A program made the translations under genes and the position numbers. A stretch of 64,000 nucleotides of DNA from Halichondria panicea. Its lineage: Eukaryota; Porifera; Demospongiae; Suberitida; Halichondriidae. How positions within the stretch are numbered: the stretch's first letter is position 1; each line of letters opens with the position of its first letter. The DNA is taken from contig NC_087379.1 in NCBI RefSeq assembly GCF_963675165.1, positions 5,163,442 to 5,227,441 of the forward strand, given 5' to 3'. The notes below the pieces were generated by a model that made no database searches, was not told where the DNA came from, and saw only the letters and a program-made list of their open reading frames with translations. This document shows, one piece after another, positions 1-64,000 of the stretch.

Positions 1-3000
1 GGAGACTACTGTGACTCTGACGTCTACGTCACTAAGATTCTTGACTTCACCACTGACGAGAAGAAACTGTGCTCTTTTGTAGAGAACGTTGCATCCACAG
101 GTAAGTTTATCTGCACACTAAAAATTGCTGGAGGGAGCTATATACATATTATACTTGTACAATGTAGTAATTAGGTAAAGATCATTATCTAAATTAGCAC
201 TTAACAGCAATAATAAATTAGGTAAAGATCCTTAGTTTATAAACACAGCACTTGACACACTAAACTGCATTCACTGATAGTTGACCTCTCCCGAATGCAA
301 TGTATATGTAATAGCAATCCTTGATGATTTAAATGTTCATAAAGGTATAATACCAAAATGAACAATAAAAAGAACACAACTGTACAACATAGTACATAAT
401 TTGAAGCACTGATATATAATTATGTTCATGTGTCTGTACTTCAGTAGTGATATTCATGATTCATGAGTGAAATGGACCATTCTGTGTCTTTGTGCTTTCA
501 GTCAATGATTCGGGATTTAGAGTTCTGATCCGACTCCTTGCTTGACAGCACTTATCTGTCATTGTGGCATGGATGTCCTTAGAGTGTACAGAGCTATCGT
601 ATTGTAGACAGAAAACTGTGTGTGTGTGTGTGTGTGTGCGTGCGTGCGTGTGTGTGTGTGTGTGTGTGTGCATGTGTTCATGTGGTGCGTGTGGATGCGC
701 GCGCGCGCGCACGTGTGTGTACACGCGTGTGCGGTGTATGTTTTTTGGTAGATCTACATGTAGATCTATAGTCTATTTCCTGATCGAATTATGAAAGCAT
801 TGTGGTACATAATGATATTATAGACCGTGTGTGTGCGTGCGCGGTGTGTGGTGTGTGCAATATAATGAAGCTCCCATGATCATTTATAAATGTTCTGTGT
901 AAACATAATAGGGAGACATTATACAAAACCTTCAGTATGCTAATGCCATGTTGGTGGTCAGTGATGCATGAGAAAAACATGTGGTTCTTTTAATGCTGAC
1001 ATGAGATTTACTGTTTTCTGTCTCCAGAATAATAGCCAACATGGGTAGCGTCTGACATTAACATGTGGTACTACAATATGCACATGTACACGACAAGATT
1101 TATACATGTAGCTATCATAGTAGTGTGTGACAGTAACATGTGGTATTACAATGTGCACATGTACACGACATGTATTCAACATGCATTGATAACATTCCGA
1201 GCGTGTGTTCTAAACAATGTGTTCAAATTGACATGATCTTGTTAAAACCTTCTATGGAAACTGCAGTTATGTACAGTCATGTGTATTCAATTGCCGTGTT
1301 TGCTCAGCTAAAAGGTACATTGAGAATCAAGAGCATATAATCTTGTTGTTGAATTTAATTAATTATGTTTAATCAAATGTAGGTAACATTTGATATACAA
1401 GCTGTTGCCTTGATGCTTAATCTAATTACGAAGCCTAAGGCCAATTTAGGCATAAACCATAGCTACAACAAGTTGCTTAATCAACAGTACATTTGTCGTC
1501 TCTAATTACATTAACATATATCCAATGGTACTGCGGTGAATATTATCCAAAGCTCAACACTTGGCAAAAAGCACTAATTTTCTTCCTTCAACTATGCATG
1601 TGCTACACGCCTTCATACCACTGCGGTCAGACTACTGAATTGAGTATCACAGCCAAACAAGCAACAGAAAACACCCTACATTCCTTGAGGCTATTTGTTA
1701 CATGTACATGAGGACAGGTCACGTTGCTATACAGGCCTGCCCAAAGGGCATCCCATGTCTGAATGAAGTAGCTATTCGCTGAATACACCCTCGATTTCTG
1801 AATAGAATAAGCTTTGTTCTCTCTAATGCACTAATCCGATTAAAGATAGTTGTTGTCGAATTCAGTGATTTTAGGGCGTAATTTTCCAGGTACATGCATT
1901 CCCAAGTTTTAGATATCGTTATATATAGATACATCTTTTGTAGAAAAATTACGATTTTGGAGTGCTGAGATCACGGTACATGCCATGCTTACAGAACATC
2001 CAATTTGAGCCAAAACGTTACAATAACACAGCATACCAATGTTGATAATTCCGATAATTCAACACACCTTCTATTGCCTTGATTATTTTCGGGTCCAGTT
2101 GCTGGTATTGAAACTTACTCCGTGGAGTTAGAGTGGACTTAGCCAGTGTGTCCTTATCCCAGAATACATCCATAAGTTTTCTAGCTAGTTGTGTGCCCGA
2201 CCGTGCATCTTTCCTTGCCTCCATGAGGGACTGAGTGAGGACGAACACACCAGAACCACTTACAAGCTCGGAGAGCTCATTTCCGTTTGCAACCTGTGAG
2301 CAGACAAACAGCTGAATATTTAAGGCAGTTTGGTTGCATGGTGGAATGTATGCAATGACAAAGGGGCCGGTTCTAGTCTAAGCACACTGACACACACACA
2401 AGCACAGCTGCACACTTCACATGTGTGGTGTACATGTACAAGTACACCTGTCTATAGTAAATAGTGATACTGTAACAGTTTGTTACATCTGACCTTACAG
2501 CCTCGTTACCAGCCAGACCGTGATATTTAATTAACGTCTGACGCTATAGGCCCAAAAATTGTTTATGTTTCTAGAAAGAAAAGGTTTTTGACAAATATAG
2601 AGAGTTTGTAAATAGGCCAATTAGCATGGTCCTAAAAGGGACCTCCTAGCAAGAACAATAGGCTGCATTTCACACTTCTGGCTAGACTATTTAATCAAAG
2701 GCTCAGAGCCAAATACTGATTAATGGCAGCTAGGCTCTACACACAGACTTAACATACAGACTGATTCTCCATTGGGGGCGTGTGTAGTGGGGCAGGTGAT
2801 TGTTTGTCCAGTGACTTCCGTCCTCGAGCGTTTGTGGTCTGAGGTTCAACAGGGAAGGGGGTCTCTGGGTGATGTGTGGGGAGGTGAAGAGGAAGGCGGG
2901 TTCTCTCTTGCTGTAGGGGGGAAGATGTGTGGGGGCAAGTTGGTAAGTTGCAATACTTCCACCTCAATGGCTTCCTTGTTACATGTACATGTACACATGT

Positions 3001-6000
3001 GTGTACATTTGTACAAACTGAAGCTTATACAGGTACTAAGGACAACCACAATTCTAATTTCAGCTTTACATTGAACTGACTAATTATTGGAACTACCATT
3101 AGAACTAACCTTCACAGTAACTTGCTGTACTCTTGGGCTCTCCATACTAGCAGAGGTGAGCAGAGGACTTGGGAAGACACGGTCAGTTCGAGAATTTACC
3201 TGCTCTTGAAGGGTGTGAATTTTCTTACGGAGTATTTGTATTTCTGCCATTTTCACTTCACACTCCAAGCATGCACCAGGAATCACGGTGTTCTGTAATG
3301 ATAATGTGGTCTCTAGGGATAAGTTGCATGGTCACATGTTCAATCCTGCCCTACCACATGGTAAGGCAAGAAAAACCATGTTTACACTGTCCCTTAACCT
3401 AGCGTGTGTATAGGATAACAGAGAACCACTACAGGTACTAGCTGTAAACATGCAGTTCCCACACGGACATCATGCACCACTTGATCAGGGATGCAATTGT
3501 ATTTAGAAACAATGATTAAAGGATTCTTACTGAAGGGCAGAATCTTTTAGCAGCAGGCGATGAAAGAGAGTTGCTATCCGATTGCTGATCAATCTCTGGG
3601 TTGCTATGAGAGGTCAGCTTGGAAACGGGTTGATATTTGTGAGTGGTTTGCAAGATATTTTGCAAATTTAGAGCCGCCTGCTCGGCAAAATAACCTGGAA
3701 TAAAAAGGATAGAGGTCAAGCTATACAAATTGAATAACTCGTCAGCTATTTTTATAGTGCCTGAAATGTTACCTATTTTCCTCAAGTTTTCCACGTCCTG
3801 CCTTTGGGGCACTGTCGGAACTCCAGTTAATAGCGGACTATTCATTTGCAGTAATTGCTTGTGTGCAGGAGAAAACAGAATGGAGTGGTCCCTCTGTTCC
3901 GGTGGATGGTTTAAAATGCTGGTGGGTTGCTCAGTCGCTAGCAGCACTTGTTGAGATTCTGCAGCAAGACTCACAATGGCTGGAGCTGGTAGAGCAATCA
4001 TCTGATGCCCTGTCGTTCCTGTTCTGAATGGCTGCATTGGAGAATAGGACTTTAAGGGGTCAACTGCAGCAGGTGAAGGAACTGCATGCTGTTTTGAGGA
4101 GAGATATAAATATTCCGACTCTGGGCTCTGAATAGGTGGTGAGATGGAATCAGTGTATCTACGGGAGGTTGATGCATCTCTGCTTATTGTGGAGGTATCC
4201 TGAGAGCTGCTAGATGATGCAGCAGTCTCCATCAGAGAGGAGTTATGCTCTTGTGGATGCTGTGGTGATGGGAGAGTGACTTGGGACTCTTGGGACTTTT
4301 CTTCAGGCCATACAACGAAAAATATGCCGTGCTGATCAGCTCTATCTCTTGCAGCTTGCATAGTTTAGACCTCAGGCATTGGAGAGATTGCTACAAACCT
4401 TGACTCGACTTAGATCGACCTGCAGTATCTAGCTGCTTTATTATGCACTAGTGGGCAAAACCTAGCCTCCTTTGCGGCGCTCATTCATTGCACTCACCTA
4501 GTAGCCGCGACTATGTTTTGCACATGTGCCCTAATTTTAGCTGAGGAGTAGGAGGGTATTATTTTTGGCTCCCTGTCTTGCAGTATTCTTGAGGGAGCAA
4601 ATAAGGACAATAGGCTTTACATGCAAGTAAACATTCTAGTTACAGTGCTTTGTTTGCTAGCTACATAAAATGCTATTTTAGTGTTTAAAACGATTGGCAT
4701 GATTTATATCTTTCAGTCATTCTTCTGTTTAAAAATCACTAATAACACATTTTACACCCATTTTTTCCAAACAAAATGTTGAAGTATCTCTCTCAACACA
4801 AGTATATACATGTACAGCTCCAAGTGAGAATAGTAATTTAAACCCTTTTTTAACAAGTTGCAATTGTCTCTGGCATAATTGTTACTGCACCCCTTTTCTA
4901 CTCTATTGCATTAATGTGTATATAGGGCCGATAGGCTATAAAACCATGCATTGACCTACTCAGGTGGAGGAGATTGGGAGGAATGTTATGAGCTGGTCAT
5001 CTATGAGGCAAGGACAGAGTTGTCCTGGACTCCTGGCACACAGAAATCTCTTGTGATGATTGGGGACGCTATTCCTCACCCTCCTTCTTACAGCATGAAC
5101 ACACTCAAATTAGACTGGAAGAAAGAAGCAAAGAAACTAAAAGACGAACTTGGATGTCGAATCTACTCTGTTCAGGTAAAGGATTTATTTAATTTGCAGT
5201 ACATAAACAAAATTTAATTAGTAAATGAAAAACACTACATGCATATATGTGCACGGCAAATGTGAGCTTATAATTATTACTACTTTCATAAGCCTATGAT
5301 GTTCTTTAGGCTCTCAACAACTCTATGAGTACTTCATTCTATCGTGAGCTGGCTAGTCTGACCAATGGCTACCATCTACATCTGGACCAGTTTGCGTCCA
5401 TTGTGCAGTTCATAATGGCCATTTGCTTCAGAGAACAAGGCATGGAACAGCTCCAGGTAACCACTGCTAACACCTTCTCATTACCGTATAGCGGGTAATA
5501 TGTACGAACGACCCATTTAATTTTCGTACAGCTCAGGATAGTGACGTTGAATCTATCGTTGTTTTAATTTTCGTATGATGCATGCTCTTCAATACGAAAT
5601 AATTATATGAAAATTTCCATCATACGAAAATAACCCGCTACACGGTGGGCAACCAAATAATTAATCAGTGCTATACAAGAGTAACTTGCGTATAACACCG
5701 AGCACAGACTGGTTCAACTCTTATAATTATACTGAGAAGTTCAGCTCAGACCTATAGCTGCATGGTAACTCCTGAAATACACTTCCACAACAACTAAGAG
5801 AAGAGCCCTTTTAATTAATAAGTTGTGTTTCTCGGCTGTAGGCATATGAAGATGAAACGAGAAGTAAAGGCAGTGGAGTAAATAGATCACTCCATAAACT
5901 GTTTGACACATTGGCGGGTCGAGAAACAGCTTTCACGGGTACGGAAACATTCGTGCATGATATGTACATGCATGCATGATTGTACATACAATATAGGAGG

Positions 6001-6413
6001 TGAATCGTCCGATGGGCTAACTCCAGTGCACTCAGGACGATTCCAAGTACTTGATGTGGATGAGCGACAGGATATCAAGAGTTTTGTGCAGAAAAATAGT
6101 CTTGTTTTCAAAACTGGTCGAGGATTCTACGAGTTTACAAAAGCAGAGAAAATATCCGACAAAAAAGAAGTTGTTCTTATTGACAAGGTGAAAATTGAAT
6201 CAGTGCATGAGCAAAAGTTAATGTGTTTCTTCTCAGGTGACGGGAGACACCTTTACAGGCCCTGAAGCTTGCAATGTGATTGGTGCTGGTGGGGCAAGCC
6301 GCATCAAGCCAACCTGTCTCGACAAGTGGAGGGTGTTTGTGCAAAGCACCTCCTACAACAGAGTGCTTATGCCCAACACAGGTTTTCTCTATGAGGTGGA
6401 CCCTGAACATTAG
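1..6413 (+). CDS. von Willebrand factor A (vWA) domain protein, 3' part
   Basis: Six exons join in a consistent phase: 1-100, 4964-5175, 5310-5456, 5842-5938, 5997-6187 and 6237-6413 (TAG). The 5' end lies outside the window. The visible protein begins in the middle of a vWA-like fold: a hydrophobic strand and a G-G-G-D-W-E-E turn, then a strand ending M-I-G-D-A, as in the vWA domains of alpha-kinase-type (vwkA) and related cytosolic proteins. The remaining roughly 150 residues are a C-terminal module I do not recognise, ending in an F-L-Y-E-V segment. No signal peptide or membrane segment is visible in this portion. Intron 1 (101-4963) is unusually long and holds an antisense BEN-domain gene. 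The exon structure is secure from phase agreement; the molecular role is unknown beyond the vWA fold, which usually binds ligands or partners. Confidence 0.75.
101..2017. other. Intron 1 of the vWA gene, 5' portion, no gene seen
   Basis: Starts with donor gtaagt. It is AT-rich apart from the alternating-purine stretch at 619-735. Open frames here are short and show no family resemblance. I see no coding or RNA gene. Confidence 0.6.
619..735. repeat. (TG)n/(CG)n microsatellite
   Basis: Nearly pure alternating TG with CGTG and GCGCGC interruptions; a further GTGTGTGCG stretch follows at 825-860. Alternating purine-pyrimidine tracts of this kind can adopt Z-DNA. It lies in intron 1 of the vWA gene. 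Confidence 0.9.
2018..4361 (-). CDS. BEN-domain protein nested antisense in the vWA gene intron
   Basis: Four minus-strand exons join in phase 0 at every junction: 4361-3531, 3292-3110, 2910-2758 and 2293-2018, giving about 480 residues. The Met at 4361 is chosen because an in-frame TAA lies just upstream. The first 277 residues are Ser/Pro/Gln-rich and low in complexity, as in transcriptional regulators. Exon 2 carries a short Cys-containing, probably coiled-coil segment (L-R-K-K-I-H-T-L-Q-E-Q). Exon 4 encodes a BEN domain: a hydrophobic helix (GVFVLTQSLMEAR), then ARKLMDVFWDKDTLAKSTL and a final KIIKAIEGV helix. BEN domains bind DNA and chromatin partners (BEND, BANP and insensitive families), so a nuclear role is likely. 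The whole gene lies inside a 4.9-kb intron on the opposite strand. The family call is good; the subfamily is not resolved. Confidence 0.7.
5483..5648. repeat. Small inverted-repeat element, ACCGTATAGCGGG family
   Basis: The left end TACCGTATAGCGGGT pairs imperfectly with the right end ACCCGCTACACGGTG, with ATTTTCGTA-type internal symmetry. It lies in intron 3 of the vWA gene. Same terminus family as elements at 16449, 27164, 34291 and 49628. Confidence 0.6.
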
Positions 6414-6519
6414 TGCAGTTGCACGTTTGTAGGCAATTAGTTCAGTTTAGTTTTTTATAACAACCAGTTCTTGCATGTTGTATTAAAGTGTTCAGTTCAC
6501 CGCGTCTTTATATGGAGGC

Positions 6520-6525
6520 AATAAA
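6520..6525 (+). terminator. Poly-A signal of the vWA gene
   Basis: Canonical AATAAA about 107 bp after the stop codon of the vWA gene and before the CFAP107 start. Confidence 0.6.
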
Positions 6526-6635
6526 TTTGTGAATTAATAATTAAAATCGTCGCCCTCGATTAAGTCAGTAAGTGTAACCATAGAAACCAGTCTTAATAAC
6601 AGCAAAGACTTGGCTAAGCTAGCTCAGAGGCAAAC

Positions 6636-7680
6636 ATGAGTAGTAGTCTCACACACCCAAAGTCGCAGCTATCAGGCTGGAGGATTGAGCAAAAGTACTC
6701 CAATGGTGTCCTAGTTGGCAACTGGTCAGAAGATCGCTTCGGGAAGGTATTAATAGCGTGTATCTAACTTGCTAGCTATGGTTAATATACTATTGCTCTA
6801 GTTCAAGCGTGGTCAGAGCTTTACAAACACCACACACAGAGGGGACTTCCAACTCTACCCATCGCGTGACTATGTGCCAGACGTCTCCACTCGGAGACAA
6901 GCACAACTCAGAAGTGATGTAAGTAAGACCACTAAACTAACTTCTTCTTCATAGCTATGTATTTATGTTTTCCACTTTCTATTGGTATATACACCCTATA
7001 CCGTATGTATGTTCTTATGTTTTCGATTATTTCTTTTTCACTGCAGGGGTTGAACAAGGATCTCTTATTTAGACACCATGGTGACCGTTACAACAACAAC
7101 ATGATCTCTATGTATGATCAGCAGTTCAACCGCAAGTATGGCATGGGGGGTAGAGCGTGGGACAGAAATCGTCTATCCTGGCTACCTGAAGTTTCCGACC
7201 ATCCCATGCAAGGTAATGTGGAGAGCTACTACATGTACTTCCTCCAAATATAAATTTCAATTAAGGTGAGAAGTATGTTCGTTGATGCGCAAGTTATGTC
7301 ATTCTTCATTACCACCAATTGACAGTTGTATTCAATTACAGGCAAATGCACTAACTTTGGACTGAAGGAGGAGGTGGAGAGAAAATGGAAGAAACTGGAG
7401 GAGATTGAACGCCGTGGAGACTATACCACATTGTACTCTATCGCTTACAGGTAGATTACTAACTTTGCCCCAGTGATACAATCATTACATTTTACCCCAC
7501 ACACACAGTTCACCACCAAAGGGTACACAAGTGTTCCCCAGAGCCACTCCGAGACACCTCTCCTCCCATCTCCACCCCCACAAAATCCACAAGGACCTCC
7601 ACTTTAGAGGCAGCCCTCTCACTGCCAGGCCAGAAGTTGTGGACCCTAGATTGTTCAAAAAACTAGCAGCAACTGTTTAG
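6636..7680 (+). CDS. CFAP107: CFAP107 (C1orf158) homologue, axonemal microtubule inner protein
   Basis: Five exons: 6636-6746, 6802-6918, 7047-7212, 7342-7450 and 7509-7680 (TAG), all with GT-AG borders and matching phases, for 224 residues. The vertebrate family member is about 190-200 residues. The diagnostic N-terminal block W-R-I-E-Q-K-Y-S-N-G-V-L-V-G-N-W-S-E matches the family's W-x-I-E-x-K-Y-S-x-x-V-L-x-G-N-W. The central block with an H-H-x-(E/D)-x-x-x-x-x-x-I-S-x-Y-D-x-x-(F/Y)-N-R pattern and the following R-x-W-x-x-x-x-L-x-W-L-P-E are also conserved. CFAP107 sits in the lumen of ciliary doublet microtubules, so this gene marks a ciliated or flagellated cell type. It lies 222 bp after the vWA gene and 427 bp before PLOD on the same strand. 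Confidence 0.85.
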
Positions 7681-8107
7681 TTTGTGTGTTTGTATTGTGT
7701 ATAATTATGTCTGCAAAAATTTATCTTGATGGAACCATTATTTTCCATAATTATAGAGTGCTATGGTTATAGGTATTGTCATGTACAAAACGAAACCCAA
7801 AGTGTGTGTGGGTGTTTGCACAACTCGAGCCCCACCCCTCCTGTGGTGCGACCTTTGGACCCACATGGCCTAAACAAAAGCTTTTGTCTATTGTACTAGT
7901 ACAAGTAGTTCATTGCACTGTAGCTATAAGCACTGGAATCCTTGGCAGCTATAAGGTGAGATTTACACTAGAATAATGTCTGAGCAGTAGCTCTAGTCAG
8001 TAAATTAATTAACTAGCCTGTTGTGCATGTTATTGTACAAAATAAACGGACTCCAGCACTGATCATCATGCTTGATTGTCATACACAGGACTCATTGAGC
8101 TGGAGTA

Positions 8108-17925
<9,818 letters not shown>

Positions 17926-18131
17926 ACTCTCAAGCTTTGAACAATTGTCTAGAACTTCTTTAAAAGAGACAATTAGGGCCTTTGTGTGTGTATGTATGGA
18001 ATCAATTGTGTGCACACTATATGCATGAATCATTACTTTTTTGCTGATGTTAATTTTAGACACAGCAACTGTGTGATTGCTTATAATAATACTCGCCGAT
18101 GAAGGTTTCCCAGGATACTTCACTAGAGTGA

Positions 18132-18203
18132 TAGCCTCGAGACCAGCCGTTAGTTATGAAACTGAAAGATCTTTCAGATAACAAACAGCTGGTTTCGAGG
18201 CTA
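18132..18203. mobile_element. 72-bp foldback element with 9-bp target duplication (TAGCCTCGAG family)
   Basis: An almost perfect palindrome starting TAGCCTCGAGACCAGC and ending GCTGGTTTCGAGGCTA, flanked on both sides by CTAGAGTGA (18123-18131 and 18204-18212). A 9-bp duplication fits Mutator-like elements. It interrupts the duplicated PLOD exon 17. Confidence 0.8.
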
Positions 18204-19217
18204 CTAGAGTGAGTCCACTGTGCATATGCATGTGAACATGCATCTTTGGCATGGTATTATAATTATAAGATCACTGCCAAATATTTATTAATAGTGACTG
18301 TGTAGCTATAATAATTATAAGCCCCATTTGATTATGTGTCTTCTTTATAATAGTCGCAGGCTTTTTTGAACTTTGTGATGAAGTACTGGCCAGCAGGGCA
18401 AGACCGACTAAGGCCTCATCACGATGACCACCAATGTGGCTCTCTCACGACCTAGTATTGATTATATGAGGTGACTCACAACTGCAGCAGCAATATGCAC
18501 GCACCCTAAACCTGCATATGTATGTTTGAGTATTACATCATTCTTTGCGAGCTAGGGTGTCCGGATAATCGAGATTCTACTGTACTTTGTTTGAACATGT
18601 GGAAAACACGGCATTATCGATACCTTACAGGTACATGGAAGTTCGGGAAATGAGAAATTGGCTGTCTATAAGATAGACATCTACATACATGCAACCTGTA
18701 TATAGCTATATAGCCTTATAGTCAAAATATTGTCACTGTTTATGTAGTTACTCTCGCACAAGAAGATTCTTGCAGTACATGTACATGTATACGTACCTCT
18801 TTACTGCTTCTTAACCAAAATAATGTATGCATGTGAAGTAATTATTACATGTAGCTGTGCTCTTCTCCTCTATAGGGTGCGTATCACGAGGTATTTGTGG
18901 GGGCGTGCTTTGAACTGGTATCAGGTTCCAGTCAGTTATCTCCTCTGGCACTTCCTCACCGAAGGACAGGCATACTCCACCGCCGTGTGAGTACTGTTAC
19001 TGCTCTGTATACAAAATTTATAGGCACAAAACTTTCATGCACGCATGGAGCATGCCCCTCATGCATTATTGTAACACATGTTATCTGTTCAGACCTTATT
19101 TTAATTCATAATTATGCATGGTTGTACAATAGAATTATTCCATGCATATAAAAAAAGTTTACTATTATTATACCTTAAATCTGAACAATTAAATTAAAGG
19201 TGCTTATACTTACATGT

Positions 19218-20520
19218 ATATTATACGACATTTCAAATGTCCCCTTGTAGACAGTTGCTACATAATCATCACTTTCGTTTCATACACCACCGATTACTAA
19301 AACTTCAGATTTAGAGATGGGTGCAAGCACCTATAATTTCTGTTGGTAAATGATTGATATGAATCCATGAGCCCAATGAAATCAAGTAAGCGTAAACGGT
19401 CTTCACCCTTAGCTTGTCCTGTCTGTCTTGACTTGTGGCTCTCCCTATGGCTAAGATCATATTCGATGCGATAAGAGCTGATGGGCAGTATGTTGGGGTA
19501 TTGGTTATCTCACTCTATTTATGGGAAGTGTCGGTAGTAGATTTATTTGCAGCGTTAGACATCAGATTCTCAATGGAAGTAACAAACGTTGTGTTCAATC
19601 GCACCTCATTGCTAAAACCACCCATTAGGTACACGCTCCCATTCGAATGAACTCCTCCTGTTATATGCCCATGCATGCACAGAGAATTGGTAATCTGTCC
19701 AATTGGCTCCATGAATTAGCTTTGTTGTCGCACATTTCAACAACATCTGTGCAAGCCCGAGTTATTATATCTGTTATTCCCCCTGCTACGATAAGGCATG
19801 ACGGGTGGCTGACAACTGCTGGTAAATATCTAGGGGTTGGCATGGGTGTCTTTGTATCAATTACACCTGTTATATTCAAAGTGCGTACGTCACCAACTAC
19901 ATGTGATTGAGGAATTAACCTTACTCCTCCTATTGTGGCTAGGGTGCCGTTGAGATTTCCAAGGCCAGGATATACGCATTTCACACGTTTTATTGGGGTT
20001 TGCCACTTCTTATTGTGTAAACTGTAGCGGTGTATTCAGATGAGTTTAACATTTTACTGTGCGTACTTTCTCCACCAGTGTAGTATAGGGTGTCTTTAAC
20101 AACAACTGCTTGTCCATCACTCAGGGCAGCTGGAGCATTTTCAGCACACTGACTGAAGGATAGGGAAGCTTGTAGGCACTGTGTGCATGTGTATAAGCTA
20201 TAGGCGTTATTGTACCGCTTACCTGTGGTGACGGTGTGGTTATGAGGTAGTCTCTTGTCCTATTCAATTGTCTGTTAAGGTCCGTAATGATAGCTTCCTT
20301 TTTGTTCAAAGCAACTTTAGTACATCTCAGGATTGGGTTAAGTGACTCGCACTCTGCCTTTTTTCTCTCGTATGCAGTTGATTTTTCAACGAGCTCCGTT
20401 TCTGTATACTCATGCAGTTGCCTTTTGTACAGATACGTATTGTTGTAGCACTTCTGCCTCTTCTTTCATATTCTTTAATGTACCGGTCAAGCTAGATATT
20501 TCAGCTTCTCTTAAGTGGCT
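19218..20520 (-). pseudogene. Kinase-Kelch remnant, copy B
   Basis: The Kelch exon (about 20176-19218) matches copies A and C along its length but carries several frameshifts, so only fragments stay open (for example 19984-19661 and 19712-19515). Next to it, 20520-20221 matches the coiled-coil end of the kinase exon. The match then stops abruptly and the whole kinase domain is missing. This is a truncated duplicate lying antisense within the broken PLOD copy. Confidence 0.8.
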
Positions 20521-21026
20521 GTACAACCGCACTCAAGTTGTTCATTCTCCATCCTCTCTAGCTCTACAAGTGGTGATGTCATTTGGAAGCAGCCAACAGT
20601 GTGGTTACATGTATTGCACAAGCACATGCAGTCAATCTATGGCGGCTATATACGTACATGCCAAAACCACACATGCAGCTAAAGCGTTTGTGACGTAGAG
20701 AGACAACAACGAATTTATATGGTGTGTATATATATATAGTATAGTTGCATGCTTGCTCCCTTTCATGTTACTACTGCATATACCTACTCCTGGTAAATTA
20801 AGGACAGTACATCACCCAAAATTTGATACACACTAAGGATAAAGGACAACGTTCTATGGCCACGGTATTTCTCAACCATGCTCCTAATGCATTATTGAAC
20901 TGCCTTAATTACTATCCGTTCAGAATTCTTAATTCAAAATGTACATCCACGGTTGGTAATTGTACAAAAAGAAACTATACTGCCTTTAATTTATGTTGTC
21001 TTAAAGATCTAGTGTCTTTGGGGTGC

Positions 21027-23673
21027 TTATAGCGACATGTTGAATGTCCCCTTGTAAACAGTTGTTGTACACTCATCACTACCATTTTGTGCACCACTAA
21101 TAACTAAAAATTCAGCTGGAGAAATAGATGCTATACAAGCAGCTGACATTTTTGTTGGTAAATCACTGATGTGAATCCACGAGCCCAATGAAATCGAGTA
21201 AGCATAAATAGTTTCCACCCTTTGCTTGTTAAAAACATCTTGACTTGTGGTTCCCCCTATGGCTAAGATTATATTCGATGCGATAAGTACTGATGGCCAA
21301 TATACTGGTGTATTAGGTATCTCGCTCCAAATGGATTCAGCGGCAGTGTTACTATCCGTTGATTTCTCAGACATCAGATTCTCAAGGGAAGTAATGAATG
21401 CTCTATTAAGTCGCTCTTCTTTGTTACGACCGCCCATTAGATATACGTTCCCATTCGAATGAACTCCCCCTGTTACATGCCAACAATTAATTGGCAACTT
21501 GTCTACTTGACTCCACGAATTTGTTTTGGTATTGTATACTTCCACAGCATCTGTACAGGTATGATTTGTTGTACTTATTACTCCTCCGGCTACGATAAGG
21601 CATGACGGATGGCTGATGACTGTTGGTGTACGTCTAGGGGTCGGCATGGGTGTCTCTGTATCAATAAATATACTTTCACCTGATCGATGCACAATTTGTT
21701 TGTACATGTCACCAACTACATGATTGTATACTGGAGCAATTCCTCCTATTGAGACCAACGTGCCATTGATACATCCAAGGCTGAAAAATGCACAATACAT
21801 ATTTTGTATTGGGGTTTGCCACTCCTCATTGTGTAAATTGTATCGATGTACTTTCATTGCGCTTGTGATATGGTGATTGCTTGTGAATTCTCCACCACTG
21901 TAGTATAGGGTGTCTGCAATAACGATTGCTCGTCCACCAATCAGGGCAGTTGGAGCATGTTTAGCACACCGGCTGAAAGAGAGGGAAGCTTGTACACACT
22001 GTGTGTATGCGTATACAATCAGTATTACTACACGAATGTATTAATGTATTAATCATATAGATATCATATAGTGGGGGGGGGGCAGGGGTGACCCCAAAAT
22101 GCTCAACTTCTCCCCGTATAGAATAATGACATCATGACTTTAGGTAACTAGATACAGTGGTGCACTAGCATAAAATCGGGGGTGTGGTCAACAAATGTGG
22201 GAGTGGTTAAACATTTTGCGAATCGATGAAACCATGTATTACCTGTGGTGAAGATGTTGATGTGAGGTAGTCTCTTGTTCTACTCAATTGTCTGTTAAGG
22301 CCCATAATGATAGCTTCTTTTTTGTCCAAAGCATCTCTAGTATATCTTAGGATTGGGTTAAGTGACTCGCACTCTGCGTTTTTTCTCTCGTATGCAGCTG
22401 TCTTTTCAAATAGCTCCGTTTCTTGTATGCTCAGCGTTGCCTTCTGTGCAGATACCTGTTGTTGTAGCACTTCTGCCTCTTCTTTGGTATCCTTTAATGT
22501 ACTAGTTAAGCTAGAGTTTTCAGCTTCTCGTAATGAGGCGATGCCTTCTTGGTTAGCAGCTTGTAATTTTACCTGTTCAATTTCGACTGAATAGGCTAGT
22601 GTGGTACTTAATAACTCAGCCTTTAGATTGGAAATTTCTTCTTGAATAGAGCAGATCCGTCTTACATTTTCTTCTGTACTAGCTTGAGCTTCAATCGATA
22701 TTTTCTCCACTTCCTGCTGTAAATCGTTTTTTTGAGCATCGTCTTCGCTGATTCTACGAAGCATCTCCACTCTGTTTTCAAAGGAGGGTGGGTGTTGAAG
22801 AACAATGTCTCTCAATCTCCCTAAAATCTCTTGTGCATGTGGACGGAAATCTGGATTGTTGCTAAGACACATTCTAATCAGATTCAACAATGGATGATCT
22901 CCGATCTTACGGATGAAGTATTCTCGTCTTTCGAACTCTGTGACAGCTATCACTTTTCTAGGGTTGGCTGGGTCAACTCTATTTGGACCGATTTTTGGAG
23001 CTGGCCATTCTGCCGTGAAGACATGCACCATCAAAGCTCCAAAGGAGAATTCATCAACACTCACACCATATTGAGGATCGGCAACCATCACCTCAGGAGG
23101 CATGTAGGCTTGGGTTCCAGGGGTCTCTGTCATTCGCTGTTGGGGGGTTAGATTGACAATCCTAGCAACTCCCAAATCGGAAATTTTTGCTGTCATGTTT
23201 GTACTCAAGAGGACATTGTTGGCTGAAAGATCTCTATGTATTACTGCTGGTGTTTGGCAATGAAGGTAGACCAAACCCAGTGACACATCATGGAGGATAG
23301 AGAAGCTGATCTCAGCGGGGAGAATACCATAGCGCTCGAGACAGCTGGTCAAGTTGGTGGGGAGGAACTCCATGACTAGGATGGGGAACTGAGAGCCCTC
23401 CTCGAAACATACTCCCAAAAACTGGACAATGTTGGGGTGCCTAGTTTGACTGAGCAATCGACACTCCTCCAGATACCTTCGTGCTGCATGCCCGATTCCA
23501 GTCTCGTAGAGAACTTGGTAAAGCTTCTTGCCGGCACATTTCAGGCCTCGATAACTTAGCTCTAGTACAACAGCATAAGAACCTCTACCGAACTCATTCT
23601 CAGTGATAATACTTCCTACTAGCTCAAATTGTTCAAATTCAGCTCTTATTTCTCTATCAAGGTTGTGAGCCAT
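21027..23673 (-). CDS. TKL-like kinase-coiled coil-Kelch fusion protein, copy C (intact)
   Basis: Two exons: 23673-22243 (477 codons, donor GTAATA) and 21998-21027 (323 residues plus stop), joined in phase 0, about 800 residues. The kinase domain has the glycine loop G29-R-G-S-Y-A-V-V, Lys at about 49, H146-R-D-L-S-A-N-N153, D166-L-G and an M-P-P-E-V-M segment in the APE position, so it appears catalytically competent. Residues of about 300-470 form a Glu/Gln/Lys-rich coiled coil. The second exon encodes Kelch-type blades (repeated hydrophobic strand-G-G pairs such as LVSIGGI, LIVAGGV, VYLMGGR, ILAIGGT), presumably a beta-propeller for protein binding. There is no signal peptide; it is likely cytosolic. 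It is antisense between copies of PLOD exons 9 and 10. Substrate and pathway are unknown. It is the only copy here with no visible lesion. Confidence 0.8.
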
Positions 23674-24204
23674 GCTAGCTAGATTCTGCTTTGTGTTTTT
23701 GGGAGATTTATTAGGCGTGCATGCACAGCACCCATTTCTACATCGTATATGGTGAATGTAGATGAATAATAAGTGTGTGTTACAGTGTTAAGCGTATTCA
23801 TTGTGATCACACCATCCCTGTCTTTGACATATAAGGTATTTTGTGTCACATTTTGTATTCACAACTGTATATTGTGTACACAGGGAGGCGTGTCTAGAGA
23901 AGTCATGTGACTACCTGTTCACCGTAGACTCTCTGGCAATGCTCACACAACCATACACTCTGCAGCGGCTGATAGAGGTCAACAGGTCAGATCACCACCA
24001 CCCATCCTCACATGACTCCACACATCTGTTCTATTGCACACGTACACCATTGAAACTCGGATAGTGAGAATCATGCACTATAATTTACAGCCACCAAGCT
24101 AGGGTTATTGAATTCCTATCTGGCTACATTCATGCACCTGTGACTGTCATGTGACCCCTCTCCTCAGGAATGTGGTGTCCCCCATGTTGGTGAGACGTAT
24201 CGAC

Positions 24205-24836
24205 AAAAGGTCAGTGATTCAACACCACCCCCCAACCACGACTACAGTCTGACTGCAGTGTACATGTCATTTACAGGTGTATGTGGTTGTTTTGTTGTTA
24301 CGACTTGTCCCCCCCGGGCCCCCCCTCCCACACACACACACACGCACGCACACACATACACGCACACACACAGAGACCAAGTGGAGAGTGAACTGTATTT
24401 TGTCGGACTCATTGTGCTACAGAACAAACTGAAGGCAGTGACCACGCCCACCATCCTGTCACTTAAGAATGCTGACATTCGCACAGTCATGATCACTGGT
24501 AAGTTGTACTCCATTCTACTATAAAACAATTTGTACATGGTTTACATTACTGTACATGTACATGTACCTGTAGAGGTTAGGTTAGGAGATTAAGCACGAT
24601 CAGTTGGATCCAAGCAAGTGGCTACCGTATTACTAGAATATTTTGCTGGTGAAAAACCTTTGCGAATGAGCAGAACATTTGACCCTTTGCGATCTAACTA
24701 TTGCGTTCTGGCAAGGATCGTGTGTATTTACTAGTAATAATTTAGGTTTTGCGGATTTTATTGTTGCGAATTGATCAACCATCGCAAAGTTCGCAAATCT
24801 TTGATGCTCGCAAAACATTCTAGTAATACGGTATGT
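24205..24836 (+). other. Inserted copy of ATP13A exon 17 region inside the broken PLOD exon 11
   Basis: This stretch matches 53919-54520, which is the end of ATP13A exon 16, intron 16, exon 17 (copy at 24382-24499, one synonymous change noted) and part of intron 17. It interrupts PLOD exon 11' and is flanked by a 29-bp direct repeat of PLOD sequence (24176-24204 and 24834-24862, beginning TGTCCCCCATGTTGGTGAGA). The exon is intact but has no gene context here. Confidence 0.85.
24623..24833. repeat. Inverted-repeat element ACCGTATTACTAGAAT
   Basis: The ends TACCGTATTACTAGAATATT and GCATTCTAGTAATACGGTA-type complement pair with each other (right arm CATTCTAGTAATACGGTA). The same element occurs at 54316-54517 in ATP13A intron 17, so this copy travelled with the inserted segment. 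Confidence 0.75.
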
Positions 24837-26097
24837 CCCCCATGTTGGTGAGACGTATCGACTCTACTCCAACTTTTGGGGAGATGTGGCGCCCAATGCT
24901 AGGTCACATGACTATACAACCATACCGCAGAGAAGCAAAGGCTTTGACTTCATCTTTTAGTTATAGCACAGATGATGCTGTAATAACAGCATCGATAGCT
25001 TTATTGCTCTGTACTGTACTACACCCATTGGTATGCAGCTGTCGTTTTTGAGCTTACTAACAACATAATGAATATTCATACTGTGCTCTCTTATCCCATA
25101 GATTGAAGAGTTCAATCTATGGTTATCCCAAATGTTCAGTGGAGTGTGGAATGTTGCGTTCATCTCGGTGAACTCATGCAGTGGTTGGCCGGAGGATCCC
25201 CCTTCTTGGCGGAGCAAGGAACTGGATGCTGACATGGCATTCTGTGAATGGATGAGGGAAAGGGTGAGCACAGTATGTGTGTGTTTCGGGAGAGGGTATA
25301 ATATTTGTGAGCATCTCATAGTGAGTGTCAAGTTTCTTCATTAGTTGCTTGACCTAAGGCTCGTGCACTTGAATGTAATTATGATTGTACGATCATCTAT
25401 AGTAAACTGTTATTTATTCCCTCAGGGTCACTTCATGTATGTGAGCAACCTGGAGGAGTATGGACACTTGCTGAATGGAGACAATTTTAACACGGACCAC
25501 GTCAACAATGACATGTACATGCTCTTCGACAATAGACTGGTGAGTTGGTCTACTTTAGTTTACGTCAAATAATATATAAGCATTTTGTAGTCGAGGTAAG
25601 ACTGATTATAGTATCAAAATACAGTTGTTGTTGAGTTACAATACAAGTTCGATGAGGAATATGTAGTGGAAATGGTAAATTGAGCTGACAGTGATTTATA
25701 AACCGTACTTGCTTTTTTTCACATTTTCAAGATACGCACACTGTACATTATGTCGGTTTCCCCTGCAGCCTTGTCCAGATGTCTACTGGATCCCATGATT
25801 TCGGAACTCTCAAACTTTGAACTATAAATAAAAGGGCCTTTGTGTGTGTGTATGGAATCAATTGTGTGCACACTATTATGCATGAATCATTAATTTTTGC
25901 TAATATTCGAACAATTTTTGTATAATCAACCCATGTGCAGTTGCGTATTATAGATTACAGATATTGGATAATGTGTATTATAATAATATAAAATAATGTG
26001 TAATAATAATATAGATCTAGTCACAAAAGTTAATTAATGCATGTGCTTGTGCTCAGTTTGTAATGTACTGTGATGAGGTTCTAAATATTTTATCAGT

Positions 26098-28917
26098 TTA
26101 CCGAATTGACAGATTAAAAGTTGCATTGTAGACCGTTTTTGTGGGATGACTCGCCGTGTTAAATCCACCGATAGTAATAAATTCTCGTGTTGGCAAAGAA
26201 GCTACAGTGAGGTTTGCCATTGGGCTCGGTAACTCACCAACGTTAATCCAGGAATTCAACGTGGGAGAATATGCATAGATACACTGATCAATCTCGAAGT
26301 TGCTAAGTTTGGCAGTCTTGTAACCACCCATAGCTAGGACAATGTTGCTTGCAATAATGGCTGACTGGCAATACGCTGGTGTATTCGCAACCTGTCTCCA
26401 GATAGATGGCTGCAGTAAACCTTCGTCTTTCCCTTGAGATAGAAGCTGATCCAACGAGGTGCAAAACATTTCATTGAGTCTACTATTTTCATCTCGATTT
26501 CCAATGACGTACATGGATTCTTTAACAATTCCGACCATTTGAAAGCTGCACAGCTTAGGCATGCTTTCTGCTTGACTCCATTTTGCCGTGCCAATATTGT
26601 AGATCTCAACAATATCAGTGTAATGATCATCTTGGTCTACGATTCCACCAGCAACAACTACACACGATGGCAAACTAACAACCATTGGGCTATGTCTTGG
26701 TGTAGACATATCTCGTATGACTAATTTTTTCATCCCTCTCCTGTGATGAACATGCACAATTTTGTTGGAAGCTTTCTCCATACTGCAATTCCATCCTCCA
26801 ATCGCAACTAGCTGTCTGTTGATGTGTCCAAGACTGAATTGTGCGCACGTCGGATGTTGTGGTAGTTTTGACCATTTCTTAAGACCAATTGTGTAACAGT
26901 GGATATCACATTTCTTCGTTCTGCTGTCTTTGGAATCGAATTCTATTCCGCTGTAGTACAGACAATCGTCAATATTCACACATTGTCCAGCACTTGTTGC
27001 AGTTGGCATGTCTGGATGTCGAGTGAAGGAGAGAGTGGCCTGTAAGGGCTGGAAAATACATGAAATTAAAAAAATACTCGCAATAATACGCAACTGGATT
27101 AACGTTGGTTTCATTATAATTATGCAAATATGCAAAAGATATACCTAGACATACTCAGACCATACCGTATATAGCGCAAAGTTTTCGAGGTGCTAAGTTT
27201 CGGTTAGCAATCCTCCACGAACAAACATAGCTCAATTGATGCATGTGCATCGACTAATTACCGCATAGCGCAAAATTTAACAATTCCAAAATTTAAAAGT
27301 TCCTCGAAAACGTTTGCGCTCTATATACATAATTATGCAGTAGGTTAAAGCACACCTTTCTTTTTGAAGTTAGGTATTCACGTGTTTCAGTCAATTGACT
27401 CTCCAAGGTCTCCAATGACTTAATTCTGCTTTCTTGTCTTTCACATGTACTTTTTTCCAGTTTCAATTCAGTTTCTTGCAATACTATATCATCCTGTAGT
27501 TTACGCATGTGTTCCTGAAGCTCCTGTACCAATCTCTGGCTATCTATCATTTTCCTACTGTGTTGCCCATGTTCATCCGCTAACTGTTTTTTTAGTTGAT
27601 CTACTTCTCCTACAATCTGTATTAGATCTTCTTTGGCAGAATTCAATGGATATAGTATCTACGAGCTCTTCTTCCAGAGAGCTCAATTTGCATTCATTTT
27701 CCGATATTTTTGATTGCATTTCAAAAATCTTGGCTTCCTGATCTTTTTTCTCAGCTAACTGTTTCACTAATTGTGCTTTAGTTTCAGATACGTCACTAGA
27801 ATTAATTTGTTGAGCAGTTATTTTTTCTTGTAATTGTTTTCTTTCAATTGCATGACCTTGTTTCAAGTCGTCAATCTCATCTTCATACTGCATATGCTTC
27901 GTCTCATATTCCTCTTTTAGAGATTCTATTTGCTTCTGGCTTTGCTGGACACATGCAGCTTTTGTCTCCACTTCTTGTTGCAGCTGATTTTTTTCGCTGT
28001 CATGTTCGCTGATTCTTCGCAGCATCTCTACTCTGTTCTTAAAGGAGGGTGGGTGACGGAGAACAATATCACTCAATCTCCTAACAACTTCTGGGGCATT
28101 TGGACGGAGGTTTGGGTTGTTGTTGAGACATCTTTTTATCAGATCCATCAATGGGTGCTCTTCTCCAATGCATTTCAGCAAAGTTTTGCGTCTTTGAATC
28201 TCGGAGACACCTATAACCTTATCAGGACTGTCAAAATCAATTTGAGTTGGACCAAGCTCTTGTGTTAGGCCAAGTTGCTGTGAAAGCTTGAATCATCAAA
28301 ATTCCGAAAGAAAACTGATCAATGCTCGTATCGTAGTGGGGGTTAGCCACCATAACCTCAGGAGGCATGTATGCAGGGGTGCCGGGAACCTCAGTCATTT
28401 GAAGAGGTGTGAGATTCAAGATTCTGGCTACCCCCAGATCCGCTATTTTGGCTGTCATGTTGGAAGAGAGTAGGATGTTGCTCCCAGATAAATCTCTATG
28501 CACAATAGGAGGTGTTTGGCCGTGGAGGTACGCAAGGCCCAGTGACACATCATAGAGAATGGAAAAACTGATCTCATCAGGGAAAATACCGTAGCACTCA
28601 AGACACTTGGTCAAGTTGGTGGGGATAAACTCCATGACAAGGATTGGGAGTTCAGAGCTCTCCTCAAAACAAATTCCGAGAAACTGGACAATATTGGGGT
28701 GCCGCGCTTTAATGAGGAGTTGACATTCTTCGAGATATCTTTTCACTGGGTGACTAGATTTACTTGGGGTTTGGAGAATCGAATGCAGTTTTTTGCCTAC
28801 GCATTTCAGACCTCGATACTTCAGTTCTAGAATAGCAGCAAAAGAACCTCTATCAACTTCACTTCCAATCTCCTCGATATTCAGTTTGAAGTCCTGGAAA
28901 TCTACTTGTTCTGCCAT
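26098..28917 (-). pseudogene. Kinase-coiled coil-Kelch gene, copy D (divergent, two frameshifts)
   Basis: The kinase/coiled-coil exon runs 28917-27356 (donor GTGTGC) and the Kelch exon 27048-26098; the junction is in phase 0. The kinase domain keeps its glycine loop, H-R-D-L-S-G-S-N and D-L-G, and continues A-Y-M-P-P-E-V-M. The frame breaks near 28265, in the C-lobe after A-T-W-P-N, and again near 27648 in a much longer coiled coil. Each is repaired by a single-base change, and reading continues with strong homology in the shifted frame. The Kelch exon is clean. With only two single-base lesions, sequence error in an otherwise good gene is a real alternative. It is more diverged from A-C than these are from each other and lies outside the PLOD duplicate, so it may be the older locus. 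Confidence 0.6.
27164..27328. repeat. Inverted-repeat element, ACCGTATAnAGCGC family
   Basis: The left ACCGTATATAGCGCAAAG and the right CGTTTGCGCTCTATATAC arms pair, with an internal pair around GTTTTCGAGG / CCTCGAAAAC. It occupies most of the intron between the kinase and Kelch exons of copy D. Confidence 0.65.
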
Positions 28918-29096
28918 TGTAGTAAATTTTGAGCCTGCCTCGCCCTATAGATTCTATTTAAAAGTTTTTTACCCCACAGAAGTAAATGATATTTAACACA
29001 CAGGACAATGAATTCGCATATCCATATCCCATGGAACAGGGAAAGACTTTATGATGGCGATAGCACGCATGCGCCCAAAACTTATTGTAATAGTGA
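28918..29096. other. 5' flank of kinase-Kelch copy D, and LINE target site
   Basis: Short non-coding stretch upstream of copy D (which is transcribed leftward). It ends in the left target duplication ATTGTAATAGTGA at 29084-29096. The Met at 29008, which opens a frame running into the LINE, belongs to this host sequence and is not a true start. Confidence 0.6.
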
Positions 29097-29970
29097 CCTG
29101 GCCAAAGAGAAAGGTGCCTCATTGTGGCTTTCAATTGATGACCATGGTTTCTCCCTCCACAAGGGCGCATTCAGAGATGCACTCTGTCTTCGCTATGGCT
29201 GGCCACTGCCATCGACCCCTACTAAATGCAACTGTGGCTCAGCCTTCTCAGCAAACCATGCAATGATTTGCCCAAAGGGCGGCTTCCCAACGATAAGGCA
29301 TAATGAGCTACGTGATCTGACAGCTTCACTTCTCACCAAAGTCTGCCACAATGTTGCCACAGAACCCCGACTACAACCACTAAGCGGAGAGTCTTTATCC
29401 CACCGCTCAGCCATTACCACTGACAATGCCCGTCTTGACATCCGTGCGAGAGGGTTCTGGTCTGCTGCTCAAGACGCATATTTTGATGTGAGGGTTTTCC
29501 ACCCGAATGCGCCCAGCAACAGCTCCAGAACCATCAAAGCTGCCTACAAGAAACATGAAGACGAAAAAAACGGGCTTACGGCCAACGCGTAAGAGACATT
29601 GAGCAAGGAGTTTTCACCCCCCTAGTCTTCTCAACCACAGGTGGACTGGGACAAGAGGCCACCACCTTTTACAATAGATTAGCAGACATGCTCGCCTGGA
29701 AAGAAGGAAAAAATTACTCAGTAGTAATCAGCTGGCTAAGATGCAAGCTATCATTCGCCGCTGTCCGATCATCAATCATGTGCATTCGAGGGACAAGATC
29801 ATCAACTCATCGACCCCTACGTGACGCGGACATTACTCTCGCAACGGAAGAGGGCCCGATCCCTCAAATTTAATCAACTGTAACTGTTTCCAATAAATTA
29901 TTATGTACATGTATACATGCTCTTTTTCCTATTATTAAAAATTGAAATCCAAAAAAAAAAAAAAAAAAAA
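29097..29970 (+). mobile_element. 5'-truncated non-LTR retrotransposon (LINE) with poly-A tail
   Basis: A perfect 13-bp target duplication ATTGTAATAGTGA flanks the element at 29084-29096 and 29971-29983, and it ends in a run of 20 A (29951-29970). The coding part is the C-terminal region of a reverse-transcriptase polyprotein: it holds a Cys/His cluster (C-N-C-G-x3-S-x-N-H-x3-C-x-K-G-G-F) and an R-G-F-W-S-x-A-Q-D-A-Y-F-D-V-R-V-F-x-P segment widespread in invertebrate LINE polyproteins. A frameshift in an A run near 29567 separates the last portion, which ends at about 29873. The reverse-transcriptase core is missing, so the copy is dead. The perfect duplication and clean tail suggest a recent insertion. 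Confidence 0.85.
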
Positions 29971-30301
29971 ATTGTAATAGTGAATACTCGGTGTGATTCC
30001 ACGCCTACGCCAAGTTAGATCTACACGTGTTGTTCATTCAGCTATAAAAATTATAAATGCTAAGATCAAGAATGTACTCATGACCGTCTATTGAACGTCT
30101 CTTCTCTGAGCTCAGAATGAACTTACCCAGGTCATGATAGTGCCAAGTTACTTGTTCGGTTACCCTGTGGAAGAGGACTACAGCAGTCTGGCGAGACCAA
30201 GCTAATATTTGCTAAAGTATTGAATACAATTTACAGCTAGATCGAAATAGTTTTAGAAAACCATTTTTCCCACACACACACGTTATACACATTGTGGCGA
30301 C

Positions 30302-33300
30302 ATGGAAGGAAACTGTGGTAAGAATTTATGTTGTAATTGTGTCGTTGACTGACTATTGGATACATTAAAATTATAATAGAGCGAAGTTTCTTCTGCTGTT
30401 TATAATTATTTGAGGGGACACTTGTATGTACTGAAACTGCTGTGTTTGTATTCGTCCCTGTCTTAGGCACGCCCCCTTTCCTGCAGATAACGTAGTATTG
30501 ATTTATCTCCCGTAAATAAATTAGTTACTCCTTCTCTTGCCTGTAGTCAATGGTGATGTGAGTGAGCTCCCCAATGACACTAACAGTGTACACAAGCACC
30601 CTAACTATGGATCTAACGGAGAGTCCCCTAGTGGCATCAATGGACACTCTGAGAAAGCCAGCAATGAAGCCGTGGAGAAGGACGACACTTCAGCTGAAGA
30701 AGAGGCTCCTAACTGTCCTGTGAGTCGCATACTGAGAGTATAATTATTTTGCTCACAGTATATTAGGCCACCTCAAGTGGTACTCTGGTTTCTGGTCCTC
30801 TAATTGCACGCGAGCGGGTGGCTTTTCTCATTATGTCATTATTGATTTCACCTATGAATCTCATTATTTTGCAAATGAATATAATTTATCAGACTTACTT
30901 TGTATCACATGGACCATTCTGCGCATGCACAGGAGATAGAAATCGAGATCTGATGCTGGCGGTGGACCAGAAACCAGAGAGTATCACTTGGAAATATGGG
31001 GGTTGTGATAAAACAGGGAATGAGAAATGAGGAAATAGGAAATGAGGAAATGAAGAAATAAGAAATAGAATAATTTATGGTTATAATCATCACCATGGCA
31101 TTAATTTTCATCACAATAATTATGACATTGTTATAATAATATTATATAGATGCACAAAAGTAATGACTGATATCAGCCAAGAAGCTAGTAGGTGACTAAG
31201 TATTCAGTTATCAAATATATAATTATAGTGGCACCTCCACACAGTACAGGTTCTCAGACACATTGTAAGAATTAAATTTTACCATCGCTTCAGATGGCAC
31301 AGTGAGCTTTCTTCATTAAAGGTAGCATCAGCTTTCACTAGGCATTGCTTGTGAGAATGGTAATGGGAATTGCTTTCTTCACCCTGTAGCGAGATTGGAT
31401 ATGATACCAGTACAGTGTACTAATGTCATCACTTCCTGCAGCTTTACGACAGGACTGGAAGATTAGAATTTGCTTGGTTTGACAAACAGTTTTGGAAGTT
31501 TCTTTGCTGTTACTTACATGTAGATGTTGACGTTGAGTCCAGTCCATTGACTATCACTTGCCCACCGGATTGTGAAATCGGTGAATGTATTGCCAGTATA
31601 GCCACGCATAGGTAAATTGTTTGAGACTGTGGGACTGTAGGACAGTACATGTAAGTACCGTTACGTAGGTAGATCTGATGTCTGAACCATGCCAGTCGTA
31701 CATGGCACACAAGTAGATAGAGGTAGAGAGTGTCACACCGTGTACCAGAGGAACATAAGTTCTATATGGTGGCAGAGCACCAAGAGACTTGTCACCAGGA
31801 GGTACCTGTAGCTCAGTAGATGTTAGCTTCGTCTTCAGACTTGCTCTGCCCATAGATATGCTCTGCCTAACAGCTTGTTTCTCATTTCTCGTTCTCATTT
31901 CCTCATTTCCTATTTTTTATTTTCCTCATTTCCTCATTTCTCATTCCCTGTTTTATCACCACCCGAGAGTATCACTTGGAATGGCTAAATATGGGTGTTG
32001 TTGCTGTAGCTCGTTAAATATACAAACGCACTTGTAGTATTTGCTCAGCTAGGCTTGGAGCTCTACATGTATGTAAGACTTGTATGTGTACTATAAAGTT
32101 CCTGAGACCCAATAGTCCTCCATTGTGCATTGTATTGTGCATTTTCTGCCTAGTTACACTGCCCACACAACTACCCACAGCCACAGACTGGTTACCGTAT
32201 CAGCATAGTCAAGTCTCTGTTCCTGTATCCCCTAGCAGTCTTGCCCCTCGGCTTTGGTCTGCTCCTAGCTTACTGGTTCCCCCATGTCTGGCTCCGTCTC
32301 ACCTCATGGACCACCCGCCTCAATAAAGCCACCTACGTCATTGTCAAGGTAACAACTCTTATGATTACTATATTGTGGCTTTGAGCCAAGATTTGTCCCC
32401 AAAACATTAGCAAAATAAAACAAGCAAACTCCATAATAATAATTATTAAGCTGTAGAATTGAGCTACAGAGGTATGTAGAATTAGAACTATTTGCAAATT
32501 AGAACAGTTTGCAGGTAGCCTGCAAGAATTGCCACATGGGCTAGTGTAGAGTAGAGGCGTGTGTACACTTGCATTCTGCAGTGTAGTGCTTGTGTGCAGC
32601 TACAATGTGTAATTATGCCTATAGATGTGGTGTTGTAGTGTTCATTGTACAGTCGTGTGTGTGTGTCGTGTATGTACGTGTACATGCATGTATACAGTGT
32701 GGATAAATGTACAATCATGTATAGATGCCTGATGTGTGTTGGTATGATGTGGTGTGATCTCACTGTGTTTGCTACAGGATACTGATGAGAAGAAGCGTGT
32801 GGAGCGTGTACACACTGTACAGTTGCCTCCAGATTTCCATGACAACCCTGAATTAAACCCATTGGCTGTCAATGAAGCAGACCAGACTGTGCTCTTGGTA
32901 ACAGAAAAGAAGAGTATCAGATACTTCACACACAGACACCTCAGGTGAGTTGATGAGGTTACCCTTCAATCAAGTTATGGACTCAATCAGGAGTGCATGA
33001 ATAGAATATTCATGCACTCCTGACTCAATGTATAAGACTATTGCAATGTGGTGGTGCAATACACATGTACTTTAATTGTCACAATGGCACTATAACTATA
33101 TGCAATCGGCTATTGTAGTTTTATTAAAAGCAGGAATTGAATGCAGTCAGTTTCAACACACTGTCACGGCATTCCTATTCACTTCTTTGTTTCCCACACA
33201 ATTAAGCTGACTGAATTCATATGTCATTCACACAAGCTGTACATAATGCACTACCACTGGTACATGTATGACCCCTGTGTGTGATTTTTATAGTCTACCT

Positions 33301-36300
33301 GCTATGTGACCCCTCTCGTATGACCTCTGAGTGTGACCCTTATAATGTGCCTGCTGTGTCAGCCTGCATGACCCCTATCATGTGACCACTGTAGGTACCT
33401 GTATGATGCCGAGGCCGACCGGTTCATTCTACTTCGAGGGTTTGATCGTGGCTTCTCCTGCTCTGAGATCCACGACATGCACACAGGCCTGTCAACACGC
33501 ACTCACCAAGAGAGGTAACCATAACAACAAACATAGGACAGTGGGCATGCATGACCACAATAGAGAGAATCTGTACAGCCCAGGACTTCCCCAAATATTC
33601 AATTAGCTTATCAACACTAGACACGATACTAGACTTGTATAGATTCCTAATTCAGCTAATCAAACAGGTGGGGTGCCCTGTTCTTTAACGTGTGAGGGAA
33701 ACACTGGGACAGCAGTAGCGCCACACAATTGACTATGTTCGTTAAATGTAATATTCCCCACATGTACAGTACATACAATAATTATACATGTAAGTGTATC
33801 TTTTCATACATTTTACCTGGCATCATTGTACTGGCCCCACCCTTAGACTCCTATACCAGGGCCCCAACTCCATTGATGTCCCTGTGAAGCCCTACTTCGT
33901 TCTCCTGCTTGAGGAGGTCCTGCATCCATTCTACATCTTTGAGCTCCTAGCAACCATCTTTTGGTGTTTCACCCAGTACTACTACTATGCAGGTGAGGCC
34001 AAAGTTACTAATTCTGTGAATTTTGTTGGTGTTTGGTTATTGGATGGTCGAAGGCGGGGACCCCCTTATGTCATTATTGTGTTGTTTAAGCGACAGAACA
34101 CTGCAGAAAAAAGCATTCTCTGGGTGTTGAAACACTTAGAGGGCAATGAGTTGACAGTTGAGATGTGGTGGTGCAATACGGTGGTGCAATTGAATGAATA
34201 TGATCATGCATTTGCATTAGAGACAGATGGTACATACATGTACATGTACATAATCACTGTATTGTATGTATGTACCGTCATGTAATGAATACCGTATAGC
34301 GCGAAATTTCTAGGGGCTTAATTTTTGCAGATTTCGTGGGTTAGCAATCCTACACGAAAATTAAGTCCACAAACATTGTTCTTTAATTAGAATTATCTGC
34401 TATACCGTGCAAAGATTTAAAGGCGTGGCTTCTGGTAAGCAGTCATTCTGCGAACATTGTGCAACGAAATGCTTTTAGAGGCCAATCCACGGAATATAAG
34501 TATCGAAATTTTAAAAATAATATCGAACATTTCGCGCTATACGGTACTTCATGCATGTGCATATAATGATTAGTACATGTACTTCCCTGTGTGTGCAGGT
34601 GCTGTGTTCCTTATCTCTGTGATCTCGGTGGTGGTGAGTCTGATTCAGACGAGACGCAACCTCCAGCAACTTCACGACCTCATCGCTCAATCTTGTACCG
34701 TCACAGTGCTCAGGGGAGGAAAAGGTGAGTCACACACACACACACTACGTACGAGTACCCACTTAAATGTCATGTTCATTAAGTTTCTTTCAGCTCTCTG
34801 GCATGTCTAATTGATGTTACCTAATGATACATGTATGTACATGTATGTATTCTCAATCGCCACTCCTCTGCCCCCTCTCCAACAGAAGTGGAGGGTGTGG
34901 CCAGTGAAGACCTAGTGCCTGGGGACGTGCTAGTGATACCCCCCACAGGATTCGTGCTCCCGTGTGATGCTGCTCTCATCAGCGGTCAGGCCATCGTCAA
35001 TGAGGCTATGCTCACAGGTTAGCAGATGCTACAGTTGCACATATATATAGCAATTAAGACAATTAATTTTGACAAGTATTAATTTTAAACAATTGAAGAA
35101 AAATTGGCATGCTTTTAAATGTTGCCGGTCATGCTGCATTCGTGTGAAATAGATTAAGTACATGTAAGTAGGTAAGGTATTGTTATAGCAGTGAACTGCA
35201 GCGATCCTTGTAGATAGCTTCTCACCCAGCTCACACATTCGATCCATATTTGGGGCATGATATCACGTGTAGATTTATAGAAACAGAGATGTACATCTCT
35301 GTTTCTATAGATCTACACGGTATAAAATGGTGGTCATGATCAGTTAGTATACCTCTTCACACATTACTTAGGTGATACATATGTAGTGTGGTGTGAGGCT
35401 ATTTATAGCTGTCAGTGATGTTATTTAGTTGGAAGGGAGGTGTGGCCAGGTATGAGTAGAAGGGGATCCCAAACCCCACTATATTGGAGAGGGGGGGGGG
35501 GTGAATAGTTCAGCCCGCATTATTTTTTGGCCACTGAAAAAATAGTATTGTCTTCAGTAAGAGTCGATCGTCATAATGCCATCCATATAATTATTATGTA
35601 TAAATGGTAGAGTATCAGTCAATGCTCGTGCAACAGGGAGGGTAGTTAAATACTGGTGATGACTGTCAACAGACCATGCAGGCTGACTGTGATCATCACG
35701 GGAAGTCAATGAGATTGTGAGTAGAGCACAAACAGCAATATAATGGAGGGCAAGCTACAAAACAATGCCGTTGTTTGGTATTAGGAGATCAGTCACCCTT
35801 ATAACATGTTTTAACTAAATGACTGCGATCTAGGAATGCGTCATATCCTAGGTGAGGATATTACTATCTTTTGGCAGTACCGGTCTAAGCAGATGTCACG
35901 TGCCCTGTCACGCTAGAGGTTAGGGGTCACGTGACTGCGGTTAGGTTTTGGGGGAGTACTGAGAGAGGGGCCCTTGCGATTAGCATTAAGCACGTAAGTG
36001 TTGGGGGCCCTCATTCAGCCCCCCAACCGGTATATCAACATCGTCGGATGGAAAATAATGGAAAATAGAAAATATAGGTCCTAACCTCCGTGAATGGGGG
36101 GGGGGGTGGGAGGCATAAGATTTGAGCAGCCAATTTGTCTGTGGCTCGCTGACAGCGGCTGTACTTTAGCACGTGGAACCATGGATGCGTATGTGCGGTA
36201 GGCATGTATGTGACCGGAAGCCACACCTACGGCTGTGTGATTCGAGGTAAGGCCGCGGTTAGTGTATTCAATTTGTGGCTCGCTGACAGCGGCTGTACTT

Positions 36301-39300
36301 TAGCACGTGGAACCATGGATGCGCATGTGCGGTAGGCATGCATGTGACCGGAAGCCACACCTACGACTGTGATTCGAGGTAAGGCCGCGGTTAGTGTATT
36401 TCCTCGTTAACTACATAAACTACATGTGTAGAAAAGTCACATTTCCTTGTTCTTGCAAACATTTTTACAGCCACTCTTTCGAAATCACTACGTTTGCACT
36501 TCTAAACTATACTAGCTTTTTTATAATAGAGAGAATAGCAAAGAAAGCTAGTATAGTTTAGAAGTGCAAAACACTTGTAGCTTAGGCTTGGATAATATCA
36601 TTTTATTGTATAGTAGTTTTGTGTTTCACACTGAACATGTTGAACCAGAGGTGGTACGACATGCAGGAGCAATAGTCTAGACTTGAGATTAGCTGACTCA
36701 GCATTAATAAACCTAGGCCTACACGTGAGAATAGAACGTAATTATAGTTCTCAATCAAGTCTAATTGCTCCTGCATGTCGTACCTCCTCTGGTGTTGAAC
36801 TCCACCTATAGCTACATATATCTATCAATACTCAAGAAAACTTTAACAGAATACCGACTGTAACAAAGAAAAATAATCATATACAGTGCCTTCAGCTTTG
36901 AGAGTAAATTTAACCACAGAGTGAGTAGTTGTGCTTAAATGTATCTCAAGATTGGAACATTTCTAAGAAATTGTGCTGATACCATTGTGTAGGTGAATAA
37001 ATAAGCTACAACCTTATTTGAAAATATTTCCCCAAAAGTTATTGTAGTGGGAAATCATTTTAGGTAAAAATGGGGGTGATCGAAAAATATATGTCTAACA
37101 TGAAATATCTCCGGAACCAAAGTATTTCTGGACAACTTTTTGTATTAAAAGATAGAAAATTTATTAACAATTAATGTGCAAAAACAATTAGACCACCTTA
37201 GCCGACAAATTTGCTTGAGTTCCATCGCTAAGCGAAAAGGCACCTAAAATATCCCATAATTGAGTATTAATCAGTACGTGTACTTATGTAAGCTATACGT
37301 AACCATGCATATGTTAGCTAAACTATTCAGGAATGTTGTGCCAATGTTCCATACCTTAGCCGAAAACAATTGGTCTTTTCCATCGCTAAGCGATTGTCCA
37401 CTATAGAAAAATGTTGGTGTTTTATAAACCACCACATACCCACCACCTTTGGTTGCCATGGAAATATTTTTCTGGATATGTTTTAGATAATTTGTTCACC
37501 AACACAATGGTATCATCATATTTTCTTAGAAATGTTCCAATCTCAAAATATTTACATTTATGTACTAACACGTACCAAATTGCAACACGTACCAAATTGC
37601 GTTTATTTACTCTATAGACTAAAGGCACTGTAATTATGGCCAGTTTAAATTAGTTTTAGCCTTTTTGCTGCTGGTTCAGCAGTAACGTCAAAAAATTTGT
37701 CGCTCACAGCAAATGCTAGTTCGGGAAATTTCTTCACTTCCGTCCACTCGTCAGATCTCATCACTTTCGAGCAGGTGTCTTTGTCTTTAGTGATGAAGGA
37801 CAGCACATACTCCTTGAACTTTCCATCTCCACAGTAACTGCCAGCAAAAAGGAAAAAGTGTGCTGCATTGTCAACATCGAGTTGTTTAACGATTTCATTC
37901 TCGCAAAGTGCTTTCAAACCTGGTAGTTGATACTTTTCAGCTGCAAACCACAGTTTCTCGGCCATGCTTCTAATTTTTGGTGCCTTGTCCGTATAGATAT
38001 ACGCAATCATTTCCTTCCCAACAGCAGGAGTGATGTCATCAATTGTTACTTCATTGGCTGCTGCTTCTTTCATGTCTGCTTCAAACATTATCTTGAAAAC
38101 GGGTGATCGAGCTGTAAGCAGGAACTTGCTTGCCTGTACTAGCTCCTTCTCCTTGCCAAAGTACAGCATTACATCATTCAGGTCTTTGTCGTTGTCTAGT
38201 GTAGAAGATAGCGCAGCAGAAAGAGTGGACCTTTCAGGAATTTCAACCACAGGATTTAGGCGTAAAATGCAGAACTCAATGAAAGTTTTAGCCTCTGGGG
38301 AATGATAACTCATTTTTAAAGGCTTTGTAGACTCGTAGTAACACATGTTAAGGCCAGTAGAGACACCTCTTTGTATTGTAGCCGATCCAGAAGAGAAAAC
38401 GGTTTCCTTTTTGTTTTCTCTATAATAATACTGCACATAGACAAAATAGTGTACTTCAGCAGATGCTGCTCCACTAAGCAAAGTAAGGTGTAAGACGTTG
38501 GATTTGTAGGCTAATTCCCATCGGTTGATGCCGTAGTCTGATTTGGTCTGGTTGATCTGGTTGTAGCCTAGTAGCCCACCATATACAGGCCGCTGTGGTT
38601 TCCGTTGGACGTTTGATACGCCATCGCTTGAGGAGAGAAACTTCGACTTTTCAGACTGATGACAAAATTCAGCTTTTACAAAGTTGTTAGATGTCGCCAT
38701 TTTTAAAGGTATAGCAAATCACCTGACCATGTGGAATGGCTGACCATTGTTCTATATTTAGCAATGTATGAGTAATGAGGTTTTATTGTTGTCATGTGTT
38801 GTACTGTCAGCTGACTAAAAAATTTGGTGGGCTGCACCATAGATAGTGGCTGCACTCAGAGGCAGAGGAGGTACGACAACATCATGTGCGTGAACAATGG
38901 AATTTTAATCAACAGTAAAAAGTACTGTGGGTGTGGTTTGAATAATAAAGGCTACGCCCACCATCACATCTTTGCTGCATGTTAATTGTCATTCCATTGT
39001 TCACGCGCGCACGTGATGTTGTCGTACCTCCTTTGATTGGACACGATCACGTGCAACAACTTTTTCTGAGTTGGCTCACATTCTTAACTATGATTTCAAT
39101 GTAAAGTTCTTTTGTTTTGTTAGCGTATCAGAGACTGAGAGCTGACTATTTTGGACTTCCAGGCTCTTTGGGTGTATAGCTAGCTACCCCGACATTCAAT
39201 TATATATCCCCAAATATCCTCTTCATTCTGACCAGTTATCAATGCATAGAGTGCTTACTAGATTCCTGCCAACCAGTACAATGCAAGCTATAAACAGCAC

Positions 39301-42300
39301 CGCTGAACTATACTCTACCCTATAGTCTAGCTAATCCTGCTCCAACCAGGCAACAGATACAGCTAGTCAGGCTCAGTACAGTCGGGACATAGCAGTAACT
39401 TTTTTACAGTTGTTCAGTATCTATGGTAGCGTGAGAAAAAACTTTAGGAATCTCACATGACCTCCTCTGGGCTGCACTTACCTAGTTGTGAGAAAAATAG
39501 GAGTCGATATTATTCTTATATAAGTTAAATTCGTCGTGGCCTTACTCTTATTGTGCTAAGTTGCTTACAGCCAAAGTGATAGCTACATGTAGTTAAGGTT
39601 AGCCTCGAGACCAGCCGTTCGTTATCTGAAAGAACGCCTGGTCAAGTTCCAATGTAGCACTCGTCCAGCTGAGTCAGCGTTTTATAGCATCATAATGATA
39701 TTCATGGGTAATACACCTTGGGCGGGACCTTGTGCAGGCAATTACCGGTCCAAGAAATTCCTGGACCACTGGACGAGTGCTACATTGGAACTTGACCAGG
39801 CGTTCTTTCAGATAACGAACGGCTGGTCTCGAGGCTAAGTTAAGGTTACGATGCAGTGTTTGCTCATGAATTATTCATGAGTTTTTATTTTTTGTTTTTG
39901 TGAGAAAGGAAGATATTGTTTCTATTATTTTATGTGTCTATACTGTTGCACTACTCATAAGTAACTATTACAGCGCTTGCTAGCTATCAGTACGCTAACT
40001 AGATGGCAAAAAATTTACCACAAAGACCGTGTGTTCATTGCCGATTTTAGTCGTCAAATATTAGACAAAGAAAGACTCTAACAAGAACTAAACAGTGACC
40101 TACCAGCAGTTTATGATATTCTTGAGGGTGGCTCGAAGAGTTCTTGCTCCTATATATCTATCTACAAACTGAAGAAAAATACCATAATTTACTAGCTAGT
40201 CGGCTATTTTTCCATATTTTTCTACTTCTACACGAGCTAACTCGATGACTGTTCATTGTTTTGAAGAAATTGTTTCGAGCCGCCCTGCCCCTTTCCTCGT
40301 TTAAATAGATAATTGCCGAGGAGGCAGATACATGGCAGGTGGACACTCTTAGACTACTGTATTACTTTATACCTCGTTTGAAAATGTAAGGTATGACGGT
40401 ATGATACAACAGTTAGAGATTCACTTCCGAGTTAGGAGGAATTTTACATTTGAGATAGCACGATTCAATCGTCGTTGTCATGAAGAAGGAGAAATAGCCG
40501 AACAATGTAATTTGTAACGGTGTTATACAACCTCATCGAGTTTTGTGGGTACGGTAATTTCAAAGACGAAATGTTAAGAGACAGGCTGGGATTCGCGATG
40601 TAGTACTCTCCGAGAAAATGCAGACCGACTCGCTCTAGAGAGCGCAAAGACTCTTATGTAAAAAAAAACACCGAAAGGAGTTTCATTGTATACATGAGGA
40701 CTCTGCAGATTGCATGTGGGAAAGAAGCAGTATACAATCCAAGGAAAACTCACCACAATACTCAAGTCACTGATAAATGTACAATATGTGGTAGTCACAG
40801 ACATCCACCTGGGGAACGTTGCTCAGCAACTGGAGTTATCTGCCATAACTGCCAAATCAAATTTAAAACACAGTGTAGGTCGACCAAGACGAAATATTCG
40901 ATGGCTGGGATATCCTTTGATCAATTGTCAGTCGATGACGCCTTCCTAGGAGCTGTGAACACATCCAGAAAACTGGAAAATGACTGTCACAATTAGTCAT
41001 GGAGTTTAAGCTAGGAAGAGGTCATTGCTATCTCAGAAGATATCTACAAGGTAGCCCCAGGCTTCGAATACTTTATGGCAACCCCTTGACGTGTTAGGAA
41101 TATTCTCAGAGACAGTGAAGTGATTGAGAAATTCAAGTGGTAAAAATGTAGTCTCGCGAGTATACGTTGGGAGGGGGGGCGTCAGGTCACTACTGCACTG
41201 ATTCTGTTGCACCGAGGGAATATAGTCCCGTGCAAGATATTTGTTAATTAACCAAAGTCACATGTAGACATAGCCTCGGTCCCAGGCCGATTTTTCTTTA
41301 ATAGAACGAAGTTGAAAAATACGGCTTGGTATTGATTGTATCTGGGCGTAGCAGGAACCGGAAACAAAAGCAGAGATTCTTCACATTTGCTTCCTGTCGT
41401 AAAAGTTTAATACTGAAATTTAGCTCCGTGTATAATGCTCTCAAGTACTAAAATCTAGTCATGGTTATCTAGCTAGCTAGCTACCGCAAGTTTAAGTTGT
41501 TCAGATTAATGTATACATTTAAGCAAATTACGGGGTGTTACTGCTCACTAAACATGTAGTCAAGTCTGATTGGCACTGCCAACATTCCGGCAAGGGCCAC
41601 GGAATCAGTGCAACAGTGACCATGTGTTCCCAGATCGCGCTCGCGAGACTAGGTAACGGCTCGTTCATAGAATCCCCATTGTGGTAACTGGATACCTTTC
41701 CCTGGGCGGTATAAAAGCAGTCATACGGCTGGGTATGATGTTTTGGTGCAGGAACTTTCACTCAAAAGTGGGGGTGGGCCTAATTTCGGCAAGCAGGCAA
41801 TAGTCCTTTTCAGATAAAGCAGCAAGGAATTTAATAAGCACTAATTGCCTGTGGCATCACATCCGGGGTCCCCGCAGCATTTTGTGTGAAAGAATTTTTG
41901 GCTGAAAGTGAACTGTTCTTGAGATAGCCACCACTAGAAAAGAAGCACTTTCAACAGAAAAACCTGCCAGATAAGAGTGAAGGTAGGCTGCATACTTCTC
42001 TTTTTTCATAGAGAGTGCAATACCATCCTCTATAAAAGCAAAGTTTGCAGCCTACCTTCACTCTTATCTAAGAGGTTTTTCTGTTGAAAGTGCTCCTTTT
42101 CTAGTAGTGGCTATCTCAAGAACCGTTCACTTTCAGCCCAAAATTCTTTTACCATACAATAGCAGACAGTTTGAATTTCAGTGACTTTCATGTAAAAAGA
42201 ACAGGAAGTGTAGCATAGGCAAGTTACAGAGGATTGAAAAGTGCTGATTTCACAATGAGTTATGCACAAAATGCTGCTGGGCGGGGCCAAATGGGACCCC

Positions 42301-45300
42301 GGATGTGATGTCACAGGCAATTAGTGCTTATTAAATTCCTTGCTGCTTTATCTGAAAAGGACTATTAGTATAAGCAGGAGCAAGAGCAAGGCATCGGTGT
42401 AGTCTCGCGAGCAGACGTGGGAGAGAGGGAACGTTTGGTCACTATTGCAGCAATTCCGTGGACCCCTGCCAGAATGTTGGCAGTGCCAATCAGATTTGTC
42501 CACGTCATAGTGGGCGGTAACACCCCGTATATTTTCCTATTATAGCATAAAATGAACGTGAAAAGAAGGATTATTGACTCTAGCAAAGGCTAATTTTAGT
42601 ATTGAACCATACCTGGCTGCGGATGAACTCGGTTACAAGGAGCTCAAACCAAGCAAGAGCTAGCTAGCTGCGAATGAAAATATTTGCTACATGTGAATTT
42701 GGTTAATTAACAAATATCTTGCACGTGACTACATTCCTCAGTGCCATGGAATTGATGCAATAGTGACCAGACGTTCCCTCTAGGACAAGTCTGCTTGCGA
42801 GACTAGCATCGGTGATGCAGGAAAAGGCTAGTCCAGTGAGAAAGAGTTGCGTCCTGGACACATGTCTGCGAGTGTGACGTTTGGGAGTAGAAGGAGAACG
42901 AAGAAAAACAGTACGATAACGGGAACACACTTGAGAATAATGTACATCATGATACCATGTGTACTTAGTAGCTAGTAGCTTTGACGCATATACCGAAGCA
43001 TCACCACCCGTGGTGCTTTCATTAGTACATGTATTTTGCAAAAGGGACAATCAGTGTAGCGCAAGCGAATTCATTGGTTAGTTATATACAGCGTTTATTT
43101 TATGGATCACGACAATTGACAAAATAAAATGGCAACATAATTTATAATGGTATTTCAGCAGTGATGGTATGTCATGGTTACGATAGTTGCATCTTGTGTA
43201 TTTGGAAGTGCAAGGTGTCATTTTTCAAGTATTTTGGCTCTAGTTTTAAAATAGCGATGAACTTGTTGAGTCCGAGACCTGACAGCTGTTCCCCTTCACG
43301 AGCACGCCCACACAACCTCCCGCTCACTTTTTCGTCATACGTGTTGGACCCACACCGATGCTCCTCACCTTTGACCTGATCGAGTAGCCGAAACCAAATC
43401 ACGCCACGAAACGGCCATTTTAAATAGTTATCAAACTCTCCTTTGATGATGTACACACTCACGGCGACATGGCTCCCCTCCCCCACTCCGTGGCCATTAG
43501 CGTACACCCCCAGTCTCAGCTTGTAGCCCTGATGGTGCGTGTAGACGGGAGGAGATAGCCACTCGTCGCTGTTCTTTTTGTGATGTTGAAAATCTGTCAT
43601 TACAAGCACGGCTGACGGTATCAACGGAAAGCTGGCTCGCGCTAGAACATCTGTCACTTCCGTACGTACTTGATTGGTTAGTAAGGACAGTTCTTGTCTT
43701 AGTTTGCTGTTTTCTTCTTTGAGAGATTTTAAGTCAATTTTTATATATTTGTTTTGTGCAGATATTTCGTTGCATTGTGCTTTTATTCTGTTGGTGGCTG
43801 CTTCCTGAATTCTATGGTTTTCGCTTAGATTTTCAATTTCACTCTTCATATTTTTTTTTTCTTGTGTTATTTGCTTTATTTCGTCCTGTTGCTTGGCATG
43901 ACTGGAGGCTAATAGAGAGATGTGTGTGATGAGGTTCTCTCTCAGGTGTTCTGGCATGTTTTGTCGAGAAAGTTTCACAGCACAGCCCCCCATGTGGTGA
44001 AAGTCACAGTTGATGGTGGTCAGGGGGCACTCTTTGGCAACATGGCTGTCCAAGTTCTGACGTTGGAGAGTTGAACCACACTCGTTAGGGCAGCGGACAG
44101 GGAAGGACCCACACACAGGCCAGTGGTTGTGTATCACATTGTCTTGATGAGATGTATAGTCATTGCAATACTCGCAACTGATTGGACGTTTGCTGCAGTT
44201 GTTGCCGTGGTTTGCTAAATCTTGTCGTTTCTTTCGGTCTCCACAATGAGAACAGGTGATCTCCACAAACTGACATACATTGAGTTGTTTCTCTAATGTA
44301 GGATTCGGGTCAAGGTGCTCGTCAAGCTGCCCTAGTTCCCCCGTCCACTTACAGCCATCTCTCTTGTGGCTACAGCGAATTTTGAATGCATAAAGTGTGT
44401 TCCTGAGGCGTTTGTCTGGGAAGTCATCGAATTTCTCACTATTGCACTTAGTGCAAGGTTTGTTGTCGGCTTTAATTTGCTCGATACAAGACTGACAGTA
44501 GCTGTAGCCACAGCATGTGACCTGGTGGGGCTCTCGGATTATCTGGAGGCAAACTGGACACTCTGTCTGTAAGATTTCAGGTGGAGGCTCGAGAAACTCG
44601 CAATCAAATCCTCCCTCTTTTATTGATAGGAGCTCTGATTTCTGTTCTTCTTTCTCAGTCATCTTTTAAACTATGGATATCGTTTCTTTGTTCAGTGTTT
44701 GGCTCTCAGTTTTTTGTTATTAATATTTATGCTAGTAGCTAGTTTGGTAGAATGGAATGTCAGGCGTGCTTGTCTCAGTCTATACATGTAGTTGGAATGT
44801 GCAGCCGACCAAGTACACCTCCTGTGTTGTTGTGTACAAAACCTAACAATTAAGGAATGTGTGACCATGATGTAATGCTCTATGTACATGAATACCGAGT
44901 GTGAAATTTAATATTCGCCACGTTTAATTTTCAATTAGGAGAGAGTGTTCCTGTTACCAAGACACCCCTACAGCGTGACCACACCCACTATGACCCTACT
45001 CTACACAAGAGACACACACTCTTCAATGGTACGCAGGTCATTCAGACCCGTCTCTATGGCAACAAGAAGGTGACTGCTGTTGTCGTCAGAACAGGTGGGT
45101 GGAAAATTCTACACATGTCGGAAATGGTAGCTGCTCCCCTGCATACAATGTATATATTATTTACTTGCTTTTTGAGGACACCAAAGGCTGTACATGTAGA
45201 GTTTTGATGTTTTTTAAGCTAGGCTGATTGCTGGAAATGTTCAATTAAAAAGTTTATCCTGCATGTATTCATTTGTAGCGCTTTGATATCCCTGTCAAAT

Positions 45301-48300
45301 AATGAGTTTAAGTGCTTTACTGTGCTTTTCTGAAGCCAAGCTGATTCACTGCATACCTGTACCTTTATTGCCCAGGGTTCTCCACATCCAAGGGAGGCAT
45401 GGTGAGGTCTATCCTCTTCCCCAAACCGGTCAACCTCAAATTCTACTCTGACTCCATCAAGTTCATCATTGTCATGGCGATCATAGGTCAGTTTTTCCAG
45501 ATAATGTGTGAGTGTTGTGTGTGTTAATAGGTATGACATAAGACCGGGTGTTTTATGAAATATACAGGCACAAGCACGAGGGCGAGTTGCTGTATATTGC
45601 ATAAAACACGAGGATAATTATCATGCTATATATGTTTTATATCACGACGACCCCTTACCGAATCATGCCTCAAGGCTACACGACTGTATAATAAAAATAA
45701 TATAACACGGAAGTATGACTGTATGGCTTTTATTACACCCTTGTAACCTTGACAACGTGTAGTATAATTGTAATTATTAACCTAATGGAGGCCAGCTAGT
45801 TTTAGTAGTCGATCAGTTTGTCTGTTAGTAATTCTGAATCTGCTCACCTAGTTGCCAAATTGATGCGATTATGGCATGGATTCGTGGATTTAATTGCAAA
45901 CTAAAACTTCCTTCTCGAGTTATGTCTAAAGAGACAAAGAAAGAGCTTACATTGTATGTTTCTGGCTCGTTACTTTGACTATAATTATGACTATGCTATT
46001 GATTGGTAGGCATTGTACTATGATTGTTTGTAGTCTTTTAGGTTAGCTAGGAGAGCTACTTTTGGTTGTACTGCTGCCGTATATTCTCTTTCTCTGTGCA
46101 CACATAATCACTCGTACGTGTAGTCCTTCGATGATATAACTAGAGCACTGAAGTGCTAACCCTCGGCTGTTGACATGATTTACAGATGTATAGCAACGAG
46201 TGTTATACAATAAATGCTGGCTAAGCAGCAAGCATACTGAGATCGGAGTTTTAGTATTATATAGTACATGCATTTTAGGTTGTTTGTGACATCTGAGTTT
46301 GCTTACCTTCATTCTGTATTGTGGACTAGAATCACAGCAAAGACAGCAAAGAGGAGTCTTAGACAGGAGCCATACATTTTTCTCTAAGACTCCTCTTTGC
46401 TGTCTTTGCTGTGATTCTAGCTTTCTACTTTAGTGACCCTCCTGGTACGGGATCACTTCAGCTGTAAATACGTTGTCTACCTCGAATAAAGGCTCCCGTA
46501 TAGTTGCTTTATACTTCAGTGACCCTTTTTCCATTGCTCTTGGTACGGGATCACTTCATCTGCAAGTAGTGCCTCGACTAAAGGCCACAGTGTAGCTAGC
46601 ACAACGTAAGTTTCTTAGCTTTTGCTCGCTTTTATTCAACAAAGAGGCTTTAACATCAAAATCTGTCACTATTAAAACTAGTAACTTGTTGTGTGGATGC
46701 TATCCATGCTGTAAAGGCAGTGCTATGGCATCCAGGTGAGTAGACTCACATGTCACATACAAACGAACAAACCAGACGACTACTATACCCGTGGCCGCCC
46801 ACACATGCCTCGGGTAATTATTTATGACGTTGGCCAACCTCCTCTGACTGCACACTGCCAGAAACAGCAGCCATTGTGGCCATCACACTTCTGTTTCAGC
46901 TCCTTCTATAGAACAATGCAAGACATGCCTCGAGGCATTAAGCTAGTTTAGCTGTATTGTCCCTGTTAGTTGCTGCTAACCAACTTCCGTTCTCATGCAT
47001 GTACATACTATTACATGTGCTTGTACTATGCTTTTCACATTAATTGATATCCCCCTAAAATTTGCACTCAGGTACTAGTTGTATGATTATTGTAGAGCTG
47101 TGAAACCGAAATTAAATTTTAGGCATCAATTAATGTTTTCACAGTTTAGTACTAGCTACTAATATATTCTGTGACATACAAATCGAAATAGTTCTGTAAC
47201 CATTCACTCATGATAGTAAGTTCATCGTCCGAAAGAGCAAACTCTTGTCGCAACTGAGCAGACTGACTCACTGTCAGCGTCCAGGTTCCCTGCCTCGATT
47301 TTAGCCCTCCTTTCAGCACGTGTGCATGCAACATTAACAACTCTGCAAACTTTCTCGGCTACCCTGCGGAACCATCTCCATTGAGCCTTAGCCATGCTGC
47401 CAGTAGACCTAGCCATCTCTATCTCCTGGAGAAAGGCTTGCATCTCGTCATCGTCGTCTTCATCTTCCGACTCCATGTTGGGCATGGCGTGGATCATGCT
47501 GACTGCTACAGCCAGGAAAGTGGCCAGGAGAATGAGCTTGTTCATTTTCATTGTTAATCCGGTTGAGTTGTTTGTCTTGATTATCGGAGAACTTGATGAA
47601 GTATGATACAGCCGCTCGGGTTAGTTTTCTTTTTATACAACCTCTCAGAGTGTATTGTGTAATAGATTGTGTATACATGTATATACTTGTATTGCTTGTT
47701 AGGTGTGGATTCCTCACCATCATGAACTTGTATTGTACAGTCACTATCCCCTACCATGTTCAAGTTGCCGTGTATTAGGGGTTTTCTGTCATGGCGATGA
47801 TGCTATTATATACACTGTGTATAGTATTGTACAATCACTATCAGTCTGCCCTAAGGCCCCCAACTTTTAAGTATTTGCAAGACAAGACAGGAAATACATA
47901 CCACAAGTATTTTAATTGTTTCATAAGGATGACATCACAATTTTAATGAAATTCATAATTATATAATGAGTTCATAATGATGACAATGAGTTCATAATGA
48001 TGACACCCAACTCTGCCAGCCTAAATTTACTTGCCAGTCCAAGTTGTAGTTTAGGTATTTCCTGGGTTAAGATACATACATGTATTTAAAACGGCATGAT
48101 GGTCTCAGTTTCCAGAATCCCTGGCCCTGTGGACCTCATAACTTACTTTACATAAATGTCGCCCAGTGGTGTCCAGTCAACCGTATGTAGCAGAGCTCGA
48201 TTGTAGTGAAGGGTGATTTTTTCTGAATTTCCAAAGCTCTCATAACACAGACCATTTACTGAACTAGAACTTGTTAGGAGACAAATTAGTTCAATATAGA

Positions 48301-51300
48301 ATGTATTGACTCAAAGTTTGTGTAACTGCTTTGCAAACACCATTCATTTGTATGGCATTTACCTTGAATATGTTGTTATTCAGATCCTTCTTAATTGTTC
48401 AACCAATTTTTAGCTTGCTACGTCGATGGTGAACAGCTTGCTCAAAAATTCAAACTTTCCGCAATCATTTAACACAACTTTATGCTAGTTTGACCCAAAT
48501 TCATAATTTAAAGTGTTTATCGTATGTTAAATTGTCTTCTTATTACATATTTCAACTTAAAAGCCTTTATTTTTATCAGAAACAAAGAAAAACTGTTCTC
48601 ATTAATATATTCATGAGGCAACTTGTAGCACTATCCTGTCTTACAACATTTGGGGTCTTAGGGCAGACTGTATCCTCTACCATGTTTAAGTTGCCGTGTA
48701 TTGTACAGTCACTATCCCCTACCATGTGTAAGTTGCCGTGTATTTGGGGTTTTCTGTCATGTCGATGATTCTCTATTATATATACTGCACTGTGTGTACT
48801 CTAGTGGTATTATAAATAGTGAAGCACTTTCTTGTATAGTTGGTGCATAATTATACCGTATAACAGTAAAATGTGGCGAATAACCGTTTGAACGAATTAG
48901 CGTGTTGAATTTAACGTCTCACTGGCGTTACGTCCACCACATAGCTTTAATATTAGCTATTTTAAGTTTGGCGATCCTCGGTAATATTCGGAAAATATAA
49001 TGTAAAATAAATGGCCTTGCATTTACACGTAGATAAGTGTTTACATTTAGGATGTGTGTACAGTGTGCTTACTCAGCACTCACTCTTAGACTAAACTTTG
49101 ATACACGTCCCCAACACGTACGAAGAGCCATTACTCCACCCCCTCATACCCCTTGCGTACATGTAGGTGCTGCAGGGTTTGTGTATACACCATCATCATC
49201 TGCCAAGTGCATCACTACCAGATCAGTGAAACAATGCTCCAAGCAATTGATATAATCACGACAGCGGTGCCCCCCGCCCTGCCAGCTGTACTCACCGTGG
49301 GAACAGTGTACGCTCTCAATCGACTTAGGAAGCACAATATATTCTACATAAGTCCACAGAGGTGTTTTCATGGCGGGGCTCCAGTCTAGTGTCTCTGCTG
49401 TGATCCTAGCCCCAGGCAGTTTACATGTATACATGTCAGGCGCACGAGGAATATATGTACCATATAGCTGTGTGTGTGTGTGTGTGTCTATTCCAACTGT
49501 AACGTACTGTAACGGTTGCAATGCGACGAGGCTTCTAGCCACATCCTCCTGGATTTTGATTATATATAGGGTGATTTTCGTGAGGTAAAATATTTTACTT
49601 ACAGTTAAGGCTGTTGCTGCCACTAAAATACCGGTGTATTATAAGTTTCCTGCTTTTCCCTTGAAAAGCAAAATTTGCACTGCATGTGCGAAAATTTCTC
49701 GCTATAATATTATACGGTATGGCTGTTATAGAGCTCCAGGGTGTCATACAGGGGGGGGGGAAAGGGGGGATATCCCCCCCCTAGCTCCAATTTCCCCCCC
49801 CTTTCATAATTGACTGAGTGTCCATAGCTGGGTATTGAAATAACAGTTGACCTTTTTTTAGCAACATTTTCTGGTTACTTTTCTCATTTCCCCCCTCTAC
49901 TTCAAAATCCTGTATGACACCCTGAGCTCTGAAGCTGAAATTAGTCATTGCTTTCACAGTTTAATAGCTAAGTACTAATAATCATTCTGTGACATGGTAA
50001 ATTATTTTTATATGCTTGACTCATATGATATCTCATGCATTGATGGTTACAAATTATAGTTCATCAGCCAATATTGACAAAACGGCAAACAGTTTTCGCA
50101 GCTGTGCATATTGCCTCACTGTCAGCAATCTGATTCTCTGTCTCGATATTAGCCTTTATTTCAGTTCTTGTGCACGGAATAGCTGGAACAACTTTGCAAA
50201 CCTTCTTGACCACATTTGCAACTTGACGAATTATTCGACGTACTCCACGAAACCGAACTCTCCATTGAGTCTTAGCCATGCTGCCAGCAGACCTAGCAAT
50301 CTCTATCTCCTGGAGAAGGGCTTGGATCTCGTCATCGTTGTTTTCATCGTTTGACTCCATGTTGGGCATGGCGTGGATCACGCTGACTGCTACAGCCAGG
50401 AAGGTGGCGAGGAGAATGAGCTTGTTCATCTTAATTGTTGCGTTGTTTGTCTTGATGATCAATAGAGAAGTTGATGATGAAGTATGATACAGCCGCTCAG
50501 TCAGCTTTCTTTTATACAACCTCTCAAAGTTTATTGTGCATAGGTTGCGTATATTTTATTGCTTGTTAGGTGTGGATTCCTCACCATCATGAACTTGTAT
50601 TGTACAGTCACTATCCCCTACCATGTTTAAGTTGCCGTATATTTGGGGTTTCCTGTCATGTTGATGATGCTATTATATACTTGTATACTATAGTGGTATT
50701 ACATTATAGTGAAGCACCTTCGTGCATAATTATACCGTATAACAGTAAAATGTGACAAATAACCATTTAAACGAATTGGCGTGTTGTCAGTCAGCTTTCT
50801 TTTTTTATACAACCTCTCAAAGTTTATTGTGTATAGGTTGCGTATAATATTTTATTGCTTGTTAGGTGTGGATTCCTCACCATCATGAACTTGTATTGTA
50901 CAGTCACTATCCCCTACCATGTTTAAGTTATCGTATATTGTACAAATTAGTTCAATATAGAATGTATTGACTCAAAGTTTGTGTAACTGCTTTGCAAACA
51001 CCATTCATTTGTATGGCATTAACCTTGAATATGTTGTTATTCAGATCCTTCTTAATTGTTCAACCAATTTGTAGCTTGCTACGTCGATGGTGAACAGCTT
51101 GCTCAAAATTTCAAACTTTCCGCAATCATTTAACACAACTTAATGCTAGTTTGACTCAAATTCATAATTTAAAGTGTTTATCGTATGTTAAATTGTCTTC
51201 TTATTACATATTTCAACTTAGATAGCTCTAAAAACCTTGATTTTTTATCAGAAACAAAGAAAAACTGTTCTCATTAATATATTCATGAGGCAACTTGTAG

Positions 51301-54300
51301 CCTGTCTTACAACATTTGGGGTCTTAGGGCAGACTGTATCCTCTACCATGTTTAAGTTACCGTGTATTGTACAGTCACTATCCCCTACCATGTGTAAGTT
51401 GCCGTATATTTGGGGTTTTCTGTCATGTCGATGATTCTCTATTATATATACTGCACTGTGTGTACTCTAGTGGTATTATAAATAGTGAAGCACTTTCTTG
51501 TATAGTTGGTGCATAATTATACCGTATAACAGTAAAATGTGGCGAATAACCGTTTGAACGAATTAGCGTGTTGAATTTAACGTCTCACTGGCGTTACGTC
51601 CACCGCATAGCTTTAATATTGGCTGTTTTAAGTTTGGTGATCCTCGGTAATATTCGGCAAATAATGTAAAATAAACGGCCTTGCATTTACACGTAGATAA
51701 GTGTTTACATTTAGGATGTGTGTACAGTGTGCTTACTCAGCACTCACTCTTAGACTAAACTTTGATATACGTCCCCAACACGTACGAAGAGCCATTACCC
51801 CACCCCCTCATACCCCTTGCGTACATGTAGGTGCTGCAGGGTTTGTGTACACCATCATCATCTGCCAAGTGCATCACTACCAGATCAGTGAAACAATGCT
51901 CCGAGCAATTGATATAATCACGACAGCGGTGCCCCCCGCCCTGCCAGCTGCCCTCACCGTGGGAACAGTGTACGCTCTCAATCGACTCAAAAAGCACAAG
52001 ATATTTTGCATCAGTCCACAGAGGTGAAGCCATAGATGGTGTAAGATTTTTGTCCGTAGGTAATTTGTTGCCATTGGAATTGTATATACATCTCTTTGAT
52101 TTGCAAATGTTGTTTGACTTGTATTTTGCTACTGTCATCTTCCTCTTGTTGTTTGTATCCTCCACCAGAGTGAACATGTGTGGCAAGATCAAGCTGGTGT
52201 GCTTTGATAAGACAGGCACTCTCACTGAGGACAGTCTGGACATGGCTGGAGTGAGGCCTGCTCACCACGGAATGTGAGTACCTATAGTTGGACGTTCACA
52301 GTGCTACACAATGTGTGTACCTAGCTGTTTATAGTGGTCACACTTGCAGTGGCCGTAATATAGAGGTGGCGTGGTAACACAGGTTGAAACACATGCTTTG
52401 GAGATTTAAACCTGGCCGCATTATAGAGGGTGACCTTCATTATAGGGTGACCACAATAGACACTGTTGCACTGTACATGTACTCTGATCATTGAGCAAGG
52501 AACTGTGTGTACGGTGAAGCCTAGCTATTGTGTACATTGTACACATACATGTATAGCTGTCATTGACATCATGCATGTATAATTATTGCAATAATCTACT
52601 AAGGGCAGGATCTCCAGCCGGGGTAATACTCAATGACCTACAGTACATATGTACATGCACATTATAGTTAAAGATTTAGTTAAAGACTTTGTAAAAATAT
52701 CAATATTTGATTTTGTTGTTGTCACCTACATGCATGTAGGTTCAGTTGTCTGATTGAGGACCCCTGTACCCTGACCCCTGGTCCGCTCCTCCATGCCATG
52801 GCAACATGCCACTCCCTCTCTATGATCAGAGGACAGCTCTCAGGTGACCCTATTGACCTCAGGATGTTCGGGGCCATTGGATGGGTGAGTTTCAATCAAT
52901 TTTGTAGGGGTTGTTTGATCATGCGCACATGCTTTGATCATTGTAAATACAGTAGCAAAGTCAGTCCTCGATTAACTGTAAGTGAAGTTCGGGTTTATTT
53001 GTATGCTCTGTAATCAGACAAAGGGTCAGTACATGCCATCACAGCATGCTACGATTTGCCTTTAATTATTGTCTTGAAATTTTTTAATCTTGTATAAAAT
53101 GACTCTACTCGGTTACATGTACGTACGGTGTGCCTCACTTTATGAATGTCTTCATTTTAATTAGCTGTTTTTTGTGTCCTCTTACGATACGTGTGTTTTT
53201 GTCAGGTGTTGGAGGAACCTGAAGAGAGTGGTACCACGATATCCCCCACAGTGGTCCACCCCCTGACCACACCCACTGGGGACACCACCGTAGAGCTGGG
53301 TATCATGAAACAATTCACATTCTCCTCGGAACTACAGGTGAGTGTACTACACTGTAGCTTTGGGTGCAAAAAAATTAATGATGTGTAATAATAGTAACGT
53401 GTATCATACGTACGTACGTACACGGTATATTCCTAGTTAACAGTTGCAGTTAACCTCCTCCCCCACACACAGAGGATGAGTGTGCTGGTTCGCTCGCTCC
53501 CCTCAACCACACCCTCTCGGTTCCAAGCCTACGTGAAGGGAGCCCCAGAAACCATTAAAAAACTCTGCAAGCCAAACTCAAGTAAACCATTTTCTACAAT
53601 TATTCTGTGCTTATAGTGTGCACCAGTACAGGGAAATCTTTTGCAATCGCCCTACAGTGTATATTATGACGTAGCTAGGTTCATAGTTCCCTATAAGGGT
53701 GATCGTTATACATGTACTATACACAATAGCCTCAGGTTTCACTGTATTATGCTTTGTACAACTGTATGTACACAGTACTGTATGTATGAGGATGGTATTC
53801 TCACACAGTTCCAAACAACTTCTACGAGGTGCTGGGATCGCTGACTCAGCAAGGGTTCCGAGTGCTGGCTGTAGCTCACAAGACCATCAACATGCCATGG
53901 CACAAAGTCGATAAGGTCAAAAGGTCAGTGATTCAACACCACCCCCCAACCACGACTACAGTCTGACTGCAGTGCACATGTCATGTACAGATGTATGTGG
54001 TTGTTTTGTTGTTACGACTTGTCCCCCCCTCCCACACACATACACACACATACACACACACACAGAGACAAAGTGGAGAGTGAACTGTATTTTGTCGGAC
54101 TCATTGTGCTACAGAACAAACTGAAGGCAGTAACCACGCCCACCATCCTGTCACTTAAGAACGCTGACATTCGCACAGTCATGATCACTGGTAAGTTGTA
54201 CTCCATTCTACTATAAAACAATTTGTACATATAGTTTACATGACTGTACATATACATGTACATGTAGAGGTTAGGTTAAGAGGTTAAGCACAATCGTTGG

Positions 54301-57300
54301 ATCCAAACAAGTGGCTACCGTATTACTAGAATATTTTGCGGGTGAAAAACCTTTGTGAATGAGCAGAACATTTGACCCTTTGCGATCTAACTATTGCGTT
54401 CTAGCAAGGATCGTGTGTATAGTAATAATTTAGGTTTTGCGGATTTTATTGTTGCGAATTGATCAACCATCGCAAAGTTTCAGTTTGATGCTCGCAAAAC
54501 ATTCTAGTAATACGGTATGTGTGGCCATAACTTACATGTAGTCTAGAGTGTCCAATTAAAATGTAAATGGTGCATTCTGTAGTTCTTAAGAAGCCTATGA
54601 GAACATGTAACATTTTCGACTTGTTTTGTCATATCCTCTACACTGTACCTCACTCAGGTGACAATATTCTGACTGCGGTCTCGGTGGCCAAGGAGTGTCA
54701 GATGGTACCGTCAGGGAGTCGGGTTGTCATGGTGAAGGCCTCTTCAAGCGTGTGTGGTCCTCCCACCCTCTCTTATCATCTGCTGGAAGATCAGTCTGAC
54801 CTTTTGCACCTTCTGGAGTCTAACAATGGTGAGTATATAATAGTATAGGAAGAGAAATTCATGCATGAATACCGTATATGCTTGATCAGGAGCCGCGGCT
54901 ACTAAATGTTTCATTTTGCTGGAAGAGGAGGCTACAATTCGAGAGAAGCCACTGTTCAAGAGCGACGTTTATTAGCTCCAGCTAATTCAACAACCTTTAG
55001 TTTGTCATCAAAGGTTCTTTTCACCTGCATAAACTTGAACTCTGCCATGAGAAAGTCTTTATGAAGCACTAACAAGCTGCTACCTGTAGCTAGCTGCTAG
55101 TACTAATAATTTTTTTGACTGCCACGTGCAAAATGCTAGAGTCAAACTTCACTGAGGCTACTATTTGAGAACGGCTACTAAATGTTTCATTTTGCTAGCA
55201 AGGGAGGCTACTATTTAAGTGCGGCCTCTGATCGAGCATACGGTACATGGGAATATAGTACATACAATTGATCCATTATGTCCTGCACATACTAATTTCA
55301 ACTGTATTCCACTTTCACCCCAGCAGAGTTTGAGCCCACAATATCAGACAAACCCAACCCTCTCTCATTTGACTCCACCCACTGCCTCGCCTACCACCTA
55401 GCCGTGGACGGGAAAACATTCGCTCTCATTAAAGAGCACTTCACGGACTCCGTCTATCAGAGGGTGAGAAATGAACATGCTTGTGCAATATGTAACTACA
55501 ATGTACATGTAATAGTGTATGCTAAGAAAAGATTGTTGTGATTTTTTTTAGTGTGTTTATAATTTGTTGTTTCTTGCAGCTTCTTGTGAAGGGAACAGTG
55601 TTTGCTCGTATGTCACCCACACAAAAAGCAGAACTCGTCAATTCACTGATGGAGATCGGGTAAGACGGAAAGAATGTTCCTCCATTACCAAATACTGTGT
55701 ATCTTCCATTAGGTACGGTGTGTGCATGTGTGGAGATGGTGCCAACGACTGTAGGGTAGGTATTACATGTATGTGGTATCATTCATTGTCATGTGACCAT
55801 CATCCACATGACCATACAGGCGCTGAAGGCGGCCCACGCTGGAATTTCACTCTCGGAAACAGAAGCAAGTGTAGCATCTCCTTTCACCTCTAAAATCCCG
55901 GACATAACTTGTGTGCCCAAACTAATCAGGTAAGTTACGCCCCTCTGTACACACCCTCACAGTGAGGGACAAGCCGCCCACACACACACACACACACTCT
56001 TACATGAAATCTACCCTCACAGTAAAGGATGTGCATGCACACAGACACACACACCCTCACAGTTAGGGACGAGCTGCCCACACACACCCTTACACGAAAC
56101 CCACCCTCATGTAGTGAGAAACGAGCTGCCCACGCACACACCCTCACAGTAAGGGATGAGCTGCCCATGCACACACACACACACACACCTTCACAGGGAA
56201 GGACGAGCTGCCCTAGTGACCTCCTTCAGTGTGTTCAAGTACATGGCACTCTACTCCTTTGCTGAATTCATCTCTGCAGCCATTCTATACGCAGTAAGTT
56301 CGTTAACATGTGTATATATTCTTCTACTCATTCTTTGTGTCCTCTAGTACGAGTCCAATCTGGGTGATCAGCAGTACCTCTACATTGACCTCATCCTCGC
56401 ACTCTGTGTCTCCTTCACTAGTAAGATTAAACCTGTTTGTTCTCGTCTCTCATCTACACATACATGTACATGTATCTTTGTGGTGTGGTACTGAATTTCT
56501 CTCATAATTATTGTCTACATGAATAAAGTAGCTTCTAAAGATGTCTGCAAATGAAGAAATACTGACCCCACCCTCCTCCCCCCTTCCAGTGGGTTTCACA
56601 GCATCGTACCCTCAGCTGGTCAAGAAACGACCTCTAGGCACGTTGGCAGGGATACACGTCCTCCTCTCAATCGTGATACAGACCATTCTCCTTATAGTCT
56701 TCCAAGTAGGTGCTCTCTGCTACCTCTCAACACGATCATGGTAAGGCCAGCAATATACTACTCAATTTGAGTGTTTTAACAGTAGCTCATGATACTTTAT
56801 GGATATTATAAAATAACAATTAACGTACATGATAGCTAATAGAACCTTAACGTGCCACAGAATTCAACTTGCGTGCTGCATTAATTTTGTCACTTTTTAT
56901 AATTATTGTCTGGTCAGCATATTTTTTAACCCTCTAGGTATGTGCCACTGATACCAGACCCTGAATCTGATAATATCAATTCCCAAGAGAACTCTGTGAT
57001 CTTCCAGTTTGCTAACTTTCAGTACCTCGGCCTCAGTGTGGCACTGTCTACAGGTGCTCCGTTCAGACGACCACTCTTCACAAACTGTGAGAGCTGTAAA
57101 CCTAACCCTTAACCCCTTACTTTCACCGACCATTAGTTTCTAGACTATAATAACTGACGTATATTTACAACCTTAGCATACGTACATGTACGTGTCCCTA
57201 TCCACATTCGCTCTGTACACACAGCATAATGCATGATAATGAGAAGGGGATCATTGTGTCCCTGAGCTCTTTGTGTAGTGTATTTCAGCTGAAAACTTGA

Positions 57301-58596
57301 ACTAGTTGTACAGTGTATGAGAATTCTAGGAAATTATTTGCACCCTCATTCCCACTCCCCCCCCCCCACATACACACCCTAGTCACACCTAACCCACCCA
57401 CCCCCCCCACACACACACTCTAGTCACACCTAACCCCCCCCCCACACACACACACACACACAAACACGCACACACAGATTGGTTTGTGCTGACGCTGGCA
57501 GTTCTTTTCTTCTTCAACCTCTACATCATGCTCGCCCCTGCCAGTTGGTTTCCATGGTTATGGGGTGTGCTGAACGTTTTGCCATTCTCCAACTGGATGT
57601 TCAAAATTGGACTTCTGGAGCTAGCACTGCTCTACATTGTCCTCAGCTATTTCATTGAGGTGACTTCATACGTGGATATCTGTATCTGTATTTGTATACG
57701 CAGTTTTTGTCGTATGTTTCTGCTAGCTTTCTTCTTTCATTTGCGGAAATTCGTTTTATCGTATTAACGGATTATTTCGAGAGCATATAACTTTCGCGCT
57801 TTTTCTGTTTAAGCATGCACCATGATCACCAATCTCACATGTGTGCATGCGCCAAAACGCTGATACTCTAAATCTGCGAATTCCTTTCTAACGTTCTTTC
57901 CGCAGAAGTTTATACCCTTGAAATAATTATATGCGTTACGGTGCTTCTAGCCGATAATAATTGATTCAGTATCCTTGATGAAACACAAGTTTGTAGCAGG
58001 TAAGCCTCCTGCAGGCGTGCCTGTGTGACCTCAGGCTAAGAAGGTTCCCATCTGAGCTGCTATGACCCGCTGCAGGCGTGCCTGTGACCTCAAGACTCTC
58101 TGTGTCTTGTCTGAGCTTCATTGCCCTAAGTAGCTAGCTGCTAGTTGTTGTGCCCATGCGCAGCAATTCACTTAAAAGTTGGTAAAGGATCATGAGTATC
58201 AAAAGCGAATTATCGTGCCAGTCCATTACATACGTACCTACAGACAGACAGACAGACAAAATTGCAGCGCTGAAGACTAGCTAGGGACTCGATTCGCTCG
58301 CCCTGATTATAGTGCATGTACGTGTACACTGTAGGTCATTTGAATTATTGTCGATGTACATTGTACAGGGGTACAATGTAGCTGTGTTCTACTCCTGTTA
58401 TGACTAAGATATTACCCCCTCCCTCCCCCCTTTCCACCCTCCGTAGGCGTACATCCTACCTTCTGAGTGGGTGCGAGTCATTCTGCGCTGGGTGCGCTGC
58501 AAACGTCGTCCCAAGAACCGTTACAAGCACATACTAACATCACTACCCCCGTCTTGGCCACCTGTCACCTTTGAACCCAGCAACAGGAATCAATGA
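30302..58596 (+). CDS. ATP13A: P5B-type transport ATPase, ATP13A2/ATP13A3-like
   Basis: Complete 28-exon gene with consistent phases: 30302-30317, 30547-30719, 32154-32348, 32778-32944, 33395-33514, 33847-33992, 34599-34724, 34886-35017, 44939-45094, 45376-45486, 51831-52023, 52169-52273, 52740-52884, 53206-53337, 53473-53581, 53809-53923, 54066-54190, 54658-54828, 55324-55463, 55580-55659, 55713-55755, 55820-55929, 56197-56293, 56348-56420, 56590-56740, 56938-57086, 57478-57659, 58447-58596. Total 1203 residues, the normal length. Key motifs: actuator N-E-A-M-L-T-G-E, P-P-A-L-P in M4 (P482-P486, the P5B signature), phosphorylated D525-K-T-G-T-L-T, K-G-A-P-E for nucleotide binding, T-G-D-N, F-A-R-M-S-P and G893-D-G-A-N-D. 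An acidic cytosolic N-tail precedes a hydrophobic membrane-inserting segment. The family exports polyamines from late endosomes/lysosomes. Introns 8 and 10 contain antisense genes and a dead copy of exon 11. Confidence 0.95.
31003..31963. repeat. About 0.96-kb inverted-repeat element with GAGGAAAT-rich ends
   Basis: The left end GTGATAAAACAGGGAATGAG and the right end CTCATTCCCTGTTTTATCAC are complementary, and both are followed inward by iterations of AATGAGGAAAT or its complement. The element is bordered by direct repeats of GAGAGTATCACTTGGAA (30977-30993 and 31965-31981), probably pre-existing or duplicated target. It lies in ATP13A intron 2. No coding region is recognised inside. Confidence 0.7.
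32987..33023. repeat. Short perfect hairpin
   Basis: TCAGGAGTGCATGAATA and TATTCATGCACTCCTGA pair across a 3-bp loop in ATP13A intron 4. Too short and isolated to assign. Confidence 0.7.
34291..34546. repeat. Inverted-repeat element, ACCGTATAGCGCG family
   Basis: The left TACCGTATAGCGCGAAATTT and the right ATTTCGCGCTATACGGTA arms pair, with AT-rich interior. In ATP13A intron 6. It is the best-preserved copy of this terminus in the window. Confidence 0.8.
36130..36403. repeat. Two-copy tandem duplication, about 138-bp unit
   Basis: Two near-identical units, each containing GTGGCTCGCTGACAGCGGCT and ending AGGCCGCGGTTAGTGTATT (about 36130-36269 and 36270-36403). They are GC-richer than the surrounding intron. 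Confidence 0.85.
36494..36571. repeat. Foldback element, 28-bp arms
   Basis: TTGCACTTCTAAACTATACT and AGTATAGTTTAGAAGTGCAA pair across a short AT-rich loop. Confidence 0.85.
36645..36795. repeat. Inverted-repeat element, CCAGAGG(T/A)GGTACGACA family
   Basis: The left CCAGAGGTGGTACGACATGC and the right GCATGTCGTACCTCCTCTGG arms pair. TGTTGAA flanks both sides, consistent with a 7-8 bp target duplication. It shares its terminus with the element at 38868. Confidence 0.75.
37602..37607 (-). terminator. Poly-A signal of the MATH-BTB gene
   Basis: AATAAA on the minus strand, about 40 bp past the stop of the MATH-BTB gene. Confidence 0.5.
37645..38700 (-). CDS. Intronless MATH-BTB (SPOP-like) protein nested in ATP13A intron 8
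   Basis: One uninterrupted 351-residue frame. The N-terminal 165 residues fit a divergent MATH/TRAF-like beta domain (W-E-L-A-Y-K, L-H-L-T-L-L and F-V-Y-V-Q-Y-Y strands). From about residue 185 comes a BTB/POZ domain ([10 protein letters not shown]-x-E-x-E-L-x-A-S-K-F-L-L-x-A-R-S-P-V-F, then M-K-E-A and A-Y-I-Y-T-D), a BACK-like helical tail ([14 protein letters not shown]) and a final basic A-K-R-L-K-L that could serve as a nuclear signal. SPOP-type proteins recruit substrates to cullin-3 ubiquitin ligases. The lack of introns amid intron-rich neighbours suggests origin by retroposition, but no poly-A remnant or target duplication is seen. It has its own poly-A signal. Confidence 0.85.
   Translation of the reverse strand: MATSNNFVKAEFCHQSEKSKFLSSSDGVSNVQRKPQRPVYGGLLGYNQINQTKSDYGINRWELAYKSNVLHLTLLSGAASAEVHYFVYVQYYYRENKKETVFSSGSATIQRGVSTGLNMCYYESTKPLKMSYHSPEAKTFIEFCILRLNPVVEIPERSTLSAALSSTLDNDKDLNDVMLYFGKEKELVQASKFLLTARSPVFKIMFEADMKEAAANEVTIDDITPAVGKEMIAYIYTDKAPKIRSMAEKLWFAAEKYQLPGLKALCENEIVKQLDVDNAAHFFLFAGSYCGDGKFKEYVLSFITKDKDTCSKVMRSDEWTEVKKFPELAFAVSDKFFDVTAEPAAKRLKLI
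38868..39036. repeat. Inverted-repeat element, AGGAGGTACGACA family
   Basis: The left AGGAGGTACGACAACATCA and the right TGATGTTGTCGTACCTCCT arms pair, with a second complementary block GAACAATGGAA / TTCCATTGTTC. It lies just upstream of the MATH-BTB start. Confidence 0.8.
39600..39837. mobile_element. 238-bp foldback element with 9-bp target duplication (TAGCCTCGAG family)
   Basis: The termini TAGCCTCGAGACCAGCCGTT and AACGGCTGGTCTCGAGGCTA are perfect inverted repeats that continue inward for over 70 bp. AGTTAAGGT flanks both ends (39591-39599 and 39838-39846). Same termini and target length as the 72-bp element at 18132. In ATP13A intron 8. Confidence 0.9.
39848..40690. other. Intronic stretch without recognised gene
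   Basis: AT-rich sequence between foldback elements. Short frames on both strands show no family resemblance. No RNA gene is recognised. Confidence 0.5.
40730..40996 (+). mobile_element. Ty3/gypsy-like gag-pol fragment (zinc-knuckle region)
   Basis: The frame encodes C-T-I-C-G-S-H-x6-C-S-A-x-G-x-x-C-H-N-C followed some 30 residues later by D-A-F-L-G-A-V-N-T. The Cys/His array and the following F-(L/I)-G-(A/T) segment resemble the junction between nucleocapsid and protease in invertebrate Ty3/gypsy polyproteins. The fragment is short, has no LTRs in view and no intact protease. It is an old relic. Confidence 0.5.
41128..42810. repeat. Nested foldback structure, about 1.7 kb
   Basis: Several inverted-repeat pairs are nested around a centre near 42025: an outer pair (GTAGTCTCGCGAG-type ends near 41150 and 42805, with TTTGTTAATTAACC / GGTTAATTAACAAA), a middle pair (41520-41650 with 42400-42530), an inner pair (41797-41890 with 42265-42363) and a core pair (41895-41995 with 42045-42145, such as GTTGAAAGTGC). 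It looks like successive insertions of palindromic elements into one another. No coding region is recognised. Confidence 0.75.
43094..43099 (-). terminator. Poly-A signal of the TRAF gene
   Basis: AATAAA on the minus strand about 80 bp past the stop of the TRAF gene. Confidence 0.5.
43178..44662 (-). CDS. TRAF-family protein (RING, TRAF zinc fingers, coiled coil, MATH), intronless
   Basis: A single 494-residue frame. Residues 34-73 form a RING finger (C-P-V-C-L-x13-C-C-G-x-S-Y-C-x-x-C-I, then K-P-C-T-K-C). Residues of about 95-250 hold TRAF-type zinc fingers with repeated C-x2-C/H-x-C spacing (C-S-H-C-G-D-R, C-E-Y-C-N-D, C-P-N-E-C-G-S). Residues of about 255-335 form a coiled coil. The C-terminus is a MATH/TRAF-C domain with the typical [11 protein letters not shown] strand, V-A-V-S-V-Y-I, W-P-F-R-G and N-D-T-L-H-F-Q-I. 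TRAFs are ubiquitin-ligase adaptors downstream of TNF/IL-1/Toll-type receptors. It lies in ATP13A intron 8, antisense, just 276 bp before exon 9, with its own poly-A signal. Like the MATH-BTB gene in the same intron it has no introns. Confidence 0.92.
   Translation of the reverse strand: MTEKEEQKSELLSIKEGGFDCEFLEPPPEILQTECPVCLQIIREPHQVTCCGYSYCQSCIEQIKADNKPCTKCNSEKFDDFPDKRLRNTLYAFKIRCSHKRDGCKWTGELGQLDEHLDPNPTLEKQLNVCQFVEITCSHCGDRKKRQDLANHGNNCSKRPISCEYCNDYTSHQDNVIHNHWPVCGSFPVRCPNECGSTLQRQNLDSHVAKECPLTTINCDFHHMGGCAVKLSRQNMPEHLRENLITHISLLASSHAKQQDEIKQITQEKKNMKSEIENLSENHRIQEAATNRIKAQCNEISAQNKYIKIDLKSLKEENSKLRQELSLLTNQVRTEVTDVLARASFPLIPSAVLVMTDFQHHKKNSDEWLSPPVYTHHQGYKLRLGVYANGHGVGEGSHVAVSVYIIKGEFDNYLKWPFRGVIWFRLLDQVKGEEHRCGSNTYDEKVSGRLCGRAREGEQLSGLGLNKFIAILKLEPKYLKNDTLHFQIHKMQLS
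45487..47150. other. ATP13A intron 10, left part: hairpins, no gene
   Basis: Contains a hairpin at 45549-45609 (GTGTTTTATG / CATAAAACAC arms), a 95-bp foldback at 46326-46420 and a direct repeat sharing GGTACGGGATCACTTCA (near 46445 and 46541). No gene recognised. Confidence 0.55.
46326..46420. repeat. 95-bp foldback with 36-bp arms
   Basis: The outer bases CTAGAATCACAGCAAAGACA and TGTCTTTGCTGTGATTCTAG begin 36-bp perfect or near-perfect arms around a short loop. Confidence 0.9.
47222..47551 (-). CDS. Small secreted cationic cysteine peptide precursor 1 (antimicrobial-peptide-like)
   Basis: A single-exon frame of 107-109 residues; two Met codons (47551 and 47545) open a clear signal peptide ([15 protein letters not shown] core). 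A strongly acidic pro-segment of Glu/Asp runs follows, then a Trp/Arg-rich cationic stretch and a tail with four cysteines spaced C-x6-C-x21-C-x6-C. The protein ends Phe-Gly-Arg, a classical C-terminal amidation signal. Signal, acidic pro-piece and basic mature part is the layout of animal antimicrobial peptide or toxin precursors. I do not recognise the cysteine pattern as a known family. A TATA box lies about 90 bp upstream. The gene is antisense in ATP13A intron 10 and has a tandem relative at 50064-50429. Alternative roles are neuropeptide-like signal or venom-type peptide; the function is inferred only from the layout. Confidence 0.7.
   Translation of the reverse strand: MKMNKLILLATFLAVAVSMIHAMPNMESEDEDDDDEMQAFLQEIEMARSTGSMAKAQWRWFRRVAEKVCRVVNVACTRAERRAKIEAGNLDADSESVCSVATRVCSFGR
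47631..47638 (-). promoter_or_regulatory. TATA box of peptide gene 1
   Basis: TATAAAAA on the minus strand, about 90 bp before the start codon; the same position and context recur at peptide gene 2. Confidence 0.6.
49167..49361 (+). pseudogene. Dead duplicate of ATP13A exon 11
   Basis: Matches exon 11 (51831-52023) closely, including the acceptor, but is 195 rather than 193 bp. An extra TA (GTGTATACACC against GTGTACACC) shifts the frame and leads to an early stop. The donor is also changed, though still GT. Using it in place of exon 11 would destroy the P-P-A-L-P membrane segment, so the later copy must be the working one. Confidence 0.85.
49628..49722. repeat. Partial inverted-repeat element, ACCGTATA family
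   Basis: Right end GCGAAAATTTCTCGCTATAA followed by TATTATACGGTAT; the left end is degenerate (ATACCGGTGTATTATAAG). Same family as the element at 34291. Confidence 0.5.
49731..49930. repeat. Inverted-repeat element with poly-C/poly-G interior
   Basis: The arms GAGCTCCAGGGTGTCATACA and TGTATGACACCCTGAGCTC pair. Inside, G8-10 and C7-9 runs alternate (GGGGGGATATCCCCCC). Confidence 0.75.
50064..50429 (-). CDS. Small secreted cationic cysteine peptide precursor 2 (antimicrobial-peptide-like)
   Basis: A single-exon frame of 121 residues from the Met at 50429. The frame stays open upstream, but that extension overlaps the TATA box, so the later Met is chosen, as in gene 1. The signal peptide is nearly identical to gene 1, the pro-segment is Asn/Asp/Glu-rich, and the mature region is longer and more basic, with many Arg/Lys and hydrophobic residues in helix-like spacing. 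The four cysteines are spaced C-x7-C-x21-C-x6-C. The protein ends Ile-Gly, so C-terminal amidation is possible. Signal and pro-region are conserved while the mature part has diverged, which is typical of defence peptides after duplication. Secreted role inferred; no known family recognised. Confidence 0.7.
   Translation of the reverse strand: MNKLILLATFLAVAVSVIHAMPNMESNDENNDDEIQALLQEIEIARSAGSMAKTQWRVRFRGVRRIIRQVANVVKKVCKVVPAIPCTRTEIKANIETENQIADSEAICTAAKTVCRFVNIG
50509..50516 (-). promoter_or_regulatory. TATA box of peptide gene 2
   Basis: TATAAAAG on the minus strand, about 80-87 bp before the start codon, in the same context (AGCGGCTGTATCATACTTCA downstream) as gene 1. Confidence 0.6.
52274..52739. 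other. ATP13A intron 12, no gene
   Basis: Unremarkable AT-rich intron with GT-AG ends. A short direct repeat concerns GTGGTCAC/GGTGACC-type bases near 52335-52455. Nothing else seen. Confidence 0.5.
54316..54517. repeat. Inverted-repeat element ACCGTATTACTAGAAT (parent copy)
   Basis: TACCGTATTACTAGAATATT at the left and CATTCTAGTAATACGGTA at the right pair. It lies in ATP13A intron 17 and is the source of the copy at 24623-24833. Confidence 0.75.
54870..55244. repeat. Inverted-repeat element with internal duplication, ACCGTATNTGC termini
   Basis: The left TACCGTATATGCTTGATCAG and the right CTGATCGAGCATACGGTA arms pair imperfectly. Inside, GGCTACTAAATGTTTCATTT occurs twice (near 54897 and 55175). 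In ATP13A intron 18. Confidence 0.75.
55956..56189 (+). repeat. Tandem repeats resembling the exon 23 splice junction of ATP13A
   Basis: Five degenerate units of about 40-60 bp, each with CCCTCACAGT followed by (A/G)(A/G)GG(A/G)A(C/T)(A/G)AGC(T/C)GCCCA and a (CA)n spacer. The true acceptor at 56196 reads CTTCACAG followed by exon 23, which starts GGAAGGACGAGCTGCCCTAG. The units therefore look like copies of the acceptor plus about 17 bases of exon. Confidence 0.75.
57345..57477. repeat. C-rich/CA-rich repeats before exon 27
   Basis: Runs of 7-10 C, (CA)n and two copies of CTAGTCACACCTAACCC directly upstream of ATP13A exon 27. They replace the usual polypyrimidine tract. Confidence 0.8.
57660..58446. 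other. ATP13A last intron, no gene
   Basis: Contains an imperfect direct repeat of CTGCAGGCGTGCCTGTG with following GACCTCA (near 58010 and 58070), (ACAG)n at 58243-58256 and a C/T-rich stretch before the acceptor. No gene recognised. Confidence 0.5.
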
Positions 58597-58835
58597 CCTT
58601 TGAACTAACATAATTGTAAATGCATTATTTTTTGGGCACAGTGACATTCACACATGCTATGCCTATTCAATCTATTGTGTTATTTTTGTGTTTATAATTA
58701 TATATACTTGTGTTGAAGATAATTATAATTATGTGACAATTAATAATATTGGCGAATAACAAAATGAACAGAATTTCAAACAAAAGAATTAACAGAATCA
58801 AAGAGAGAAATTTGAATGATACACATGTAAATCAG

Positions 58836-59711
58836 TCAAAGAATAGACAGACACAGTAGTGTGTTCTGAGTCAGTCCAGCTTGGCCCAGTGTCAGTGACC
58901 AGTCTCTGAACACCACCTTGGGCACTGTACTGGTGGCCAACTCCACCTCAGACGGAGAAACTGCACCCACTCCTTTAGGCAGGGACGTCATAGCGAAGGC
59001 TAATAGGGAGCTGAGGGTGTGTATGGAATAGTCGAATCGTCTCTGAGCTCTTGATCCGTCGGGTAGTCTGACACACAGTGTCACACAGTCTGGGTCGTGT
59101 ACTGAGGGCTCTGGTGGAACTGTTAGCGGTTGCTCTCTCGGTATAATAGTTGGTTTGTGCGTATGCGGGAGATGATCGTGTGACCATGTCATGTGACTCG
59201 AGGGGTGGTTCGGTGATCGTACGTCAATGGCTGAGTCTGTCTCCACCAGTGCATCTCTGGAGTCGATGGACGGTAGGGGCTTGAAACGCTGGAAAGGATA
59301 AAACATGAGATATGTGTGTGTGAGTTTGGGCTACAGTCTATAATATTACGTCTACTCGTTCTGTAAACCTCCAACGTCACAAGTCTTTTAACTATTTGAC
59401 ATTCTAAGAGTACACAGAAATGTTGCAAGAGTTCCAGACCCTTCTCTTTCAATTTTTCCTCCGCTGAGAAAAGGTCTCTTGAGAGGTTTCTGGCTCCCAA
59501 GACATAGTGAATGGGGGTACAGGTAGGACCAGGACCAGGAAACATACCATTGCATACCATTGCATACCTTGTATGAAAAGGAAGCATCTATCAAGTCTCT
59601 GCTCTTTCTAGATGGTGGGGTAGGTGGTGGTAGAGCAGATGAGGCAATGTCACTCTTATCAGAAGCTCTCTTGAATCGCCTTCCTCTGTGGTGAACTACT
59701 TTGTTGTCCAT
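58836..59711 (-). CDS. UBX-domain protein, UBXN10-like
   Basis: Two exons, 59711 (or 59819) to 59568 and 59288-58836, phase 0; 198 residues from the Met at 59711, 234 from 59819. I prefer 59711 because the longer start leaves only 21 bp to the DR1 start. The N-terminal half is basic and proline-rich. It contains K-P-L-P-S-I-D-S-R, resembling the L-P-S-I-N-R-K segment of UBXN10. The last 90 residues are a UBX-type ubiquitin-like fold: C-V-R-L-P-D-G-S-R-A-Q-R-R-F, a helix (L-S-S-L-L-A-F-A), then V-F-R-D-W-S-L-T-L-G-Q-A-G-L. UBX domains bind p97/VCP, and UBXN10 acts in cilium assembly. The UBX call is fairly sure, the UBXN10 subtype less so. It converges with ATP13A (240 bp between stops). Confidence 0.6.
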
Positions 59712-59840
59712 CTTCCAGTTTCCATAGAGAAGTGAGAACGGCTGAATCAGCAGACTACCCAGGGTGTGTTTTATTAAGAAAACCCATGTGGAGAGATCCG
59801 AAGAAAAATTGTCTACCATTGCATTATCTGAAGAGCTCCA
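59712..59840. promoter_or_regulatory. Bidirectional promoter between UBXN10-like gene and DR1
   Basis: Only 129 bp separate the two divergent start codons (21 bp if the longer UBX reading is used). No TATA box is apparent, which fits a shared housekeeping-type promoter. Confidence 0.5.
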
Positions 59841-62800
59841 ATGGCTGATGGAGGATCAGGACTGCAAGATGATGAACTCTATCTGCCCAGGAGTGAGTCA
59901 TCCACGTCAGCACCCTTGAGAGGCATAGTAGCCATCGTGTTACCCTTTCCTTGTAGATATATAATATTCAATCCTCTAATGCACCTGGCTCATCACAGTC
60001 TCTTTTATTATAATATGCAGCTGTGGTGAACAAGCTCATCAAGGAGATTGTGCCCAACATTAGAGTCTCTACTGACGCTAGAGACCTCCTCCTCAACTGC
60101 TGCACAGGTCAGCATCTCTTACGAATTGTAACTACCCAGTTACCCTATATACAGTCTATATAAGGTGTCACTAAAAAATAGCACGTTTGCGCGAGACTAT
60201 ACAAGCCTTCATGTATGTACTGTACACATGTGCTATGTAGGTGAAACGTCCACTGTCGCATGTAGTATGAGGGTCGCTTTATCTATACGGTGGAGTGCTT
60301 GCTTATGTAATGTAGTCTATGTATAGGTAGGCAGAGTCTCCTCAATAGGCCATTGACAAAAAAAGATCTATCATTCCTAGGCTGGGTACCCTACCAGTGG
60401 CTATAGGCTACGTATAAGTTATGTCCTCCTGTTCATTCAGAGTTCCAGCTGATTCTGAGTTCCTTGTACACTTGAGGAATGTTTGTGTAGTAGAGTTGCA
60501 TACATGGTAGAGTTCATCTACCTACATGTATGCACTCTTCTTCTTGTGTAGAGTTGATCCCCTATATATGCACTCTTCTCGTGTAGCGTTGATCCCCTAT
60601 ATATGCACTCTTCTCGTGTAGAGTTGATCCACCTATATATGTACTCTCCTCGTGTAGAGTTGATCCCCTATATATGTACTCTTCTTCTTGTGTAGAGTTG
60701 ATCCACCTATATATGCACTCTTCTCATGTAGAGTTGATCTGCCTATATATGCACTCTTCTCGTGAGAGTTGATCCCCTATATATATGCACTCTTCTCGTG
60801 TAGAGTTGATCCCCTATATATGCACTCTTCTCGTGTAGCGTTGATCCCCTATATATGCACTCTTCTCGTGTAGAGTTGATCCACCTATATATGTACTCTT
60901 CTCGTGTAGAGTTGATCCCCTATATATGTACTCTTCTTCTTGTGTAGAGTTGATCCACCTATATATGCACTCTTCTTGTGTAGAGTTGATCTGCCTATAT
61001 ATGCACTCTTCTCGTGAGAGTTGATCCCCTATATATATGCACTCTTCTCGTGTAGAGTTGATCCCCTATATATGCACTCTTCTCGTGTAGCGTTGATCCC
61101 CTATATGTGCACTCTTCTTGTGTAGAGTTGATCCCCTATATATGTACTCTTCTCGTGTAGAGTTGATCCCCTATATATGTACTCTTCTCGTGTAGAGTTG
61201 ATCCCCTATATATGTACTCTTCTCGTGTAGAGTTGATCCCCTATATATGCACTCTTCTCGTGTAGAGTTGATCCGCCTATATATGCACTCTTCTCGTGAG
61301 AGTTGATCCCCTATATATATGCACTCTTCTCGTGTAGAGTTGATCCCCTATATATGCACTCTTCTTGTGTAGAGTTGATCACCTATATATGCACTCTTCT
61401 TGTGTAGAGTTGATCCCCTATATATATGCACTCTTCTCGTGTAGAGTTGATCCCCTATATATGTACTCTTCTCGTGTAGAGTTGATCCCCTATATATGTA
61501 CGTACTCTTCTTGTGTAGAGTTGATCACCTATATATGCACTCTTCTCGTGTAGAGTTGATCCCCTATATATGTACTCTTCTCGTGTAGAGTTGATCCCCT
61601 ATACATGTATATGTACTCTTCTCGTGTAGAGTTGATCCCCTATATGTGCACTCTTCTCGTGTAGAGTTGATCCCCTATATATGCACTCTTCTTGTGTAGA
61701 GTTGATCCCCTATATGTGCACTCTTCTCGTGTAGAGTTGATCCCCTATATATGCACTCTTCTTGTGTAGAGTTGATCCCCTATATGTGCACTCTTCTCGT
61801 GTAGAGTTGATCCCCTATATATGTACTCTTCTCGTGTAGAGTTGATCCCCTATATGTGCACTCTTCTCGTGTAGAGTTGATCCCCTATATATGCACTCTT
61901 CTTGTGTAGAGTTGATCCCCTATATGTGCACTCTTCTCGTGTAGAGTTGATCCCCTATATATGTACTCTTCTCGTGTAGAGTTAATCCCCTATATAATTA
62001 TGCACTCTTCTCGTGTAGAGTTGATCCACCTATATAATTATGCACTCTTCTCGTGTAGAGTTGATCCCCTATATATGTACTCTTCTTGTGTAGAGTTGAT
62101 CCCCTATATATGCACTTTTCTCGTGTAGAGTTGATCCCCTATATATGTACTCTTCTTGTGTAGAGTTGATCCCCTATATATGCACTCTTCTCGTGTAGCG
62201 TTGATCCCCTATATATGCACTCTTCTTGTGTAGAGTTGATCCCCTATATATGCACTCTTCTCGTGTAGAGTTGATCCCCTATATATGCACTCTTCTCGTG
62301 TAGAGTTGATCCCCTATATATGTACTCTTTTCGTGTAGAGTTGATCCCCTATATATGCACTCTTCTCGTGTAGAGTTGATCCCCTATATATGTACTCTTC
62401 TCGTGTAGAGTTGATCCCCTATATATGCACTCTTCTTGTGTAGAGTTGATCACCTATATATGCACTCTTCTTGTGTAGAGTTGATCCCCTATATATATGC
62501 ACTCTTCTCGTGTAGAGTTGATCCCCTATATATGTACTCTTCTCGTGTAGAGTTGATCCCCTATATATGTACGTACTCTTCTTGTGTAGAGTTGATCACC
62601 TATATATGCACTCTTCTTGTGTAGAGTTAATCCCCTATATATGCACTCTTCTCGTGTAGAGTTAATCCCCTATATATGTACTCTTCTCGTGTAGAGTTGA
62701 TCCCCTATATATGTACTCTTCTCGTGTAGAGTTGATCCCCTATATGTGCACTCTTCTCGTGTAGAGTTGATCCCCTATATATGCACTCTTCTTGTGTAGA

Positions 62801-63859
62801 GTTGATCCCCTATATGTGCACTCTTCTCGTGTAGAGTTGATCCCCTATATATGCACTCTTCTTGTGTAGAGTTGATCCCCTATATGTGCACTCTTCTCGT
62901 GTAGAGTTGATCCCCTATATATGTACTCTTCTCGTGTAGAGTTAATCCCCTATATAATTATGCACTCTTCTTGTGTAGAGTTGATCCACCTATATAATTA
63001 TGCACTCTTCTCGTGTAGAGTTGATCCCCTATATATGTACTCTTCTTGTGTAGAGTTGATCCCCTATATATGCACTTTTCTCGTGTAGAGTTGATCCCCT
63101 ATATATGTACTCTTCTTGTGTAGAGTTGATCCCCTATATATGCACTCTTCTCGTGTAGCGTTGATCCCCTATATATGCACTCTTCTTGTGTAGAGTTGAT
63201 CCCCTATATATGCACTCTTCTCGTGTAGAGTTGATCCCCTATATATGTACTCTTCTCGTGTAGAGTTGATCCCCTATATATGTACTCTTCTCGTGTAGAG
63301 TTGATCCCCTATATATGTACTCTTCTCGTGTAGAGTTGATCCACCTATATATGCACTCTTCTCGTGTAGAGTTGATCCCCTATATATGTACTCTTCTTCT
63401 TGTGTAGAGTTGATCCACCTATATATGCACTCTTCTCGTGTAGAGTTGATCACCTATATATATGTACTCTTCTCGTGTAGAGTTGATCCACCTATATAAT
63501 TATGCACTCTTCTCGTGTAGAGTTGATCCACCTATATATGTACTCTTCTCGTGTAGAATTGATCCCCTATATATGTCGTGTAGAGTTGATCCACCTATAT
63601 ATGCACTCTTCTTCTTGTGTAGAGTTGATCCCCTATATATGTACTCTTCTCTCATGTAGAGTTGATCCGCCTATATACACTTTTCTCTCATGTAGAGTTC
63701 ATCCACCTGATAGCCAGTGAGGCCAGTGACATCTCTGAGAAACAAGCCAAGAAGGTCATCTCCCCTGAGCACGTTGTGGAGGCTCTGAGCACGTTGGGCT
63801 TTACTGAGTATGTGGTGGATGTCAAGGCCGTGCACAAAGAGTACAAAGAACAGGCCTCA
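59841..63859 (+). CDS. DR1: DR1 / NC2-beta transcription repressor, 5' part
   Basis: Three exons are in view: 59841-59892, 60021-60107 and 63696-63859, giving the first 101 residues; the gene continues beyond the window. The protein opens with an acidic, Gly-rich tail and L-Y-L-P-R. The histone fold follows: V-V-N-K-L-I-K-E-I-V-P-N-I-R-V-S-x-D-A-R-D-L-L-x-N-C-C-T, then E-F-I-H-L-I-A-S-E-A, K-K-V-I-S-P-E-H-V-V-E-A-L and L-G-F-T-E-Y-V. This matches the family closely. NC2-beta pairs with NC2-alpha (DRAP1) through this fold and binds TBP on DNA, blocking TFIIA/TFIIB entry. Intron 2 is 3.6 kb and almost wholly a minisatellite whose unit resembles the exon 3 acceptor. Confidence 0.95.
60540..63690 (+). 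repeat. About 3.1-kb minisatellite of a 35-bp unit in DR1 intron 2
   Basis: The consensus unit is GTGTAGAGTTGATCCCCTAT followed by ATATGCACTCTTCTC, about 35 bp, with roughly 85-90 units by length. Variants: GCACTC/GTACTC, CTCGTG/CTTGTG/CTTCTTGTG, CCCC/CCACC/CTGCC, ATATAT/ATATGT. It has higher-order structure: 61365-62000 recurs nearly unchanged at 62436-63000 (offset 1071 bp), and 60590-60790 recurs about 248 bp later. The unit carries the bases found at the real exon 3 junction. Confidence 0.95.
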
Positions 63860-64000
63860 GTAAGTGCAGTACACATAGTAATTATTAAGCATGGATTAGG
63901 TTTATAGCAAGAGTGCATGTACTCTTGGTTGTAGGTACTGTAATTTTAGTGCATCCATGTACACGCATGCAGCTACATATACGTATCTCAAACTCAAAAG
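63860..64000 (+). other. Start of DR1 intron 3
   Basis: Begins at donor GTAAGT after residue Ser101 and runs to the window end. Nothing else seen. Confidence 0.7.

Follow-up and report, generated by a model that had tools for sequence, protein, structure and literature searches.

A minisatellite of decoy acceptors that appears to derive from the DR1 exon 3 splice junction in the sponge Halichondria panicea

The window analysed is a 64,000-nt stretch of one contig (C3) of the 131-Mb Halichondria panicea assembly, and it includes sequence of DR1 and of a neighbouring ATP13A3-like gene. Seven DR1 exons were predicted by eye and, when joined, encoded a 297-aa protein identical over its full length to the NCBI entry 'protein Dr1-like isoform X1 [Halichondria panicea]'; a second NCBI isoform, X2, lacks exon 5. 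The top PDB match (1jfi) and the Pfam family CBFD_NFYB_HMF identified the product as NC2 beta. The median length of the 32 introns in DR1 and the ATP13A3-like gene was 326.5 nt; intron 2 of DR1, which is among them, measured 3588 nt. Features are listed in Table 1. Two introns of the ATP13A3-like gene also carry ORFs on the minus strand. Intronless ORFs with BTB and TRAF/MATH domains (Pfam) at 37648-38718 and 43181-44665 lie antisense within a 9.9-kb intron, and similar short ORFs in another intron (47225-47620 and 50067-50555) showed by eye a signal-peptide-like stretch and had no Pfam match.

Table 1. Coordinates of the DR1 features and of the other junction arrays (window positions unless a locus is named; a slash marks a splice boundary)
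Feature	Position	Strand	Details	Source
DR1 exon 1, coding part from ATG	59841..59892	+		exon join compared with NCBI isoform X1
DR1 exon 2	60021..60107	+	donor CAG/GTCAGC at 60108	
DR1 intron 2	60108..63695	+	about 430 nt not array	
5' edge copy	60508..60523	+	TAGAGTTCATCTACCT; retains exon-like TTCATC	
35-bp junction minisatellite ('mirage')	60539..63704	+		Tandem Repeats Finder
Duplicated block, 309 bp	60546..61106	+	lag 252, 3 mismatches (60546-60854 and 60798-61106, overlapping)	
Duplicated block, 663 bp	61720..63342	+	lag 960, 8 mismatches (61720-62382 and 62680-63342)	
Last unit ahead of exon 3	63660..63695	+	sole stop-free decoy, in frame; best-scoring decoy	
DR1 exon 3	63696..63859	+	first bases AGTTCATCCACCTG (EFIHL); donor TCA/GTAAGT	
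DR1 intron 5 junction array	L009 2802-3125		125 bp x 2.6, exon at 3112	
ATP13A3-like intron array	55930..56196	+	267 nt, 5 degenerate decoys before the true exon	copy test
POLA2 array, last modelled intron	L033 4907-5016	minus	40 bp x 2.8	Tandem Repeats Finder

A preliminary description of this DNA had reported an intron minisatellite resembling an amplified 3' splice junction of DR1, with 85-90 decoy acceptors. Tandem Repeats Finder (TRF) and the junction match described below confirmed this observation. For the intron 2 array TRF gave a period of 35, 88.6 copies and 90% matches, and the final partial copy extended 9 bp into exon 3. When the array was split at the junction core, 89 units preceded the true acceptor at 63696 and all 89 contained an AG, in line with the number proposed. 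The units ended in TGTAG (85/89), GTGAG (3/89) or GGTAG (1/89), fell into 34 distinct variants and were exactly 35 bp long in 60 of 89 cases. Besides a pyrimidine tract and the AG, they carry as many as 13 recognisable exon 3 bases, and the repeat unit therefore covers both intronic and exonic bases of its own gene; splice dinucleotides are kept in many units, where they may be usable as cryptic sites.

A recursive splice site consists of an AG with a donor GT directly after it (AG/GT). An array of recursive (zero-exon) splice sites was rejected as a description of this intron, the units reading AG/AGTT, AG/CGTT or AG/AATT and none of them AG/GT. In a test for structured RNA, 281 nt of the array folded with z = -1.49, 23 of 200 shuffles being equally or more stable, and Rfam gave no family at gathering score on positions 59000-64000.

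The true DR1 junction reads CTTTTCTCTCATGTAG/AGTTCATCCACCT and the 36-bp form of the unit reads CTCTTCTCTCATGTAG/AGTTGATCCACCT. Alignment of the unit to the junction, one of the checks suggested in the preliminary description, gave agreement at 27 of 29 bases (2 mismatches) for this form. The closest match to the junction in 539,002 background bases, a total over both strands made up of the window minus the array, 20 10-kb loci and locus L009, had 9 mismatches. The 5' edge copy differed from the true junction at 1 of 16 positions, compared with a background minimum of 3. A 23-base core was then searched at up to 3 mismatches, a cut-off beyond which more diverged relatives may exist, in the whole assembly, giving at least 84 matches, every one inside the DR1 array, and none on the other strand or for the reversed control (all counts being lower bounds). 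The preliminary description had named two observations that would tell against its reading; one of them, an unrelated origin of the unit at some other place in the genome, was not found in the assembly at this cut-off.

The copied exon 3 bases encode EFIHL, which is present in 77 of 95 DR1 homologues and occurs in human NC2 beta (1jfi) too. Since these bases encode a motif kept in so many homologues, the exon is the older sequence and the junction the founder. TTCATC is found at the 5' edge copy and at the true junction and TTGATC in interior units, the pattern that an early base change ahead of the amplification would leave. An origin of the DR1 array at the intron end is therefore well supported by the constrained coding part of the exon, by TTCATC at both edges and by the finding of the core nowhere else, and is the reading that these sequences favour. 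An unrelated minisatellite that spread as far as the exon and resembles it fortuitously is a most improbable source of the array. Arrays unconnected with a junction do exist in this genome, such as the one of 52 copies of 40 bp in an apparent intron (L010 1371-3469), but the background contained no equally good match, the exon bases in the match belong to conserved coding sequence, and at up to 3 mismatches no further copy of the core was found in the assembly.

The interior of the array contained long duplicated blocks. In addition to the two in Table 1, blocks of 236 bp (lag 1100) and 224 bp (lag 1071) were repeated with 0 mismatches each, indicating that the array expanded from within at least in part, and probably in large part, by duplication of blocks of a few hundred bases. 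The claim that the array grew from the intron end accordingly needs to be divided: the junction match and the conserved exon bases place its origin there, whereas the internal block duplications are not what simple growth at that end would give. Relative to the commonest unit, the first unit had 10 edits and the last 8, which puts both among the most diverged, and a unit carrying a deletion near the 3' end (63557) had 9, compared with 0-3 in most others; the boundaries of the cluster thus escape homogenisation. Inflation or collapse of the copy number by misassembly would be another source of such an array. Long arrays are hard to assemble, and the available text of PMC3087553 reports an aberrant assembly in the amphioxus BflGb6 draft. 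However, the 34 unit variants of DR1 are arranged as ordered duplications of blocks, with differences scattered through them, and the remaining junction arrays are short, which makes an artefact very unlikely.

The consequences of splicing to each decoy were determined by translation. The preliminary description had expected most decoys to add stops, and reading from 88 of the 89 did run into a stop before exon 3 ended, the exception being the nearest decoy (63660), use of which would add 12 residues. From 57 of the 89 the product was an 11-residue tail followed by a stop, the commonest tail being ELIPYICTLLV. In the standard unit, 35 bases and the 1 base left from exon 2 make 12 codons, so that the TAG of the next acceptor becomes an in-frame stop.

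The strength of the decoys was evaluated against 70 introns of H. panicea: 6 of DR1, 26 of the ATP13A3-like gene (P0096), 13 of POLA2 (P0216) and 25 of an ATP13A paralogue on contig C5 (P0097), those of the last three genes being solved by exact spliced matching of NCBI proteins. With a matrix trained on 66 acceptors, array introns excluded, the true DR1 site scored 10.98 and the decoys had a median of 6.68, the best of them (63660) reaching 10.69, so the nearest decoy nearly equals the true site; the medians were 6.74 for real acceptors and -0.35 for 1756 other intronic AGs. With a smaller matrix of 30 sites the true site scored 10.33, while the decoys reached 8.40 at best and had a median of 3.57, compared with a median of 6.41 for 32 real sites, each left out of the matrix when it was scored. 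Despite the differing decoy medians, both matrices ranked the true acceptor first of 90. The decoys scored above the 10th percentile of real acceptors in 85 of 89 cases (66-site matrix), suggesting that they are credible acceptors, and for this reason their use is possible. Pyrimidine content alone did not set the true site (12 of 15 positions, longest run 10) apart from the 89 decoys, 6 of which also had 12 pyrimidines and 5 a run of 11. TTGAT, which is branch-like by consensus, was present in 84 of the 89 units, and in 60 units its A lay 29 nt before the next AG. On the other hand, the best of 302 GTs in the array scored 4.02 as a donor, against a median of 8.15 and a minimum of 3.32 for real donors, and cryptic exons within the array look unlikely on these scores.

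The two NCBI models found for DR1 (X1 and X2) both join exon 2 to the last acceptor, 63696, which is probably the main one in RNA. This bears on the proposal, made in the preliminary description, that the decoys tune DR1 output. Under such tuning the acceptors would compete, the share of transcripts spliced to decoys would gain a stop and be degraded, and the length of the array would set the output. The 85 decoys above the 10th percentile, the branch-like TTGAT in 84 units with its A at 29 nt in 60, the stops reached from 88 decoys and an NCBI POLA2 sequence that finishes at a decoy (see below) are all consistent with this proposal. It was not supported by the two DR1 models, in which the last and best-scoring of 90 acceptors is used, nor by the similar arrays found in functionally unrelated genes. 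Regulation of DR1 by decoys may be possible, but tuning by array length is improbable as the explanation of this array.

The recurrence of such copies was analyzed by searching each junction (-4 to +14) in its own intron and in introns resampled from the dinucleotide chain of that intron (200-300 times, or 40 times for introns longer than 2500 nt). A copy better than in every resampled intron was found for 5 of 70 acceptors, comprising 4 short-unit junction arrays and 1 whole-exon duplication, while copies of the donor junction were found in 0 of the 70 introns of DR1, the ATP13A3-like gene, POLA2 and the C5 paralogue at p < 0.02. After removal of DR1 intron 2 and POLA2, introns that had been picked for their arrays, short-unit copies remained in 2 of 68 acceptors; the one in DR1 intron 5 had been noticed earlier through TRF and the ATP13A3-like one was found by the copy test itself. 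In the latter, 15 of 18 junction bases were copied, a level reached by 0 of 200 resampled introns; one decoy reads CTCACAG/TTAGGGACGAGCTGCCC and the true exon, at 56197, begins GGAAGGACGAGCTGCCC. TRF did not report this array (55930-56196). The C5 paralogue had junction copies in 0 of 25 introns, and its matching intron, of 80 nt and without a copy, lies between exons equal in length (37 and 33 residues) to those on either side of the ATP13A3-like array. Since the matching C5 intron has no copies, the ATP13A3-like array is probably a later gain in one paralogue. The whole-exon duplication was in the intron at 45487-51830, at about 49.17 kb. The duplicated ATP13A3-like exon lies at 49167-49364 and 51831-52024, and the 49-kb copy carries a frame-shifting 2-base insertion.

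In POLA2, an array in the last modelled intron coincides with the end of the NCBI protein. The sequence (P0216, 552 aa, isoform X2, representative of a 2-member cluster) ends in ...QQKCYYPLLPLPDYPPQLLPPTALT, which is the reading from the first of 3 acceptors (L033 5004) to a stop in the next copy; it therefore lacks the C-terminal part of the protein and ends at the first decoy, the second decoy being at 4964. The start of the true exon was placed at 4924 from the reading frame, from the YYPL shared with human POLA2 and from LLPVKPDILILPSDLKPFIK downstream, the exon alone giving a weak PDB match (E = 0.12) and the YYPL segment being not significant by itself. Because the NCBI sequence lacks the true exon, the copy test was run with the acceptor of the middle copy, which, as read from the sequence, is identical to the true junction over 18 bases. 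Either this decoy may be used by the spliceosome or the gene model may have been misled by it, and the ending of P0216 goes against the view that decoys are ignored.

A TRF survey (period of at least 18) yielded 50 arrays in 26 records covering 313,901 bp, the one at L009 15-219 being a part of the DR1 array counted a second time. Of these, 41 were in 24 10-kb loci (L010-L033) taken at round rather than random positions of contigs C1, C2 and C4-C9. Pfam was run on 20 ORFs picked by eye from 176, and among the 41 arrays, a minority of which were assessed, 1 (POLA2) was shown to copy exon bases. A 45-bp x 5.4 array on the minus strand (L031 2949-3199) has CACAG/TGA acceptors directly before an AFG2A-like AAA exon (PDB match); its acceptor end is repeated (p = 0.000, -14 to +4) and the exon-side copy test failed (p = 0.14), so it was not counted. 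The array at L032 2509-2577 looks similar to the junction arrays, as does L021 2652-3042, which has about 5 units with TACTAAC, a C-tract and CACAG/CAGGGGAG/GTCTGG, acceptor-like and donor-like signals flanking 8 bases. At L010 824-3596 the 40-bp array interrupts a 53-bp array in the apparent intron and ends about 25-30 nt before a possible acceptor, with no sign of derivation from a junction. A protein tyrosine phosphatase exon contained an array (L020 6974-7308; 123 bp x 2.7, TQAPLHSTVGD repeated) that stays open in one reading frame, an insert that would be unusual at such a place.

In the other arrays that were scored, too, the exon-proximal site was the best or tied, with scores of 6.45 in DR1 intron 5 (next 6.17), 9.49 in the ATP13A3-like intron (next 9.37), 10.25 in POLA2 (tied with 1 of 2 decoys) and 9.39 in the AFG2A-like gene (next 9.08). 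Some margins are small and the ranking is suggestive only; as the copies of an array share ancestry, ranking within it is not independent evidence.

Clusters of tandem repeats that span an intron-exon boundary have been described in amphioxus as 'mirages', according to the available text of PMC3087553 and PMC3902484, where the study of Canestro et al. 2002 is cited. In those portions regular splicing is said to be undisturbed, the ends of clusters to escape homogenisation and lengths to vary. The DR1 array is structurally a mirage: as in the amphioxus clusters described there, its units span the boundary, many carry an AG, the authentic junction is the copy adjoining the exon and the cluster ends escape homogenisation. 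The two differ in host, a sponge rather than a lancelet, and in unit number, with about 89 DR1 decoys compared with 6 and 3 units in two haplotypes of the amphioxus globin BflGb6 (available text of PMC3087553). Furthermore, the H. panicea copies involve acceptors only (donors 0/70), whereas both boundary types are involved in amphioxus as far as the available text goes. No mirage outside lancelets was recognised in searches of open-licence literature, judged from titles and abstract openings.

Two other systems share part of this pattern. In potato RdRp, the accessible part of PMC4974935 describes intron gain through tandem duplication across an intron-exon boundary, in which, as in DR1, the branch site, pyrimidine tract and AG are taken along; the potato duplicate became a new intron, whereas the DR1 copies remain in the old one and lengthen it. 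In Caenorhabditis elegans the minisatellite CeRep25B lies near multiple alternative splicing regions and, like the DR1 array, is intronic with a proposed link to splicing, but unlike the DR1 unit it is not described as coming from a host splice junction in the accessible part of PMC4039745.

Taken together, these results favour, with a probability of roughly 0.8, the view that the array is a mirage minisatellite which arose from a duplicated DR1 acceptor junction and was amplified internally, the last acceptor being used and the decoys being mostly passive. A tandem duplication reaching from the end of intron 2 across roughly the first 13 exon 3 bases would have placed a second acceptor within the intron. 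Slippage or unequal exchange would then have multiplied the interior units until there were about 89, with part of this growth proceeding by blocks of a few hundred bases. The array would be tolerated provided that the copy adjoining the exon was held intact by coding and splicing constraint and used, as its best fit to the sponge acceptor matrix and its position nearest the exon 3 donor lead us to expect. Occasional use of a decoy would lead to a stop (88/89) and probably to decay of the transcript, such misuse presumably being rare. A neutral account is the simplest: duplications crossing an acceptor are tolerated because the exon-side copy still works.

More tentatively, and with somewhat less than even odds, introns of H. 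panicea, perhaps of sponges widely, may repeatedly lengthen from the 3' end by duplication of their own acceptor junctions, giving many multi-acceptor arrays of differing ages in essential genes, some of which, as in POLA2, may already divert splicing to truncating decoys. The finding carries the mirage phenomenon described in lancelets to a sponge and suggests that junction duplication is a recurrent route to longer introns. Such arrays may also be a trap for gene prediction, since a model may end at a decoy copy. With about 90 near-identical acceptors that differ by a few bases and precede one exon, DR1 intron 2 is a natural competition experiment on the choice of 3' splice site.
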